Shown one piece after another: positions 1-64,000 of a stretch of 64,000 nt of DNA. The notes under the pieces were generated by a model. It saw only the letters and a list, made by a program, of their open reading frames with translations. It searched no databases and was not told where the DNA came from. Source of the stretch: Desulfobacter postgatei 2ac9 (GTDB lineage Bacteria; Desulfobacterota; Desulfobacteria; Desulfobacterales; Desulfobacteraceae); NCBI RefSeq assembly GCF_000233695.2, contig NZ_CM001488.1, forward strand, positions 3,645,601 through 3,709,600. Direction: 5' to 3'. Position 1 is the first letter of the stretch. Each line of letters begins with the position of its first letter. Both the position numbers and the translations under genes were made by a program.

Positions 1-38
1 ATGTTTGAATTGTGAATTGTTAAATATCGGAGACACTA

Positions 39-230
39 ATGACCTTCAATGAGATGAACACCATCGAAAATGCGTTGCGGAACCACCTCTGTGGAAGACA
101 AAAGGATGAGGACGGAAGGAGGCATGAAGTCCGGGAACAATCCCTACCATATGGTTCATCCTTCCACCTTCCCAAAAATGTGGATTATGGTAATGTGAAT
201 AACATTCACAAACTCAGACACGGCTATTAA
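39..230 (+). pseudogene. 5' fragment of a type I restriction endonuclease gene (hsdR), first copy
   Basis: The first 20 or so residues (start MTFNEMNTIENALR) match, almost residue for residue, the start of the hsdR remnant at 1465. A GGAG ribosome site sits just upstream (30-33). After about codon 20 the similarity stops and the frame runs on to position 230 with no recognisable content. It is best read as a duplicated hsdR start left by recombination. A short functional peptide cannot be excluded but nothing supports it. Confidence 0.6.
194..210. promoter_or_regulatory. 17-bp perfect palindrome upstream of the AlbA_2 gene, candidate operator
   Basis: TGTGAAT-AAC-ATTCACA is a perfect 7-bp inverted repeat around a 3-base centre, 28 bases before the start codon at 239. 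It resembles CRP/FNR-type half sites (TGTGA...TCACA), but the spacing between half sites is 7, not the usual 6. It could be an autoregulatory site of the downstream AlbA_2 protein, which belongs to a family often annotated as regulators. The role is inference only. Confidence 0.35.
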
Positions 231-238
231 GGTGATAT

Positions 239-1468
239 ATGTTAAAAACAGAATTGCTTGAAATCATTGCCAATGGTAAAAACTCCGGTGTGGAGTTCAA
301 AAGAGACGATATCCGACCCGAACAGTTGGCTAAAGAAGTTGTGGCCTTGCTCAATTTCCAGGGGGGCAGGGTTTTCATAGGGGTTGATGACAATGGGACT
401 ATTTCAGGCATTCAAAGGCCGAATATTGAAGAGTGGGTCATGAATGTCATTTCAGAAAAAGTCCATCCATCTATCCTGCCTTTTTATGAGGAGGTAAAAG
501 TTGATGATAATACAAAAGTTGCGGTTCTCACTTTTCCCCAAGGTAATAGTAAGCCCTATGTCAGACGGCACAAAAAAGCAGAAGAGGTGTTCATTCGTGT
601 GGGGTCAACTTCACGGCTTGCGACCCGTGAACAGCAAATGAGACTGTATGAAATAGGGGGGATGCTTCACACTGAGTTATTGCCGATTTCCCGTACGTCA
701 TCCGAAAACCTGGATTTTGTTCGTCTGGAAAATTATCTGCGACAGATTTTAAATGATCCTGATATTCCCTCATCCCAGAATGATTGGGAAAACAGATTGG
801 CAAATCTTGGCTTTCTATCCGAACCCCATGGGATGTGTACGATTGCCGGAATGGTGCTTTTTGGGAAAAAACCACGACAGATTTTGAAACAAAGCGGTTT
901 ACGCATATTTGCTTTTGACGGTACGGATAAAGAATATAAAGCTAAGTTAGATGTGATTCTGGATGCGCCGCTTTCAGGCAGGTGGGATTTTTCACAAGGT
1001 GCAAAACAACTGATTGATGAAGGGCTGGTTGAACGTTCAGTTCAGACAATTACGCCTTTTATTTCTGAAGAGTCAAGTGAACTTAACTTGGGTTTACAAC
1101 GTGAAAAACGATGGTTTTATCCCATTGAAGCTGTTCGAGAGGTGCTGGTCAATGCATTGGTTCACAGAGACTGGACTCGTTTTGTCGATATTGAAATCGG
1201 TATTTACTCTGATCGTTTTGAAGTAATCAGTCCAGGAAGCCTTCAAAACTCCATGACGGTTGCCAAGATGCTTGCCGGGCAGCGTTATACTCGAAACACG
1301 GTCATCATGGAAGTTATGCGTGACTATGGCTATGTTGATTTCCGTGGTATGGGACTTAGAACAAAAGTTGTCCCTTTGATGCGATCCCATAATGGTTGTG
1401 ATCCAATATTTGAAGCAACTGAAGATTATCTGAAGGTCACTCTCCCGAAAAGGAGTGATAGTCAATGA
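239..1468 (+). CDS. AlbA_2 (Schlafen AAA_4-like) domain, ATP-binding protein
   Basis: A 409-residue protein with an N-terminal AlbA_2 domain (about residues 12-130, typical SGVEFKRD and GGRVFIGVDDNG segments) and a C-terminal HATPase_c_4-type region (about 290-370, with EAVREVLVNALVHRDW). Such proteins are often called RecG-like or transcriptional regulators and are commonly found inside type I restriction-modification operons, as here. AAGGTGA precedes the ATG. The stop overlaps the start of the hsdR remnant as ATGA, so the two were translationally coupled. It appears intact although the restriction gene is broken. A DNA- or RNA-binding regulatory or defence role is inferred, not shown. Confidence 0.8.
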   Translation: MLKTELLEIIANGKNSGVEFKRDDIRPEQLAKEVVALLNFQGGRVFIGVDDNGTISGIQRPNIEEWVMNVISEKVHPSILPFYEEVKVDDNTKVAVLTFPQGNSKPYVRRHKKAEEVFIRVGSTSRLATREQQMRLYEIGGMLHTELLPISRTSSENLDFVRLENYLRQILNDPDIPSSQNDWENRLANLGFLSEPHGMCTIAGMVLFGKKPRQILKQSGLRIFAFDGTDKEYKAKLDVILDAPLSGRWDFSQGAKQLIDEGLVERSVQTITPFISEESSELNLGLQREKRWFYPIEAVREVLVNALVHRDWTRFVDIEIGIYSDRFEVISPGSLQNSMTVAKMLAGQRYTRNTVIMEVMRDYGYVDFRGMGLRTKVVPLMRSHNGCDPIFEATEDYLKVTLPKRSDSQ

Positions 1469-2035
1469 CCTTCAATGAAATGAACACCATCGAAAATGCA
1501 CTGCGGGATCACTTAGTAGGCAGACCGGTATCCGAACAAACCGGAATGGTGGCCGAAGAGACCGCCGAATATATTGCAGGCAGCCAGGACTTGAAATGGA
1601 AATATGTCCATGGTGAGAACCTGATATTTGATTGATTTTTATGCGCCGCAAAACAACCATTATGTCTTGAGCCAACAGGTGCCGTTCATTGGGACAAGGG
1701 ATTGTTACTTTGATCTGGTGCTGTATGTCAACGGCCTGCCTCTGGTGGTCGGCGAGGTCAAAACCCCGGTACGCGATGCCATCAGCTGGCAGGATGGTGC
1801 GGCGGATTTCCTGGGGGGCAACAAGCACTACTGGGAAAACCAAAAAGCCTTTTTTGTTCCCAACCTCCTCTGTTTTGCCTCGGAAGGAAAAACATTTTAT
1901 TACGGGTCCATCGGTGCCTGTTTTAAAAACTGGGCACCCTGGCACAGCACCGAAGACCGTGATGAGATCCCCCAAAACCTGAGAACCGTGTTGAAAAGTG
2001 CCGAACGTCTACTGCATCCAGAAATCAGATTTATC
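1465..2035 (+). pseudogene. hsdR: Type I restriction endonuclease subunit R (hsdR), truncated and frameshifted
   Basis: Starts at ATG 1465 after an AGGAG ribosome site and reads MTFNEMNTIENALRDHL, then stops at 1633-1635. From about 1628 the next frame continues the same protein: LIDFYAPQNNHYVLS, then DLVLYVNGLPLVVGEVKTP, which carries the E-x-K of the HsdR nuclease motif. The sequence around the shift (ctgatatttgattgatttt) looks like a short direct duplication of a ttgat unit. Homology ends near 2035, where an antisense Rpn fragment begins, so only about the first 190 of roughly 1000 residues remain. No helicase motor is left; restriction activity is excluded. Confidence 0.85.
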
Positions 2036-2245
2036 CGGTACAATATGTCGGAATAATAATCAGCCAGGTTCTTTTCGATGAAACTGTCCTTGCTCATCTC
2101 CAGGGTGTTCAGATCCATCAGCTTCAGCACTTTCTCCGGCAGTTTGTCGGCTAAAAGGCTGCGGGCATTTTCCTTGTTGCCGTAGACTGCCCTGAACGCC
2201 TTGTCATGGGGATTGATGACCTTGCTGTTATTTTTCTCGTCTGTG
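2030..2245 (-). pseudogene. N-terminal fragment of an Rpn/YhgA-like PD-(D/E)XK nuclease
   Basis: On the minus strand the reading frame gives NPHDKAFRAVYGNKENA, LPEKVLKLMDLNTLEMSKDS and YYSDILYR, the conserved N-terminal block of the Rpn (recombination-promoting nuclease, YhgA-like) family. A stop lies just upstream of the fragment, and after SDILYR the similarity fades within about eight codons. The 19 bases encoding the end of this block recur identically at 7002-7020 in another Rpn fragment. The gene is broken; catalytic residues beyond this block are missing. Confidence 0.7.
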
Positions 2246-2544
2246 ATGGTGGAATTTTATTTTCACCAGTGATTTCAGTCAAGGGATATGGAAGAAATTG
2301 GGAACAGACAACGGTTTTTCATGAAGAATCTTTTGAGTGAATTATTTCCGCCCTGTGCCAGAATGCGGAATGCATGGTTTTCAGAGGAATCAAACAGTTT
2401 TGATACACCTTGACGGAATTTCAAAATGAGTTTAAAGCTTGATGAATTTGCTGACTGCCGAAAATGAAGTCAGGTTCGTTGAAGTCACGAATGCCTAAAC
2501 TGCCTGGAATCAATCACCAGGAATTCTGAAGGTTTTTAATAGAA
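2246..2544. other. Gene-free stretch before the first glycosyltransferase
   Basis: About 300 bases with no open frame, RNA or repeat that I recognise. It presumably contains the promoter of the gene at 2545, but no convincing -35/-10 pair was found. Confidence 0.5.
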
Positions 2545-5500
2545 ATGGAAAGTTTTTATAAAAAATCTAACCTAAAAGTGAATACGAACTGGTATCTGGA
2601 ACAATACCCAGATGTTGCAGCAGCAGGTATGGATGCGCAGTTCCACTATGAGCATTATGGAGCCAGAGAGGGCCGCCTCCCTTATGCCCTCCAATCGGCC
2701 AAATTAGAAACCGCTCTTTGGAGCGGTTTTTCTAATTTAGCCCTTGACGACCTCCAGGCAATGGCATTTGATAAGTACCAGCCTGACCTGGAAAGGATCT
2801 ATTCCCGATGGGCTCTGCTGCGCTGGTATGCCGGCACTGAAGCGTGGGACAAGGCGTTTGAATATGCCAGTGCGTTCAATACAGAAACGCCTTTATTTGC
2901 AGGTCATCTCGGGGTGCATCTGCTTTGTACCGAGGTGTTGCTGCAATGTGGGTATGTCGAAGAAGCCCGTGCCCGGATGGCCGCAGCCATAACTCATTTC
3001 GGCACTGTGCCGGATCTGTGCCTGGCCGCAGCCAATGTGGGGTTGCAATGTCCTGAATTCAAGACGGATCCGGGTGATCCCTGCGCCGACGATGCAGCGT
3101 GCTTGCGCCTTCACTGGATCAATACCCTGTTTCGAAATGCGGATATGATGTCCGTTCAAAAGCGGGTCATTGATGCGCCCCTGGCGTTGAATAATCTTGC
3201 CGGGGTTGAGACCGGCAGAACAGCCCGGGGAAAGATTCCGAAAATAAGTGTGATTATGCCGGTATTCAATGCCGGAGATCAGGTTGGTTATGCGCTGTAC
3301 GGATTGCTGGCACAGACCTGGTCCAACATTGAAATTCTTGTTATTGATGATTGCAGCACAGATGATACATGTGCCCGGGTGAATGATATTGCCGCGTCAG
3401 ACAGCAGGGTTGTGTTGCTGCGTCAAAAAGAGAACAGGGGGGCTTATGCCGCTCGAAATGAAGGCCTCAAGCATGCGCAAGGGGAGTTCATTGCCAATCA
3501 TGATGCAGATGACTGGTCACATCCGCAGCGCCTTGAACGGATGATTGCCCCTTTGCTGCAGGACAACACCCGGATGGCAAGTATGGCCCACTGGGTGCGT
3601 ACAACCGGTTCCCTGCATTTTATGCGGTGGCGCATGGAGCGCAGCCTGATTCTTCCCAGTGTGTCAACCCTGGTATTTCGGCGCTGTGTGGTGGAGTGTC
3701 TTGGGGGCTGGGATGAGGTACGTGTGGAAGCGGATTCCGAGTTTCTGGGCAGAATCAGACGTTATTGGGGAACAGATGCGGTGGTTGACGTGCTGACGGG
3801 GGTTCCGTTGGCGTTTGCGCTTCAGGACAAGAATTCTTTGACTGCGGCCCTCTCCACCCATTTGCGGACCCAGTTCTGGGGGGTCCGCAAGCTTTACCGG
3901 AGGCTTTCCGAAATCTGGCGGGCAGGAATCAAAAATCTCGATCAGCTCCATTTCAAGGGAAACACCCGGGAAGGACGGTTTCCCGTGCCGCCGGCCATAT
4001 TGCATGGTAAAAGTGCCGTGCCTGAATATGATCTGGTTGTTATGGCGGACTGCAGTCCAGCCGCAGATTATTCAGAATCGCTGCTATGGATGTTGCAGTA
4101 TGTGGTGAACAAAGGACTTAAGGTGGCCCTGTTTCACTGGCCCTGTTACAAGAATATCCTGGAAAATGAACAGGCGGTTGACATTGATGGGCCTTTCATG
4201 GCGCCGGCATTGGATAAAAAACTGGACCTGCTGCTGCCGGATCAGCCCGTGAAAGCCGAGAAAGTCATTATTGCAGGGTCGCATCTTCAGCAGTATCCAC
4301 CGGAATCCGTTCCGGATGTTCTTGCCTCGGATGTCTGCACTGTGGAAGATCCGGCCAGGGACATTCAATGGATTTATCCCCAGGGCACGGATACGCACGG
4401 TTCTGATGTTTCAGGTCGGTTGTCCGCGTTGTTTGATGCTGCCTGGTATCTGCAGCGGAACCCCGATGTCGCAGAAGCGGGAAAAGATCCGCTGGACCAT
4501 TATCTGAATTTCGGATGGAGACAAGAACGGGCGCCATCCCCATGGTTTGACACGCGGTTCTATCTCGGGCAATGCCCGGAGGAGGAGGGTCGAAATCAGG
4601 CCCTGTTGCGCCACTATGTGGAAAAGGGAGAAAGACGGGGGTATCTGCCTTCCAAACCGTATGTCAAAGGCCGCAAACCGCTGGTGGACCAAGTTCCTAA
4701 TGTGATGTTCTGTGCCCATATGGCTGGTTATGAACTGTTCGGAGGAGAGCGCAGTTTTCTGGATGTGCTGCATGCCTGCTCGCTTCTGCCGGTAAACATA
4801 TTTGTCAGTGTGCCGTCCTTTGCCAACTCTTCTTATATTGAAATGTTGCAGCATTTTTCTCACAGGATCTATTATGTGCCTGCCGGCAGATGGTCTTTTA
4901 TTTCCAGACCGGATGCCTGGGCGGTAACGCATTTTAAAAACATTGTTCAATTTCAGAATATCGCGGCGATATATGTGAATACATTGGTTGTGAGAGAACC
5001 GCTGACGGCAGCCAGGCATGCCGGCGTACCATCCATCCTGCATGTGCGCGAATCCCTTGAGCACGACCCGGATATGTGCGCGGCTTTGGGGCTGCCCGCA
5101 GATGCCATCCGCGGCCGGGTGGTGGAATCCGCAGACGTCATTGTGGCCAATTCTGAGTTTACCGCCGACAATTTCAGAAAAAAAAATGCCACTTTTGTGG
5201 TGAATAACATTGTCGATCCGGCTTTGTTTAAGTTAAACAACCCTGTTGATCCAAGATGTATCAATGTGGCAATGATCAGCAGCAATAAGCCGAAAAAAGG
5301 ATTGTCTGATTTTATCGATCTGGCAAGGGTCCTGGCCGATGACACCAGGATCAGAATGGTGTTGATCGGTCCTGACAACGAGCATATCCAGGAATTGAAA
5401 AACTGCGGCGGTCTGCCGGAAAATATCATATTTTCAGGATATGCGCCCTCTCCTTCAGAGGCGTTGGCGCAAGCGGGTATTGTTCTGAATCTATCGAATT

Positions 5501-5787
5501 TTGAAGAGACCTTCGGCAGGACAGTCCTTGAAGCCATGGCGGCCGGGCGCCCGGTGCTCGCTTACAACCGGGGGGCTTTGCCTGAACTGATCGAACACGG
5601 GGAGACCGGGTTTCTGGTGCCCTACAAAAATATTGAGGCAGCAGCGGAGCGGATCAGGTTTTTGTGCGGCAACCTGGTACAGATTACTTTGATGGGCGCC
5701 AAAGGCCGTATGAAGGCCCGCAACTATGATGTGCAGACCATGAAACGCCAGTTTAGTGACATTTTTCAATGGATCTGGTCCAATTAA
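2545..5787 (+). CDS. Large bifunctional glycosyltransferase (GT2 plus GT4) with short tyrosine-rich modules
   Basis: A 1080-residue protein. It has a GT2 domain at about 232-420 (ISVIMPVFNAG, VIDDCSTDDT, HDADDW) and a GT4-type domain at about 720-1075 (ILHVRES, FEETFGRTVLEAMAAGRP, a GALPELI...GETGFLVP end). Three copies of a short module of the form W/F-YL-x(2)-xPDV...HY...G...EGR-x-P occur: one at residues 12-50 and two in tandem at about 628-705, between the catalytic domains. No membrane segment or signal peptide is visible, so it probably acts at the cytoplasmic face, assembling O-antigen, capsule or a protein-linked glycan. Donor and acceptor cannot be read from sequence. The ribosome site is weak (GAAGG). 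Confidence 0.85.
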   Translation: MESFYKKSNLKVNTNWYLEQYPDVAAAGMDAQFHYEHYGAREGRLPYALQSAKLETALWSGFSNLALDDLQAMAFDKYQPDLERIYSRWALLRWYAGTEAWDKAFEYASAFNTETPLFAGHLGVHLLCTEVLLQCGYVEEARARMAAAITHFGTVPDLCLAAANVGLQCPEFKTDPGDPCADDAACLRLHWINTLFRNADMMSVQKRVIDAPLALNNLAGVETGRTARGKIPKISVIMPVFNAGDQVGYALYGLLAQTWSNIEILVIDDCSTDDTCARVNDIAASDSRVVLLRQKENRGAYAARNEGLKHAQGEFIANHDADDWSHPQRLERMIAPLLQDNTRMASMAHWVRTTGSLHFMRWRMERSLILPSVSTLVFRRCVVECLGGWDEVRVEADSEFLGRIRRYWGTDAVVDVLTGVPLAFALQDKNSLTAALSTHLRTQFWGVRKLYRRLSEIWRAGIKNLDQLHFKGNTREGRFPVPPAILHGKSAVPEYDLVVMADCSPAADYSESLLWMLQYVVNKGLKVALFHWPCYKNILENEQAVDIDGPFMAPALDKKLDLLLPDQPVKAEKVIIAGSHLQQYPPESVPDVLASDVCTVEDPARDIQWIYPQGTDTHGSDVSGRLSALFDAAWYLQRNPDVAEAGKDPLDHYLNFGWRQERAPSPWFDTRFYLGQCPEEEGRNQALLRHYVEKGERRGYLPSKPYVKGRKPLVDQVPNVMFCAHMAGYELFGGERSFLDVLHACSLLPVNIFVSVPSFANSSYIEMLQHFSHRIYYVPAGRWSFISRPDAWAVTHFKNIVQFQNIAAIYVNTLVVREPLTAARHAGVPSILHVRESLEHDPDMCAALGLPADAIRGRVVESADVIVANSEFTADNFRKKNATFVVNNIVDPALFKLNNPVDPRCINVAMISSNKPKKGLSDFIDLARVLADDTRIRMVLIGPDNEHIQELKNCGGLPENIIFSGYAPSPSEALAQAGIVLNLSNFEETFGRTVLEAMAAGRPVLAYNRGALPELIEHGETGFLVPYKNIEAAAERIRFLCGNLVQITLMGAKGRMKARNYDVQTMKRQFSDIFQWIWSN

Positions 5788-5832
5788 TTCGGTCAATTTG
5801 ATCAATGGCTTCAATTGTCTGACAATAACCAC

Positions 5833-5854
5833 AAAAAACCGGGGCAGACCCCGG
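5833..5854 (-). terminator. Minus-strand hairpin terminator
   Basis: CCGGGG-CAGA-CCCCGG (5839-5854) is a 6-bp GC stem. Read on the minus strand it is followed by six Ts (complement of the A run at 5833-5838). No intact minus-strand gene lies upstream to use it, so it may be a relic or may serve antisense transcription from the fragment cluster. On the plus strand it lacks a T run. Confidence 0.4.
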
Positions 5855-5898
5855 CCTTGCACCACCAGAAATTCGTTTTTGAAAGGGAGGGTTTACTG

Positions 5899-6205
5899 AT
5901 GCAGGCACAGCGAATGGATATACCGGATGTTGTTCTATTTACGCCCAGGGTGTTTGGAAACGAGCGCGGGTTCTTTTTTGAAAGCTACAATCAACATGTA
6001 TTTCATGAGGTTACCGGTATTAAGCCTGAATTTGTTCAAGACAATCATTCCCGATCGCAAAAAGGGGTGTTGCGCGGCCTGCACTATCAGCTTCCTCCGC
6101 ATGCCCAGGGCAAGCTGGTGCGCATTGTGGCCGGAGAGGTGTTTGAGTGATTTGATTTCAACGCCTCGGAAATTCGGTGGCCTGGCAACGCTAATATGCT
6201 GTTAT
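5899..6205 (+). pseudogene. rfbC: dTDP-4-dehydrorhamnose 3,5-epimerase (rfbC) N-terminal fragment
   Basis: From ATG 5899 (GAAAGGGAGG ribosome site) the frame encodes MQAQRMDIPDVVLFTPRVFG, RGFFFESYN, DNHSRSQKGVLRGLHYQ and a GEVFE end, the N-terminal half of RfbC including its H-x-x-x-S substrate-pocket region. It stops at 6148-6150. A neighbouring frame continues for a few residues (DLISTPRKFGGLA) that resemble the next family segment, so a frameshift preceded the truncation. The family is normally about 180 residues. Its place beside two glycosyltransferases fits a once-active surface-sugar locus. Confidence 0.8.
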
Positions 6206-6234
6206 TCAAATTAATATGGCCGAAAATCACCTTA

Positions 6235-6297
6235 CTGAACTACATGGTCACTTCAAATCACGTTCACCTGCTCGTATTCGATGCCGGGAAAGCTGTA
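6235..6297 (+). pseudogene. RayT / IS200-like (Y1) transposase fragment
   Basis: About 20 codons read LNYMVTSNHVHLLVFDA, the hallmark HUH motif (here HVH) of REP-associated tyrosine transposases, TnpA_REP/Y1 family. Nothing else of the transposase is present on either side: the Rpn C-terminal fragment begins at once in another frame. It is too short to function, but the motif is specific. Confidence 0.6.
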
Positions 6298-6617
6298 TGA
6301 TCTGTCCGAATACAGTGACGATGAGATCAGGGGGACGGTCATGGCCCGAGTAACCATGCTTCTTTTAAAACATGTATTTGAACCGGATTTGGCTGACCGC
6401 CTGCCCGATATTTTTTCATTGTTGAAAGAATTGTCAAAGAAAAAAACGGGTTTGCAATATTTTGAGTCTCTGGTAAAATATGTGTTCAGTAACGTGGATG
6501 ATATCACTGTGGATAAAATGCAAGCCATAGTGCATAACGCGTTACTGGAAGATAAAGGAGAATACATCGTGACACTTGCAGAAAAATTACGAAAACAAGG
6601 TCTGGAGCAAGGTCTGG
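6281..6617 (+). pseudogene. C-terminal fragment of an Rpn/YhgA-like family protein
   Basis: The frame from 6281 reads GKLYDLSEYSDDEIRG, LLLKHVFEPDL and ends in LAEKLRKQGLEQGLERG. This is the typical C-terminal half of Rpn-family proteins with its KxRxxGLExGLExG repeat tail. The N-terminal nuclease half is absent; N-terminal and internal Rpn pieces lie on the opposite strand at 2030-2245 and 6933-7020. It therefore stems from a different copy or from an inversion. Confidence 0.7.
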
Positions 6618-6785
6618 AGCGCGGAGATCCGTGAAATATTGAAGAATGCTGTCCAGCCGGAAGGAAGGGTAAAACTTGGTTCGTTATTAGCTCGAATCGG
6701 GTCTAAAATTAATTTGACCGATGAAGAGTTTTCGATTTTTGACCAGCGTCGAGATAAAACTCCGGCCAAACGAGTCGATTTTTAA
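6618..6785 (+). pseudogene. C-terminal part of a FitA/VapB-like antitoxin
   Basis: The frame reads SAEIREILKNAVQPEGR, LGSLLARIG and ends RRDKTPAKRVDF. This matches the C-terminal half of ribbon-helix-helix FitA-like antitoxins of PIN-toxin pairs (AEIRxIL...PExxxxLGSLL...RDKTPA). The N-terminal DNA-binding strand and the toxin gene are missing; upstream the frame runs into the Rpn fragment tail. A remnant of a toxin-antitoxin pair. Family recognition is from memory of the motif. Confidence 0.5.
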
Positions 6786-6932
6786 CTTCCCGCCGAGAAG
6801 TCCCCTTCCGAATCTGTGATTCGGTGGGGGATGAATTCGTGTTCCCGGAATTCGTTTGCGAAATTCTCCCGCACCAGTCTTATCTTTCTCTGTGGGCAGG
6901 CATAATGGCAGGAGAAAAGGTTCATTATTATT
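6786..6932 (-). mobile_element. Possible IS200/IS605-type element end
   Basis: This stretch contains a hairpin CCGAATC-TGT-GATTCGG (6808-6824) flanked by CCCC/GGGG. On the minus strand the order is AACGAATTC, AATTCATCCCCC, hairpin, GGGGACTTCTCGG. That layout resembles the right ends of IS605-group elements downstream of tnpB, the region that yields the guide RNA in intact elements. No tnpB or tnpA is present. Identification is by resemblance only. Confidence 0.25.
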
Positions 6933-7020
6933 TCAGCGATAATTGATTTTATGCTCAAACAGTACATAAATGAAACCCTGACTGCCGCCTGTCAGATTCA
7001 CCCGGTACAATATGTCGGAA
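6933..7020 (-). pseudogene. Internal fragment of an Rpn/YhgA-like nuclease
   Basis: On the minus strand the frame gives SDILYRVNLTGGSQG then FIYVLFEHKINYR and a stop. This is the Rpn family segment that follows the N-terminal block and carries the E-x-K of the PD-(D/E)XK nuclease (FEHK). It starts with the same 19 bases (ccggtacaatatgtcggaa on the plus strand) that close the Rpn N-terminal fragment at 2036-2054. It is disconnected from both other Rpn pieces. Confidence 0.65.
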
Positions 7021-7250
7021 GAATTGCAGTGCAGTGCGGGAGACCCAATGCGGTTACGGTGAAGGGCCGTTAACTGATGGATATAAGGATATCCGAAATT
7101 CCATGGGGCTGTATTGGGAGTCGGAGGGGTTCATAGTACCGATTGAGGCTGAGGGACAACATAACCCCGGCCAAGGAAAGGGACCCTACTTTGTTCACGT
7201 AACTAACGAGCGGAAATTAAACAACCTAGAAAAATCCATATTTTGAGAAA
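7021..7250 (+). mobile_element. Probable group II intron leader remnant
   Basis: The sequence ggagtcggaggggttcatag and the following ggaaagggaccctactttgt resemble the conserved stretch just upstream of the reverse transcriptase/maturase gene in many bacterial group II introns. An open frame (7034-7246, including EGFIVP and GKGPYF) crosses it, but no reverse transcriptase motif follows. I judge it an intron relic; an unrelated short gene is possible. Confidence 0.35.
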
Positions 7251-7255
7251 CTTCC

Positions 7256-10200
7256 ATGCCTCCTGAAAGCAATAATAACCGAGACCGGAAATCCACATCA
7301 TTATCCAGCGGGGATTCCCGGGCAGTAAATGCCCTTGCAAACGGCAACAGGGCATTGCGTGGTGGACGTTTTGCAGATGCAATTGATTATTACCGTCATG
7401 CTCTGGAGCATCAGCCTGAGCTATTTCTGGTAGTTCGCCCCAATCTCGAATACGCCCGGTCCAGACTTTCACCTGCTGATGCTCAAGATCTATCATCACA
7501 GGATGACCAATTCCAATCCCCGCAGTTTTCTGCTTCTGTTTTTTCGACAGGCGATCGTTATGCCCTTGTTATCCATGTTTTTTACCTGGATATATTGGGG
7601 GATTTAAAGGCGTCTGCAGCCCATTTCCCGGAATCAGGCGATATTTTTGTCACCTGTCCTGACAGTTTTTCCAGGATAGAGTGTGATGATATCAGATCTT
7701 TTTTTCCCCGGGCAGAAATCATTCAGGTGCCGAATGTCAATCAGGATGTCGGTGCTTTGATGGGGTTGATGGCCCAGGTGGATTTTCGTGATTACGGATT
7801 TATATGCAAAATCCACAGCAAAAAAGGGAACAAATGCCCGGAAAAGTGGCGGCGGGCACTGCTGGATGGTGTGCTTGGCAGCAAGGCACAGGTGGAACGT
7901 ACCATCCGGTTATTTCAAAGCGATGATGAGCTCATGATTGGCGGAGCAAAGCAGCTGTTTCTGCATGGGCCGAGCAATTTATGGAAAAATAAAGCACTCA
8001 TCAGTAATGTTTTTGGTCCGTTTTTGGGTGATTTTGACTTTGAAAGAGCGGACTGGGGGTTTTTTGCCGGAACATGCTTTTGGATACGGACCTCTATCCT
8101 GTGTAAAATCAAGGAACACATGGATGGTCTTGAAAATAGGCCCGGGGCTTATGTGGATGGCGGGACAGCCGCCCATGCTGCCGAGCGGATGTTCGGCCTG
8201 CTTGTTGCCGTGAATGGCGGTAAGGTCCTGCTCAATGATGTAACCGACCCTGCAAACCATGAAATTGAAACCAGCGGGTATCCTGCTGAAGGCGAACGCA
8301 GGAAGGTTTTGATGGAAGCGTTGTTGTCAAAAGTTTACCCGGAGCCTTCCGCCGGAATGCAATTGCGCGGAAGCCTGGATCTGTCAGAAAAATTTCCGAC
8401 CATTTCCGGCTGGCTGGCACGCATCGGAGATCCGTCACCCCGAGACATTATCGTAAAAGTGGGCAACACCAAAATAGAATCCATTGCTTCAGACCTCCGG
8501 AAAGACCTTGAACAGCATGGCATCAATAAAGGGCACCATGCCTTCACTCTGCCTGTTCCTGTGTCGGAAAAAGACGGAAAGCCCAGGGAAGTTGTCCTGA
8601 TCGACAAAGAGACATCAAGGGTTATTGATCAAAAAACGTGCCGTTGGATATCAAAAAAGCCGGATTACGTCGATTTTGAAGGGTTCCTGAAAGCCTCCAT
8701 GACACAGCCGTTCATTGAAGCGCCTTTTTCCGAGGCTGACAAGCGATCTCTTGCTGTCATGGAAGGTATTGCCAACAGGTTTTGTGCGATTGCCGGGAAA
8801 TTGGAATCCAAGCCTCTGATTTCGGTGATAATGCCGGTTTACAACCGGGTAGCAATTGTTGGGGAGGCCATAGCGTCTGTGCTGGCTCAGTCGTATCATT
8901 ATTTTGAGCTGATCGTGGTAGATGACTGCAGCACGGATGCAACCGAATCTGCAGTTCAGGCTTTTCACGATGATCGCATCCGGCTGATCACCCTGCCTGA
9001 AAACAAAGGTCCGAGTGCGGCAAGGAACGCCGGACTTCAGGTGGCACAAGGTGAGATCCTTGCTTATCTTGACAGCGACAATACCTGGGATGACCGGTAT
9101 CTGGCAGCGATTGCCGGTGCCTTTGAAACCTTGCCCGATGCAGATGCCGTCTATTCGGGAATCCTGCTGTACCGGAATAGGGATTCATCCCCCTTTGCCG
9201 TGCGCTACGGCCATTATCACCGGGCCCTGCTTGAAAACCGTAACTACATTGATATGAATATCTTCTCGCATCGCCGGGGCCTGATGGACCGGATGAGTGG
9301 ATTTGATCAGAACATGAAGCGCTATGTGGACTATGATTTTATTCTGCGGGCCTCTGAGTCGGGAACAGTGTATTCTGTGCCGATACTGCTTTGCAGGTAT
9401 AATTATAACAAGGCGGATAATACTGTCACGGCAGATCCGCGTTACGAAAGCCATCTGAACCCCATTCATAAACACCTCCAGGCCCGGAATGCAGCCCGGC
9501 TGGAGGCTTCAGGCCATGCCGGCCTGGACCATCCTGTAGCTGTCATTATTCCCAACTGGCAGTCTCTTGACGAGATCAATGAATGCCTTGATGCCCTGAC
9601 GGCAAAAGACTGGAAAGGACAATTAAAGATCATCGTCATCGATAACGCGTCAGACAGGGATGTGGTAAATTACCTGGTTGACCGTGAAGCTGCCGGAGAT
9701 ATTGATCTTATCCAGAACAAACGCAACTACGGCTTTACCTATGCCGTCAACCAGGGTATCCGCCGGGCCCATGCCGGGGCGGATATCCTTGTGCTGAACA
9801 ATGACGCTGTTGTACGGAAAGGCGCGATTCAGGCATTGCAGAAGGCCTGTTACAGCCTTCCCCATGCCGGCATGACTGTTCCGCGTCAGATTTTACCGGC
9901 CGGCACAAAGACGTTTCAGACCCATGTTCCTTTTGCCAGTGAAGACTACGACTGTGATGTGAATATCTCGGCCCATCACCGCAACATTGCCCGTGTGCCG
10001 GTCTTTCACAACGGCAAAAACCTGGAGCTCTCCTTTGCCCCCTTTTTTGCGGTTTACATCCAAAGAGATCTGATCGCCCGGATCGGAGTGTTGGACGCCG
10101 AATACGGCAGGCATTACCGGTCGGACAGGGTCTATTGCGACATGGCCCGCAATGTGGGCGGCAAAAAGATTTACTATGTACCCGATGCCTTTGTTATCCA

Positions 10201-10342
10201 CAAACTTCAAAAGGCAACCGACTCTCTTCGGGAAATGGGTCCGGGCAGCAAAGAATTCGACTTGATGTTCACCCGCAACCAATGGGATAAAGAAACCGCT
10301 GCTCAGCTGGGGTTCCGTTCCGCGCCATGGGATACGCTATAA
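7256..10342 (+). CDS. Three-module glycosyltransferase: RgpF-like domain plus two GT2 domains
   Basis: A 1028-residue protein. Residues 25-55 form one TPR-like helix pair (ALANGNRALRGGRFADAIDY). About 100-350 is a rhamnan-synthesis protein F (RgpF)-like domain (YALVIHVFYLDIL, CKIHSKKG). About 521-740 is a GT2 domain (ISVIMPVYNR, VDDCSTDAT, YLDSDNTWDDRY). About 761-1000 is a second GT2 domain of the rhamnosyltransferase type (VIIPNWQ, VIDNASD, NYGFTYAVNQG, LNNDAVV). The link to rhamnan-type polymers fits the rfbC fragment upstream. No signal peptide or membrane segment is seen; it likely works in the cytoplasm on a lipid-linked glycan. The second GT2 has NND where DxD is usual, as in rhamnosyltransferases. 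The start at 7256 lacks a clear ribosome site. Confidence 0.85.
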   Translation: MPPESNNNRDRKSTSLSSGDSRAVNALANGNRALRGGRFADAIDYYRHALEHQPELFLVVRPNLEYARSRLSPADAQDLSSQDDQFQSPQFSASVFSTGDRYALVIHVFYLDILGDLKASAAHFPESGDIFVTCPDSFSRIECDDIRSFFPRAEIIQVPNVNQDVGALMGLMAQVDFRDYGFICKIHSKKGNKCPEKWRRALLDGVLGSKAQVERTIRLFQSDDELMIGGAKQLFLHGPSNLWKNKALISNVFGPFLGDFDFERADWGFFAGTCFWIRTSILCKIKEHMDGLENRPGAYVDGGTAAHAAERMFGLLVAVNGGKVLLNDVTDPANHEIETSGYPAEGERRKVLMEALLSKVYPEPSAGMQLRGSLDLSEKFPTISGWLARIGDPSPRDIIVKVGNTKIESIASDLRKDLEQHGINKGHHAFTLPVPVSEKDGKPREVVLIDKETSRVIDQKTCRWISKKPDYVDFEGFLKASMTQPFIEAPFSEADKRSLAVMEGIANRFCAIAGKLESKPLISVIMPVYNRVAIVGEAIASVLAQSYHYFELIVVDDCSTDATESAVQAFHDDRIRLITLPENKGPSAARNAGLQVAQGEILAYLDSDNTWDDRYLAAIAGAFETLPDADAVYSGILLYRNRDSSPFAVRYGHYHRALLENRNYIDMNIFSHRRGLMDRMSGFDQNMKRYVDYDFILRASESGTVYSVPILLCRYNYNKADNTVTADPRYESHLNPIHKHLQARNAARLEASGHAGLDHPVAVIIPNWQSLDEINECLDALTAKDWKGQLKIIVIDNASDRDVVNYLVDREAAGDIDLIQNKRNYGFTYAVNQGIRRAHAGADILVLNNDAVVRKGAIQALQKACYSLPHAGMTVPRQILPAGTKTFQTHVPFASEDYDCDVNISAHHRNIARVPVFHNGKNLELSFAPFFAVYIQRDLIARIGVLDAEYGRHYRSDRVYCDMARNVGGKKIYYVPDAFVIHKLQKATDSLREMGPGSKEFDLMFTRNQWDKETAAQLGFRSAPWDTL

Positions 10343-10390
10343 AAGTAAAAATTCAGGGGGACAGTCGAATTGAGGTACTGTCCAAAATGA

Positions 10391-10684
10391 TTATTTTTCT
10401 CGTGCGGAAAATATCCAGACAAGGGACCATCCCAAGACCACGGGCAGAATTCCCGACACGATAAACATTGAAATCTGCCCCTGCCAGGGTTTTGTCCATA
10501 AGGCACTGATGATGATGTCGGCTGCCGACAATACAACGGCAAGTCTCATTTTCATTGTGAATACCCCGGCAGACGCTGATTTTTCTCTTCTCCTGCCCGA
10601 AGGTTTTGGGGTAATCATTCTGGGTACAATCAAGATACACAATATCAGGAGGATAAGTAGAAGAATTTCGCTGATGCCGGTCAA
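10391..10684 (-). CDS. Small membrane protein of unknown function
   Basis: 97 residues with two hydrophobic segments: about 4-22 (ISEILLLILLILCILIV) and 62-90 (ISMFIVSGILPVVLGWSLVW), plus a weaker one near 47-58. A basic loop (PKPSGRRREK) lies between them. I recognise no family. It is the last gene of the minus-strand run that starts with plsB, 35 bases after the DnaJ-domain gene, and is probably co-transcribed. Expression as a real protein is likely but not certain. Confidence 0.5.
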   Translation of the reverse strand: MTGISEILLLILLILCILIVPRMITPKPSGRRREKSASAGVFTMKMRLAVVLSAADIIISALWTKPWQGQISMFIVSGILPVVLGWSLVWIFSAREK

Positions 10685-10719
10685 TTGAATTTCCTAAAAT
10701 TTGTTGTATTCAATTTTTT

Positions 10720-11250
10720 CTACCTGTTATAAATGGATTTGAGCTCTGCATAGGCCTGCTGAATTTCCAAGAATTTTTCATTGGCAAGGGTTGAAAAGTC
10801 TTCACCCAGGTGGGACAGTTTGTCCGGGTGGTATTGCTTGGCCTTGTTTTTATATGCAGTTTGAATGTCAGACCAGGATGCAGAGCTGTCCACACCAAGA
10901 ATATCATATGGGGATTTAAGGGTACCGGGTTTGGCTGATTTTTCCCCTTTTGTTGACTTTCCCGTTGTGTTGGACCGGTATGAAGATTGGTTTTGTGCGC
11001 CTTGTTTAAATGTTCCGGTAGGTTCTGGGCCCTTGTCGTTCTTTCCAAAGGATTGTTTACCTCCCTTTTTAAATAAAAAGGAGGGCAGCCGGCCATATCG
11101 GATCAGATGATACAGACACACCATCACCAGACTGTCGTCTATCCATCCCACCAGGGGCAGATACATTTCGGGAATGAGATCCGCAGGCGAAATAAGATAG
11201 GCCAGGCCCAGAAGAACCAGTATAAATTTAACCAGGGTGGCCATTGTCAT
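10720..11250 (-). CDS. DUF1232 membrane-anchored J-domain protein
   Basis: 176 residues. The N-terminal part (about 5-55) is a DUF1232-like membrane segment (LISPADLIPEMYLPLVGWIDD). A polar linker (about 60-112) is followed by a C-terminal J domain (about 112-176: YDILGVDSSAS, YHPDKLSHLG with the HPD motif that stimulates DnaK). It should recruit Hsp70 to the inner membrane face. The start codon overlaps the dapB stop (ATGA type), so translation is coupled to dapB. Clients are unknown; the DUF1232 plus DnaJ architecture is known in Proteobacteria. Confidence 0.8.
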   Translation of the reverse strand: MTMATLVKFILVLLGLAYLISPADLIPEMYLPLVGWIDDSLVMVCLYHLIRYGRLPSFLFKKGGKQSFGKNDKGPEPTGTFKQGAQNQSSYRSNTTGKSTKGEKSAKPGTLKSPYDILGVDSSASWSDIQTAYKNKAKQYHPDKLSHLGEDFSTLANEKFLEIQQAYAELKSIYNR

Positions 11251-12083
11251 TTCCCGGCGGTCAGGACATCAATCATGGTGAAAAGTTTCTGCTCAAAGTC
11301 ATTTGTATCAATTTTGCTTTTTAGAAAAATAACCGCATCAAAGGTGCCTGAAACATAAATCTGCCGTCCGTTTATGTTATGTTTGAGTTCAAACAGTGCA
11401 GACCCGTCCGGGGCTTTCAACGTATATGTGTGCCATCCGTGTCCGCTTATATATTCTTCGGGCACACCTAAATTTTCTTTCTGGATTTCGGGGTCTCGTA
11501 TTTTTTCAATATTGGAAATCTCAAAGTCCGTTCCAAGTTGGTTGAAACAGGCCACCAGGGCCTTGGCTGTGCCTGATGTGTCCGCTTTTCCCTGCTGATG
11601 GCTTTCCGTAACTTGAAGGCTGAATCCTTTGAACAATCCGGGGAAGGTGTTTGCTCCGTATTCAAGCATGGCCTGGAGCCCGACAATCTGTTTGGCCATG
11701 TTCGGGGCAATGACCGCAGGAACAGATCCGTTTTTAACCGTACGTTCAAGATCCTGCCTGTCTCCGCCCGTTGTGCCCATGACAAAGGGGATCTTATGCG
11801 CAACATAGAATTTTGCATTATCATTTACAGCGGTCGGGTGGGTATAATCAATACAGATGAAGCCGGGATAGGATCCAAGAATGTCATTGATTTTATCTTC
11901 CCTTTCACTGGGTTTTAAAAGGGTCACTGTTGTCTGATCCACAGAGACTTCACCCTGGGTAATCTCCTCCCCGGTCAGGGAGAAAGGTACAAAGCTGAAG
12001 CGCTCATCGCGTAACGCCGAGGTTGCCATTATACGGGCCACATTACCGGGCAGTCCGTTGATCATGATGGGTATACAATTCAT
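11247..12083 (-). CDS. dapB: 4-hydroxy-tetrahydrodipicolinate reductase, plant type
   Basis: 278 residues, catalysing the NAD(P)H-dependent reduction in the diaminopimelate/lysine pathway. The N-terminal nucleotide-binding segment is INGLPGNVA. FVMGTTGGDR and APNMAKQIVG mark the core. ESHQQGKADTSGTA is the catalytic and substrate loop characteristic of the plant-type branch rather than the E. coli type. The ATG overlaps the stop of the MurU/AmgK-like gene by four bases. Its place in an operon with cell-wall sugar and phospholipid genes fits supply of DAP for peptidoglycan. Confidence 0.9.
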   Translation of the reverse strand: MNCIPIMINGLPGNVARIMATSALRDERFSFVPFSLTGEEITQGEVSVDQTTVTLLKPSEREDKINDILGSYPGFICIDYTHPTAVNDNAKFYVAHKIPFVMGTTGGDRQDLERTVKNGSVPAVIAPNMAKQIVGLQAMLEYGANTFPGLFKGFSLQVTESHQQGKADTSGTAKALVACFNQLGTDFEISNIEKIRDPEIQKENLGVPEEYISGHGWHTYTLKAPDGSALFELKHNINGRQIYVSGTFDAVIFLKSKIDTNDFEQKLFTMIDVLTAGK

Positions 12084-13771
12084 TTCAAATCTCCTTGAAG
12101 GTTTTGGACAAAATTGGTCAGACCGGCCAATCCGGGGTCATTTAGGTTTATGAGTCGACATTCAAGTCCTTTCAGAGCTGCCGGGATATATTTTTCAAAT
12201 TGGTTCTTCTTTTTAATTCGGGTCAAAAAACCAAACGCGCCCAGCATTTGAAGGTTACGTGAAATACAGCAGTATCTGAAAGAGTGTATAAAAGCAGCCA
12301 TGTCAAATGATACCTGAAGACCTATTTTTTCCAAAGTATAGTTTAAAAGTTCATCCCGGACAGACCGGGAGAGTGTAACATAGGGATCAATCAAAAGGGA
12401 AGCCAGATCATATTGAATGGGCCCCGGTCGGGCGGATTGAAAATCAATGAACCAGGGGTGGCCGTCATGGATCATGATATTTTTCGACTGGCAGTCCCGG
12501 TGCATGAGCCCGTTCATTGCATGGATCAATGCATTGTCGGCAATATGGGAAAATTGCCGGGCAAAATTTTCAAACCGTTCTTTTCGGCCAAGGTATTCAT
12601 TGACAAAGGCTTGCATGAAATACCGGCATTCCAGATCCAAAATCATCTGTTTTGAGTAGGAGGGGGTCTGGCAGGTCCAACTCGTATCAAAATCCTCAAT
12701 CCCTTTGAATGAAAAATCAATCAGGCGGTCAATGACACGTTGATACCATTTAATAATCCGTTCTTCCTTCATTCCCCGGATATGGTCGACCAGGTGGGTA
12801 CTGCCAAGATCTGCCACGGCTACCTGGCCCGAAATAGTGTCATGGCCCATAATTGGGGGAACGGCAATACCTTTGCCGGCCAGATGCTGCCCGATTTTTA
12901 TAAATGCGTTCAACTGGGCTGTGTCATTGTTGTTTCGGGCCGTATCCAGACAGATGCCGTGATCCGATATAATCAGGCTTTTTTCTCGATGCCGGGCGCG
13001 GAACCAGAGACGGTCCGAACCGTCCCCGGCAATGGCCTGAATATCAATGCCGGGAATCTGAGACGGCGTTAAGCCAAAAATTTTGCCGGCCAGGCATTCC
13101 CTGGATGTGTGCTGGTAATCCTGGGGGGTGCCCATGTCCCGCCAATAAAATTGCTTTGCCGTAAGCGCGCAAATTTTTTCCAGTTCACACACTTTTTTAT
13201 ACACATCAATACTTGAAAATATTGTTTCAGGGGGCATGTATTCAAATAACCCTGGGGATATTGCCTGGATTCCCGTGAACGCAAGCCCGGATTCCGGGGG
13301 CTGCGAAAAATGCCTGACAATGCCGAGTTCTGGTGTTGCCTGCTCCACACAAAGGGTGTTAAACCTGTAGCAGTCATGGACCAGCAAGGTGGCCAGGGCG
13401 TCAGATGCCTTGTGACAGGCCATGAGATATGACAGGTCAAAATCACAGATCACATCTGCATTCACCACAAAGAAATCATCATCTGCCAACTGACTGCCAA
13501 GGTTGGCAATGGCCCCGCCGGTATCTAAAATTACGGGCTCAAAAACCACTTCCAAAAGGTTTTTTGACCGGTGGTTGTCAACAAACTTTGCAATGGCATC
13601 TGCCAGATGGTGGGCATTGATAAAAATTTTTGTGCAACCGGCATCTAAAAGATTCCTGACGGCATAGTCGAGAACGGGCCGGCCGTTGATGGTAAAAAGG
13701 GGCTTGGGCAAATGCTGTGTATAGGGCAACAGCCTTGTGCCAAACCCCGCTGCAAGTATCAGGGCTTTCAT
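12080..13771 (-). CDS. Fused sugar-1-phosphate nucleotidyltransferase and sugar kinase (MurU-AmgK-like)
   Basis: 563 residues. Residues 1-235 form a nucleotidyltransferase close in style to MurU (LAAGFGTRLLPYTQHLPKPL, FVVNADVICD). Residues about 245-560 form an aminoglycoside-phosphotransferase-fold kinase (DGSDRLWFRA, GLMHRDCQSKNIMIHDG, FIDFQSARPGPIQYDLASLL; HRD and DFQ are the catalytic and metal motifs). In Pseudomonas the separate proteins AmgK and MurU turn MurNAc into UDP-MurNAc, bypassing de novo synthesis and fosfomycin. A NamZ-type gene 3 kb away supports MurNAc as substrate, but other hexose-1-phosphates are possible. The gene lies five bases after plsB. Confidence 0.75.
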   Translation of the reverse strand: MKALILAAGFGTRLLPYTQHLPKPLFTINGRPVLDYAVRNLLDAGCTKIFINAHHLADAIAKFVDNHRSKNLLEVVFEPVILDTGGAIANLGSQLADDDFFVVNADVICDFDLSYLMACHKASDALATLLVHDCYRFNTLCVEQATPELGIVRHFSQPPESGLAFTGIQAISPGLFEYMPPETIFSSIDVYKKVCELEKICALTAKQFYWRDMGTPQDYQHTSRECLAGKIFGLTPSQIPGIDIQAIAGDGSDRLWFRARHREKSLIISDHGICLDTARNNNDTAQLNAFIKIGQHLAGKGIAVPPIMGHDTISGQVAVADLGSTHLVDHIRGMKEERIIKWYQRVIDRLIDFSFKGIEDFDTSWTCQTPSYSKQMILDLECRYFMQAFVNEYLGRKERFENFARQFSHIADNALIHAMNGLMHRDCQSKNIMIHDGHPWFIDFQSARPGPIQYDLASLLIDPYVTLSRSVRDELLNYTLEKIGLQVSFDMAAFIHSFRYCCISRNLQMLGAFGFLTRIKKKNQFEKYIPAALKGLECRLINLNDPGLAGLTNFVQNLQGDLK

Positions 13772-13776
13772 GATGG

Positions 13777-16422
13777 TCAGCTTGAGATTCGTCTGGAAAG
13801 CAGATCAATGATCTCTTTGTACTCGTCTATGCGTTTCTGGTCCCCGGAACCGTTGATATGGTTTTTGGCAAAATAGTTTACGGCGTTACGGTAGTTGATC
13901 AGGGACAAGGATTCCTTTCGTACCACCTGGTTGCGTCTGTATAGTTTGTTGCCAAAGGAGAGCAGCTTTTTTACACGCTCTTTGACATCATATTTATCCG
14001 TCTTTTCTTTTTCCAAAAATACAAGGCAGGTCATATAGGATTCAAAAAAGGGAATAAGGAAAGCTGCAAACCATTTAAGTTTTCTCAATCCTTCCGATGT
14101 CAGGTTAAAGGTGTCGGCATATTCAGGATCCGGCACAAGAATTCCCTCGTTGATAAATCCTTTTAACGCCTTTGAGATCTGCTCTTGTGCTGAAATTTGC
14201 TCATCAAATGAAAATTCGTCCGTGAACAGTTTTTGTAAAAAATTATACCTGGATACAAGATCCTGAATGTCAAACTTAAACCGGTCTATTTCCATAATAG
14301 CTGCAGCCGTATAGGCCGCCGGCACAAAGAAACAGATGACCGAATTTTTATAGTAGTCCAGAACCGGTCTTTTGTTGTGTTTGACAATGAGCATGGTGGT
14401 ATCTGTGATCTCATCCTCGTCTTCATCGGCAAGCTCAATGAAGTTTCTGGAAAGAAAATTTTCAATAACCGAATCAAAGGCATTGTCCGGGTCAATCATC
14501 AATGTGTCGGACAGATATGCACCGTGATAGACCAGATGATTCATATATGTGTTTACCCGGGCAAACATCTGTTTTTTTGTAAACGTGCTTTCAGAGCAGT
14601 TAAGGATGCCGGAGGCAATAATACCATGGGGCGTGGCAACGATATTGTCATTGATGTGATTTATCAGCTTGTATCCGAATCTCTTGACAAAGTGACTGAA
14701 CTCCGGATCACTGAACTTTTTGAGATCAACGCCTTTTTCTTCCATATACCTGTTCATGGAAATCGGCGTGTCAAATCTTATATACACTTTGCCGTATTTG
14801 CGTTTTAAAAATTTGCGTGTGTTCAACAACCCTTTCAGGTTTTCAGGCGTTTTGTTGCCGCCTTCAATTTCTTTGAGATATGCATCCTCTTCCAGGACCC
14901 TGTCATATCCTACATAAATGGGCACAAAATAGAGATCTTCACAGGCGCCGCTTAAAAATGCCCGGATAATCATGGAGAGCCCGCCGATTTTAGGCGGCAG
15001 TACTTTTCCCGTCCGGCTTCTGCCCCCTTCAATATAAATTTTGATGTTAAACCCCTCATAGAGCAGTTTTTCAATATATGCTGCAAAAATTCTGGCATAC
15101 AATTCCGCGCCCTTGAACGTCCTGCGCAGGAAAAACGCCCCGGCACCCCTGAATAAAGGGCCAAGGGGCCAGAAGGAAAGGTTTTTGCCTGCCGCAATAT
15201 GGGGGCAGGGCATATTGTTTTTATACATAACATAGGGTAAAAGCAGGTAATCAAGGTGGCTTTTATGGCAGGGAATCAGAATTAGCGGGGCTTTGGTGTA
15301 AGTCTCCCGCATCATGTTAATCTCATCCTGGGATACGGAAATCCCCTCAAATATGTTTTTAAATACCCAGGTAAAAATCCAATCTAAAAAGTTTATCACC
15401 CTTAAACTGTAACTGGATGCAATTTCATCGATATAGCCCGCGGCCTTTTTGTTTACCTTTCGCAAAGGGGTGCCGGTTTTATCCGCATAGGCCGCCAGAT
15501 ATTCTCTTAGGGATTTTCTGTTAAGAATGTCCTCGGTGATTTCCTGACGGGATTTAAGCACGGGTCCTGTGATGCTTTTGCGCTGGCGGTTGAGGATATC
15601 CACAAGCAGACTTCTCAACCGATGGGTCTGGAATTCCGAATCAAGACGCTGGATTTCAGGCCGGGCTAGGAATTCTTTCAGATTTACGGGCCGTGCAACT
15701 TCCACCCGTATTTTATCCGGTTGCCTCAGCATGGTAAACACCCTTTTGAGGCGGCCGGGTTTTTCATGGGTGCCGAAGATTATATCCCCAAGGCTTGGAT
15801 TTTTGTGCATGGGTTTGGTGATATAGATAATATCTTCAGGCACAATAACAACGGACTTTTCAATTTGTTTCTGCAATTCAATCAGATGAAATAGAGGATC
15901 GGGTGTAGACCTGATAAACCTGTTATAAAATTCATCCTCTTCTATAAGGCTGATAAATCCTGCCCGGTTTTCCAGAAGCATTTTTCGGGCATATCCGCCG
16001 GCATAGATATCTTTGAAATGGAAATTGTGGAAAAAGAAGTATAATTGCGACAGAATAATTCTTCCAATCTGTTTTGTGGGCAGAAGAAAGAAAAAACGTA
16101 AATCAAAACTCAGCTCAGGATAGGGTCCGTTTATGCGTTTCAAAAGGGTGTGAAAATATAAAAAATCAAAAATATGCTTGTTTTTACAGGCAAAAACAAC
16201 AATTGAATCCGGTGCCGTATCTTTTATCCGTTTAAGGCCGGAGCTACCAATACTGATTTTATTAACAAGATGGTTCAGTATTTTTCCAATGATAAAGCTT
16301 TGGGTGCCAGGATAAAAACTTGAATAATAATCATAGGAGTCGTTAAGTAGAAACGCTATTATTTTATGTATTTTTGTTCTGGTGGCTGAGACCAGATTAT
16401 TTATCGGTGCAAACAAACTCAT
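13777..16422 (-). CDS. plsB: Glycerol-3-phosphate 1-O-acyltransferase
   Basis: About 881 residues from the preferred ATG at 16422, which has AAGGA six bases upstream; an alternative in-frame TTG lies at 16518 without a ribosome site. It adds the first acyl chain to glycerol-3-phosphate at the inner membrane. Acyltransferase blocks visible: HKSHLD (the H-x4-D catalytic pair), GAGAFFLRRTF, IYIEGGRSRTGK and VPIYVGYD. Length fits the PlsB family (about 800-880). First gene of a five-gene minus-strand operon with tight spacing. Confidence 0.9.
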   Translation of the reverse strand: MSLFAPINNLVSATRTKIHKIIAFLLNDSYDYYSSFYPGTQSFIIGKILNHLVNKISIGSSGLKRIKDTAPDSIVVFACKNKHIFDFLYFHTLLKRINGPYPELSFDLRFFFLLPTKQIGRIILSQLYFFFHNFHFKDIYAGGYARKMLLENRAGFISLIEEDEFYNRFIRSTPDPLFHLIELQKQIEKSVVIVPEDIIYITKPMHKNPSLGDIIFGTHEKPGRLKRVFTMLRQPDKIRVEVARPVNLKEFLARPEIQRLDSEFQTHRLRSLLVDILNRQRKSITGPVLKSRQEITEDILNRKSLREYLAAYADKTGTPLRKVNKKAAGYIDEIASSYSLRVINFLDWIFTWVFKNIFEGISVSQDEINMMRETYTKAPLILIPCHKSHLDYLLLPYVMYKNNMPCPHIAAGKNLSFWPLGPLFRGAGAFFLRRTFKGAELYARIFAAYIEKLLYEGFNIKIYIEGGRSRTGKVLPPKIGGLSMIIRAFLSGACEDLYFVPIYVGYDRVLEEDAYLKEIEGGNKTPENLKGLLNTRKFLKRKYGKVYIRFDTPISMNRYMEEKGVDLKKFSDPEFSHFVKRFGYKLINHINDNIVATPHGIIASGILNCSESTFTKKQMFARVNTYMNHLVYHGAYLSDTLMIDPDNAFDSVIENFLSRNFIELADEDEDEITDTTMLIVKHNKRPVLDYYKNSVICFFVPAAYTAAAIMEIDRFKFDIQDLVSRYNFLQKLFTDEFSFDEQISAQEQISKALKGFINEGILVPDPEYADTFNLTSEGLRKLKWFAAFLIPFFESYMTCLVFLEKEKTDKYDVKERVKKLLSFGNKLYRRNQVVRKESLSLINYRNAVNYFAKNHINGSGDQKRIDEYKEIIDLLSRRISS

Positions 16423-16607
16423 AGGGTGTCCTTTTTTTCCTTCGAAGCTTGAAGGGTCAATCGTGGCAGGAACGCTTTTTTCGGTTAATTCAATACCAGA
16501 GCTTGGTTTACATGGCAATATGATAATTTTATTCAGGTGTCTTGATATAGGTAAAAACGCCTTGATAAAATCAGGGGCCTGTGATACTTTTCTCCATCTA
16601 TTTGAAA

Positions 16608-16636
16608 TTGAAATAAGTATATTAAGAAGGTATATT
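16608..16636 (+). promoter_or_regulatory. Predicted sigma-70 promoter
   Basis: TTGAAA (16608-16613), a 17-base spacer and TATATT (16631-16636). It sits about 70 bases before the small membrane protein gene at 16706 and points towards it. It is the best-matching pair in this gap. Confidence 0.5.
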
Positions 16637-16705
16637 AATTTTTTTGGGTATGGATCACATATTTACGTATCAAATGTTTAGACGGGAATTTAAGGAGGAT
16701 AACCT

Positions 16706-16909
16706 ATGAAAACGTTAATTGGCGGAGCTATTGCAGTTCTTCTCGGAGTTGTTGGTCTGGCTGTATGGTTTACAGAGTTTATACAAATTATTACCGGATG
16801 TATCCCTGTTGTTCTTCTCGTGGGTGGCGGTTTTGCACTCTACCTTGGATTTGACGAGTTGAAAGACTCTTGGAAAAATGACGAAGGCGTTGACGCTTCT
16901 GCCGATTAA
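16706..16909 (+). CDS. Small two-segment membrane protein
   Basis: 67 residues with two hydrophobic segments (about 3-22, LIGGAIAVLLGVVGLAVWF, and 28-48, IITGCIPVVLLVGGGFALYL) and an acidic tail (DELKDSW...DEGVDASAD). A strong AAGGAGG ribosome site lies at 16692-16698. It has its own promoter candidate and is followed by a hairpin terminator, so it is a stand-alone transcription unit. No family is recognised. The clean expression signals argue that it is real. Confidence 0.7.
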   Translation: MKTLIGGAIAVLLGVVGLAVWFTEFIQIITGCIPVVLLVGGGFALYLGFDELKDSWKNDEGVDASAD

Positions 16910-17008
16910 ACCAAGACCTAACTTGCCGAATCGTAAAAAGAATCGGAAGTAGGAAAAGCGCAATATAATTCCGCGTTGTCGGATTTATCAGTCCATAGTA
17001 TAAAGCTA

Positions 17009-17045
17009 AAAAGGGGCCGTGATAGAAAGTCACGACCCTTTTTTT
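17009..17045 (+). terminator. Rho-independent terminator after the small membrane protein gene
   Basis: AAAGGGGCCGTGA ... TCACGACCCTTT forms an imperfect stem around a tagaaag loop, followed by Ts. The A run on the left allows function in both directions, and the stop codon of the convergent NamZ-like gene falls in the T tract. Confidence 0.75.
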
Positions 17046-18228
17046 ATTTGTATATATAAAAGTCTTGTGACTCCTGCCTAAACTCCTGCAATGGTCTCTG
17101 CCAGGCTTTTTCCAATTCAACGGGATCATTCATTTTTTCAATATTTTTCCGCAAGTTCCGACTTCCTAAAATCAGGTCCATGGGCAGGCGCTCAAATTCA
17201 TATTCATAGGGCGGCGCCTTGAACTGAAACCCGTTGGGGTGTGTTCTCATGATTTCCTGTAATAAAATCAGGGAACACAGATAAGGTTTATATTCATCTC
17301 TGTCCATGATATGGATTTGAACCCCTTTGCATGTTTGGTTCTGCCATTTTCCGGATGTGGGTTGGAAACACAGTGGCCGCAGCACAATGCCTTTAAGACG
17401 GTCTTTCACCGCCTGTATCAATGTCCTAGTATCCACATAAGGCGCGCCGAATTGTTCAAAGGGCAGGGTGGTCCCCCGTCCTTCCGACAGATTGGTGCCT
17501 TCAAAGATAACCTGGCCGGGATAGACCATGGCGGAAAGCGGGGTGGGCAGGTTCGGGGAGGGCGGAATCCAGACTAATCCGGTCTCCTGCCAGTACATAT
17601 CCCGGGTCCATCCCTGCATGGGAATCACGGTAAGGTCACAACCGATCTTTTGGGTTGTATTGATATAGGCGGTAATTTCGCCTATGGTCATGCCGTGGCG
17701 CATGGGAATGGGGTATCGCCCAACAAATGACGCACACGCTTCTTCAAGGATATTGCCCTCTACCTGCAGGCCGCCAACAGGGTTGGGGCGGTCCAGGATC
17801 ACTACGGACCTGCCGAGTTTTGCTGCCGTTTCAAGGCAGTATGAGATGGTATATATAAAGGTATACACACGGGTCCCCACATCCTGGATATCAATGACCA
17901 GGGTATCGATGGGGTCAAACATATCAGCTGTGGGAACCCTTGTTTCACTATATAGGCTGAATACCGGTATATTCAGATCAGGATCCCTGAAATGACCCGA
18001 TTCAATCATATTGTCCTGCTTTTCCGCAAAAAAACCGTGCTGGGGTGAGAACAAGGCGCAAACCCGCCCTGGAAAAAGTCTGCTTAGAACATCCTTTGCA
18101 TGTACAAACCGGCTTGTGATTGAGGCCGGATTTGCCAGAAGGCCTAAGCGCATGCCTTTCAAATATTCAGGCGGATTGCCGCAAAGGGTGTCTAATCCGG
18201 TTTTGACCCGTGGTGTGTTTTTGTTCAA
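17044..18228 (-). CDS. namZ: Exo-beta-N-acetylmuramidase NamZ-like (DUF1343)
   Basis: 394 residues. The DUF1343 family includes NamZ, which releases MurNAc from non-reducing ends of peptidoglycan fragments. Family blocks: LGLLANPASIT, LFSPQHGFF, IDIQDVGTRVYTFIYT, DRPNPVGG, MRHGMTIGE, PPSPNLP, EGTNLSEGRGTT. The start is a TTG with GGAG seven bases upstream. No signal peptide is seen (MNKNTPRVKTG), whereas many relatives are exported, so it may act in the cytoplasm on imported muropeptides. It sits near the MurU-AmgK-like fusion, which could use its product. Confidence 0.8.
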   Translation of the reverse strand: MNKNTPRVKTGLDTLCGNPPEYLKGMRLGLLANPASITSRFVHAKDVLSRLFPGRVCALFSPQHGFFAEKQDNMIESGHFRDPDLNIPVFSLYSETRVPTADMFDPIDTLVIDIQDVGTRVYTFIYTISYCLETAAKLGRSVVILDRPNPVGGLQVEGNILEEACASFVGRYPIPMRHGMTIGEITAYINTTQKIGCDLTVIPMQGWTRDMYWQETGLVWIPPSPNLPTPLSAMVYPGQVIFEGTNLSEGRGTTLPFEQFGAPYVDTRTLIQAVKDRLKGIVLRPLCFQPTSGKWQNQTCKGVQIHIMDRDEYKPYLCSLILLQEIMRTHPNGFQFKAPPYEYEFERLPMDLILGSRNLRKNIEKMNDPVELEKAWQRPLQEFRQESQDFYIYK

Positions 18229-18249
18229 TATTAATCTCCAAATTTATTC

Positions 18250-18317
18250 TCGCACAAAGCCTCAAAGACACAAAGGGCCATAAAATAAAATCTTTGTGTC
18301 TTAGTGTCTTTGTGCGA
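18250..18317. repeat. Imperfect inverted repeat of the cttTGTGTCTTtGTGCG type
   Basis: Two 26-base arms (18250-18275 and 18292-18317) match at 21 positions or so, with identical 10-base outer and inner ends (TCGCACAAAG and AGACACAAAG), around a 16-base AT-rich centre. It sits in the gap between the divergent NamZ-like gene and hisC. This sequence style (repeated TTTGTGTCTT units) is a dispersed intergenic repeat in many bacteria. RNA from either strand would fold into a long hairpin. Confidence 0.7.
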
Positions 18318-18444
18318 TCTTTTAAACTGAAACGCTTCATAGTTAGAATCGCTGATTCAACTATCACAGGTATTGACAAAAATTCAAATCCTAACTAATT
18401 ACTACTGTTTTATCCAACCTGCAAATCAATGGAGCACATTTTTC

Positions 18445-19536
18445 ATGTCGTTTTCAATCAGTGAGTCCGTAAAGGCCATAAAACCCTATGAGGCCGGCAA
18501 ACCATTAAGTGAGGTAGAACGCGAGTATGGTATTTCCAACGCGGTAAAGCTTGCCTCCAATGAAAACCCTTTCGGGTATTCGCCCAAAGTGGCCCAGGCT
18601 GTCTTGTCAAAATTGTCCGCGATGAACCGGTATCCTGAGCCGGTCCCTTTTATACTATGCCAGAAACTTGCTGAAAAATACCATGTTCAGATGGAAAATC
18701 TGGTCATTGGAAACGGTTCCGACGATATCATTGCGCTGCTTGCCCATGGATTTTTGGACCCCGGGCAGGAAGCGGTGATGCCGCTGCCTTCCTTTCTGAT
18801 GTATGAAATCAGTGTGAAAACCGCAAAGGGTGTTCCGATTATGGTCCCCCTCAAGGATTTTTCCACCAATCTTGACGGGCTTGTCAAGGCGGTCACCCCA
18901 AAAACGAAACTGGTGTTTGTGACCAACCCCTTTAATCCTACCGGGGCTGTGATTACCAAAGATGAATTTTTACGGTTTGCCGATCAATTGCCGGACAGTG
19001 TGCTGATAGTCGTGGATGAAGCGTATATCGAATTTGTACGCGACGATTCGGTCTATAATGCTTTGGATGTGCCGTTGACGGATCCAAGAATCGTCACCCT
19101 AAGAACCTTTTCCAAAGCATACGGCCTTGCCGGTTTCCGCATTGGTTACGGGGTTATGGATAAAGCTGTCGCTGAAATTTTAAACCGGATACGTCAACCC
19201 TTTAATGTAAACGCCCTTGCTCAGGTTGCGGCCCAAGCCGCGCTGGAAGATACCGATTTTCTGTCCAAAACCATCTCCGGCACCCACCAGGGCATTGATT
19301 TTTTAACGCAAAAATTCACGGAAGCCGGTTTTGAGGTGCTGCCCACCCAGGCCAATTTCCTTATGATGGATGTAAAGACCAATTCACGGGAGATCTGTGA
19401 GAAGCTGCTTCGAAAAGGGGTGGTGGTGCGTTCTCTGGCATCCTATGGATATGACACCTTTATTCGCATCAATGCCGGCACGGACCAGGAAAATAAGATA
19501 TGCGTGGATGCCCTGATCAGTGTTGCAGGCAAATAA
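18445..19536 (+). CDS. hisC: Histidinol-phosphate aminotransferase
   Basis: 363 residues from ATG 18445, chosen because GGAG lies nine bases upstream and the protein then starts as family members do; an upstream ATG at 18373 would add 24 atypical residues. A PLP-dependent class I/II aminotransferase of histidine synthesis. LASNENPFGYSPKV binds substrate, GNGSDDIIALL and DEAYIEF are cofactor contacts, and TFSKAYGLAGFRIGYG contains the Schiff-base lysine. It lies four bases before cmk, so the two are co-transcribed. Broad-specificity aromatic aminotransferases look similar. Confidence 0.9.
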   Translation: MSFSISESVKAIKPYEAGKPLSEVEREYGISNAVKLASNENPFGYSPKVAQAVLSKLSAMNRYPEPVPFILCQKLAEKYHVQMENLVIGNGSDDIIALLAHGFLDPGQEAVMPLPSFLMYEISVKTAKGVPIMVPLKDFSTNLDGLVKAVTPKTKLVFVTNPFNPTGAVITKDEFLRFADQLPDSVLIVVDEAYIEFVRDDSVYNALDVPLTDPRIVTLRTFSKAYGLAGFRIGYGVMDKAVAEILNRIRQPFNVNALAQVAAQAALEDTDFLSKTISGTHQGIDFLTQKFTEAGFEVLPTQANFLMMDVKTNSREICEKLLRKGVVVRSLASYGYDTFIRINAGTDQENKICVDALISVAGK

Positions 19537-19540
19537 AATA

Positions 19541-20200
19541 ATGGGCAGGCGTATTGTTACCATTGACGGGCCGGCCGGTGCCGGTAAAACAACGGTTTCA
19601 AAAGCGCTTGCAAGGGAGCTTGGCTGGGTTTATGTGGACACCGGTGCTTTGTATAGAGCTGTTGCGTTTGAAATCAAGCGCCAACAGATCAACTGGGAAG
19701 ACAGTGCCCAGCTTGAACGGTTTCTTGCCTGCCTTGATCTTGATTTTGTCATGGACGGACCGGATCCTGTTCTGACATCATCAGGCCGCGATATCAGCGC
19801 ATATATCCGCACCAATGAAATCAGTATGCTGGCCTCGGCCACGTCGGCGATCCCCCAGGTGCGAAGGGCATTGCTGGGGATTCAGAAATCCATTGCCGCG
19901 GAAAGGGATGCCGTGTTTGAAGGCCGGGACATGGGTACGGCTGTTTTTCCCAACGCGTCCTATAAGTTTTTCCTGACCGCTGATGTTAACGTACGTGCCC
20001 GGAGACGATTTGAGGAATCAAACGCCTCCGGAATTTCATTTGGAAAAATTCTCGAAGATATGATCAAGCGGGACGCAGATGATACCCAACGTCCCGTATC
20101 CCCATTAAAACAGGCTCCGGATGCTCTCCTCATAGATGCAACTGCATTAAATGTTTCCCAGGTCGTTGAAAAAATGAAAAGCATCATCAAGAAGGTTTAA
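19541..20200 (+). CDS. cmk: Cytidylate kinase
   Basis: 219 residues from ATG 19541. Phosphorylates CMP and dCMP with ATP. The P-loop IDGPAGAGKTT is near residues 8-18, followed by YVDTGALYRAVA, EGRDMGTAVFP and the NMP-binding RARRRFEE. Length is normal for the family. The cmk-rpsA order is widespread in bacteria and is kept here. Confidence 0.95.
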   Translation: MGRRIVTIDGPAGAGKTTVSKALARELGWVYVDTGALYRAVAFEIKRQQINWEDSAQLERFLACLDLDFVMDGPDPVLTSSGRDISAYIRTNEISMLASATSAIPQVRRALLGIQKSIAAERDAVFEGRDMGTAVFPNASYKFFLTADVNVRARRRFEESNASGISFGKILEDMIKRDADDTQRPVSPLKQAPDALLIDATALNVSQVVEKMKSIIKKV

Positions 20201-20216
20201 AAAGTTCCGGAATTCC

Positions 20217-20245
20217 TTGATTTTTCATTTTTTCGTTGGTATAAG
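20217..20245 (+). promoter_or_regulatory. Predicted promoter of rpsA
   Basis: TTGATT (20217-20222), a 17-base spacer and TATAAG (20240-20245) lie about 80 bases before the rpsA start, giving it a promoter separate from the hisC-cmk transcript. Confidence 0.5.
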
Positions 20246-20325
20246 AACCAATTGTATTCGCCTTCGCCATCTTTTCCTTATGATCCAAAGGCGGGTAACA
20301 TCATCGATTAGGGGGATAAACATTA

Positions 20326-22116
20326 ATGAACAACAACATTGCTGAAGAAAACCAAAACATGAATCAAGAATTAGAGACCCAAAATGAGGTAAACGAGTCC
20401 GAAATCGAACTCACCGGAGAAGAGACCATGGAAGAACTGCTGGATATCTATGATTCCAGCCTCAGTAAATTTGAAGAGGGACAGGTTGTCACAGGAACAG
20501 TGATCTCCGTCGGCAGGGAAACAGTCCTTGTGGATGTGGGATACAAATCCGAGGGGCAGATTTCAATTCATGAATTCATTAGTGAGGACGGCAATGTCAG
20601 CGTCAACGTCGGCGACGAGTTTGAGGTAATGATTGAAGTATGGGATGAAGAAGAGGAGACTGTTCTTCTGTCCCGTGACAAAGCCAAAAAGGTTAAAGTG
20701 TGGGACGCCATCAAGGATATCTACGACGAAGACGGTACCATTGAGGGTGTCATCACCAGTCGGGTTAAAGGTGGTTTCTCCGTTGATATCGGACTGCTGG
20801 CCTTTTTGCCGGGCTCCCAGGCAGACCTTCGGCCCATCCGCAACATGGATGAAATGGTCGGCCAGACGTATACCTTTAAAATTCTCAAGTACAACAAGAA
20901 AAGGAACAATATTGTTCTGTCTCGCCGGGTACTGCTTGAAAACGAAAGAGAAAAAATGCGCAGTGCCACCCTGTCTGCCATTGAAAATGACAAAGTCATG
21001 GAAGGTATTGTCAAAAATATTACCGAATACGGTGTCTTTGTTGATCTCGGAGGCGTTGACGGACTTCTCCATATTACCGATATTTCGTGGGGACGGGTTA
21101 AACATCCCTCTGAACTCTTCTCCGTTGGCGATCATATCAAGGTGAAAATTCTCTCCTTTGATTTTGAGAAGGAACGGGTCTCCCTGGGCATGAAACAGTT
21201 GACACCTGATCCCTGGACAACTGCTGCCGATAAATATCCCATTGGTTCCAAGATCAAAGGCCGGGTTGTCAGCCTGACCGATTACGGGGCGTTCATTGAG
21301 CTTGAAGAGGGTGTCGAAGGTCTTATCCATGTTTCTGAAATGTCCTGGACCCGCAAAATCCGTCACCCATCCCAGATGGTTGCCGTGGGCGAACAGGTTG
21401 AGGCCGTTGTTCTGGATCTTAAACCTGAAAATCGTAGAATCTCTCTGGGCATTAAACAGACCGTCGAGAATCCCTGGGAAGTCATTTCCCAGAAATATCC
21501 AGTGGGCACGATCATTGAAGGAAAAATAAAGAACATTACCGAATTTGGTCTTTTTATCGGTATTGATGACGACATTGACGGCCTGGTTCACATCTCTGAT
21601 ATATCCTGGACCAAACGGATCAAGCATCCTTCCGAAATTTATAAGAAAAATGATACCATCCAGGCAGTTGTACTTGATATTGACAAGGCCAATGAAAGAT
21701 TCTCTTTGGGCATTAAGCAGACCCAGGTAGATCCATGGGAAACCGTTGCCGAACGTTATGACGTGGGCAAGGAAATTTCCGGCGTCATCACCAACCTCAC
21801 CGATTTCGGTGTGTTTGTAGAGCTTGAAGAAGGCATTGAAGGGCTGGTTCATGTATCTGAAATCAGCAAGGAAAATATCAAGAGCCCCAAAGATCATTAT
21901 CAGATTGGCGAAACCATTACGGCCAAGGTAATGAATATCAATTCCGATGAAAGACGGATCGGCCTGTCCATCAAACGCCTGAACGAAGATGATGATGACA
22001 ACAGATATCTTGAAGAAATTGCAAAAAGTTCCAAACCTGCCGCATCCGCATTTGGAGAGATGCTGAGAAGCAACATTCAGGAAAAACTGGAAGCGGAGAA
22101 AAAAGAAAACGAGTAA
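20326..22116 (+). CDS. rpsA: 30S ribosomal protein S1
   Basis: 596 residues with six S1 (OB-fold) repeats. Repeats 3-6 share the forms GVFVDLGGVDGLLHITDISW, GAFIELEEGVEGLIHVSEMSW, GLFIGIDDDIDGLVHISDIS and GVFVELEEGIEGLVHVSEIS. It binds mRNA leaders and helps the ribosome unfold and start on them. An acidic, low-complexity N-terminal tail of about 35 residues makes it longer than E. coli S1 (557). The start follows GGGGG seven bases upstream. It ends in a terminator at 22163. Confidence 0.95.
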   Translation: MNNNIAEENQNMNQELETQNEVNESEIELTGEETMEELLDIYDSSLSKFEEGQVVTGTVISVGRETVLVDVGYKSEGQISIHEFISEDGNVSVNVGDEFEVMIEVWDEEEETVLLSRDKAKKVKVWDAIKDIYDEDGTIEGVITSRVKGGFSVDIGLLAFLPGSQADLRPIRNMDEMVGQTYTFKILKYNKKRNNIVLSRRVLLENEREKMRSATLSAIENDKVMEGIVKNITEYGVFVDLGGVDGLLHITDISWGRVKHPSELFSVGDHIKVKILSFDFEKERVSLGMKQLTPDPWTTAADKYPIGSKIKGRVVSLTDYGAFIELEEGVEGLIHVSEMSWTRKIRHPSQMVAVGEQVEAVVLDLKPENRRISLGIKQTVENPWEVISQKYPVGTIIEGKIKNITEFGLFIGIDDDIDGLVHISDISWTKRIKHPSEIYKKNDTIQAVVLDIDKANERFSLGIKQTQVDPWETVAERYDVGKEISGVITNLTDFGVFVELEEGIEGLVHVSEISKENIKSPKDHYQIGETITAKVMNINSDERRIGLSIKRLNEDDDDNRYLEEIAKSSKPAASAFGEMLRSNIQEKLEAEKKENE

Positions 22117-22162
22117 TCCCTGTCTAACAGGCAGTAGCAGGATTGCAATTTTTTAAGTTTTG

Positions 22163-22205
22163 AAGGCCGGACAGATCCTCTAAACAGGGACATCCGGCCT
22201 TTTCA
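22163..22205 (+). terminator. Terminator between rpsA and sppA
   Basis: AAGGCCGGA (22163-22171) pairs perfectly with TCCGGCCTT (22193-22201), followed by a T-rich tail. It separates rpsA from sppA. Confidence 0.8.
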
Positions 22206-22235
22206 GTTCCAATCAAAATTAAGGAAGAATCCCTT

Positions 22236-23138
22236 ATGTTTGCCAGACGCCATCCTTTTTTGTTTTTTCTTTGTGTTATCTGTGGCTGCTTTACCTTAGG
22301 GTTGCTTGCTCTCTCCGGTGTTGCCGTTCTGGGTGCTATTGCCGTGAACAGTGAGATCAGCGGTGCCATGGCCTCATCCCGGGGTAATATCGGCGTGGTT
22401 GAGGTGACGGGGCCTATTATATCTTCAAAAAAAATTATTAAAGATATTCAAGGTTTCAAGGATGATGACACCATTAAGGCGATTATTTTAAGGGTTGACA
22501 GTCCCGGCGGTGGAATCGGGCCTTCCCAGGAAATTTACCGGGAACTTTTGAAGACCCGTGATGCAAAAACCGTGATTGCCTCCATGGGTTCTGTTGCCGC
22601 CTCAGGAGGGTATTATATTGCATGCGCAACCCAGGGTATTGTTGCAAATTCCGGCACCATCACGGGTTCCATCGGCGTAATCATGGAGTATGCCAATCTT
22701 GAACAGATTGCTAAAAAAATCGGGATCTCTCCTGTGGTAATAAAAAGCGGTGAATATAAGGACATGGGATCCCCCACGAGAGAGCTTAAAGAGAGTGAAA
22801 AACAGCTGTTTCAAAATCTTGTGGATGAACTGCATGCTCAGTTCGTATCCGATGCGGCTGCAGCCAGGAATATGGAAACCGATGCCATGGCCAAACTGGC
22901 TGACGGCAGGGTTTATACCGGACAGACCGCCATGAAACTTAAGCTTGTTGATCGTATCGGCAACATGGATGATGCTGTGCAGTGGGCCGGACAGATGGCC
23001 GGCATTGAAGGGGAACTGACCCCTGTTTATCCCAAAGAGGATAAAATAACGCTGTTCAGAAGACTGGCCGAAACCCTGTTTCAGGATGTTAATTGGGGCA
23101 GCAAGCTGTCCAAATCCTGCAGGTATGTTTTCAACTAA
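22236..23138 (+). CDS. sppA: Signal peptide peptidase SppA, short form (S49)
   Basis: 300 residues. One N-terminal membrane segment (about 8-36) is followed by a single S49 protease domain. The nucleophile Ser lies in GSVAASGGYY (about residue 123) and the general-base Lys in VIKSGEYKDMGSP (about 170-175). It degrades cleaved signal peptides in the membrane. The single-domain 36-kDa type differs from the duplicated E. coli protein. It ends eight bases before the convergent YrdC-type gene, with no terminator between them. Confidence 0.9.
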   Translation: MFARRHPFLFFLCVICGCFTLGLLALSGVAVLGAIAVNSEISGAMASSRGNIGVVEVTGPIISSKKIIKDIQGFKDDDTIKAIILRVDSPGGGIGPSQEIYRELLKTRDAKTVIASMGSVAASGGYYIACATQGIVANSGTITGSIGVIMEYANLEQIAKKIGISPVVIKSGEYKDMGSPTRELKESEKQLFQNLVDELHAQFVSDAAAARNMETDAMAKLADGRVYTGQTAMKLKLVDRIGNMDDAVQWAGQMAGIEGELTPVYPKEDKITLFRRLAETLFQDVNWGSKLSKSCRYVFN

Positions 23139-23146
23139 GAACGAAT

Positions 23147-23755
23147 CTACTCAAAAATATCAACCTCGCCTGCACCGTGCCTGATTACCTCTGGTTCGTC
23201 CTCAACCAAGGAGATTACGGAAGAGGGGATGTTCGGCACAGGACCGCCATCCAGAACCATGTCTATCCTTGCGTCGAAATAATCATGGAGCAGAGATGCA
23301 TTTTCAAACACTTGGCCGTCAGGGTCTGTGGCCGAGGTTGAAATAATGGGGTTTCCCAGTTCCAGGGCAAGGTTGATGGCGATTTGATTGGCCGGCACTC
23401 TGATGCCTGCGGTTTTTCTTTTTGTCAGCATAATTTTGGGCACCATCTTTGATCCGGTCAGAATAAAGGTATAAGGACCCGGCAGCAAACGTTTCATGTG
23501 GCGATAGGCTATATTGGAGACCTTGGCATACTCGGCAATATTTTTCAGATCCGGGCAGATGAAGCTGAAAGGCTTAGTTTTATCCCGTTGTTTGATCTGG
23601 TATATTTTTTCAATTGCCTTTTTGTTCATGATATCACAGCCGATACCGTAAAAGGTGTCTGTGGGATAGGCGATAATACCGCCTTTCTTGAGACTTTCTA
23701 CAGCCATGGATATAATTCGTGCCTGGGGCGTATGGGGATTAACATTATATAACAT
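23147..23755 (-). CDS. YrdC/Sua5-family protein (threonylcarbamoyl-AMP synthase-like)
   Basis: 202 residues with the YrdC fold: IIAYPTDTFYGIGCD and QRDKTKPFSFIC near the N-terminus, LPGPYTFIL, TAGIRVPANQIA and ISTSATDPDGQ. Members make threonylcarbamoyl-AMP for t6A in tRNA (TsaC/Sua5); this one is nearer in style to the YciO/YrdC side branch, whose role is less clear. It is the downstream gene of the pair with pfkA, 26 bases after it. Confidence 0.8.
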   Translation of the reverse strand: MLYNVNPHTPQARIISMAVESLKKGGIIAYPTDTFYGIGCDIMNKKAIEKIYQIKQRDKTKPFSFICPDLKNIAEYAKVSNIAYRHMKRLLPGPYTFILTGSKMVPKIMLTKRKTAGIRVPANQIAINLALELGNPIISTSATDPDGQVFENASLLHDYFDARIDMVLDGGPVPNIPSSVISLVEDEPEVIRHGAGEVDIFE

Positions 23756-23781
23756 AGGGGCTCTCCTGGAATGCGGAATAT

Positions 23782-24870
23782 CTAAATTTCATCACCAAAG
23801 CAGATGCCAAGGGTTCTGGCAGTCAGGATCAACTCTCCGTCGGGATCAACGCTGCGTATTCTGTTTACGGCATCTTTTAAATTTACGCTTCCCATCATTC
23901 CGCTGGGCTTAAGTGCTACCATTTTGCCAAAATTTCTGCTGGCTGCCATATGCACCGCCTGAACCCCGAACCGGGTGCATAACTGCCTGTCCCAGTGGGT
24001 TGGCTGGCCCCCGCGCTGGAGATGACCAAGGACCACGCATCGGCTCTCTTTGCCGGTTTTTTCCTGAATTTTTTCGGCAATTGCATACCCAATGCCGCCA
24101 AGACGGACTTCTCTGTCTGTTTCATCATTGTCGGACACCACCATGCTGTCGTCAAGTTTTGCACCTTCGGCCACAATAACAATGGTGAATAATTTGCCTG
24201 TGGCTTCCCGGGCCCTGATTTTTTTCTCAATCGACGGCATATTAAATTTTATTTCAGGAATCAGAATAACATCCGCCCCTCCGGCAAGCCCGGCATAGGC
24301 GGCAATCCAGCCGGCATACCGGCCCATGACCTCAAGCACCATGACCCGGTTATGGCTCTGGGCTGTTGAATGCAGCCGGTCAAGGGCATCCACGGCACAG
24401 GCCACGGCTGTGTCAAATCCAAAGGTCTGCTGGGTCGCATCCAGGTCATTATCTATGGTCTTGGGGACACCGATGACAGGCAGCCCTGATTCATGCATCT
24501 GCAGGGCTGTTGTCAGCGTGCCGTCACCGCCGATAACCACAAGTGCGTTCAGGCCTAACGCTTCTATAGTCTGTCGTACCTGGGTCATAAGATTTTCTGG
24601 TATCTTTCGTGTTTCACCCTGGCCTGTTTTTGATGAGAATTTGCCGGAATTTGCAGTGCCCAGAATTGTGCCGCCGCGTATAAGAAGTCCGTCCATATCC
24701 CGAACGCTGAGGGGGGCCGCCTGAACCGGTGTCAAAAGTCCGTCAAAACCGCCCCGAATACCTATGGTCGTAAACCCCTGCATGTCGCCGGCTTTTACAA
24801 TGGCCCGGATTACCGCATTAAGTCCGGGGCAGTCTCCTCCGCCTGTTACTACGCCAATTTTTTTTCCCAT
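23782..24870 (-). CDS. pfkA: 6-phosphofructokinase (group III type)
   Basis: 362 residues. Phosphorylates fructose-6-phosphate. GGGDCPGLNAVIRAI is the nucleotide end, VVIGGDGTLTTA has Gly at the site that is Asp in strictly PPi-dependent enzymes, and PKTIDNDL has Lys where classical ATP enzymes have Gly. GRYAGWIAAY and the GHLQRGG motif complete the site. The Gly/Lys pair is the signature of group III enzymes found in actinobacteria and some anaerobes. ATP is the likelier donor, but PPi use cannot be ruled out by sequence. Confidence 0.9.
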   Translation of the reverse strand: MGKKIGVVTGGGDCPGLNAVIRAIVKAGDMQGFTTIGIRGGFDGLLTPVQAAPLSVRDMDGLLIRGGTILGTANSGKFSSKTGQGETRKIPENLMTQVRQTIEALGLNALVVIGGDGTLTTALQMHESGLPVIGVPKTIDNDLDATQQTFGFDTAVACAVDALDRLHSTAQSHNRVMVLEVMGRYAGWIAAYAGLAGGADVILIPEIKFNMPSIEKKIRAREATGKLFTIVIVAEGAKLDDSMVVSDNDETDREVRLGGIGYAIAEKIQEKTGKESRCVVLGHLQRGGQPTHWDRQLCTRFGVQAVHMAASRNFGKMVALKPSGMMGSVNLKDAVNRIRSVDPDGELILTARTLGICFGDEI

Positions 24871-25174
24871 CGCCTAATCCTCGTTAATGGAAATATTAGG
24901 ACATCTCTGACATTGTCCCATGTTGAATTAAAGTGGTCGAATTTACCTCACGGTGCTATATCAGATAATCACTGATGAAACAAATAAATTAGAAGGCCCT
25001 TTATGGATATTTCCCGGGGAAGGACCTTGTAAAAAGTTCATGGTTTTGGTAAAAGAACCTGTTTATATACTTTGCTTTGAATAATTATTGGCTGGCCCTT
25101 TCACTTACCTTTTGTACGTGACGGCCAGCCTTTAAAGCATAAATAAACATCTTTCCTTTCCGGAGGTTTTTTTT
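24871..25174. other. Intergenic region between divergent pfkA and guaB
   Basis: 304 bases with no gene. It holds the guaB leader with the hairpin at 25090-25130 and a GGAGG ribosome site (25162-25166). Promoters for both directions must lie here; none matches consensus well. Confidence 0.5.
25090..25130 (+). promoter_or_regulatory. Stable hairpin in the guaB leader
   Basis: GGCTGGCC (25090-25097) and GGCCAGCC (25123-25130) form a perfect 8-bp GC-rich stem that extends inward with TCAC/GTGA. It is followed by tttaaagc, not a long T run. It lies 45 bases before guaB. It could be an attenuator, an mRNA stabiliser or a weak terminator of an upstream transcript. It does not match a purine riboswitch as far as I can see. 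Confidence 0.45.
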
Positions 25175-26644
25175 ATGTCCAATGTATTACCAGAACAGGG
25201 GCTCTCTTTTGATGATGTGCTTCTGCTTCCCGATTATTCAGCCATCCTGCCTGACGAAGTGTCCACACGCACCCGTCTGACCAAGGCGCTTGAGCTTAAT
25301 ATTCCCATTGTCAGTGCAGCCATGGATACGGTGACCGAATCAGATACCGCCATCAGCATGGCCCGGGCCGGCGGCCTGGGGTTTATTCACAGAAACCTGA
25401 GTATTGCAGAGCAGGTGGTGGAAGTGGATCGGGTTAAAAAAAGCGAAAGCGGCATGATTGTTGACCCTGTAACAGTCCATCCCGATGCCACGATCTCCGA
25501 AGTGCTAAGCATTATGGCCAAATATCGGATTTCAGGTATCCCGGTGATTGAAGGCGATAAGCTGGTTGGCATCGTGACCAACAGGGATCTTCGTTTTGAA
25601 ACCCAGTTGGATAAACCGGCCAGGGAGGTTATGACCAGTGAAAATCTGGTGACCGTGCCTGAAAAATGTACCCTGGAAGAATCCAAAATCATGCTGCATA
25701 AACACAGGATTGAAAAACTTCTGGTGGTGGATCCCCAGGGTAAACTCAAAGGATTGATCACCATTAAGGATATTGAAAAGATAAGAAAATATCCCAATGC
25801 CTGCAAGGATTCCCTGGGACGTCTGAGAGCCGGTGCCGCCATTGGTGTGGGCTCTGATATGATGGACCGTGTGGACGCACTTCTGAATGCCGGGGCAGAT
25901 GCCCTGGTCATCGATACCTCCCATGGGCATTCTCAAAATGTGATCACTGCGGTTCAGCGTATCAAGGCAGCATTTCCCGACTGCCAGCTCATTGCCGGTA
26001 ATGTGGCCACGGAAGCCGGGGCAAAGGCATTGATTGACGCAGGTGTTGATGCCGTTAAAATCGGTATTGGCCCCGGTTCCATATGCACCACCCGTATTGT
26101 TGCAGGTGTTGGCGTACCCCAGCTCTCCGCTGTGATGAACTGCGCCGAGATCTCAAAGAAAACCGGCGTGCCCCTGATTGCCGACGGCGGGATAAAGTTT
26201 TCCGGAGATGTTTCCAAAGCCTTGGGGGCCGGGGCGCATTCCGTTATGTTGGGCAGCCTTCTGGCCGGCACCAAAGAAAGCCCCGGCGAAATCGTCATTT
26301 ACCAGGGGCGTTCGTATAAAGCCTATCGCGGCATGGGGTCTGTGGAAGCCATGAAAAAGGGTAGTTCCGACAGATATTATCAGAAAGATACCGGTGAAAA
26401 TGAGGAGTTGGTTCCCGAAGGCATCGTGGGCCGGATTCCCTACCGGGGAACCATCCGCGAGAATATTGTCCAGATGATCGGCGGGCTTAAGGCCGGCATG
26501 GGCTATCTTGGCGCAGCCACGATTGAAGAATTGCACAGCAAGGCAAAGTTTGTCCGGATCACTGCAGCCGGATTAAAGGAGAGCCATGTGCATGATGTTG
26601 TCATCACCAAGGAAGCACCCAATTATAGAGTAGAAAGCAATTAA
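25175..26644 (+). CDS. guaB: IMP dehydrogenase
   Basis: 489 residues. NAD-dependent oxidation of IMP to XMP, the committed step to GMP. TIM-barrel halves flank two CBS domains (about 92-205: [19 protein letters not shown]-like [13 protein letters not shown]). The catalytic loop [20 protein letters not shown] carries the active Cys. [10 protein letters not shown] and GMGSVEAM bind phosphate. Length is standard. It sits seven bases before dnaE. Confidence 0.97.
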
Positions 26645-26650
26645 AGTCCT

Positions 26651-29600
26651 ATGACCAACAATCAGGATATACCGTTTTATCATCTGCACCTTCACTCCGA
26701 GTACTCCTTGCTTGACGGGGCCATTCGGCTAAACGACCTGATGAAAAGATGTTCGGACTATGGCATGGATGCCGTGTCCATTACAGACCATGGAACCATG
26801 TTCGGTGTGGCCGAGTTTTATGAAAAAGCCCAAAAAGCAGGTATCAAACCCATAATAGGCTGCGAAGTCTATGTGGCGCCCAGAACTTTAAATGACCGGA
26901 CCCAGCTGGATAGAAAAGGGTTAAGCCATTTGATTCTTTTGGCTAAGGATCGGGAGGGATACACCAATCTTTGCAAGCTGGTTTCCGTGGCCCAGCTCAA
27001 GGGTTTTTATTTTAAGCCCAGGATCGACAAGACGCTTTTGGCCGAACATGCCAAGGGGCTTGTGGGGCTTTCCGCCTGCCTGAAAGGGGATATTCCCCAG
27101 GCTATTCTGGCAGGGAATCAGGCCAAAGCAGATGAACTGGCACGGTTTTATCTTGATACGTTGGGTGAGGGAAACTTTTTTCTTGAAGTTCAGGAAAACG
27201 GGATGGATATCCAGCGCCGTCTGAATAACGGTCTGCTTGATATGAGCAAACGTCTTTCCATTCCCATGGTGGCCACCAATGACTGCCATTACCTTTCCAG
27301 GGGCGATGCCAAAGCCCATGAAATCCTTTTGTGCATTCAGACCGGCGATACCTTTGACAATGTCGACCGGTTTAAATTTGATTCGGACCAGCTTTACTTC
27401 AAATCCAGGCAGGAGATGGCCGATTCCCTTGGGCATTTTCCCGATGCCATTGCCAATACAAAGCTGATCGCGGATATGTGCGAGGTGGATTTCGGCAAGA
27501 AAACCTATCATTTTCCCCGGTATGACCTTGGCGACGGACTATCCGAAGATGAACTGTTTAAAAAGCTTGCCATGGAAGGCTTTGAAGAACGCCTTGCCAA
27601 AATCAAGAAAAAACGTCCCGACATCGATGAACGGGTTTACAGGGATCGGATTAAATACGAGATTGATATTATCCTTAAAATGGGGTTCCCCGGTTATTTT
27701 CTCATTGTGGCCGACTTTATCAGCCATGCACGAAAAATCGGGGTGCCGGTGGGGCCGGGCAGGGGCTCTGCGGCTGGATCCATGGTGGCTTATGCCATGG
27801 GGATTACAGCACTTGATCCCATTGAGCACGGGTTGATTTTTGAACGGTTTTTAAACCCGGCGCGTATCTCCATGCCTGATATTGACGTGGATTTCTGCAT
27901 TGAGGGCAGAGAGCAGGTCTATGATTATACGGTTCAGCGTTACGGCGGGCCGGAATATGTGTGCCAGATCATCACCTTTGGAAAATTGAAAGCCAAGGCC
28001 GTCATTCGGGATGTGGGAAGGGCGCTGGGTGTCCCTCTTTCCGAAGTGGACGAAGTCGCCAAGATGATACCCGACACCGCCAAAAATCTAAAAAAGGCAT
28101 TGGATGAGGTCCCGGCCATTCGGGATAAATGCCGGGAAACAGAGGCCAAAACCCAGATGCTCGAGGTTGCCATGCTGCTCGAAGGGTTGCCGCGGCATGC
28201 ATCCACCCATGCCGCAGGTGTTGTGGTTTCTGACAAACCCCTGTGCGAATATTTGCCGTTATTCAAGGGTAAAGACGGTGAAACCATTACCCAGTTTGAC
28301 ATGAACTTCACTGAAAAACAGGGTCTTGTAAAGTTTGATTTCCTTGGGCTTCGCAATCTGACTGTTATTAAAAACTGTATTGCTTTGATCGAAAAACAGG
28401 GAAAAACGCCGCCGGATCTGCTGCACCTTGATTATTCAGATCAAAAAACTTTTGAGCTTTTGCAAAATGCCGATACCACCGGGGTATTCCAGCTTGAAAG
28501 TTCCGGCATGAAGGAGCTGATCTCCCGCCTGAAACCGGCCAGTTTTTCAGACATTGTTGCCCTTGTTGCCCTTTACCGGCCGGGTCCTTTGGATTCGGGG
28601 ATGGCGGACAACTATGTTGAACGAAAGCATGGCCGGGAACCTGTGGTATACCTGTTTCCCGAATTAGAGCCTATACTTGAAGAAACTTACGGGGTGATCC
28701 TGTACCAGGAGCAGGTCATGAAAATTGCCGGCGTCCTTGCCAATTACAGCATGGCTCAGGCAGACGGGCTTCGAAAAGCCATGGGAAAAAAGATTGCCGC
28801 CATGATGGAGGAGCACCGGACCCTTTTTGTTAAGGGTGCCCAGGAAAACGGCCATGATCCCCAAAAGACTGAAGATCTTTTTAACCTGATGGAGAAATTC
28901 GGAGGCTACGGCTTTAACAAGTCCCATTCAGCAGCCTATGCCCTGATTGCATTTCAGACCGCTTTTCTTAAAGCCCATTTCCCCGTTGAGTTCATCGCCG
29001 CCCTGATGACGTCTGAACGCAGCAACTCAGATGCGGTACTCAAGTACATGGATGAATGCAAAGCCCATAACATCAAGGTCCTGCCCCCGGATGTCAACCA
29101 GAGTGACGCCTTTTTCAATGTGGATAATGATTGTATCCGCTTTGGTCTGGCTGCTATTAAAGGCGTGGGAGAAGCGGCCATTGAATCTATTGTGGAAAAT
29201 CGTGAAAAGGAAGGCGAATATACTAGCCTTTATAATTTCTGCGAACGGGTAAACCTGAGCAAGGCCAATAAAAAAGTGCTTGAGGCTCTGATTAAATGCG
29301 GCGCCCTGGACGCCACCGGCCACAAACGCGCCCAGATGATGGCGGTGCTTGAGGATGCATTGGACCATGGTTCCAGAATCCAGAAGGAGAAGGCAGATGC
29401 CCAGCTGGATCTGTTTGCCGATTCAGGTGTGGGCATTTGCCTCCCCTCCAATATCCCAAGAATGCCTGACATGGACGAGTGGGAGGGCAAAGTATTGCTG
29501 AAGTTGGAAAAAGAAGCATTGGGGTTTTACATCACCGGCCATCCTATGGATGATTATGCGGATATCATACGTAAATTTGCCAATGTTAACACGGTTACGC

Positions 29601-30181
29601 TTCAAGATATTGAAGATGAAAAGATGATCCGCATCGGCGGGAATCTCAAGGTCCAGAAGATTCACAAGACCAAGAAAGGGGACCTGATGGCCTTTTGCAA
29701 CCTTGAGGACCAGTATTCAACCGTGGAGCTTGTGGTGTTTCCAACTCTTTATGCCAGGACCCATACGTTTTTGTCCCAGGAGCAGGTTGTCATTGTTGAA
29801 GCAGAGGTCCAAAAGAAAGAGAATACGGTCAAGCTGCTGGGTGAAGCAATTGTTCCGGCAACCCAGGCTGAAACCCTTTGGGCTGCCGGTATTGTGATTC
29901 AGGTGGATGCGCAGCAGCATAAACCTGATGTGTTTGATCAGCTCAAACCCGTGATTGAGCGGTATCCCGGCAATTGTGTTTCCTTATTCAACATTCACAT
30001 CAATGCAGGACACCCGGATGTGATGGTTAAATTGTCGGATGAATATAAGTCCGATGCCTGTCCCGGTTTTTTTCAGGAGATTGAAACCATCCTTGGCCCC
30101 GGCACGATTGAAACCAGATGCGCGCCTGTAAAAGAGAAGGTGAAAAAGAAAAAGCGCTGGTCCCCAAAACAGGTCACCTGA
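26651..30181 (+). CDS. dnaE: DNA polymerase III alpha subunit
   Basis: 1176 residues. N-terminal PHP domain (FYHLHLHSEYSLLDGA, SITDHGTMFG), polymerase core with PDIDVDFCIEGR near residue 408 carrying catalytic aspartates, a helix-hairpin-helix region near 830 (GLAAIKGVGEAAIE), and a C-terminal OB domain (about 995-1080). This is the replicative chain-elongating subunit of DnaE1 type. The gene ends in a lysine-rich tail and overlaps the convergent BON lipoprotein gene by eight bases. The guaB-dnaE pairing suggests a shared transcript. Confidence 0.97.
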   Translation: MTNNQDIPFYHLHLHSEYSLLDGAIRLNDLMKRCSDYGMDAVSITDHGTMFGVAEFYEKAQKAGIKPIIGCEVYVAPRTLNDRTQLDRKGLSHLILLAKDREGYTNLCKLVSVAQLKGFYFKPRIDKTLLAEHAKGLVGLSACLKGDIPQAILAGNQAKADELARFYLDTLGEGNFFLEVQENGMDIQRRLNNGLLDMSKRLSIPMVATNDCHYLSRGDAKAHEILLCIQTGDTFDNVDRFKFDSDQLYFKSRQEMADSLGHFPDAIANTKLIADMCEVDFGKKTYHFPRYDLGDGLSEDELFKKLAMEGFEERLAKIKKKRPDIDERVYRDRIKYEIDIILKMGFPGYFLIVADFISHARKIGVPVGPGRGSAAGSMVAYAMGITALDPIEHGLIFERFLNPARISMPDIDVDFCIEGREQVYDYTVQRYGGPEYVCQIITFGKLKAKAVIRDVGRALGVPLSEVDEVAKMIPDTAKNLKKALDEVPAIRDKCRETEAKTQMLEVAMLLEGLPRHASTHAAGVVVSDKPLCEYLPLFKGKDGETITQFDMNFTEKQGLVKFDFLGLRNLTVIKNCIALIEKQGKTPPDLLHLDYSDQKTFELLQNADTTGVFQLESSGMKELISRLKPASFSDIVALVALYRPGPLDSGMADNYVERKHGREPVVYLFPELEPILEETYGVILYQEQVMKIAGVLANYSMAQADGLRKAMGKKIAAMMEEHRTLFVKGAQENGHDPQKTEDLFNLMEKFGGYGFNKSHSAAYALIAFQTAFLKAHFPVEFIAALMTSERSNSDAVLKYMDECKAHNIKVLPPDVNQSDAFFNVDNDCIRFGLAAIKGVGEAAIESIVENREKEGEYTSLYNFCERVNLSKANKKVLEALIKCGALDATGHKRAQMMAVLEDALDHGSRIQKEKADAQLDLFADSGVGICLPSNIPRMPDMDEWEGKVLLKLEKEALGFYITGHPMDDYADIIRKFANVNTVTLQDIEDEKMIRIGGNLKVQKIHKTKKGDLMAFCNLEDQYSTVELVVFPTLYARTHTFLSQEQVVIVEAEVQKKENTVKLLGEAIVPATQAETLWAAGIVIQVDAQQHKPDVFDQLKPVIERYPGNCVSLFNIHINAGHPDVMVKLSDEYKSDACPGFFQEIETILGPGTIETRCAPVKEKVKKKKRWSPKQVT

Positions 30182-30605
30182 TGTCCGGATTGATAAAAAC
30201 GGTGCCGGGATTGGAGATCTGAAGACGACTTACCACCCGGCCCACCCCGTCAATACTTCTGACCAGGTCCTCGGCCATGCGGCGCTGGTATGTATCGGAT
30301 ACCCATCCATCAAGATAGACCACCCCATGGCGGACCTTTATGTGAATTCCATGATCATCCACCATGTCATCGGACATAAATTTGGATTTTACCCGGGCCA
30401 TAAGCACCGTATCACTGACAAATCCTACGGGTGAGCGAGCGCTTTCTTCGGTATCAGATTGGTAGTACACCGGTGCCCCGGTATTTTTGGATCCACAGCC
30501 GGCCATCAAGAAGCAAGAAACAAGAAACAAGATGCAGGATACAAGAGGGCGAAACACCTGCGGTGCCCATTTTAGTCCTGCGTTTTTGGAATCTTCAAGT
30601 TTCAT
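30174..30605 (-). CDS. BON-domain lipoprotein
   Basis: 143 residues. The signal peptide ends in the lipobox FLMAGC, so the mature protein is a lipoprotein of the envelope. One BON domain (about 70-135: SDTVLMARVKSKFM, VRHGVVYLDGWVSD, IDGVGRVVSRLQI), as in OsmY-type proteins that bind phospholipid. The DNA that encodes the signal peptide (30508-30546) is a run of caagaaa/caagaag units, giving the near-repeat LVSCILFLVSCFL. It overlaps the end of dnaE tail to tail. Confidence 0.8.
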   Translation of the reverse strand: MKLEDSKNAGLKWAPQVFRPLVSCILFLVSCFLMAGCGSKNTGAPVYYQSDTEESARSPVGFVSDTVLMARVKSKFMSDDMVDDHGIHIKVRHGVVYLDGWVSDTYQRRMAEDLVRSIDGVGRVVSRLQISNPGTVFINPDIR

Positions 30606-30635
30606 TGGTTGTTGTGGGTTGAATGCGCATGAATG

Positions 30636-30899
30636 TTAGTCAAAATCGTTCAGATCTATACTGTCAAGATCGGAAAGGTCCATATCCTTTAGGAGATCAT
30701 CTTCATCGGGAATGATCTCTTCGTCAATCACAATCGGTTGGCCTGTATTGTTTCCGGTTTTTTCAACATTGTTGAAACCCTCTTGCTCATCCGCGTCTCG
30801 ATCTGCAAAAAATTCTGAAATTCCAAGAAAAAACAGATATCCCAGGCCTGCCATATTCAAAAGGATGATGATTGCTCCCATGATGTTTTTAATCAGCAC
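30636..30899 (-). CDS. Small single-pass membrane protein with acidic tail
   Basis: About 87 residues from a GTG at 30899 (AGGA upstream); an ATG at 30881 is the alternative start. One membrane segment (MGAIIILLNMAGLGYLFFLG) is followed by a long acidic C-terminus ending DLSDLDSIDLNDFD, predicted on the cytoplasmic or periplasmic side. The frame stays open far upstream, but that part overlaps the opposite-strand TerB-DnaJ gene and looks non-coding. No family known. Confidence 0.5.
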   Translation of the reverse strand: MLIKNIMGAIIILLNMAGLGYLFFLGISEFFADRDADEQEGFNNVEKTGNNTGQPIVIDEEIIPDEDDLLKDMDLSDLDSIDLNDFD

Positions 30900-31017
30900 G
30901 CGTTGCTTTTTCCTGTTAATGGTTTGACGATGGGGATTTGAGTGTTTATATATAATCTTTATTTTTGTGGCAAGACTAAACCTGATATTAGGGGTAAGGG
31001 AATTCAAAGGTTTTTGT

Positions 31018-31785
31018 ATGAGTTGGCTTGGAAAAATAGTTGGCGGCACCATCGGACTGGCTTTAGGCGGTCCTTTGGGTGCTGTGGCAGGGGCTGCCTT
31101 TGGCCACGCGTTTGTGGACAAAAGAGAAGATGAGTATTTACGTTCTATTCCGGGTAGTAATGGATCGGGCCTGTCTTCCAATGAAGAAGCCCAGCTACTC
31201 TTCTTTACTGCGGCTTTTTCCATGCTGGGTAAAATCAGCAAAGCAGACGGCCGGATCAGTGAAGAGGAGATAAAAGCAGTTGAACGATTTATGATCAATG
31301 ATCTTCAACTTGATCAACCAAGCCGTGAGACGGCAAAAAATATTTTCAGAAATGCCGTGACATCTTCCCAGACCTTTGAGGGATTTGCCGAGCAATTTTA
31401 TTCGGTGTTTAAATACCAGTCTAATATCATTGAGTTGATGATGGATGTGCTGCTCAGGGTCTCTTCGGCTGACGGAAATATTTCTGATGTCGAGGAGCAG
31501 ATGCTGTTGTTAGCTTCACGGATTTTCAACTTTTCGCAGCTGGATTATAACCGGCTTAAATCCAGGTATGTGAAAAAATCAGATCCCTATTATGCTGTTC
31601 TTCAATGCGATGAAAATGCAAGCAATGAGGAGATCAAAAAGAAATACCGGACCCTGGTCCAGGAGTATCACCCGGATAAAATTCAGGCCAAGGGACTGCC
31701 CGAAGAATTTGTCAAGTTTGCCACGGATAAATTCACTGAAATCCAGGCCGCTTACGAGCACATCAGAAAAATCCGGGGATTTTGA
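31018..31785 (+). CDS. TerB- and J-domain co-chaperone, DjlA-like
   Basis: 255 residues from ATG 31018 (AAAGG seven bases upstream). The N-terminus is a glycine-rich hydrophobic stretch (VGGTIGLALGGPLGAVAGAAFGHAF), then a TerB domain (about 60-170: FTAAFSMLGKISKADGRIS, LRVSSADGNISDVEEQML, each with the Asp-rich loop), then a C-terminal J domain (about 190-255) with the HPD motif (YHPDKIQAKG). This is the DjlA layout: a membrane-linked DnaK partner. It is the second J-domain protein in the window. Confidence 0.85.
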   Translation: MSWLGKIVGGTIGLALGGPLGAVAGAAFGHAFVDKREDEYLRSIPGSNGSGLSSNEEAQLLFFTAAFSMLGKISKADGRISEEEIKAVERFMINDLQLDQPSRETAKNIFRNAVTSSQTFEGFAEQFYSVFKYQSNIIELMMDVLLRVSSADGNISDVEEQMLLLASRIFNFSQLDYNRLKSRYVKKSDPYYAVLQCDENASNEEIKKKYRTLVQEYHPDKIQAKGLPEEFVKFATDKFTEIQAAYEHIRKIRGF

Positions 31786-31953
31786 TCCGGCCACTACTGG
31801 AAGAACAAGTAAACCATAGATGGTCGCTGTGTTGAAATGAATCAGAATTCTTCTTTTTTTCATATGAATCAAAGCATTTTATATGATTAGCCCGATTTTT
31901 TTTGATAGTGACATACGCAAGATTGCTCAACTATTTGAAAAAAGAATAAATTG

Positions 31954-31982
31954 TTGACACTTTTTATTTGCTCTGATAAATT
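31954..31982 (+). promoter_or_regulatory. Predicted sigma-70 promoter
   Basis: Consensus TTGACA (31954-31959), 17-base spacer, TAAATT (31977-31982), followed by an AT-rich leader. It drives the acidic-protein gene at 32040. Confidence 0.6.
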
Positions 31983-32039
31983 TTTAGTCTCATAAATATA
32001 AAATCTAACGCTTTAACATCAGGACAATATGAGGATTTT

Positions 32040-32381
32040 ATGGTTCAAGATTATGATGATGATGATGATGTCATTGAACTGATCGACGTCGTCAGCGAAG
32101 AATCATCCCCAGAAGACCAGGAAATAATTGAACTGACCCAGGAAGCTTCGGCTCCGGAAGCGTTGCTTTCTGATGATGTTGTTTTACCCTTAAAAGAGGG
32201 TGAAAATATCATGCCATTACTGGACCGGATCGATATAGAAGCTCTCCTTGAAAAACTTATAGAGAAAAAATTTTCTGCAACCATTGAAAAAATCCTTTTT
32301 GAAGTGATGGAAAAGGTTATCAAACGTGAAATAGAAGAGATTAAAGCCGGACTTAAGAAAGACCTGGATGATATTGGTTAG
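32040..32381 (+). CDS. Small acidic protein, unknown function
   Basis: 113 residues, strongly acidic, opening with an Asp run (MVQDYDDDDDVIELIDVV). The second half is an amphipathic, charged helix (IEALLEKLIEKKFSATIEKI ... VIKREIEEIKAGLKKDL) likely to form a coiled coil. It has its own promoter and terminator, so it is monocistronic. I do not recognise a family; an adaptor or structural partner role would be a guess. Confidence 0.75.
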   Translation: MVQDYDDDDDVIELIDVVSEESSPEDQEIIELTQEASAPEALLSDDVVLPLKEGENIMPLLDRIDIEALLEKLIEKKFSATIEKILFEVMEKVIKREIEEIKAGLKKDLDDIG

Positions 32382-32430
32382 GTCTGATTAAACGATTGAC
32401 TTAATTTTTAAAAGTTTTTATTAACGTGAC

Positions 32431-32455
32431 GGGGATTGATTCAATCCCCTTTTTT
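32431..32455 (+). terminator. Terminator of the acidic-protein gene
   Basis: GGGGATTGA-T-TCAATCCCC (32431-32449) is a perfect inverted repeat followed by six Ts. Confidence 0.85.
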
Positions 32456-32572
32456 GATTAAATAGCCTTGGGCTGCCTTGTTTTGTAAAACGCTTGGCGG
32501 TTCACGACAAAATTTTACACAGCCCCTTATTATATGAGGCTGTCACATTAAAAGGGTTTGAGGAGTTGAATT

Positions 32573-35242
32573 ATGTGTTCGGATTCCCTGGACAAAGGAT
32601 ATTCACCGAAAGAGATTGAAGAGAAATGGTATTCATTTTGGCTTGAAAACGGTTTTTTTAGAGCTGAAGACAAAAGTGACAGAATCCCCTTTTCAATTGT
32701 TATTCCACCGCCCAACGTCACTGGCGTGCTTCACATGGGGCATGCCCTAAATAACGTGATCCAGGATATCATGTGCAGATACAGAAGGCTTTTGGGGCAG
32801 AATGTGCTTTGGATGCCGGGAACTGATCACGCCGGAATTGCCACCCAGAATGTGGTGGAGCGTAAACTGGCGGCCGAAGGCAAAAACCGTGATCAAGTCG
32901 GTCGGGAAGCCTTTATTGAGGAAGTCTGGAAATGGCGGGAAAAATCAGGTGGTGCCATCATCAACCAGCTCAAGCGTCTTGGTGCATCCTGTGACTGGGA
33001 CCGGGAACGCTTCACCATGGACGAAGGACTTTCCGAGGCTGTACGTAAAGTGTTTGTCCGTCTGTACAAGGAGGGCCTGATTTATGAAGACCAGTATATT
33101 ATTAACTGGTGTCCCAGATGCAAGACCGCTCTCGCAGACCTTGAGGTTGAATACGCAGAAAAGGACGGTTACCTCTATTATATCCGCTATCCGTTCAGAG
33201 GCAGCCAGAAAAAAGGGCTGACCGTTGCGACGACCCGGCCTGAAACCCTTTTTGGGGATATGGCTGTGGCAGTCAACCCTGAAGATGAACGCTTCAAGAA
33301 CCTTGAAGAAACAGAAGTTCAGCTGCCCCTGACAGATCGCCTAATTCCCATTATCCGGGATGAATATGTGGATACCCAGTTTGGTACCGGCGCCCTGAAA
33401 GTCACCCCTGCTCATGATCCCAATGATTTTCATCTGGGTGAAAAACACGGCCTGAAAAAATTAAAAGTGATTGATGATGCCGGTGCAATGCTCGAAGGGG
33501 CAGGACGGTTTGCGGGTCTTGACCGGTTTGAATGCCGCAAAAAAGCTGTTAAAGCGCTTGAGGAGTTGGGTCTTCTTGAGAAAAAAGAACCATTGAAACA
33601 CAGCGTGGGCAATTGCTACCGCTGCCACACCGATGTGGAGCCTTCCATTTCCAAACAATGGTTTGTCAAGGTAGGGCCCCTGGCTGCAAAGGCAGCCCAG
33701 GCCGTACGTGACGGCAGAACCAGGATTATTCCTGACAACTGGTCCAAAACCTATTTTGAGTGGATGGATAATATCAGGGACTGGTGCATATCCCGTCAGA
33801 TCTGGTGGGGTCACCGGATCCCCGTATGGAAATGCCCGGATTGCAAGGCCGTTATTGTTGAAGAGACAGATCCTGATTCCTGCCCCAAATGCGGTTCCCA
33901 AAATATTGTTCAGGAAACTGATGTCCTTGACACCTGGTTTTCTTCAGCCCTCTGGCCATTTTCCACGATGGGCTGGCCTGAAAAAACCAACCTTTTGCAA
34001 ACCTTTTATCCGACCAATGTTCTGGTTACAGGATTTGACATTCTGTTTTTCTGGGTTGCCAGGATGATGATGATGGGCATTCATTTCATGGACGATGAAG
34101 TCCCGTTCAAGGATGTTTATATCCACGCCCTGGTCAGAGATGAACACGGCAAGAAAATGTCCAAGTCCAAGGGGAATGTTATTGATCCGCTCAAGGTGAT
34201 TGATGAATACGGCGCAGATGCGTTCAGGTTTACCCTGGCTGCTTTTGCCGCCCAGGGGCGGGACGTTAAAATGTCCGAATCACGGGTCGAAGGGTACAGA
34301 AATTTTGTCAACAAGTTATGGAATGCGGCCAGATTTACCCTGATGCATATTACGGAAAAAAACGCATTGACTGACAATCTTGCCCTGAGCCTGACGGATC
34401 GCTGGATTTTGTCCAGGTGTACTGAAACCTCTTTGGCCGTTAAACAGGGAATTGACGAATACCGGTTCAATGAAGCCGCTTCTGCCGTTTATCAGTTTGT
34501 ATGGCATGAATTCTGCGACTGGTACCTTGAGGCTGCCAAGCCCGCCCTGTATGAAAAGTTAGGGGCAGACCGGCGTGACGCTGCCCGTGGTGTTCTGGCA
34601 AAAGTGCTTGAAGATATTGTCATCATGCTGCATCCTTTCATGCCATTTGTTACCGAAGAAATTTACAATATCCTTCCGGGCACAAAAGGTTCTGTGATGA
34701 AGGCCACGTTTCCCTATAATGAGGATGAGTTTAAAAAATTTAAAGATCCGGACTGTGAAAAAGAGATGGAATTTATGTTCTCTTTGATTTCAGGTATCCG
34801 AAATGTCAGATCTGAGATGAACATCCAGCCATCCACCAGGGTTAAGGTCCTGGCCACTACGGCAGAAAGCTCAGAAAAACTGCTGATTGCCGAAAACAAA
34901 TCTGTCATTATCAATCTCGCCACCCTTGAGAATCTCTCTTTCTGTGACGCAGAGAATCCGCCTGAATCTTCCGCCACCACAGTTTCAGGGGCCACCACCT
35001 GCTATGTCTGCCTGGACGGTGTAATTGATTTTGACAAGGAAATCAGTCGTCTTGAAAAGGAGCTGGAGAAAAACACCAAAGAGTTGAACAATATCCAGAA
35101 ACGACTGAACAATGACAGCTTCCTTGAAAAAGCCCCGGAAGATGTTATTGAAAAGGTCAAGGCACAACATGAAGAACTTAAAGAAAAGCAGGATAAAATT
35201 ACGGTGAATCTGGATCGGGTTAAGAGTCTGAAACAGGATTAA
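32573..35242 (+). CDS. valS: Valine--tRNA ligase
   Basis: 889 residues. Class I synthetase: the HIGH motif is HMGH in PPPNVTGVLHMGHALN (about residue 50) and KMSKS is at about 526 (GKKMSKSKGN). A zinc-ribbon-like CPRC/CxxC region and an inserted CP1 editing domain are present (TTRPETLFGD). The C-terminal coiled coil (DKEISRLEKELEKNTKEL onward) is the tRNA-binding arm. The leader contains a weak ACAGCC/GGCTGT stem (32519-32543) but no T-box features. nadC follows after 12 bases. Confidence 0.97.
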   Translation: MCSDSLDKGYSPKEIEEKWYSFWLENGFFRAEDKSDRIPFSIVIPPPNVTGVLHMGHALNNVIQDIMCRYRRLLGQNVLWMPGTDHAGIATQNVVERKLAAEGKNRDQVGREAFIEEVWKWREKSGGAIINQLKRLGASCDWDRERFTMDEGLSEAVRKVFVRLYKEGLIYEDQYIINWCPRCKTALADLEVEYAEKDGYLYYIRYPFRGSQKKGLTVATTRPETLFGDMAVAVNPEDERFKNLEETEVQLPLTDRLIPIIRDEYVDTQFGTGALKVTPAHDPNDFHLGEKHGLKKLKVIDDAGAMLEGAGRFAGLDRFECRKKAVKALEELGLLEKKEPLKHSVGNCYRCHTDVEPSISKQWFVKVGPLAAKAAQAVRDGRTRIIPDNWSKTYFEWMDNIRDWCISRQIWWGHRIPVWKCPDCKAVIVEETDPDSCPKCGSQNIVQETDVLDTWFSSALWPFSTMGWPEKTNLLQTFYPTNVLVTGFDILFFWVARMMMMGIHFMDDEVPFKDVYIHALVRDEHGKKMSKSKGNVIDPLKVIDEYGADAFRFTLAAFAAQGRDVKMSESRVEGYRNFVNKLWNAARFTLMHITEKNALTDNLALSLTDRWILSRCTETSLAVKQGIDEYRFNEAASAVYQFVWHEFCDWYLEAAKPALYEKLGADRRDAARGVLAKVLEDIVIMLHPFMPFVTEEIYNILPGTKGSVMKATFPYNEDEFKKFKDPDCEKEMEFMFSLISGIRNVRSEMNIQPSTRVKVLATTAESSEKLLIAENKSVIINLATLENLSFCDAENPPESSATTVSGATTCYVCLDGVIDFDKEISRLEKELEKNTKELNNIQKRLNNDSFLEKAPEDVIEKVKAQHEELKEKQDKITVNLDRVKSLKQD

Positions 35243-35254
35243 AAACGTATACAT

Positions 35255-36082
35255 ATGGATATCACAGAACAGATCATCCGGCTGGCGCTTTTTGAAGATA
35301 CCGGTCTTGGGGATGTGACCACGGAAAGTATTTTCCTTCATCCCCAGGAAAAAACCGCCATTATTGTAGCCAAACAGGATTTTATCCTGGCAGGAACCGA
35401 TGTGGCAAAAAAAGTATTCCATTTTGTAGATCCATCAATGAAGTGTAAAAATCATTTTAATGATTCGGACACCATTAAAAAAGATGAGGTCATATTTAGC
35501 ATCACTGGTGATATCCGCTCTATTCTGACAGCTGAACGTGTGGCTTTAAATTTTCTGCAGCGGCTTTCCGGTATCGCGACCCTGACACGAAAATTTGTCA
35601 AGACCCTGGATAATCCAAAAGTCAGGCTGGTGGACACAAGAAAAACAACACCAGGCTGGCGAAAAATAGAAAAAGATGCTGTCCGGGCAGGGGGGGGATC
35701 TAATCACAGATTTGCCCTTTATGACGGAATTCTGATCAAGGACAACCATATTGCGGCTGCAGGCTCCATTGCGGCGGCCGTTTCTCTTGTCCGGGCCAGG
35801 GCTTGCCATCTGATGAAGGTGGAAGTGGAGGTTTCGGATATGGACCAGGTGCAGCAGGCCCTTGATGCAAGGGCTGATGTTATTATGCTGGACAATATGG
35901 ACATTGATGCCATGACCAAAGCCGTGACGCTGATTGGAAAGCGGGCGATGGTGGAAGCCTCGGGTAATGTCAGTTTGAAGACGTTAAATGCCATTGCCGG
36001 AACCGGTGTGGATATTATTTCCTGCGGCGCACTCACCCATCAGGCGGTATCTGTGGATCTAAGTTTGCGTATTCAAAATTAA
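35255..36082 (+). CDS. nadC: Nicotinate-nucleotide pyrophosphorylase (carboxylating)
   Basis: 275 residues. Converts quinolinate and PRPP to nicotinate mononucleotide in NAD synthesis. Motifs: EDTGLGDVT, ALNFLQRLSGIAT, DTRKTTPGWR (quinolinate-binding Arg/Lys), GGGSNHRFALYDGILIKDNH, and the phosphate-binding EASGNVSLKT with GVDIISCGALTH. Standard length. Twelve bases after valS and 16 before the next gene, so probably one transcript. Confidence 0.96.
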   Translation: MDITEQIIRLALFEDTGLGDVTTESIFLHPQEKTAIIVAKQDFILAGTDVAKKVFHFVDPSMKCKNHFNDSDTIKKDEVIFSITGDIRSILTAERVALNFLQRLSGIATLTRKFVKTLDNPKVRLVDTRKTTPGWRKIEKDAVRAGGGSNHRFALYDGILIKDNHIAAAGSIAAAVSLVRARACHLMKVEVEVSDMDQVQQALDARADVIMLDNMDIDAMTKAVTLIGKRAMVEASGNVSLKTLNAIAGTGVDIISCGALTHQAVSVDLSLRIQN

Positions 36083-36098
36083 TTTTGAGAAATATGGT

Positions 36099-37076
36099 AT
36101 GCTGACAATTTCCAGAATTTGTTTGCTCTTGCTCCTTGTGTTAACGATATTCATCACACCTTCCTATGCAGTAACGCTACAAAATTCAACATCGACAAAT
36201 GAGAACATAAATCTGTATGAACTCAAGGATCAGACCTATTATTTTCCGGCTAATTACGCTTTAAATGATAAAACAGTCTTTTTACCTTTGCGAAGATGGG
36301 ATCTGATTTTTACAGGTGACCATATTAATCAAATTGATGACCCCGTGGACCGTGAAAATATCAATTATGTAATTCCAGGGCCTTTTAACCATGTTATGGT
36401 GTATATGGGAAAAGATTCAAAAGGGCTGGCGTATGCAATTGAACTCAATCTATATTCGCTGGAAGGCGGTGGCCGCTTATCGTTAATCTGCCTGGGATCT
36501 GATTTTGGAATCCTTCGCCACCCAGAGACTCAACGTATTCACGATAAACGTATGATGGAGAATCGTTGGGCAATGCGGTTTATCAATACTGCATATGAGC
36601 AGGTGCGCACCCATGAAGATTTACTCTTTTCAAGATTGGAAAACGACTTGGCAACAAATCTTCCTTATCAATTTGTACTTGAGCACTCAGGCCAACTGTG
36701 GGATCGCTATATCTATTTGATTGATGATGGATTTGAAGGGGGGGCTGGCTGTTCCGACTATTGGACCACCTTGTTTGAGGTGTATGCAGGTCTTTGTATT
36801 AAGAATGTCAGAATGAGTGCTCAGGAAATGGTGGAGTATGCTCGTAACAGCCCGGAAGGGCGTCTGGCATATGTCCCAACGGAAGTGAGTCCATTTTCGA
36901 ATCCGGTTTTCGTTTATCAATTGCTGGCTATGGGATTCCAAATCGTACCTGATGCCCCCCATGTAGACAGTTGTGACGGCACAGAAGAGACCGGCATTGT
37001 GTTACCCTATCTGATCATGCAAAGCGATCTGCTCGAAGAAATTCAAGCGTTGAAATCGCCTTTTTCCGTATTCTGA
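36099..37076 (+). CDS. Exported permuted papain-fold protein, YiiX/YebB-like
   Basis: 325 residues. A signal peptide (about 1-24, LLLLLVLTIFITPSYA) sends it to the periplasm. The region RRWDLIFTGDHIN then FNHVMVYMGKD (His near residue 99) and GGAGCSDYWTTLFE (Cys near 219) has the His-before-Cys order of circularly permuted NlpC/P60-like (YiiX/YebB) enzymes, which act on peptidoglycan peptides, lipids or amide bonds. Assignment rests on motif order only. The gene is followed by a long hairpin that faces the disrupted DUF4214 gene. Confidence 0.55.
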   Translation: MLTISRICLLLLLVLTIFITPSYAVTLQNSTSTNENINLYELKDQTYYFPANYALNDKTVFLPLRRWDLIFTGDHINQIDDPVDRENINYVIPGPFNHVMVYMGKDSKGLAYAIELNLYSLEGGGRLSLICLGSDFGILRHPETQRIHDKRMMENRWAMRFINTAYEQVRTHEDLLFSRLENDLATNLPYQFVLEHSGQLWDRYIYLIDDGFEGGAGCSDYWTTLFEVYAGLCIKNVRMSAQEMVEYARNSPEGRLAYVPTEVSPFSNPVFVYQLLAMGFQIVPDAPHVDSCDGTEETGIVLPYLIMQSDLLEEIQALKSPFSVF

Positions 37077-37106
37077 TTTCTGTCTTTGGGCAAAAGATGA
37101 TGAATG

Positions 37107-37140
37107 GAATGGATGATATCCCTGGATACCATCCATTCTT
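37107..37140. terminator. Bidirectional hairpin between convergent genes
   Basis: GAATGGATGATATCC (37107-37121) pairs with GGATACCATCCATTC (37124-37138) at 14 of 15 positions around a two-base loop. T runs are short on both sides. It lies between the plus-strand YiiX-like gene and the minus-strand DUF4214 gene. Confidence 0.6.
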
Positions 37141-37147
37141 GACCTAT

Positions 37148-38108
37148 CTATTTTACTGTGTATGCACAGTTGTCAAAGGTGATGGTTTTTGTTTCAGAAT
37201 CCCCTGTGATGACAATAGTACCGCCTGCGGCGGTATCCGTACAAACCTCCTGATCCATTACTATATCATTGAAAAGAACTCTATACTCGCCTACGGTGAT
37301 GGGAGCGACGGGTGTTGATATGATGGTTTGAGGTGACGTTGTGCTATCTATTCTTGCTGTTCCTTCGACATCGCCTTCATGGGTCGTCAAGTCTAATTCC
37401 ATATCGTAAATATCAGTGGAGACAGGCGTTACAATGATCGTTCCGGAGGCTTGCATGTCCGAGGTTTCAAAATTGGTAAGTGTGAGGATAATGGGTTGTT
37501 CGGATGAATCGCTAAAAGGCATGCTGATTTCCATTCTGCCGTTCATTGAAACGTCTACAGATTGAAGATTTGAAAAATTAAGGTTTGCCTGTATAATCGC
37601 GTCTTCTCCGGATGCGGCCAGACTTATTTCGAGTGTCATGGCTCCGTTAAGAATCAGCCGGCTGTCCCGCTGGACATTTGTTGCGGTGATGGCTGCATTG
37701 GCGGAAAGGCCGGTTTCAGTCATAACGATATCGGTAATATTGATTAGCACCAGACCTGTATATGTTGAACTGCTTCCTTCAGGGGTATATCCGGCACCGA
37801 AATCAGCGCTGACATTTATGACAGAGGGCAAATTTGAAATGTCCAGAGTCTGCATAGGGGGGGTGATGGTTACCACAGAAGAGTCGCCATTTAAAATTTC
37901 TTCCAGCAGGGTTGAAATTTCGTCAATCATGGGAGACATATCACTTACAGAAGAGATCAGCGCAAGGTAGCTCTCAATGTCCGTTTCCAGTTCAGACGGA
38001 ATCGCTGCTGCGATGTATGCTTGGGCATCCTCTATGCTAAAATTACTATCTGTCGCAGACATTATGATGTTTTTTGCCCACTCCATAAAATTTTCATTGG
38101 GTGTTAAG
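37148..38108 (-). pseudogene. 3' part of a DUF4214 exported protein gene, cut by IS630
   Basis: About 320 codons that begin inside the left end of the insertion element (the only starts, TTG and ATG, lie in IS sequence). The first residues after the junction (YLTPNENFMEWAKNIIMSA) fit the usual continuation of a DUF4214 module. The rest is rich in Ser, Thr, Ile and Val in beta-strand patterns, with a Cys pair near the end (MDQEVCTDTAAG and FDNCAYTVK) that could form a disulfide. It is the C-terminal, probably surface-exposed domain of the protein whose start lies at 39228-39721. Confidence 0.7.
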
Positions 38109-38110
38109 TA

Positions 38111-39225
38111 CATGGACAAATATAAATCCAGGTTAAGAAAACGAAATTGTAAATTCCTTACCGACGCTTGCCAATATATTATTCAACTCAGTTTTCAAAA
38201 ATTCAAATCCTTTATAAGCAGATGTTGATAGCCAAAAGTACTTGATATGTTTCCATAAAATTTCAATCAGATTCAACTCCGGTGAATATTTGGGGATAAA
38301 GTATAGAAAAAGGCCTCTTTCTTCCCATGTCCCAATTTGAGATTTAAAAATGGCGCTGTGATGTATTGGAGCATTATCCAGAACAACAATGGTTCTTTTT
38401 GTTATGTAACGTGAAAACGCATCAAAGCAGGCGGTTACAATATCTGAAGTAACTGAGCAGTCAAAAACGCAAGGAAAGAAATCATTTTGCTTATTCAAGA
38501 ATCCCAACACATTGATTCTTGAGGTTTTTCCACTCGGAAGCAAAAGCTGCTCATCCTCATCTTGCCAGGCATATGGAATCTCAGGCACGCCGGTAAAGCC
38601 AGATTCATCAAAATAATACAAGTCAATGATATTTGCCTGATCTTCATCTTTCAAGATTTCAATTTCCTTTTGCGCTTCCCTGAACTCGTTCTCATTGCGT
38701 TTGCTTTTGAGAGATTTCCGTCCTCGACACCAACGTCAGTTTTTTTTTATAATCCGTTTCAGGGTTTTTACGCTGACTTTTTTACCAAACTTTTCCTGTA
38801 TTTCAGTAATGGCACTTTTAAGTTGTCTTGGATTTTTCTTCACAATATCAATAACTTCATCATGCATCTCACTATGGATCAGCGGCGTTCTTCCAGAACG
38901 TGGTTTATCAATTAAAGAGTCAAATTGATATTTTTCCCATCCATCAATCCACTTCGAAACTGTTTCCTGAGTGGTCAAACATATTTGTGAAATCTGACTG
39001 ATACTATACCCAGAGTTGCTCAATCGGATTGCTTGAGCCCTGAGTTTAGTACGGTTTGACTCTTCATCCGAAAATTCAATAAGTGACAGCCATTTTAATG
39101 CCAACGGCTCAATTGGAGAAATAAATTTTTTACCCGTACGTCTCATCTGATATCCTTGCTATGCAAATTTAAAAAACAATGATTTGTTGCAAAGCAAGAT
39201 TATACAGGAATTATATTTGTCCACC
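38111..39225 (-). mobile_element. IS630-family insertion sequence
   Basis: About 1115 bp bounded by inverted repeats sharing a perfect TGGACAAATATAA core (38113-38125 and 39211-39223) with further partial matches inward. A TA dinucleotide flanks each side (38109-38110 and 39226-39227), as expected for the TA target of the IS630/Tc1 group. It carries one transposase gene on the minus strand. It interrupts a DUF4214 gene. Confidence 0.85.
38133..39146 (-). pseudogene. IS630-family transposase with an in-frame TGA
   Basis: The N-terminal part (39146-38736, 136 residues) has the helix-turn-helix domains (YSISQISQICLTTQETVSKW, LIDKPRSGRTPLI). The catalytic part (from about 38735 down) has the DDE set: YYFDESGF, VVLDNAPIHHS and NLIEILW. 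Both parts are in the same frame, split by a TGA at 38736-38738 just after an A8 run. The residues right after the stop (RW.RGRKSLKSKRNENEF) continue the family pattern, so this is most simply a nonsense mutation. Readthrough or a compensating slip on the A run cannot be excluded. Confidence 0.8.
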
Positions 39226-39227
39226 TA

Positions 39228-39721
39228 CTTAAATCTCCGATTTTGGATTTCGCAAACAAAAGGCCGATTTCGGTCTTTTTGGCCAACATAGCGGCATCTG
39301 TTGCACTGCCGGTTTGAGCTTTTGCACCATTAATGATCGTCATGATAGCCTGGTCGCGCCTAAACAGACCGCGGTCCAGCCCATCTACCCAATAGGCAAG
39401 CCCTGCTTGCGCTGGATCACGGCTTAATGTATTGTTATAAACGGTCGTAATGAATGTGCTATTGCTGGATCCTTCTGGAAATTTTGCCTGGGTTTCCGGT
39501 TGGTCAAAAAAAGATTGTGCCACATTCTCAATTGTAAATTTCCCGGTTTCAACGGCATTGGTCCAGTACTCTAAACCGCTTAAGGCTGGCGCCCTCTCAA
39601 ACGTTGCTACATAAATTTCAGTAACAAGTTCTTGGATTTCCTCATGAGATAGAGAGCTATCGGCATGAGAATTACCGTACAGTAAAAACAACCCCATTAC
39701 GACCAATAGAATTTTTTTCAT
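39228..39721 (-). pseudogene. 5' part of a DUF4214 exported protein gene, cut by IS630
   Basis: Starts with a signal peptide (MKKILLVVMGLFLLYGNSHA) and continues as a DUF4214 domain (VTEIYVATFERAPALSGLEYW, VYNNTLSRDPAQAGLAYWVD, a domain found in exported and S-layer-like proteins). The frame enters the insertion element and stops eight codons later. The remaining 960 bases of the gene lie at 37148-38108. Joining the two at a single TA leaves a frame offset, so an extra small change accompanied or followed the insertion. Confidence 0.75.
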
Positions 39722-39862
39722 GTGTACCTCATTCTTTTTAAATTAAATTTAGAAAAAATAACAGGATCACCTGTGAATGTGCCCTGCTTTATTTACGCCC
39801 TTTTCTTCTTTTTTGAATAAATTAAAATTTTATCATGGATTATTAATTTTTAGAAGACGAAA

Positions 39863-40762
39863 TTAACGGGCTACGGTTAACTGGTTGCGGCCGTTTTTCT
39901 TGGAAAGGTATAATGCGTTATCTGTGCGTTTGATAAATGAGGTAAGGTCTTCACCCTTGACAATCTGTGCTGCCCCGATGCTTACGGTTACTGATGTCTT
40001 CACACCGTGTTTCGGTATGAAGACCGCTTTTTGCACATTGTCTTTAATGCGGCTGCCCACCAGACAGGCTTCATTCAACTCTGTTTCCGGTAAAATCACG
40101 GCAAATTCCTCACCCCCGTAGCGGTAGGCGGAGTCCATGCTGCGCAGACAGGAAGAGATGATCATGCCCATGCTCATCAGCACTTTATCTCCTTCTAAAT
40201 GTCCCCAGGTATCGTTGTATTTTTTAAAAAAATCGATATCCAGCATAAGCAGTGATAAATTCCGGGAATAGCGCTGAGAACGTTCGACCTCCTGCTTGAT
40301 CTGATGAAAAAACTGTCGGGAATTGAACAGGCCTGTTAACCCGTCGGTTATGGCCAGCTGCTTCATATCTTTTAGAAGCTTATCTCTTTCCCTTTTAAAT
40401 GCAGCTTCCCTGAGCATTCGTTTGATTCTTAAGTTCAGTTCTTCAAAGCGGAACGGCTTGAAGATGAAATCACTAGCTCCGGCATTAATGGCCTCCTCAT
40501 AGGAATAATCAGCAGAATAGCCGGTCATGACCATGACATCAATATCGTACTGATCCCTGATCAGCCGGGTTAGTTCAAGTCCGTCCATTCCCTGCATCAT
40601 AATATCGGTCAAAACAATATCGGGTTTAAACGTTTTCAGAATATCAACGGCCTGGAATGCACTGTCAGCACTTTTGACCTCATAGTCCATAAGGCTTAAA
40701 AATTCTTCTACAGATTCTTTAATTGCTATATCATCATCAACAATGAGGATGGCATGGGCCAT
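39863..40762 (-). CDS. Response regulator with GGDEF output (diguanylate cyclase)
   Basis: 299 residues from ATG 40762, chosen for the GGAGAAG ribosome site; the longer frame has no good start. The receiver domain (about 3-118) has the acidic pocket DDD and the phospho-acceptor Asp in DIVLTDIMMQGMDG. The GGDEF domain (about 150-299) has the active form GGEEF (YRYGGEEFAVI) preceded by RSMD five residues upstream, a product-inhibition I-site. It should make cyclic di-GMP when phosphorylated. No partner kinase is adjacent. It is transcribed divergently from lepA. Confidence 0.9.
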   Translation of the reverse strand: MAHAILIVDDDIAIKESVEEFLSLMDYEVKSADSAFQAVDILKTFKPDIVLTDIMMQGMDGLELTRLIRDQYDIDVMVMTGYSADYSYEEAINAGASDFIFKPFRFEELNLRIKRMLREAAFKRERDKLLKDMKQLAITDGLTGLFNSRQFFHQIKQEVERSQRYSRNLSLLMLDIDFFKKYNDTWGHLEGDKVLMSMGMIISSCLRSMDSAYRYGGEEFAVILPETELNEACLVGSRIKDNVQKAVFIPKHGVKTSVTVSIGAAQIVKGEDLTSFIKRTDNALYLSKKNGRNQLTVAR

Positions 40763-40844
40763 TGGCTTCTCCGATACAAATAGAATGCCCTGAACAGCGG
40801 CTTTTCTTGACACTGTAAAATACAATTGATAAATGTATAGCCTT

Positions 40845-40872
40845 AGTATGATATATTTAGCTTTTTTGTCAA
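40845..40872 (-). promoter_or_regulatory. Predicted promoter of the receiver-GGDEF gene
   Basis: On the minus strand, TTGACA (40872-40867), 16-base spacer, CATACT (40850-40845). It overlaps the upstream region of the divergent lepA, so the two units may compete for polymerase. Confidence 0.4.
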
Positions 40873-40891
40873 CGCTTAGTTTGGAGCCTAA

Positions 40892-42694
40892 TTGAAATAC
40901 GATCACCCTCATATTAGAAATTTTTCTATTATTGCGCATATCGACCATGGTAAATCAACCCTGTCGGACAGATTGATACAACTATCCGGTATTATAGAGG
41001 ATCGGGATATGAAAGAGCAGATCCTGGACTCCATGGATATTGAGAGGGAAAGGGGAATCACCATAAAATCCCAGACTGTCTCCCTTCCTTATACGGCACC
41101 GGACGGCAGTAAGTTTCTGCTGAACCTCATTGATACACCGGGGCATGTGGATTTTTCCTATGAAGTGTCAAGGGCCCTTGCCTCCTGCGAAGGCGCTTTG
41201 ATATTGGCCGACGCATCCCAGGGGGTAGAGGCCCAGACCCTTGCCAACCTCTATCTTGCCATGGAACATGGGCTTGAGGTTCTTCCGATCATCAATAAAA
41301 TTGACCTGCCTTCTGCTGAGATCGAATGGGTCAAAAACCAGATTGATGAAGATTTAGGCCTTGACAGTGAACAGGCGCTCCTTGTGTCTGCAAAAGTGGG
41401 CACAGGTGTGGACAAGGTTTTTCAGGCCATTGTTGACAGGATACCCCCTCCCACCGTGGAAAATACGGGCGCATTCAAGGCGTTGATATTTGATTCTCAC
41501 TATGATGCTTTCAGAGGGGTTATCATTCATGTCCGGATTTTTGAGGGAAATATCAAAAAAGGGGACCGGATACAATTTATGTCCAATAATGCGACGTATA
41601 AGGTCGAAGAAGTGGGACTGTTCCAGATCAAGCGCAATCCCCAGAAAAGCCTTGAAGCAGGGCAGGTTGGGTATTTTATTGCAGGGATAAAGCTTATATC
41701 CGATGTCAAAATCGGCGATACGGTGACCATGCCGGACAAAAGGTGCGACAAAGCACTCGGCGGTTTCAGGGAACCCACGCCTGTCGTGTTTTCGTCAATG
41801 TATCCGGTGGCATCCGATGATTATGTGGAATTGACCGAAGCCCTGGAAAAACTCAAGCTGAATGATGCCTCCCTGATTTATGAAAAAGATTCGTCTGCAG
41901 CACTGGGTTTCGGGTACCGATGTGGGTTCCTGGGGCTTTTACATCTTGAAGTCGTGCAGGAACGCCTTGAGCGGGAATATGACATTTCACTGATTTTAAC
42001 CTCGCCTTCGGTCCAGTATGAAGTCACATACGTGTCAGGGGAAGTTAAGATAATTGATAATCCAACGGAATACCCTGATCCCACAGAAATCAAATGCGTC
42101 AGGGAGCCCATTATTAAAGCGTCCATTATTGTACCGGATAAGTATATGGGAAATGTCATGCAGGTTTGTCATGAATTTCGTGGCGTCAGTACCAATTATC
42201 AGTATCTGACCTCAAACCGTATGGAAATGAAATTTATTCTGCCTTTGGCCGAGGTGGTTTATGAATTTTATGACCGTCTTAAAAGTGTGACCCAGGGATA
42301 TGGCTCCTTTGATTATCAAATGGCCGGCTTTCAGGAAACAAATCTTGTAAAATTGGATTTTCTGATAAACGGAGAACGCGTGGATGCGCTTTCCATGCTG
42401 ATTCACCGGGACAAGGCAGAGACCAAGGCAAGGGCTGCCTGCAAAAAACTGCGTGAAGAAATCCCAAGACAGCAGTTTAAAATACCCATCCAGGGCGCCA
42501 TTGGCGGCAAAATTATTGCGAGAGAAACCATTTCAGCCTATCGCAAAGATGTTACAGCCAAATGTTATGGCGGTGATATTTCAAGAAAGCGTAAGCTTCT
42601 GGAAAAACAAAAAAAAGGCAAAAAAAGAATGAAGATGGTGGGGTCAGTGGAAATCCCACAGTCGGCGTTCCTGTCTGTGTTGAAATCTGATTGA
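40892..42694 (+). CDS. lepA: Elongation factor 4 (LepA)
   Basis: 600 residues. The translational GTPase that acts on stalled or misassembling ribosomes. G1 AHIDHGKSTLSD, G2/G3 ERGITIKSQT and DTPGHVDF, G4 INKIDLP. The C-terminal LepA-specific domain is rich in Lys (KLLEKQKKGKKRMK). The start is a TTG with GGAG five to six bases upstream; the protein then begins as family members do (HIRNFSIIAHIDH). It ends at a 28-bp palindromic terminator. Confidence 0.97.
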   Translation: MKYDHPHIRNFSIIAHIDHGKSTLSDRLIQLSGIIEDRDMKEQILDSMDIERERGITIKSQTVSLPYTAPDGSKFLLNLIDTPGHVDFSYEVSRALASCEGALILADASQGVEAQTLANLYLAMEHGLEVLPIINKIDLPSAEIEWVKNQIDEDLGLDSEQALLVSAKVGTGVDKVFQAIVDRIPPPTVENTGAFKALIFDSHYDAFRGVIIHVRIFEGNIKKGDRIQFMSNNATYKVEEVGLFQIKRNPQKSLEAGQVGYFIAGIKLISDVKIGDTVTMPDKRCDKALGGFREPTPVVFSSMYPVASDDYVELTEALEKLKLNDASLIYEKDSSAALGFGYRCGFLGLLHLEVVQERLEREYDISLILTSPSVQYEVTYVSGEVKIIDNPTEYPDPTEIKCVREPIIKASIIVPDKYMGNVMQVCHEFRGVSTNYQYLTSNRMEMKFILPLAEVVYEFYDRLKSVTQGYGSFDYQMAGFQETNLVKLDFLINGERVDALSMLIHRDKAETKARAACKKLREEIPRQQFKIPIQGAIGGKIIARETISAYRKDVTAKCYGGDISRKRKLLEKQKKGKKRMKMVGSVEIPQSAFLSVLKSD

Positions 42695-42707
42695 GTTGTG
42701 TCGAAAA

Positions 42708-42735
42708 CCCCCCTGACTTTTAAAAGTCAGGGGGG
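42708..42735. terminator. Bidirectional terminator between lepA and cimA
   Basis: A perfect 28-bp palindrome: CCCCCCTGACTTTT followed by AAAAGTCAGGGGGG. It serves the convergent lepA and ilv-cimA transcripts. The classical T tail is short, but the stem is very strong. Confidence 0.7.
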
Positions 42736-42763
42736 TCATGAAGCCCGTCATCACCTAGTCTAT

Positions 42764-44404
42764 TTATGCTGATATTAGATTCTTTTTATTCTTTTCATCA
42801 TTTTTCTGCCCTTTATGTTCCAGCGACAGTTTATACTGAAAGCTGTCCGCCAGAGCCTGCCAGGAGGCTTCAATGATATCCTCGGAAACACCAATGGTTG
42901 AAAAGATGTGGTCTGTATCCCGTGATTCAATCAACACCCTGACCCTGGCATCTGTGCCGTCGGATCCGTCAATGACGCGAACCTTAAAATCCACCAGATG
43001 AAGATCCCTGACGCTGGGATACATGGTCGCCAATGCCTTTCTCAGGGCATTATCAAGGGCAGATACCGGACCTTCGCCTTCGGCTGAAGTGATTTCGGTT
43101 TTGTCTCCAACCCGGATTTTTATCATGGCATGGGAATAACAGGGTCGTTCCTTGTCCTTTTCCACCACCACCCTGAAGGATTCGAGTTCAAAATGGGATT
43201 GATATTGCTCGGTGAGTTTTTCCATGAGCAGTTTAAGGGTTCCTTCGGCCGCATCAAACTCATAGCCTTCGTTTTCCATCTCCTTGATGTTGTTGACAAT
43301 CAGAGATTTTTTGGATTCATCATCGCCCAGATCAACCCCAAGCTCCTTGGCCTTGTAGGCGATGTTGCTCTTGCCGGACTGCTCGGAGACCAGAACCCTG
43401 CGGCGGTTGCCCACAATTTCCGGAACCATGTGCTCATAAGCTTTGGGATTTTTCATGATGGCCGACACATGAACCCCGCCTTTATGCGTGAAAGCAGAAC
43501 GGCCCACAAATGGTCTGCTGGACACGGGCGCCATATTGGCCGTCTCCGATACAAACCTGGACAGCGCCCGTAGTTTGGCCAGGTTCTCTTGGCTGATACA
43601 CTCTCTGTTCATTTTAAGGGACAGGATAGGGATAATCGCTGTGAGATCGGCGTTGCCGCAGCGTTCCCCATATCCGTTTATCGTGCCCTGCACCATGGTC
43701 GCACCGGCATGAACCGCGTTGATGGTGTTGGCAACAGCCATGGCACAGTCATTGTGTGTATGCACGCCGAAAATGACATCATCATAATCCTTAAAATGGG
43801 CAATGGTTGCCCGGGTGATGGTGTCGATATCACAGGGGAGGCTGCCGCCGTTGGTATCGCAAAGCACCAGGCATCTGCTCCCGCCTTTCACAGCCGCTTC
43901 CAGGGTTTCTAAAGCAAAATCGGCATTGGCTTTATATCCGTCATAAAAATGTTCGGCATCATAGAGCACTTCACGGCCCTGGGCCTTGAGATAGGATACG
44001 GTTTGTGTAATCATGGCAAGGTTTTCTTCCCGGGTATTATTCATAATGTCAATTACATGCAGGTCCCAGGATTTGCCGAAAATCGTTACCACAGGCGCAC
44101 CTGAATCGATAAGCGCCTTGATGTTGCCGTCTTGTTCACAGGTTGAGTTTTGTCTTCTCGTGGATCCGAATGCACAGATCTTGGCCTGTTTGAACTGCTT
44201 ATCCCTGACCAGATCAAAAAACGCCTGGGCCCCGGGATTGGATCCTGGCCAGCCCCCTTCAATGTAGTGGATTCCGGCATCATCAAGGCGCATGGCGATC
44301 TTAAGCTTATCCTCGGGGGAGAAGAATATGTTCTCCCCCTGCATCCCGTCACGCAAGGTGGTGTCGTAAAGCAAGGCTTTTTTCTTCGCTTTTACCGTAT
44401 TCAT
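42764..44404 (-). CDS. cimA: Citramalate synthase
   Basis: 546 residues. Condenses pyruvate and acetyl-CoA to (R)-citramalate, the threonine-independent entry to isoleucine. HMGL-like TIM barrel (LLYDTTLRDGMQGEN, HTHNDCAMAVAN metal-binding His pair) and a C-terminal LeuA-type allosteric domain (about 420-520). The long form with IHYIEGGWPGSNP matches the CimA subgroup of Geobacter-like bacteria and not 2-isopropylmalate synthase. The start overlaps the ilvN stop by four bases. It is the last gene of the ilv operon, consistent with isoleucine made from pyruvate. Confidence 0.9.
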   Translation of the reverse strand: MNTVKAKKKALLYDTTLRDGMQGENIFFSPEDKLKIAMRLDDAGIHYIEGGWPGSNPGAQAFFDLVRDKQFKQAKICAFGSTRRQNSTCEQDGNIKALIDSGAPVVTIFGKSWDLHVIDIMNNTREENLAMITQTVSYLKAQGREVLYDAEHFYDGYKANADFALETLEAAVKGGSRCLVLCDTNGGSLPCDIDTITRATIAHFKDYDDVIFGVHTHNDCAMAVANTINAVHAGATMVQGTINGYGERCGNADLTAIIPILSLKMNRECISQENLAKLRALSRFVSETANMAPVSSRPFVGRSAFTHKGGVHVSAIMKNPKAYEHMVPEIVGNRRRVLVSEQSGKSNIAYKAKELGVDLGDDESKKSLIVNNIKEMENEGYEFDAAEGTLKLLMEKLTEQYQSHFELESFRVVVEKDKERPCYSHAMIKIRVGDKTEITSAEGEGPVSALDNALRKALATMYPSVRDLHLVDFKVRVIDGSDGTDARVRVLIESRDTDHIFSTIGVSEDIIEASWQALADSFQYKLSLEHKGQKNDEKNKKNLISA

Positions 44405-44892
44405 TTTCCGTTCTCCCTGCCAAGGGCTATGGTGCCGGTGGACGCAATTTCAATAATGCCCATGGGTTTCATCAGCTCAATAAACGCATGGATTTTTCCG
44501 GAATCACCCGACACTTCCACAATAAAATGTGAGACTCCCACATCAACGATCCTGGATCTGAAAATATCAACGATACGCATAATTTCGGCCCGTTTTTCAG
44601 TTTTTGCATGAACTTTGACGAGGACAAGCTCACGCTCCACGTACTTTTTTTCCGTTAAATCATTAACCGTTATGACATTGATCAGTTTATGCAGCTGCTT
44701 TTTGATCTGTTCTATGACGTGTTCGTCACAGAAGGTGGCCAGGGTGACCACTGAGACGTCCGGCTCTGCTGTTTTTGCAACGCTTAAGGAGTCAATGTTA
44801 AACCCGCGGCCGGAGAACAGGCCTGAAATCCGGGACAGAACCCCCGGTTCATTGTCCACAAGAATGGATAAAATATATCTGTTGGTTTCCAT
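44401..44892 (-). CDS. ilvN: Acetolactate synthase small subunit
   Basis: 163 residues. The regulatory subunit that confers valine feedback on IlvB. N-terminal ACT domain (SILVDNEPGVLSRISGLFSGRGFNI) and the family C-terminal domain (LVLVKVHAKTEKRAEIM, FIVEVSGDSGKIHAFIELM). Length matches the IlvH/IlvN type. It lies 14 bases after ilvB and overlaps cimA. Confidence 0.95.
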   Translation of the reverse strand: METNRYILSILVDNEPGVLSRISGLFSGRGFNIDSLSVAKTAEPDVSVVTLATFCDEHVIEQIKKQLHKLINVITVNDLTEKKYVERELVLVKVHAKTEKRAEIMRIVDIFRSRIVDVGVSHFIVEVSGDSGKIHAFIELMKPMGIIEIASTGTIALGRENGK

Positions 44893-44906
44893 ATCAATTA
44901 TCCTTT

Positions 44907-46598
44907 TTAAACCAGAAGCATGTCAGTGATGGCCCCGCCTGCCGGAACCATGGGATAGACCGATTCTTCACGTTCGACAATAAAGTCCATAATTACTGTG
45001 CCGGGGGTGTTGAGCCCCGTTTCAAGGGTCTGGGTCACCTTGGCCGGATCATCACACCTGAAACCGGTTGCTCCGTATGCCTCGGCAAGCTTCACAAAAT
45101 CGGGCTGGGCTTCCATATTGGTGTCGGCATATGCTTTGTTGTAGAAAAATTCCTGCCACTGGCGCACCATGCCAAGATAGCGGTTGTTTAAAATAACGAT
45201 TTTTACATCCAGTTTTTCAGCAACAGCCGTCATCAATTCCTGGGAATTCATCTGGATTGAGCCATCCCCTGCCACACAGACAACCGTTTTATCAGGGGCC
45301 GCCGCCTTGGCACCTATGGCTGCGGGAAGGCCAAACCCCATAACACCAAGGCCGCCGGATGTTATGAAATGGTTGGGTGCTTCAAAATGATAGTACTGGG
45401 CCGTCCACATCTGGTTTTGCCCGACTTCCGTGGTAACAATGGCTTTGCCTTGGGTGACCTCATACAATTTTTCAACCACATATTGCGGCTTGATGGTGTC
45501 AAAGGATTGGTCGTACTTCAGGGGTGTTAACTCTTTCCACTCGTTGATGCGTTTAAGCCATGCAACCCGGTCGTTCATAAAATTTTCAGGTGGTTCTTTT
45601 TCCATAAGCGCGGCAATATCTGCCAGGGCCATTTTGCAGTCACCGACAATGGGGCAGTCAACGTCAACATTTTTATGGATGGATGTGGGGTCAATGTCGA
45701 TTTGGATGATTTTGGCGTCAGGTGCAAATTTTTCAAGGTTGCCGGTTACCCGGTCATCAAATCTTACACCGGCCGCAAAAATCAGGTCGCTGTGGCCGAT
45801 ACTCATATTTGCCCGGTAGGTGCCGTGCATGCCCAACATACCCAGCCAATTTTCATCAGTTCCCGGAAAGGCACCAAGTCCCATCAGGGATGATGTAACC
45901 GGGAGCTTGGCAAATTTTGCGATCCGGGTAAATTCCTTGCTTGCTCCGGATAAAATGAGACCTCCACCCCCGAACATTACCGGTCGGCGGGCCTCTTTAA
46001 TCATTTTTACAGCCGTTGCTATCTGCTTTTTATTGGGTTTGTAGTTGGGCTTGTAGTTGCGCATTTTCATAGGTTCGGGCATTTGAAAATCAATCATAGC
46101 CTGGACAATATCCTTGGGCAGATCCACGAGCACCGGCCCCGGGCGTCCGGACCTGGCAATGAAAAATGCTTCCTGAATAATTTGCGCAAGTTTGTTTGGA
46201 TCTTTAACCAGGTAGTTGTGTTTGGTGCAGGGGCGTGTGATGCCCACAATGTCCACTTCCTGGAACGCATCGTTGCCGATAAGGGCTGTCGGCACCTGAC
46301 CTGTAAAAACAACGATGGGAATCGAATCGCAGTGGGCTGATGCCAATCCCGTTACGGCATTTGTGGCACCGGGTCCTGAGGTGACCAATGCAACGCCGGT
46401 GGTTTTATGCGCCCTTGCATAGGCATCGGCCATGTGAACGGCCCCCTGTTCGTGTCTGACCACAATATGGCGCAGGTCGTTATGTTTAAGAATTTCATCA
46501 TGGATATCAATAGTGGCACCGCCGGGATACCCGAACATAGTATCAACACCCTGCGCCTTTATCATCTTAATGAGGATTTGAGCCCCTGTCAGTTTCAT
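44907..46598 (-). CDS. ilvB: Acetolactate synthase large subunit
   Basis: 563 residues. A thiamine-diphosphate enzyme that makes acetolactate or acetohydroxybutyrate. FGYPGGATIDIHDE, VRHEQGAVHMADAYAR (catalytic Glu), FTGQVP, and the ThDP motif GDGSIQMNSQELMTA...NN. Normal length. Eleven bases after ilvD. Confidence 0.96.
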   Translation of the reverse strand: MKLTGAQILIKMIKAQGVDTMFGYPGGATIDIHDEILKHNDLRHIVVRHEQGAVHMADAYARAHKTTGVALVTSGPGATNAVTGLASAHCDSIPIVVFTGQVPTALIGNDAFQEVDIVGITRPCTKHNYLVKDPNKLAQIIQEAFFIARSGRPGPVLVDLPKDIVQAMIDFQMPEPMKMRNYKPNYKPNKKQIATAVKMIKEARRPVMFGGGGLILSGASKEFTRIAKFAKLPVTSSLMGLGAFPGTDENWLGMLGMHGTYRANMSIGHSDLIFAAGVRFDDRVTGNLEKFAPDAKIIQIDIDPTSIHKNVDVDCPIVGDCKMALADIAALMEKEPPENFMNDRVAWLKRINEWKELTPLKYDQSFDTIKPQYVVEKLYEVTQGKAIVTTEVGQNQMWTAQYYHFEAPNHFITSGGLGVMGFGLPAAIGAKAAAPDKTVVCVAGDGSIQMNSQELMTAVAEKLDVKIVILNNRYLGMVRQWQEFFYNKAYADTNMEAQPDFVKLAEAYGATGFRCDDPAKVTQTLETGLNTPGTVIMDFIVEREESVYPMVPAGGAITDMLLV

Positions 46599-46609
46599 TA
46601 TCCGCTCCT

Positions 46610-48280
46610 TTATTTAAATATGGCCCCATTGCCGGCAGATGTTACCATCTTGGCATAACGGGCCATATAACCTTTTTTGATTTTGGGTTCGGGTTTTTTC
46701 CAGCCTGCTTTTCGCCGGGTCAGTTCTTCTTCAGGTACCATTAATTCAATGGTTTTGTTTGGAATATCAATGCGAATTTGATCACCTTCATGCACAAAGG
46801 CAATCAGCCCCCCCTGGGCAGCTTCAGGAGATACATGACCGATGCTGGCGCCTTTGGTGCCACCGGAAAACCGACCGTCGGTGATCAGAGCACACCGGTC
46901 ATCAAGCCCCATGCCTGCAATGGCTGATGTGGGGGTGAGCATCTCGCGCATGCCTGGCCCCCCGGCCGGTCCCTCGTACCGGATGACGATGACATCGCCC
47001 GGATTGATCTGCCGCTCCATGATTGCGGCGCTTGCATCTTCTTCGCAATCAAATACCCTTGCAGGTCCCTGGTGGGTCATCATTTCCGGCAGAACCGCCG
47101 ACTGTTTAACCACACAGCCTTCAGGTGCAAGGTTGCCGAACAATACGGCAAGCCCACCCTCCTTATGATAAGGATCGTTGACCGGCCGAATGACATCCGG
47201 GTATTTCACCCTGATCTTTTCAAGGTTTTCTTTAATGGTTTTACCCGTGGCTGTGAGAAGACTTGTGTCGATCATGTTGTTGTCACTAAGCTCCTTCATC
47301 ACGGCCTGGATCCCGCCGGCTGCGTCAAGATCTTCAATATGGTCCTTTCCGCCGGGGCTTAAGGAGCATAAATGGGGGGTCTTTTTACTCACTTCATTAA
47401 TCAAATCCAGGGGGATATCCACACCGGCCTCGGCAGCAACGGCTTTGAGATGCAGAACCGTATTGGTGGAACAACCTAATGCCATATCCACAGCCAAGGC
47501 ATTCATAAATGCCTGTCTGGTCATGATTTTGTCCGGGGTGATATCGTGTACCACCAGATTCATGATCTGCATACCCGCAGCTTTGGCCAGACGCAGCCGG
47601 CTGGACATGGGCGCCGGAATGGTACCGTTGCCGGGCAGCCCCATACCGATGGCTTCGGTAAGGCAGTTCATGGAATTGGCCGTGAACATGCCTGCACAGG
47701 ACCCGCAGGTCGGACAGCCGGCATTTTCCATCTCCAAGAGCTCTTCTTCGGTCATTTTGCCGCTTTGAACTGCACCTACGGCCTCGAATATGGTGATCAG
47801 ATCAATTTTTTTTGACCGGTCCCGGGGGTGGCGTCCTGACAGCATGGGGCCGCCGCTGACAAAAATGGAAGGAATGTTAAGCCTTGCCGCGGCCATAAGC
47901 ATGCCCGGTACAATTTTATCGCAATTGGGCACCATGACAATACCGTCAAAGGGGTGTGCCATGGCAGTCACTTCAATGCTGTCGGCAATAAGTTCCCTTG
48001 ATGCCAATGAATAGTGCATGCCGACATGGTTCATGGCAATGCCGTCACATACGCCGATGGTGGAAAATTCCATGGGGGTACCGCCGGCCATGGAGATACC
48101 GGCCTTGACGGCTTTGACAATGGAGTCCAAGTGCATGTGGCCCGGGATCAGTTCATTGGCGGAATTGGCAATCCCGATCAGGGGGCGGTTAAGCTCAATG
48201 TCGGTGTATCCCAAGGCTTTCAGCAGGCCCCGGTGGGGTGCCCTTGCCACGCCCTGTGTTGCAATGCGGCTTCGTCTCAT
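46610..48280 (-). CDS. ilvD: Dihydroxy-acid dehydratase
   Basis: 556 residues. The iron-sulfur dehydratase common to valine and isoleucine synthesis. Cluster Cys are visible in [14 protein letters not shown] and [18 protein letters not shown], plus the EGCVVKQSA region. [20 protein letters not shown] is the C-terminal signature. First structural gene of the operon, 92 bases after the leader peptide stop and directly after the terminator hairpin. Confidence 0.96.
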
Positions 48281-48303
48281 TTCTTTAAAAATCTCCTAAA
48301 AGC

Positions 48304-48344
48304 AAAAAAGCCGTTACCTGCCCCCCTTCGGGGCTGGTAACGGC
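48304..48344 (-). terminator. Attenuator terminator of the ilv operon
   Basis: GCCGTTACC (48310-48318) pairs with GGTAACGGC (48336-48344), with a GC-rich inner stem (GCCCC/GGGGC). On the minus strand it is followed by six Ts (48309-48304). It lies between the leader peptide and ilvD, 24 bases before the ilvD start, so transcription must pass it. GGGGC in its inner stem (48330-48334) is complementary to GCCCC at 48379-48383 near the end of the leader gene, which gives a possible antiterminator pairing. Confidence 0.85.
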
Positions 48345-48372
48345 TTTTTTTCATTAATCTTAATTTAAGCCA

Positions 48373-48462
48373 CTAATCGCCCCTTCGCCAGGAGGTGACA
48401 ATAATCACCTCCACGATAATAATAAGGACCACTAGGCTGTTAATAATATTCATTTTTATCAT
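48373..48462 (-). CDS. ilvL: ilv operon leader peptide (attenuation control)
   Basis: 29 codons. Residues 10-22 read LVVLIIIVEVIIV: 12 of 13 are Leu, Val or Ile. In total 8 Ile, 5 Val and 2 Leu codons make up half the peptide. It ends TSWRRGD and stops at TAG 48373. It is followed by the terminator at 48304-48344 and then ilvD. As in E. coli ilvGMEDA, a ribosome stalled for lack of charged Ile, Val or Leu tRNA would favour an antiterminator and let ilvD-ilvB-ilvN-cimA be transcribed. A second in-frame ATG at 48453 is an alternative start. Confidence 0.85.
   Translation of the reverse strand: MIKMNIINSLVVLIIIVEVIIVTSWRRGD
48391..48412 (-). promoter_or_regulatory. Pause hairpin within the ilv leader gene
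   Basis: GGAGGTGA-CAATAA-TCACCTCC on the plus strand is a perfect 8-bp stem with a 6-base loop that overlaps the last Val/Ile codons of the leader peptide. It takes the place of the 1:2 pause hairpin of classical attenuators. Confidence 0.7.
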
Positions 48463-48490
48463 AATATTTTACTCTAAATTAAACATATTA

Positions 48491-48517
48491 ATTATATATA
48501 AATAATATTAATGTCAA
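48491..48517 (-). promoter_or_regulatory. Predicted promoter of the ilv operon
   Basis: On the minus strand, consensus TTGACA (48517-48512) and consensus TATAAT (48496-48491) are separated by 15 bases, shorter than the optimal 17. Transcription would start about 20 bases before the leader peptide ATG. Confidence 0.6.
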
Positions 48518-48540
48518 GAAAAAATAAAACCTTCACTTAG

Positions 48541-48782
48541 AAAAACTCACAGCAACGCCCATCATTGCTATGAGCGGAAATGCCTTTGAAAGGGACCGTC
48601 AGCCATGTAAGCGGCCGGCATGGATGATTTTATTTCAAAACCAGTTAATCCCCAGGCATTAATTGAACGTATTGAGGCATATAAGTATGGAACCGTGGCT
48701 TCAGTGGCGTTTGACCCCCCGGATTTTGACATGCCTGGTCCTGAAATGTATGACATTGAGAAACAAGAACAAGCCCTCACCG
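48541..48782 (+). pseudogene. Receiver-domain fragment of a sensor kinase or response regulator
   Basis: One frame reads TATPIIAMSGNAFERDRQ, the beta-4 segment of a receiver. After a one-base shift near 48610 the next frame reads AGMDDFISKPVNPQALIERI, with the conserved Lys-Pro (KP) of beta-5. Together they are the C-terminal third of a receiver, as at the end of hybrid kinases. The tail runs into the end of larB. Non-functional. Confidence 0.65.
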
Positions 48783-49544
48783 CTAACGTTCAACCCCTAC
48801 ATGGTTAATAGTGGAGGCCATATAACCGGCCCCAAATCCATTGTCTATATTAACCACTGCAATATTTGAACTGCAGGAATTAAGCATACCCAAAAGGGCG
48901 GTCATGCCGTTGAAGCTTGTGCCGTAGCCAATACTTGTGGGAACAGCAATTACAGGCGCTTTGACAAGGCCGCCCACCACAGAGGGCAGGGCGCCTTCCA
49001 TACCTGCGGCAACAATAATGACAGACGCTTTTTCAAGATCTTGCCGATATGCGAAAAGGCGGTGGATGCCTGCGACCCCGACATCAAAAAGTGTTTTGAC
49101 CTCATTCCCCATGGCTTTTGCCGTTAAGAAGGCTTCCATGACCACAGGAATATCTGAAGTCCCTGCACTGACGATGAGAATTGTACCCCGGCCTGTAATG
49201 GCGGGGGGCTGTTTTTCTATTTTTAACAGATGGGCGTCATCAAAATATTGTGCATTGGGAAACCGTGAAAGCACCGCATCTGCCTTATTCTGATGAATGC
49301 GGGTTACAAGCACGATATTTTCCGATTGTTCCAGTTTTTCAAGAATGGCAATAATCTGTGCCGATGTTTTGCCCTGCCCGAAAATAACCTCGGGGAATCC
49401 TTTGCGAAGAGCTCTGTGATGATCCACATGGGCGCAACCGATATCTTCAAACGAAAGGTGTTTTAATTGATCTGCGGCCTGTCCAACGGGCAGTGCGCCC
49501 TCGGCCACCATGGAAAGAATTTGTGTTAATGTATCAATGTTCAT
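48783..49544 (-). CDS. larB: Nickel-pincer cofactor biosynthesis protein LarB
   Basis: 253 residues. LarB carboxylates and hydrolyses nicotinic acid adenine dinucleotide to start the Ni-pincer nucleotide cofactor. N-terminal helical part (about 1-60) and a PurE-like C-terminal domain (about 110-250) with GTILIVSAGTSDIPVV, VIIVAAGMEGALPSVVGGL, VPTSIGYG and a C-terminal VVNIDNGFGAGYMAS. No larA, larC or larE is in the window, and relics flank it on both sides. Confidence 0.9.
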   Translation of the reverse strand: MNIDTLTQILSMVAEGALPVGQAADQLKHLSFEDIGCAHVDHHRALRKGFPEVIFGQGKTSAQIIAILEKLEQSENIVLVTRIHQNKADAVLSRFPNAQYFDDAHLLKIEKQPPAITGRGTILIVSAGTSDIPVVMEAFLTAKAMGNEVKTLFDVGVAGIHRLFAYRQDLEKASVIIVAAGMEGALPSVVGGLVKAPVIAVPTSIGYGTSFNGMTALLGMLNSCSSNIAVVNIDNGFGAGYMASTINHVGVER

Positions 49545-49644
49545 ATAGCGTCTAAGCGTTTTGCCTTTTCAACCAGGCAAGTCCTTTCCCTGCTTTATTT
49601 GTTTCTTCCTAAGACGAAGTCTCCTCCCGGGCAGAAGGCGCTTC

Positions 49645-49929
49645 TTAAGCGGCCGGTGCCTGCCGGGAAGGTATAGTCTTGTCTTTGCCCCACTGGTAAT
49701 GACCGAATTTACAATACCCCCGAACATTATTGAATCGTGCATCAATGCTCTTGGGAATGGGGATCACATTGCCTTCAACTGATGATATCAGAAATTCGGC
49801 CAAAGGGATAGATCCACCGCCGGATACGATAATGGAGTCAATATCCCAGTCATTTTTCCACAGCCGGTTTAAATTAGAGGCAATGGTCGAAGCTACATGT
49901 GTATACACCCGTTTTTTTAAGATTGACCA
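49645..49929 (-). pseudogene. C-terminal fragment of a ParM/MreB-like actin-fold protein
   Basis: The minus-strand frame is open only from 49929 and encodes ASTIASNLNRLWKNDWDID, IIVSGGGSIPLAEFL and ARFNNVRGYCKFG. This is the C-terminal phosphate-2/adenosine segment (V-x-GGG) and the D-A-R-x-x-NV-x-GY ending of plasmid-segregation actin homologues (ParM/Alp type). The ATPase N-terminal two thirds are missing. It suggests that plasmid or phage DNA was once inserted here. Confidence 0.55.
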
Positions 49930-49952
49930 CTATCCACCCAGGGCAAACGCAC

Positions 49953-50405
49953 TTAAATTGTATTGACTCCAAGCACTTTCATGAGGTAAGAATTATCCCA
50001 TCCTGCTTGCAGACGTTTGACATTTATGCTCTTTTTCAAACTGTTTTCCTGCTTCAGCAGGTTCGTGGCAATGTGGCGTACCATTGCAAAATTCTCAGCT
50101 GCATTACCGGCTCGCTTTCGACACTCATCCTCCCTGAACGCGACATCAAGCACCCAATGCAATTTTTTTCTGGCATCCCATGGCATCTATCGTGACAGTA
50201 TTCCTTGAAATATCAAGTAAATCGAGCAATTCCGGAATTGCTGTGATTTCATTTGAGTTTTCATCCGTTTTTAACTGCCCCAGTACCATATTCGTATCTG
50301 ATGCCCAGGCACTCACCATATGAATTGCAGATTTGCCATTCGTTTTGTCATGTGAGTGTCTTAGTGTTTTTCCATCCACTGCAATGACAGTTTCCGGCAG
50401 TCGCT
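49953..50405 (-). pseudogene. ISAs1-family transposase remnant with internal deletion
   Basis: The upstream piece (about 50405-50165) reads [33 protein letters not shown] and [10 protein letters not shown], the start of the ISAs1 DDE domain. The downstream piece (50186-49953, another frame) reads [28 protein letters not shown] and LQAGWDNSYLMKVL, the family C-terminus. They meet at an A-rich junction near 50165, so roughly the middle third is deleted. No terminal repeats found. Confidence 0.8.
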
Positions 50406-50628
50406 ATTAACTTATGCAACTTCTGCCTATCCAATCAAGGGTCATTTATCTTTGAAAACTCCGATATTAGCGTGATATTTGAGGTGGTCATTGTTGAATT
50501 CCCTGAAATGAGGTTATAAAAAAGGTGTTTAAATATCAGGAATCTTCAAACACCGCAAACCTCTCTTCAATCAATCAAAAATTTTAATGCGTTTGCCCTG
50601 GGCAATTGCATGTAAAAAAAATACCTAA
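50406..50628. other. AT-rich gap before the kinase remnant
   Basis: About 220 bases without a gene. It contains a hairpin (GGTGTTT near 50523 with AAACACC near 50551). No promoter stands out. Confidence 0.4.
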
Positions 50629-51795
50629 TCTTTTTCATTAATTATCGATACTTTTTTTGACAAAAAGTATTTTTCCACTCTACCATCAAAAGATATAGAA
50701 AGCAGTGTTGCCGGGGTTTATACCACAGAAAAAGGCCCGCTTCTTGTGGCGTCGCGGCCTGTCATCCGAAGTCTTCACCAGGGGCCGGCAAAAGGCTATT
50801 TGATCATGGGTCGCTTTCTGAACGAGGCGTACATGAAAATCCTGACGGACCAGACCAAGGTGGATCACCGATATTGGCTTTCACAGGACCCCTCCATTCC
50901 GGCGGAATCCCGGTCGATATTTGAAAGAGTTCAAAAAAATTCCGGTCCCGTATTTGAAGAGCAGGATAAAAGCATGCTCTTCGTATACAATGTTTTCAAG
51001 GGGTTGACCAGTTCATCCGACCTCATCATCCGCGCCGAAATTCCCCGGCAGATCATGAAATATGCAAAGAACACCATGTTTCTTGTTCTGATTTCCACTG
51101 TGTTGGCCGGATTTACCCTGCTGTTTGTGATGTTTTTTTTATTGAATCAGGTGGTGATTGACCCCTTGGGGAAACTGACGGCGTGGGTTGTTTCGTTGGA
51201 GTCGGCAAAACCGACTTTATTTCCCTTTTGTTTAAACAGGAACGATGAAATCGGTATTTTGTGCTTTGCGTTTCAAACGCTTTTTAATAAACTTACCCAG
51301 GTTCATAAAAATTTGCAGGAAATCAATCTTCGTTTGAATCAGGAAACCCGGACTTTGACTTTTGAAATCAGCCCGCCGATACTTTATGAACTGGGACTGA
51401 AGCCGGCCTTGGAATGGCTTTTGGAAACCACCTGCAGGGAACATGGTATCGACACTTTTCTGGAAGGAGATCTGGAGGGAGATCGGCTGGATAACAGTTT
51501 GAGTATTCTTATTTTCAGAACAGTAAGAGAATTACTCCACAATATCATCAAACACGCAAACGCTTCGGAAACAACGGTGCGCTTGTCTCAAGGAGCGAAT
51601 TTCTTTGAAATCTGTGTTACGGATAACGGGATTGGGTTTGATCCTGAAAAACAGTATAAAAATATCGGTTTCGGCCTTTTCAGCATTCGTGAACGCTTCA
51701 GCTCCATTGGCGGAGAGTTTTCGATCTTGTCTAAGTCCGGTGAGGGAACCCGGGCAATTTTAAAGGTCCCGTATAATTTGAAACATACCGTTTAA
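50629..51795 (+). pseudogene. NarX/DegS-like sensor kinase, 5'-truncated and lacking the H box
   Basis: The frame is open from 50629 without a good start; the first in-frame start is GTG 50746. What remains is the end of a CHASE4-like sensor (VAGVYTTEKGPLLVASRPVI), a membrane segment (about 107-137 of the GTG form), and an HATPase with N box (ELLHNIIKHANAS), G1 (DNGIGFD) and G2 (GFGLFSIRERF). NLQEINLRLNQ runs straight into ETRTLTFEISPPILYELGL: the HisKA_3 helix with the phospho-acceptor His is missing in frame. It cannot autophosphorylate in the usual way. The next gene is an intact regulator, 10 bases on. Confidence 0.7.
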
Positions 51796-51805
51796 AGGAA
51801 ACACC

Positions 51806-52465
51806 ATGAAAATAAATATTATTCTTGCCGATGATCATCATGTGATTCGTGAAGGTCTCAGGCTGCTTCTTGAACGGGAGACGGATCTCCTGGTCCTTGC
51901 CGAAGCTGACACTGGAAGGGCCGCCCTGTCTGCAGTTAAAAAATTCAACCCTGATCTTGTGATCATGGATGTCTCCATGCCTGAGTTAAACGGTATGGAA
52001 GCCACCCGGAAAATCCTGTCAGAAGCCCCAGCCACTAAAGTCCTGGCCCTTTCCATGTACTCGGACAGGCGCTTTGTGGAAGGGATGTTCCAGGCCGGTG
52101 TGTCCGGCTATATCCTGAAAAACTGCATCGCAAGAGAACTGGTTTCGGCCATCCGCCTGGTGGCAAAAGGGCAGGTCTACATCAGCCCTGAAATTGCAGG
52201 GACCATTGTGGACGGATACCTGTCGCGCCTTGTGCCTCAAACTGATACAACCCATCGCTTACAAAGAAAAACTTTAACCGATCGGGAACGCGAAATTCTT
52301 CAATTGATCTCCGAAGGTCAAAATTCCAAAGAGGTCGCTGAAACACTCCATGTCAGTTCAAAAACCGTCGATGCCCACCGGAGAAACATCATGGAAAAGG
52401 TCGGCGTCCATTCCATTGCGGAGTTGACCAAATTTGCCATACGCGAAGGGATAACCACCCTGTAA
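51806..52465 (+). CDS. NarL/FixJ-family response regulator
   Basis: 219 residues. Receiver domain (about 1-120) with NIILADDHHVIREGL and phospho-acceptor in DLVIMDVSMPELNG, then a LuxR-type helix-turn-helix (about 150-215: LTDREREILQLISEGQNSKEVAETLHVSSKTVDAHRRN). Its own partner kinase is the damaged gene just upstream, so it may be an orphan or be driven by another kinase or acetyl phosphate. The peroxidase gene downstream, 34 bases on, is a plausible target. Confidence 0.92.
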   Translation: MKINIILADDHHVIREGLRLLLERETDLLVLAEADTGRAALSAVKKFNPDLVIMDVSMPELNGMEATRKILSEAPATKVLALSMYSDRRFVEGMFQAGVSGYILKNCIARELVSAIRLVAKGQVYISPEIAGTIVDGYLSRLVPQTDTTHRLQRKTLTDREREILQLISEGQNSKEVAETLHVSSKTVDAHRRNIMEKVGVHSIAELTKFAIREGITTL

Positions 52466-52499
52466 CCCCATGGTACCCGGCTCTTTTTTCCTGAACTCT

Positions 52500-53564
52500 A
52501 TGAAAAAGTTGACAGGTATTCTGGTAAGTTCCTTATTTTTAATTTCGGCAGCCTGGGCTGCCGGAGGCAGTCCTACCGTCAGTTCCGATATTGAAAAGCT
52601 CGGGATGCGGCTTTATAACGACAAGAACATGTCATTTAACGGCACACAATCCTGCCGGAACTGCCACCATCATTTCAGTGGATTTGCAGATATCACAAAT
52701 CATCTGGATCCTTATACCAATTTTGTTTCAACGGGCGCAGATGGCGTCAGCAAAGGCGGGCGCAATGCTCCTTCCTCTGCGTATGCCGGATTCAGCCCGA
52801 TACTGGCTCTGGATGAAGCTTCCGGCGAATGGGTCGGCGGCATGTTCTGGGACGGCCGCGCAGCTGGCTGGGATCTGGGCGACCCCCTTGCCGAGCAAGC
52901 CCAGGGACCGCCGTTAAATCCCGTTGAAATGAACATGCCCAGTAAAGCGTCGGTGATAAATGTGATTCGGACTTCAGATTACGTTAACCTCTGGATCCGG
53001 GTTTTCGGCAAAGGATCACTTGATGACGTGGATGCTGCCTATGATAAATTTGGTGAAGCCATCGCGGCATATGAACGCTCCACTGATATCACCAAATTCA
53101 CTTCAAAGTTTGACACAGTACTAGAAACAGACTTTACCGCCGCAGAACAGGCGGGCAAGACTCTTTTTCAAACCAATTGTTCCTCATGTCATTCCATGGA
53201 GGCGGCCTTTGATGCGCCGGCCCCACTTTTTACCAATTACCAATACGCCAATATCGGTGTGCCGGCCAATCCGGGAATTCCATCAGATGAACCGGATTTA
53301 GGTCTGGGGGACATAGTCGAGGATTCAGCCCAAAACGGTAAGTTTAAAATTCCAACTCTCCGCAATATCGCGCTTACAGCCCCTTATTCTCACAACGGCG
53401 TATTCCCAACCCTCACGGCAATGCTTCAGTTTATCAATGACAGCAGTAAGTTTACACCGGAAGTGGAAGAAAACCTGTCAACAAAAGTTGGAAATCTGGG
53501 GCTAACACCAAATCAGCTGAAAGAGATCGAAGCCTTTTTAATGACCTTGACAGATGATTATTAA
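52500..53564 (+). CDS. Di-haem cytochrome c peroxidase (CcpA/MauG family)
   Basis: 354 residues from ATG 52500, which gives a clean signal peptide (MKKLTGILVSSLFLISAAWA); an ATG at 52470 would spoil it. Two c-type haem sites: CRNCH (residues 52-56) and CSSCH (about 227-231). Segments GMFWDGRAAGW, NPVEMNM and KIPTLRNIALTAPYSHNG are typical of bacterial di-haem peroxidases, which reduce H2O2 in the periplasm with electrons from c-type cytochromes. In an anaerobe this would be oxygen-stress defence. A MauG-like oxidase role is the alternative. Confidence 0.88.
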   Translation: MKKLTGILVSSLFLISAAWAAGGSPTVSSDIEKLGMRLYNDKNMSFNGTQSCRNCHHHFSGFADITNHLDPYTNFVSTGADGVSKGGRNAPSSAYAGFSPILALDEASGEWVGGMFWDGRAAGWDLGDPLAEQAQGPPLNPVEMNMPSKASVINVIRTSDYVNLWIRVFGKGSLDDVDAAYDKFGEAIAAYERSTDITKFTSKFDTVLETDFTAAEQAGKTLFQTNCSSCHSMEAAFDAPAPLFTNYQYANIGVPANPGIPSDEPDLGLGDIVEDSAQNGKFKIPTLRNIALTAPYSHNGVFPTLTAMLQFINDSSKFTPEVEENLSTKVGNLGLTPNQLKEIEAFLMTLTDDY

Positions 53565-53671
53565 TAAACGATAACTAATGTATTAAAAAAACTATGAGTG
53601 CCTGCCTTCGGAGTTTCGGAAGATAATGCATATAACGGCGGGGGCAGGCCGCCAACACAGGAGAAAAAGCC

Positions 53672-54088
53672 ATGGCAAAAAAAATGAAATCCTTTTGTTT
53701 GTCTTTTTGCAGTTTTGTGGCCCTTTCACTGATTCTGCTGCAAATGCCTGTCCCATGTTACGCCTTTGACATTCAGATTGATGTGTCTCCGAATGTGCTC
53801 AACATCCAGAGCAAAAGTACAATTGTCACAGTTCATACGGACATCGCCTACAAACTGGTGGACGTAGAAACCGTATCATTGAATGGCGTTGACATGGACT
53901 GGTGGAAATACGATGACAGGGGCAATTTTGTCGCCAAATTTGATTCAGATAAAATCAAAACATTGGACGACCTTATCATAGGCGATTATACACTGACATT
54001 GACCGGAGACACGATCGACGGAGATACCTTTGAAGGAAGTCATGAAATCATGGTGATAGACAACATTCCGGCCAGCCGTCGGGATTAA
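53672..54088 (+). CDS. Exported protein of unknown function
   Basis: 138 residues. Signal peptide (about 1-31: FVALSLILLQMPVPCYA) then a small beta-rich domain (FDIQIDVSPNVLNIQSKSTI, IIGDYTLTLTGDTIDGDTF), like an Ig-fold or cohesin-like module. GGAG precedes the ATG. It follows the peroxidase by 107 bases and might be co-expressed with it. Family not recognised. Confidence 0.65.
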   Translation: MAKKMKSFCLSFCSFVALSLILLQMPVPCYAFDIQIDVSPNVLNIQSKSTIVTVHTDIAYKLVDVETVSLNGVDMDWWKYDDRGNFVAKFDSDKIKTLDDLIIGDYTLTLTGDTIDGDTFEGSHEIMVIDNIPASRRD

Positions 54089-54302
54089 ACCTGGCCTGAG
54101 ATTCTTTTTCCAGTATGACCTGTCCGAATATGTGAATTATTTGAAGTGCCTATTATACCGCCCATAACCAATTATCATTGAAGACCATATCAAAAACGCA
54201 GCTTCCAAAAAGCTGAATGAAACAGCTTGGTAAGGTTTTTCCAACCGCTTGCACAAACCCTGTAAATGATGTATAGATGCCCGGATTAAAATGGACGGTA
54301 CT

Positions 54303-55028
54303 ATGAATAAAGACAGGGTATTTGCAGAAAAACTGACCACCATCACACCTTTCAGGTTCAACGAAAAAGTCGCCCGGGTATTTGACGATATGCTGGTCAG
54401 ATCAGTACCTCTGTACGGCGAAGCACTTAAACAACAAGCAAGAATTGCCCGGCAGTTTTATCAAAACGGCACACGGATCTTTGATCTGGGATGTTCCCAT
54501 GGCAACCTGGGTGTTCTGCTTCTTGAGTGTTTTGGCTCAACTGCATTTAAAATGACCGGCGTTGACAGTTCCTGGCCCATGATCCAGCGATTTCAAAAAC
54601 GGCTGTCCGTTCATGACAGCCAGGGGTGCATAACTCTTGCCTGTGCCTGTATTGAAGATATTGTGATGTTAAACGCATCTGTGGTGGTTATAAACCTGAC
54701 GTTGCAGTTTCTTGATCCTGAAAAACGCGACAGGCTTATTCAATCGGCCTTTAAAGGCCTTTGCAAAGGCGGCATATTGCTGCTTACGGAAAAGACCGTT
54801 CACGCTGATCCACAAATGAAAGCCCTGGAGCAGGAGTATTACTACCAGTTTAAACGGGAAAACGGCTATACAGATCTTGAAATCAGTCAGAAGCGGGATG
54901 CCCTGGAGCGGGTATTGGTTCCCGAGACCGTGGCAGAACATGAAAACCGTATCCAAAACGCCGGATTCTCCGTCTTTAATGTCTGGCTGAAGTGGTTTAA
55001 TTTTACATCCATGATTGCTGTTAAATAA
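54303..55028 (+). CDS. cmoA: Carboxy-S-adenosyl-L-methionine synthase
   Basis: About 241 residues from ATG 54303 (an ATG at 54291 would add four residues). Makes carboxy-SAM from SAM and prephenate. FDLGCSHGNLG is the SAM-binding loop; VGVDSSWPMI-like GVDSSWPMIQRF, VVVINLTLQFLDPEKR, GYTDLEISQKRDALE and the FNFTSMIAVK ending all match CmoA closely. One base before cmoB. Confidence 0.93.
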   Translation: MNKDRVFAEKLTTITPFRFNEKVARVFDDMLVRSVPLYGEALKQQARIARQFYQNGTRIFDLGCSHGNLGVLLLECFGSTAFKMTGVDSSWPMIQRFQKRLSVHDSQGCITLACACIEDIVMLNASVVVINLTLQFLDPEKRDRLIQSAFKGLCKGGILLLTEKTVHADPQMKALEQEYYYQFKRENGYTDLEISQKRDALERVLVPETVAEHENRIQNAGFSVFNVWLKWFNFTSMIAVK

Positions 55029-55029
55029 A

Positions 55030-56010
55030 ATGGAACACTTTTTAGAAAAATACGGTCACCTGGGATGGAACCAATGGTATGATGCCCTGGAAAAACTGGT
55101 AAAAAAAAAAAGAGCCTTTCTTGAGTCTGCCAAAGGAAATTTTGAAAAGCTTAAAAAGGTGGTTGAAGAACTGCCTGACATTTATCCCAATGTTGTTGAT
55201 TTGTCATCTGATCTGTTATCCAGGGCCGTCAGCATCGGACAGGCATGCCAGCTTTTACCCGATGAAAAAGAGAGACTTTACAACGGCCTTGTCCAGCTAA
55301 GCCCCTGGCGCAAGGGCCCCTTTGATTTTTTTGGTATTCACGTTGATTCCGAGTGGCAATCCTGGATGAAATGGGAGCGTCTGGTGCCCCATCTGCCCAG
55401 TCTTAAAAATAGAAAAATTTTAGATATCGGTTCAAGCAACGGCTATTACATGTTTAAAATGGCGGCGTCAGACCCCATGTTTGCTTTAGGCCTTGAACCC
55501 CAGAGTTATTTTTATTACCAGTATTGTGCGGCGCAAAAATATCTGGATCTGAAAAATGTATTCTGTCTGCCGGTCGCCTACGATGAGCTGCCTGCCATGG
55601 ATGGTTTTTTCGATCTGGTGCTGTGCATGGGCATTTTATACCATCGTAAATCCCCGGTGAAGATGCTCAGACAGATCCATGACAGCCTTGTGCCTGGCGG
55701 CCGGGTGGTGGTGGAAAATCTGGTCATCCGGGGGGAAAATAATTATTGTCTGTTTCCCTTTGACCGGTACGCTAAAATGCGCAATGTCTTTTTTATCCCG
55801 GATCTGTCTGCCATGGAAGCCTGGCTTGTCCGGGCGGGGTTTTCAGATATCAGGTGCGTGGATATCACAGACACCACCTCTGAAGAGCAACGCAAAACCC
55901 AATGGATTCAAACGGAATCCCTTGAAAATTTTCTGGATCCAGAAGATCCGGAAAAAACCGTTGAGGGATATCCGGCACCGGTGAGGGCTATCTTTCTGGC
56001 AACCGCTTAA
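55030..56010 (+). CDS. cmoB: tRNA U34 carboxymethyltransferase
   Basis: 326 residues from ATG 55030. Transfers the carboxymethyl group from carboxy-SAM to 5-hydroxyuridine at tRNA position 34. PWRKGPFDFFGIHVDSEWQS is the substrate part; ILDIGSSNGYYMFKM is the SAM loop; CMGILYHRKSPVKML and VENLVIRGE are CmoB signatures. The cmoA-cmoB pair is complete here; no 5-hydroxylation gene is in view. Confidence 0.93.
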   Translation: MEHFLEKYGHLGWNQWYDALEKLVKKKRAFLESAKGNFEKLKKVVEELPDIYPNVVDLSSDLLSRAVSIGQACQLLPDEKERLYNGLVQLSPWRKGPFDFFGIHVDSEWQSWMKWERLVPHLPSLKNRKILDIGSSNGYYMFKMAASDPMFALGLEPQSYFYYQYCAAQKYLDLKNVFCLPVAYDELPAMDGFFDLVLCMGILYHRKSPVKMLRQIHDSLVPGGRVVVENLVIRGENNYCLFPFDRYAKMRNVFFIPDLSAMEAWLVRAGFSDIRCVDITDTTSEEQRKTQWIQTESLENFLDPEDPEKTVEGYPAPVRAIFLATA

Positions 56011-56100
56011 TATAAAGATATCCGGTCAACACCTTGTTGAAGCAGGTTTCTGACCAACCCAATGGTATGTTGGGAGCGAAGTTTATATTTATTCTCCATG
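56008..56100 (-). pseudogene. Possible LuxR-type HTH C-terminal fragment
   Basis: The minus-strand frame reads MENKYKLRSQHTIGLVRNLL then QQGVDRISLY. This resembles the recognition helix end of LuxR/NarL regulators (IMxKLxLRSxxxLVRxALxxG). Only about 30 codons are present and no upstream part exists. Weak. Confidence 0.25.
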
Positions 56101-56261
56101 GCATCTCCATAGTTATTTAAAATCAGTACGTTAAAACCTGTTCGTTAAGATTCGCAACCGGGTTATGTTTTTTGAAATTTATTGAATAGGTTTCTTACTC
56201 TATGATATATGACCTGTCAACCAAAGCTGTCCTCAGACAGCCACATGTAAAGGATGTCAAT

Positions 56262-57158
56262 ATGACAAAACCCATCAGCATTATCGGTGTTCCCATGGAT
56301 TTCGGTCAGATGCTCCGTGGTGTGGATATGGGTCCGGCAGCGTTACGGTACACCGGATTGATCCCAAAGCTTCGCCGACTTGGGCATGATGTGAAAGACG
56401 AAGGGGATATCCCCATCCCCGTGCGTGATGATGATCCTGCCATCAAAGGGACAAAAGACCGGTATGTCAAAGAAATCACCCAGATCAGTCAAGATCTTTA
56501 TGAAACAGGATGCCGGGTAATGGACCAGGGCCGTATGCCGATTTTTCTGGGTGGTGACCATGCCATTGCCATTGGTGCCGTGGCCTCGGTGGCAGTTAAA
56601 GGACCTGTGGGACTGATCTGGGTGGATGCCCATGCCGATTTCAATACCCCGCAAACATCGCCGTCTGGAAACATCCATGGCATGCCACTGGCCGTTCTTA
56701 CGGGGGACGGCTATCCATGCCTTGTGGATGCAGGACACCCCGGTACAAAAATCTCCCTGGATAACGTGGTCATGATCGGGCAGCGGGATCTGGACCCCGG
56801 GGAAAAAAAGCGCATCAAATCCACCGATATCACCATTTTTACCATGCGTGACATTGACGAGCAGGGTATCAGTGGCATTGCCGCCAAAATCATGGTTCAG
56901 TTTGCCCACTTGAAACGCTTTCACCTAAGTTTGGATATGGATGCCCTGGATCCGGTTGAGGCCCCGGGGGTCGGCACCCCTGTACCCGGCGGCATCTCCT
57001 ACCGTGAGGCCCATCTGCTCATGGAGCTGCTTGCGGATTCAGGAAAACTTGGTTCCATGGACTTAGTGGAGATCAATCCCATCCTTGATGTGGCCAATAA
57101 AACAAGCAAACTGGCGGTGGAACTGATTTTGTCCGCCTTAGGTAAAAGCATTCTTTAG
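56262..57158 (+). CDS. rocF: Arginase (ureohydrolase family)
   Basis: 298 residues from ATG 56262 (AAAGGA seven bases upstream); the frame extends to 56202 but the upstream part is not family-like. Mn-dependent cleavage of arginine to ornithine and urea. Metal ligands: GGDHAIAIG, WVDAHADFNTP and SLDMDALDPVEAPGVGTP. DMGPAALR at the N-terminus and NIHGMPLAVL favour arginase over agmatinase. Function in the organism (arginine use, polyamine supply) is not shown by neighbours. Confidence 0.88.
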   Translation: MTKPISIIGVPMDFGQMLRGVDMGPAALRYTGLIPKLRRLGHDVKDEGDIPIPVRDDDPAIKGTKDRYVKEITQISQDLYETGCRVMDQGRMPIFLGGDHAIAIGAVASVAVKGPVGLIWVDAHADFNTPQTSPSGNIHGMPLAVLTGDGYPCLVDAGHPGTKISLDNVVMIGQRDLDPGEKKRIKSTDITIFTMRDIDEQGISGIAAKIMVQFAHLKRFHLSLDMDALDPVEAPGVGTPVPGGISYREAHLLMELLADSGKLGSMDLVEINPILDVANKTSKLAVELILSALGKSIL

Positions 57159-57182
57159 GTTTGCTGGGGTTGCCGTTTAATC

Positions 57183-60107
57183 GTGGGTCTTAATGAATAT
57201 ATTACCGGATTAAAATCCTTTAAGGGGTTTGCAGGGGATATTGTCAGCCATAGAACATTTGATGCCCAACCTGCAGCATGGGCATCACCGGACATCTTTC
57301 CCTGTTTTAAAAATGACTTGTCCCCCCTTCTTGCAGGCGTTGGCATTAAACATCTCTATACCCACCAGGCCCGGGCTATTTCACTCATCCTTGACCGATG
57401 TCATACGGTTATTGCAACGCCCACGGCATCGGGTAAAAGTCTGGTGTATAATCTGCCGGTGATGGATGCGCTGATATCCGACCCCAGTGCCCATGCCCTC
57501 TACCTGTTTCCCCTCAAAGCCCTTGCCCGGGACCAGTTGGACACCGTTAACAAGATGCTGGCCAAGACAGGTGCTGTGTTTTCAGAGCCCTTGACTGCGG
57601 GTGTTTATGACGGGGATATCACAGGGTATCAAAAGACAAAAATCCGCAATCATCCGCCCAATATCCTTTTATCCAATCCGGAGATGCTGCACCTGGCCAT
57701 GCTGGCCCATCATCATTTATGGGCATCTTTTTTCGGAAACCTTAAATACATCGTGGTGGATGAGGTACACACCTACCGCGGGGTCATGGGCTCAAATATG
57801 GCCTGGGTGTTTCGAAGGTTGTTGCGAATTTGCAGGTTTTACGGATCTGACCCCTGTTTTATTTTTTGTTCAGCCACCATTGCCAACCCCGGACAGCTTG
57901 CTTCGGAATTGACCGGGTTGCCGGTGACGGTGGTGGATGAACAAGGCGCCCCCTGCGGGAAAAAAGATATTTTAATGATGAAGGGACTGGAGGGCGCGGC
58001 TCAAACCGCCATCACACTCATCCATGCCGCCGTATACCGAAATCTTGCCACCATTGTCTACACCCAGTCCAGGAAAATTACCGAACTTATTGCCCTATGG
58101 GCGGGACAGCGGGCCAAAACCATGGCGGATAAAATATGCGCCTACAGGGCCGGATTTCTTCCCGAGGAACGGCGGGAGATTGAACAGAAATTGGCCAATG
58201 GCGAACTGCTTTGTGTGGTGTCAACGTCTGCGCTTGAGCTTGGCATTGACATCGGCAATCTGGACCTCTGCATCCTTGTGGGGTATCCGGGAACCATGAT
58301 GTCCACCTGGCAGCGGGCAGGCAGGGTAGGGCGCGGCGGCAATGATTCCGCCATGATCCTTATTGCCCATGAAGACGCCCTGGACCAGTATTTCATCAAT
58401 CATCCGGACATCTTTTTTACCATGCCCCCGGAAACTGCCCGGATCAACCCTGAAAATCCCCAGATCCTGGATCGCCATTTAGATTGTGCGGCTGCTGAAC
58501 TCAGCCTTGATGCCGATGATCCCATGTTAAGACCGCCGGTTGTACAGGAACGGGTACAGGCACTTGGGCGTCAAGGCAGACTGCTCTTAAGCCGGGACGG
58601 CAATACCTGGTTCTCCCCCCGCAAACGCCCCCATAGAGAGGTCAGTTTAAGAGGAAGCGGGCACACCATTCCCATATTCAAGGAGGAGACCCGGCAAAGC
58701 CTGGGTGAAATCGACCGGCACAGATCCTATTTTGAAACCCATGAAGGTGCGGTTTACCTGCACCGGGGACAAACCTTTGTGGTGACACTTTTTGATCATC
58801 TCAAGGGTGTGGTCCGGGCAAAAGAGGAAAAGGTCAGTTATTACACCCGGGCAAGATCTTCGAAAAATACTGAAATTATAAGTGTGGAAAAAACCTGTCA
58901 GGTCAAAGGTACCCGGGTGGGTTTCGGCAAATTGAAAATTCGTGAACAGGTCACAGGTTATGAAATGAAATCTGTGTCGGGCCAAAAATCCCTTGGCATT
59001 GTGCCCTTGGATCTGCCGGAACTGATCTACGAAACCCAGGGGCTGTGGATTGAGATTCCGGACTGGATCCGGCAGCGGGTTGAAATGAAATTTTTGCACT
59101 TCATGGGCGGGATTCATGCTTTAGAGCATGCGGCCATAGGCATGATGCCGCTTCTGGTGATGACCGACAGAAATGATCTGGGCGGGATATCCATGCCCTT
59201 TCATCCCCAGCTTGAAACGGCGGTTGTTTTTGTCTACGACGGCGTGCCGGGTGGTTTAGGGCTGACCTTACAGGCCTTTGAGAACGCAGAGATCCTTATG
59301 AAGAGAACCTATGAAGCGATCCGGGATTGCACTTGTCAAACCGGGTGCCCGGCCTGTGTACATTCACCCAAATGCGGGTCAGGAAACCGTCCCATCGACA
59401 AGGACGCGGCAAAGCAAATTCTTCAGATGCTCCTTGAACAAAAGACGGGGCAGAGGGAATCGGCGTTTGTGCAAGCCTCAGGACCGCCTCTCTTTTCCGA
59501 TATTGCCGTCTTAAAAAAAGAGATCCATGAAAAAAAAACTGGGGTGATATCTCCCAAAAGATATGCCGTGCTTGATATTGAAACCCGGCGGTCGGCCAAG
59601 CAGGTGGGCGGATGGCACAAAGCCGAACGCATGGGGGTCTCCTGTGCTGTGCTTTACGATTCCCTTGAAAATGATTTTCTGGTTTATTACCAGGAGGATA
59701 TGGAAAAACTTGTGGAACGGCTTAGACAGATGGATCTTGTCATCGGGTTTAACATTATCCGGTTTGATTACAAAGTGCTGTCCGGGTTAAGCCGGTTTGA
59801 TTTTCACAACCTTCCCACCCTGGATATGCTGACAACAGTCCATGAGCGTTTAGGTTATCGACTCTCACTCGAGCATCTGGCCGGACAGACCCTGGGCCTT
59901 GAAAAAAGTGCAGACGGTCTTCTCGCCTTGAAATGGTGGCAGGAAGGTCGTCTGGATCTGATTGTGGACTATTGCACCCAGGATGTGCGTGTCACCCATG
60001 AACTATACACATATGGCCGGGATAATGGTTTTTTGCTTTTTAAAAACAAGGCCGGTCACCATGTCCGCATCCCTGTGGACTGGAAGCTGATGTCAGACCT
60101 GACGTAA
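57183..60107 (+). CDS. Fused MrfA-like DUF1998 helicase and MrfB-like exonuclease
   Basis: 974 residues with a GTG start. Helicase: ATPTASGKSLVYNLP (Walker A, about 78), DEVHTYRGVMGSN (motif II, about 193), CSATIANPG, and ALELGIDIGNLD...QRAGRVGRGG (motifs V-VI). The DUF1998 part has four Cys in CTCQTGCPACVHSPKC (about 715-730). Residues 793-965 form a DnaQ-like RNase H-fold exonuclease (YAVLDIETRRS, GFNIIRFDYKVL, LDLIVDYCTQDV). In Bacillus subtilis the same activities are two proteins, MrfA (YprA) and MrfB (YprB), a mitomycin-adduct repair pair. Here one chain carries both. Confidence 0.85.
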   Translation: MGLNEYITGLKSFKGFAGDIVSHRTFDAQPAAWASPDIFPCFKNDLSPLLAGVGIKHLYTHQARAISLILDRCHTVIATPTASGKSLVYNLPVMDALISDPSAHALYLFPLKALARDQLDTVNKMLAKTGAVFSEPLTAGVYDGDITGYQKTKIRNHPPNILLSNPEMLHLAMLAHHHLWASFFGNLKYIVVDEVHTYRGVMGSNMAWVFRRLLRICRFYGSDPCFIFCSATIANPGQLASELTGLPVTVVDEQGAPCGKKDILMMKGLEGAAQTAITLIHAAVYRNLATIVYTQSRKITELIALWAGQRAKTMADKICAYRAGFLPEERREIEQKLANGELLCVVSTSALELGIDIGNLDLCILVGYPGTMMSTWQRAGRVGRGGNDSAMILIAHEDALDQYFINHPDIFFTMPPETARINPENPQILDRHLDCAAAELSLDADDPMLRPPVVQERVQALGRQGRLLLSRDGNTWFSPRKRPHREVSLRGSGHTIPIFKEETRQSLGEIDRHRSYFETHEGAVYLHRGQTFVVTLFDHLKGVVRAKEEKVSYYTRARSSKNTEIISVEKTCQVKGTRVGFGKLKIREQVTGYEMKSVSGQKSLGIVPLDLPELIYETQGLWIEIPDWIRQRVEMKFLHFMGGIHALEHAAIGMMPLLVMTDRNDLGGISMPFHPQLETAVVFVYDGVPGGLGLTLQAFENAEILMKRTYEAIRDCTCQTGCPACVHSPKCGSGNRPIDKDAAKQILQMLLEQKTGQRESAFVQASGPPLFSDIAVLKKEIHEKKTGVISPKRYAVLDIETRRSAKQVGGWHKAERMGVSCAVLYDSLENDFLVYYQEDMEKLVERLRQMDLVIGFNIIRFDYKVLSGLSRFDFHNLPTLDMLTTVHERLGYRLSLEHLAGQTLGLEKSADGLLALKWWQEGRLDLIVDYCTQDVRVTHELYTYGRDNGFLLFKNKAGHHVRIPVDWKLMSDLT

Positions 60108-60221
60108 TTAAATTATCCAAAGTACCATAAAAACGATTTATCCGCTCCGTCCTTGATTCGGACCGGAGACTGACCGCCTACATTGCTATGATCATTGTTA
60201 AAGACTAGGGCTTGCCCGAAT

Positions 60222-60265
60222 TAAGAAAAAAGGTGGGCATGGTATTCCAGACACCCAACCCATTT
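60222..60265 (+). pseudogene. Sliver of a phosphate transporter ATPase gene (pstB)
   Basis: About 15 codons read LRKKVGMVFQTPNPF, the Q-loop block of PstB (R-R-x-V-G-M-V-F-Q-x-P-N-P-F). Before and after it nothing of PstB is visible. It overlaps the hairpin that ends the convergent DHH-CBS gene. The short length limits certainty, but the motif is specific to PstB. Confidence 0.5.
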
Positions 60266-60290
60266 ACCCATGAGCATTTACAAATGGGTT
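60257..60290 (-). terminator. Hairpin directly after the DHH-CBS gene
   Basis: AACCCATTT (60257-60265) and AAATGGGTT (60282-60290) form a perfect 9-bp stem right next to the stop codon at 60291-60293. No long T run follows on the minus strand, so termination would be weak. Confidence 0.45.
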
Positions 60291-61592
60291 CTAATCGGGT
60301 AGCAAATCATAAAAATACATCATGGCATCGGACCGGGTGATGATGCCGATAATTTTTCCCTCTTTCATGACGGGAATTCTTCCGATATCATGTCGGATCA
60401 TGAGGCGGGCCGCTTCAAAGGCGCTTTTATCATAATCAATGGTGATAATTGTCCGACTCATAATGGCTTTAATCGGGGACTGCATCTGGGCTGATTTTTT
60501 GACTTTTCTGAAATCGCGTCTTGAAACAACGCCCACAAGATTTTCGTTATCGTCTACAACAGGCATGCCTGTACATCCGATCTCCCGCAGCATCATGGCC
60601 ACATCACCCACAGGGGTGTTTGCGTTTACCGTTATCACAGGGTAAGACATGATATCGGAGAGCATGACTGAGGAATACTGGTTGCCCTTGAGCAATTCGA
60701 GAACGGTTTCCAATAATGCATCCGGATTCGCGCCCTTGACCAGGGCCGAGCCTGCTCCGGGATGGCCTCCACCTCCCAGGGAGCGCATGAGTACACCGAT
60801 ATTGATATCATCCACCCCGCTTCTGCCGATTACCATGCAATTGTCTTTTGGCACGTCCCTGAATATGCCGATGGCCACGTCTACATTCATCAGTTCCCGG
60901 TACATCTGCATCACCATGGCCAGGTTTTCCACCCGGCCGTCCAGTTCAACCCGGGATACACTCAATGAGAAGCCGTTAAACTCACTTCGTTCCCCCTCCT
61001 GTATCATGTTAAAGAGAATATCTTTTTGTTTTTTTCCGTAAGCCGGTTGCAAAAAGGTGCCCAGGATATTGAGATCCGCCTTGCGGTCCAGCAAAAATCC
61101 TGCAGCATAGGCGTCTTCCGGACGGGTCGACGGGTAGGTCAGATGACCTGTATCTTCATAAATGCCGATTAAAAACAAGGTGGCCTGGATCGGGGTTATC
61201 CGTTTACGTTCTTTTTCGATCTGTTGGACAAGCATGGTAGCTGTAGACCCTATCTGGGCAAGATGTAATTCCCGAGCTTCAATATCTCCTTCTTCGTGAT
61301 GGTCCCATACAATGACCTCAAGGTCGGACTTTTCGGATAAAACGCTTAAACGCTGGTCCAAACGGGACCATGAGTGGGTGTCTACACAAATAAGGGTATC
61401 TACCGTATCCAGATTCACTTCATTAGGTTCCCACAAATTAAAAAGATCTTTGTGAATGGCTAAAAAATTTTTAAGGTTGGCATTCACTGTCCCGGGAAGG
61501 ACGGGCTTAGCATCTGGATATATGAGGGTGGCTGCCACAAGGCTTGCCAGGGCATCAAAATCAGAGCTCTTATGCGTGGTGATGATTTTCAT
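60291..61592 (-). CDS. DHH-DHHA1 phosphoesterase with two CBS domains
   Basis: 433 residues. DHH domain (about 1-170: TTHKSSDFDALAS, CVDTHSWSRLD, VWDHHEEGD), DHHA1 domain (about 230-300, GGGGHPGAGSA) and two CBS domains (about 310-430: SDIMSYPVITVNANTPV, AIMSRTIITIDYDKSA). The DHH part resembles nanoRNase/pApase. In many Desulfobacterota relatives the same three parts are followed by a tRNA nucleotidyltransferase/poly(A) polymerase of about 400 residues, absent here. The protein ends cleanly at FYDLLPD. It could be a natural stand-alone form or a truncation. Confidence 0.85.
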   Translation of the reverse strand: MKIITTHKSSDFDALASLVAATLIYPDAKPVLPGTVNANLKNFLAIHKDLFNLWEPNEVNLDTVDTLICVDTHSWSRLDQRLSVLSEKSDLEVIVWDHHEEGDIEARELHLAQIGSTATMLVQQIEKERKRITPIQATLFLIGIYEDTGHLTYPSTRPEDAYAAGFLLDRKADLNILGTFLQPAYGKKQKDILFNMIQEGERSEFNGFSLSVSRVELDGRVENLAMVMQMYRELMNVDVAIGIFRDVPKDNCMVIGRSGVDDINIGVLMRSLGGGGHPGAGSALVKGANPDALLETVLELLKGNQYSSVMLSDIMSYPVITVNANTPVGDVAMMLREIGCTGMPVVDDNENLVGVVSRRDFRKVKKSAQMQSPIKAIMSRTIITIDYDKSAFEAARLMIRHDIGRIPVMKEGKIIGIITRSDAMMYFYDLLPD

Positions 61593-61776
61593 AGGGCCTC
61601 TTTGTTGTTCGGGATTTTTTCATCAGGGGCTGTTTGATCGGATATTTTGTCGGATATAATTTCAATAGGCTTTTTTTACGTCGTTTTGTTGATTCATTTA
61701 CATCCTATTTATGTAATATATAATCATTTTATATGAAAGTTCCAATAAGTTGTTTAGGGTGGTGTAATACCTGTTT
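61593..61776. other. Intergenic gap between the DHH-CBS and UPF0280 genes
   Basis: 184 bases, AT-rich on the right. It should hold the promoter of the DHH-CBS gene and the end of the UPF0280 transcript. No clear signal found. Confidence 0.4.
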
Positions 61777-62508
61777 TCATAGTTTGACCAGTTCCAGCCC
61801 CCCCCATAGCCCAATATGTTTTCCTGAAATAATGACAAGACCCTGGACCCCGCTCATGCGCCTGCCTGAGACAATGGCCTTTTCAATGTCTTTGGGCGTC
61901 TGGACCTGATTGCAAATTGCTGTGGCCGCAGCATCGGCCAGGGCACAGCAATCTGCCAGTACTGAAACGGCATCGGCTTTGCCAAAACTTTTGGAATGCC
62001 CCACGGTGCCCGAGGAGGTGCACATGGCAAACGAAACGGGGCGCCGGCCCACTTTAATACCGGTTTTCATGCTCAAGGGTGATGATCCGGCATAAATGGT
62101 GAATATGGTATGGGTATCTGATTTTATAAAAATATCGCCGCCGTTTTCCACAAGGACATTTGAAGAGCATTGAAGCAGATCCCTTCCCACACTCTGGGCC
62201 ACAGCCCCTGCCACGGCCGCCATGGGGCCGACACCGGCCGTTTTTGCCGCCATGGTCATTTCAGAAATGATTTTAGGCGCGATCCCCGGATCGGGCAACG
62301 GCGTCAGGCTGTGGGCAAACCTTGGAGAGCGGGCGATGTGATTTTCAATGTAATGGCGATGTTTCAGAATAGACCGTACAGCCTGTTCACTGAGATCCGA
62401 ATCAGCCTGAATATTGAGGTTGGTTTCCTTTACGGTTACATTAAAGTTGACCAGTCCCTGTTTTTGGTGGCAAACGCGATAGATTTTGCGGTTTTCAAAC
62501 ATTGACAT
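61777..62508 (-). CDS. UPF0280 family protein (ApbE-like fold)
   Basis: 243 residues. Matches the UPF0280/DUF family related to the FAD:protein FMN transferase fold: AKTAGVGPMAAVAGAVAQ, VENGGDIFIKSD, VCTSSGTVGHS-like MCTSSGTVGHSKSFGKADA, and DAAATAICNQV. The HSKSFGKADA segment parallels the H-S-x-x-G-x-A-D-A flavin motif of ApbE. Found in anaerobes and methanogens; function not established. It lies 16 bases after the dGTPase gene. Confidence 0.8.
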   Translation of the reverse strand: MSMFENRKIYRVCHQKQGLVNFNVTVKETNLNIQADSDLSEQAVRSILKHRHYIENHIARSPRFAHSLTPLPDPGIAPKIISEMTMAAKTAGVGPMAAVAGAVAQSVGRDLLQCSSNVLVENGGDIFIKSDTHTIFTIYAGSSPLSMKTGIKVGRRPVSFAMCTSSGTVGHSKSFGKADAVSVLADCCALADAAATAICNQVQTPKDIEKAIVSGRRMSGVQGLVIISGKHIGLWGGLELVKL

Positions 62509-62524
62509 TTAAGGTGTTCTGCCG

Positions 62525-63691
62525 CTACACCCAGTCAATGGGAACAGGGCGTAAATGGTACGGGGCCTGGCGGATAAAATAGGAATCGGTCATTCCGGCA
62601 ATGAAATCCCGGGCAATTTCGGCATGGCTGTGGTTCAAACGGTAGCTGTCATCCATGCCGTTGAGAAACCGGGAATAAATAACGGAAGACCCATCTGCTT
62701 TAATCAGATCGTTCATGTATCTGTCAAACAAACATTTGAAAATATCTTCAATACCTGTGAGGTGTCGTTTTATTAGGGGATTTTTGTAAATAAATTGGTA
62801 GTTAAACTGCTTTAATTCTTTTAGGGCATCAGCCACCCTGGGAGAAAATCCTATAGATCCCTGGTCAATGCTTGTGTTGATCAAGTCAGTGACCAGGTTA
62901 AAGACAATGGTGCCCTGGGTCGCCCCTAAACGTTCCCGGCAGGTGCCGGGAAGCTGGTCCCGGGTCACAATATTTAGGCGGACAGCGTCCTCAAAGTCCC
63001 TTCCGATATAGGAAACCGTGTCGGCGATGCGGACCACACACCCTTCCATGGTCATGGGTATTACATCATCCGTGGTGCCCGCCCGAATTTGTCTGACGAT
63101 CGTATCCAGATCTGCAAAATTCCTTGGCGGTGCCGGGGTAAGCGTCCTTGCATGGACCTCTCCGTTGTGGCAGACAATGGCGTCCAGGGTCTGGAGGGTC
63201 AAATTCCAGCCTTTGCCGTTTCTCTCAATGACATCTAAAAACTGCATGCTTTGAAGGTTATGGTGGAATTGACCCGCCCCAGCTGCCTGGGTAAGGCGGG
63301 AGAGAAAACGTTCACCGTCATGACCGAAGGGTGTATGACCGATATCATGTCCCATGGCTGCCGCTTCAATAAGATCGGTGTTCAGTCCAAGATACCGGCC
63401 AATGGTTCTTGCCACCCGGGAAAGCATCTGTACATGCAGAACCCGGTGGGTAAGATGGTCATTATTGATCAGGGAAAAAACCTGGGTTTTATCACTGTAA
63501 CGGGTGTAGGCCAAAGAGTTGAGGATACGGTCCGCATCTGCAGAAAAAGCAAGGCGGTATTCGGTCTCAGATCTTGGCTCCGAATACCGCCGGAGAGCAT
63601 TTTTGGAAAAACAGGCCCGGATGCCGAGGATTTGGGCTTCCCTTTGTTCAAGGCCGGCTTTCAGTGCCCGGGGTGTTTTGTCCAAAGTCAA
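62525..63691 (-). CDS. dGTP triphosphohydrolase-like HD-domain protein
   Basis: 388 residues. Hydrolyses dNTPs to nucleoside and tripolyphosphate. HD motif set: THRVLHVQMLSRVARTIGR, AAAMGHDIGHTPFGHDGE (metal His-Asp), RIADTVSYIGRD. N-terminal RRYSEPRSETEYRLAFSADADRI is the dGTPase type-2 start. Length fits. Four bases after the Mrp gene. Confidence 0.9.
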   Translation of the reverse strand: MTLDKTPRALKAGLEQREAQILGIRACFSKNALRRYSEPRSETEYRLAFSADADRILNSLAYTRYSDKTQVFSLINNDHLTHRVLHVQMLSRVARTIGRYLGLNTDLIEAAAMGHDIGHTPFGHDGERFLSRLTQAAGAGQFHHNLQSMQFLDVIERNGKGWNLTLQTLDAIVCHNGEVHARTLTPAPPRNFADLDTIVRQIRAGTTDDVIPMTMEGCVVRIADTVSYIGRDFEDAVRLNIVTRDQLPGTCRERLGATQGTIVFNLVTDLINTSIDQGSIGFSPRVADALKELKQFNYQFIYKNPLIKRHLTGIEDIFKCLFDRYMNDLIKADGSSVIYSRFLNGMDDSYRLNHSHAEIARDFIAGMTDSYFIRQAPYHLRPVPIDWV

Positions 63692-63695
63692 TTAA

Positions 63696-64000
63696 TCATA
63701 CCTCAATCTGTTTGAGGATATTTTCCACCACCTTTTCAAATGCGTCTTTAAAAGGACCGGGCGCCTCATACATCATCACGGGCACACCGTCATCTCCGGA
63801 TTCCACGACGCGGGTGTCAAAGGGGATGGACCCTAAGAAATTTAAGCCCTGTGCCTTGGCGGTTTTTTCTCCGCCGCCGCTTTTAAAAAGATCAATATGC
63901 TTATTGCAGTGGGGACAGGTATATCCGGCCATGTTTTCAATTATACCAAGAGTTTGCATTTTTACGGTTTTACAAAATGAGATGGATTTGCGGACGTCTG
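63696..64000 (-). CDS. Mrp/ApbC-type iron-sulfur cluster carrier ATPase, C-terminal part (runs off the window)
   Basis: Only the last 101 or so codons are in the window; the frame stays open to the right edge (DVRKSISFCKTVKMQTLG). LGIIENMAGYTCPHC carries the CxxC that holds a bridging 4Fe-4S cluster in the Mrp/NBP35 dimer, and GEKTAKAQGLNFLGSIPFD is the family continuation. The P-loop lies outside the window. It is the upstream gene of the dGTPase-UPF0280 run. Confidence 0.85.
   Translation of the reverse strand, partial: DVRKSISFCKTVKMQTLGIIENMAGYTCPHCNKHIDLFKSGGGEKTAKAQGLNFLGSIPFDTRVVESGDDGVPVMMYEAPGPFKDAFEKVVENILKQIEV

Follow-up and report, generated by a model that had tools for sequence, protein, structure and literature searches.

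Attenuators of enteric bacteria combine a leader open reading frame (ORF) carrying regulatory codons, alternative RNA pairings and a terminator ahead of the first gene of the operon. The operons leu, thr, ilvGMEDA and ilvBN are known enteric cases of leader-peptide attenuation according to the available part of PMC1183508. Two further systems resemble the locus described here. The uORF of Corynebacterium ilvBNC, or ilvB-II motif, is in the accessible sections of two papers a conserved uORF rich in control codons, with a terminator and an antiterminator before ilvB (PMC11109978, PMC10272879). Candidate ilvB leaders of Actinobacteria, as far as the available part of the source goes, have runs of Ile/Val/Leu codons that overlap a candidate terminator before ilvB; the same part reports that their mode of regulation is unclear, codon substitution in Streptomyces coelicolor having been without effect (PMC1262725). 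The element that we describe is itself absent from the literature searched, and the accessible parts of PMC11109978, PMC3766115, PMC2965389, PMC1262725, PMC1183508, PMC4833913, PMC545781 and PMC2864571 hold no such element for this bacterial group; the comparative papers Vitreschak 2004 and Lopatovskaya 2010 might hold delta-proteobacterial predictions.

The window, by which we mean the whole 64,000-nucleotide stretch analysed, comes from a source genome (G000) that is a single contig of 3.97 Mb. Following the lineage of this genome, family, order and phylum stand for sampled genomes of the Desulfobacteraceae, Desulfobacterales and Desulfobacterota. On the minus strand of the window lie ilvD (dihydroxy-acid dehydratase, 46610-48280), ilvB (acetolactate synthase large subunit, 44907-46598), ilvN (acetolactate synthase small subunit, 44401-44892) and cimA (citramalate synthase, 42764-44404), which overlaps ilvN by 4 nt. 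Each of the four passes the cut-off of its own NCBIfam equivalog model, which confirms the gene names given in a first-pass annotation of this DNA. That cimA is the last gene of the operon also stands, and among the 46 family loci with 5 kb or more of sequence beyond the ilvD start, 45, all except L119, have the gene downstream. Since nothing in the source genome scores above the cut-off of two NCBIfam models for ilvA (threonine deaminase), it may obtain 2-oxobutyrate mainly by way of citramalate. Upstream of the leader, on the same strand, lies larB (48783-49544). The gap between larB and the leader promoter contains a plus-strand stretch (48545-48805) that we take to resemble, in two frames, a response-regulator receiver domain of which a degraded end is left; a 65-codon part of it matches no Pfam family.

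All parts of an attenuator are present at 48517-48304 on the minus strand: a predicted promoter, a leader ORF, a long 1:2 arm, an antiterminator and a terminator with its T run. The consensus boxes seen in the first-pass annotation are TTGACA (-35, 48517-48512) and an exact TATAAT (-10, 48496-48491). Their spacer is 15 nt, and the promoter is missing from our promoter-scan list because the scan took spacers of 16-18 nt. A weak Shine-Dalgarno-like AGAG (48475-48472) could serve the leader ORF. This ORF, supported by sequence and conservation, runs from the ATG at 48462 to the TAG at 48375-48373 and encodes the 29-codon peptide MIKMNIINSLVVLIIIVEVIIVTSWRRGD, in which 11 of 12 consecutive codons specify Ile, Leu or Val. 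Among 1,207 ORFs of 10-60 codons on both strands of the window, it alone exceeds eight such codons per 12, so the Ile/Val-rich frame noted earlier is unique in the window. It also contains the rare Leu codon CUA, which makes up 3.7% of the Leu codons in nine window genes.

Folding and alignment define the strands that follow. Region 1 (48438-48424, AGCCUAGUGGUCCUU) holds Leu/Val codons and is the partner of region 2 (48385-48367, AAGGGGCGAUUAGUGGCUU). The latter holds the leader stop codon and pairs either with region 1 or with region 3 (48346-48330), the 5' arm of the terminator. Region 3 in turn has region 2 (antiterminator) or region 4 as its partner; region 4, read from sequence and folding, comprises the 3' arm (48324-48308) and the T run (48309-48304). 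The T run ends 23 nt ahead of ilvD, which starts at 48280 and has a Shine-Dalgarno-like AGGAGA at 48297-48292. Within the 1:2 arm sits an inner hairpin, GGAGGUGAUUAUUGUCACCUCC, at 48412-48391, which overlaps the last Ile/Val codons of the leader ORF just as the first-pass annotation had it. In this hairpin a Shine-Dalgarno-like GGAGGUGA is paired with an anti-Shine-Dalgarno-like complement, and most of the family keeps both. We considered a Shine-Dalgarno role for the hairpin and rejected it: one clade keeps the hairpin yet has no such complement, and both arms are altered in L112.

The leader RNA folds better than its dinucleotide shuffles (z -6.81, with 0 of 200 shuffles as good). Its best fold comprises the 1:2 arm (48438-48424 with 48385-48367) around the hairpin at 48412-48391, and the 3:4 terminator. 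The arm and inner hairpin, computed alone, reach -32.7 kcal/mol. The terminator predicted from folding counts 20 pairs plus the T run at -34.5 kcal/mol, in agreement with the earlier call of a strong terminator right before ilvD. A GGGGC/GCCCC complementarity had been offered as the antiterminator; the pairing is real, but it is just one block of a stronger antiterminator of 14 pairs, in which GGGGC and UAGUGGCUU pair with AAGCCGUUA and GCCCC on either side of a 3x3 loop (-16.8 kcal/mol alone). Both alternatives that had been proposed for comparison, 1:2/3:4 and 2:3, can thus be folded, but at equilibrium the terminator is the most stable structure in every stall state tested. Because the terminator is always favoured at equilibrium, switching must rest on co-transcriptional timing or kinetic ordering. 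In the classical attenuation model, it is the order of synthesis that decides. When the position of a stalled ribosome is scanned along the leader, the 2:3 helix has access to its full 14 pairs for A-site positions up to codon 23 and to none of them from codon 28 onwards. Moreover, in an RNA cut at region 3 with region 1 left free, 2:3 is still preferred over 1:2.

We consider it very probable, on the sequence comparisons reported here, that a ribosome-mediated transcription attenuator controls ilvD-ilvB-ilvN-cimA. The parts of this attenuator, their order, their conservation and their placing before branched-chain genes can be read directly from the sequences; from these we infer leader translation, the dynamics of the switch and its response to amino acids. 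RNA polymerase would start near 48485, as judged from the -10 box, with a ribosome trailing it into the leader ORF. Were charged Leu, Val or Ile tRNA scarce, the ribosome would stall in codons 10-22 and mask region 1, the inner hairpin or both, freeing region 2 for pairing with region 3 while region 4 is still to be transcribed. At codons 19-22 the stalled ribosome would leave region 1 free upstream. With 2:3 formed there would be no terminator, and the operon including cimA would be transcribed. Were charged tRNAs plentiful, the ribosome would reach the UAG in region 2 and block this region, and 3:4 would then terminate transcription before ilvD. In the event that the leader is not translated, 1:2 may form first, which would also lead to termination.

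An ilvD match is found in 74 of the 86 family genomes, and we read the regions upstream of 64 orthologous ilvD loci (at least 71% identical). The leader is present in 63 of them, 62 in full and one (L139) with its core truncated at the contig end; the 64th locus, L029, has just 66 nt of upstream sequence. L029 and L139 were left out of the family codon-share counts. The consensus of the family leader peptides is LLVLIIVEVII-x-TS-x-RRG. In the alignment of the 63 leaders, cells of the 1:2 arm, hairpin and terminator are paired in 92.4% of cases, compared to 41-55% in slid controls, and for the terminator alone the value is 96.6%. The covariation score of these helices is 0.112 against 0.035-0.073 in slid controls and 0.094 in shuffles, none of 500 of which score as high. 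Ten pairs are altered on both sides, compared to a shuffle mean of 4.8, and one slid control reaches 13. The 2:3 antiterminator is paired in 93.1% of cells, compared to 23-61% in slid controls. Its covariation is no higher than that of the controls (score 0.025, with 68 of 500 shuffles as high and 0.042 for the control slid by +3), because region 3 scarcely varies; a compensatory test at a single position of regions 2 and 3, which is without power, gives p 0.20.

Four divergent ilvD genes of the family (58-59% identical; L145-L148), which we left out of the family leader counts and alignments, have no such leader and show 5-7 Ile/Leu/Val codons per 12. In two of the genomes with a divergent ilvD (G036, G042), as in G041 and G051, the leader lies between larB and ilvB. 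A covariance model (R1), built from family leaders with no use of the downstream genes, matches a third divergent-ilvD genome, G032, and finds nothing in the fourth, G053.

Of 62 family leaders, 52 have a TTGAC box upstream at a constant distance (expectation per stretch, about 0.15), as do 88 of 103 other leaders; the ten family leaders lacking it belong mostly to one clade. The conservation of this box upstream of the leader speaks against transcription beginning downstream of the terminator. The hairpin could instead be a mere terminator of larB transcripts, or a bidirectional one, in which case the short ORF would be incidental and amino acids would exert no control. Such a role would suit both the position of larB, upstream on the same strand, and the near symmetry of the terminator, but it explains neither the TTGAC box conserved between larB and the leader, nor the conserved leader codons, nor the conserved antiterminator pairing, and we hold it to be most improbable.

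The conservation of the leader frame and of its Ile/Val codons, which had been put forward as a check, holds at the 63 of 64 family loci and beyond the family. Model R1 matches 73 of 86 family genomes (none in 13), 244 of 291 sampled order genomes (none in 47) and 172 of 192 in the class sample (every genome within the order). We count genomes rather than matches, because many matches are antisense hits that arise at the same place from the nearly symmetric terminator. From the order and class lists 60 order matches were fetched by score, the last 20 also so as to include genomes with two matches, and the downstream gene was unknown at the time of choice. All 60 directly precede ilvD (42), ilvB (17) or cimA (1), a placing that a terminator serving larB alone leaves unexplained, and all 60 have a short ORF with at least 8 Ile/Leu/Val codons in 12. 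Three genomes (G103, G130, G164) carry two leader copies each, ahead of separate genes.

In the phylum sample, R1 matches 32 of 247 genomes, nine of them within the order. All eight matches outside the order with E < 0.001 that were examined (G530:C5 was left out) precede cimA (6) or a leuA-like gene (2), while among 13 weaker outside matches one lies before cimA and 12 lie before none of the genes tested. A second model (R2), built from nine leaders outside the order, matches 42 of 395 phylum genomes and recovers the window leader at E 7.6e-4. A branched-chain gene is the best downstream match at 45 of 47 R2 loci, a count that includes the nine training loci and one place twice. Five of the 45 (L371, L374, L376, L377, L379) have a best short ORF with just 6-7 Ile/Leu/Val codons in 12. 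The exception among the R2 loci is one place (L346/L363) with an acyl-CoA dehydrogenase gene downstream. There, a related leader with an Ile-rich ORF (L346:1501-1660, plus strand) stands ahead of a gene (1681-2823) that is not biosynthetic.

The alternative pairings were also compared with shuffles and with arms swapped between leaders; eight of 166 leaders, in which the script did not locate the terminator, were omitted from the 2:3 tests. When region 2 was shuffled 20 times, the average shuffle paired with region 3 less well than the real sequence did in 157 of 158 leaders. For region 1 against region 2, the real stretch surpasses its shuffle average in 152 of 157 leaders, and in 105 of 157 no more than two of 50 shuffles are as good. 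Foreign arms equal or surpass the pairing of a leader's own region 2 in 27% of swaps within the family and 32% among leuA leaders. In the order and outside groups the own region 2 is not superior, foreign arms doing as well or better in 65-66% of swaps, partly because the family arms are longer.

The source genome has a second copy of the attenuator (L202:5218-5379:-, that is G000:C1:360217-360378), whose leader, MINFTSRLLVLLLIEEVVLNTSGRRGS, has Leu codons replacing Ile/Val. It sits 27 nt ahead of a 2-isopropylmalate synthase-like gene, here called leuA, the best NCBIfam matches of which fall below cut-off. In all ten genomes in which both can be compared, the leuA leader has 6-11 Leu codons (6-10 counted from the ATG), whereas the ilvD leader has two. 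Overall the shares are 0.57 Leu and 0.22 Ile in leuA copies, compared to 0.27-0.33 Leu and 0.42-0.47 Ile in ilvD/ilvB leaders. A Leu-coded copy before leuA is a further fact that the terminator of larB transcripts does not account for. The re-coding to Leu probably happened once, within a single clade, with L205 as an additional case from another family. At L205 (6495-6653, minus strand; G350) the leader accompanies a leuA that is 80% identical to that of the source genome, possibly as a result of horizontal transfer. The ten genomes with a leuA leader have no leuA-like gene after cimA within the stretch read; five others of the same genus (G016, G018, G019, G020, G023) do have one, about 30% identical to the source-genome leuA, and G000 holds no close copy of it.

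Outside the order, the leaders of two sister leuA-like genes are Val-rich, not Leu-rich, which speaks against a simple codon rule. Among 24 cimA leaders, the mean shares of Ile/Leu/Val codons are 0.56 Ile, 0.30 Leu and 0.14 Val; Ile makes up at least 70% in nine, and Leu exceeds Ile in ten. This set omits L377 (6 of 12, no leader recognised), L345, whose peptide is identical to that of L342, and loci that duplicate places in the count. In the first eight cimA leaders the Ile share was not raised (p 0.90) and Val was lower (p 0.02); the Ile-rich ones were mostly recovered by model R2. Mostly-Ile leaders stand ahead of cimA at L247, L352, L353 and L371-L376, in other families of the phylum.

The strands CCGUUAUCAG...CUGAUAACGG and UGAUAAUG, shared by leaders across the phylum, suggest common descent, and convergence under the triple pairing constraint may be an alternative origin. 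A broader claim, which we see as evenly balanced between true and false, is that one ancestral attenuator RNA became a phylum-wide movable cassette. In such a cassette strands 2, 3 and 4 would be almost frozen and the codons threaded through them exchanged, giving mixed Ile/Val/Leu sets before ilvD/ilvB, Leu before the relocated leuA and almost only Ile ahead of certain cimA genes. If codons were exchanged on frozen strands, repeated changes of amino-acid specificity would have needed nothing but codon substitution.

That the RNA is conserved beyond what codon counting needs would also fit a riboswitch or a protein-bound leader, for example one that senses branched-chain amino acids or ppGpp directly, with the short ORF secondary. 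Against this, neither a T-box nor any other leader family of Rfam 15 matches at gathering score in the window and 15 related loci, and permissive E-values give below-threshold matches only (e.g. Thr_leader at 21.9 bits versus 55). Moreover, conservation is highest in strands 2, 3 and 4, which build the mutually exclusive helices, and the leuA copies change their codons while keeping the helices. We therefore judge a riboswitch or protein-bound leader very improbable and retain ribosome-mediated attenuation.

The element is predicted to control the entire branched-chain pathway in a group of anaerobes, and this can be tested. It is present in 244 of 291 sampled order genomes, yet has no above-threshold Rfam 15 match in any locus scanned. 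Through it, isoleucine synthesis by way of citramalate would come under ribosome-mediated attenuation, a form of control that the literature searched does not describe for this route, and its leuA and cimA copies amount to natural codon-swap experiments on attenuator specificity.

With the enteric ilv and leu attenuators, the Desulfobacter element shares the leader ORF with regulatory codons, the alternative pairings and the terminator before the first gene. Its rare CUA codon has a counterpart in the rare Leu codon of the enteric leu leader, known to us from a title cited in the available part of PMC1183508. Unlike the enteric leaders, it matches no Rfam leader family at threshold, heads an ilvDBN(C)-cimA operon that in many relatives continues with a leuA-like gene, and has copies before leuA and cimA elsewhere. 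The ilvB-II motif differs in that, in the accessible sections of the sources, all 103 of 103 representatives lie in Corynebacterium before ilvB, and in that two stems are described, with the antiterminator carried by P1 (PMC11109978, PMC10272879). Compared to the ilvB leaders of Actinobacteria, the Desulfobacter-type element has a conserved antiterminator pairing. Thus, the predicted mechanism would be textbook attenuation of the ilv/leu/trp type, and what appears to be new is a family of leaders that ranges unusually widely and is in part re-coded.
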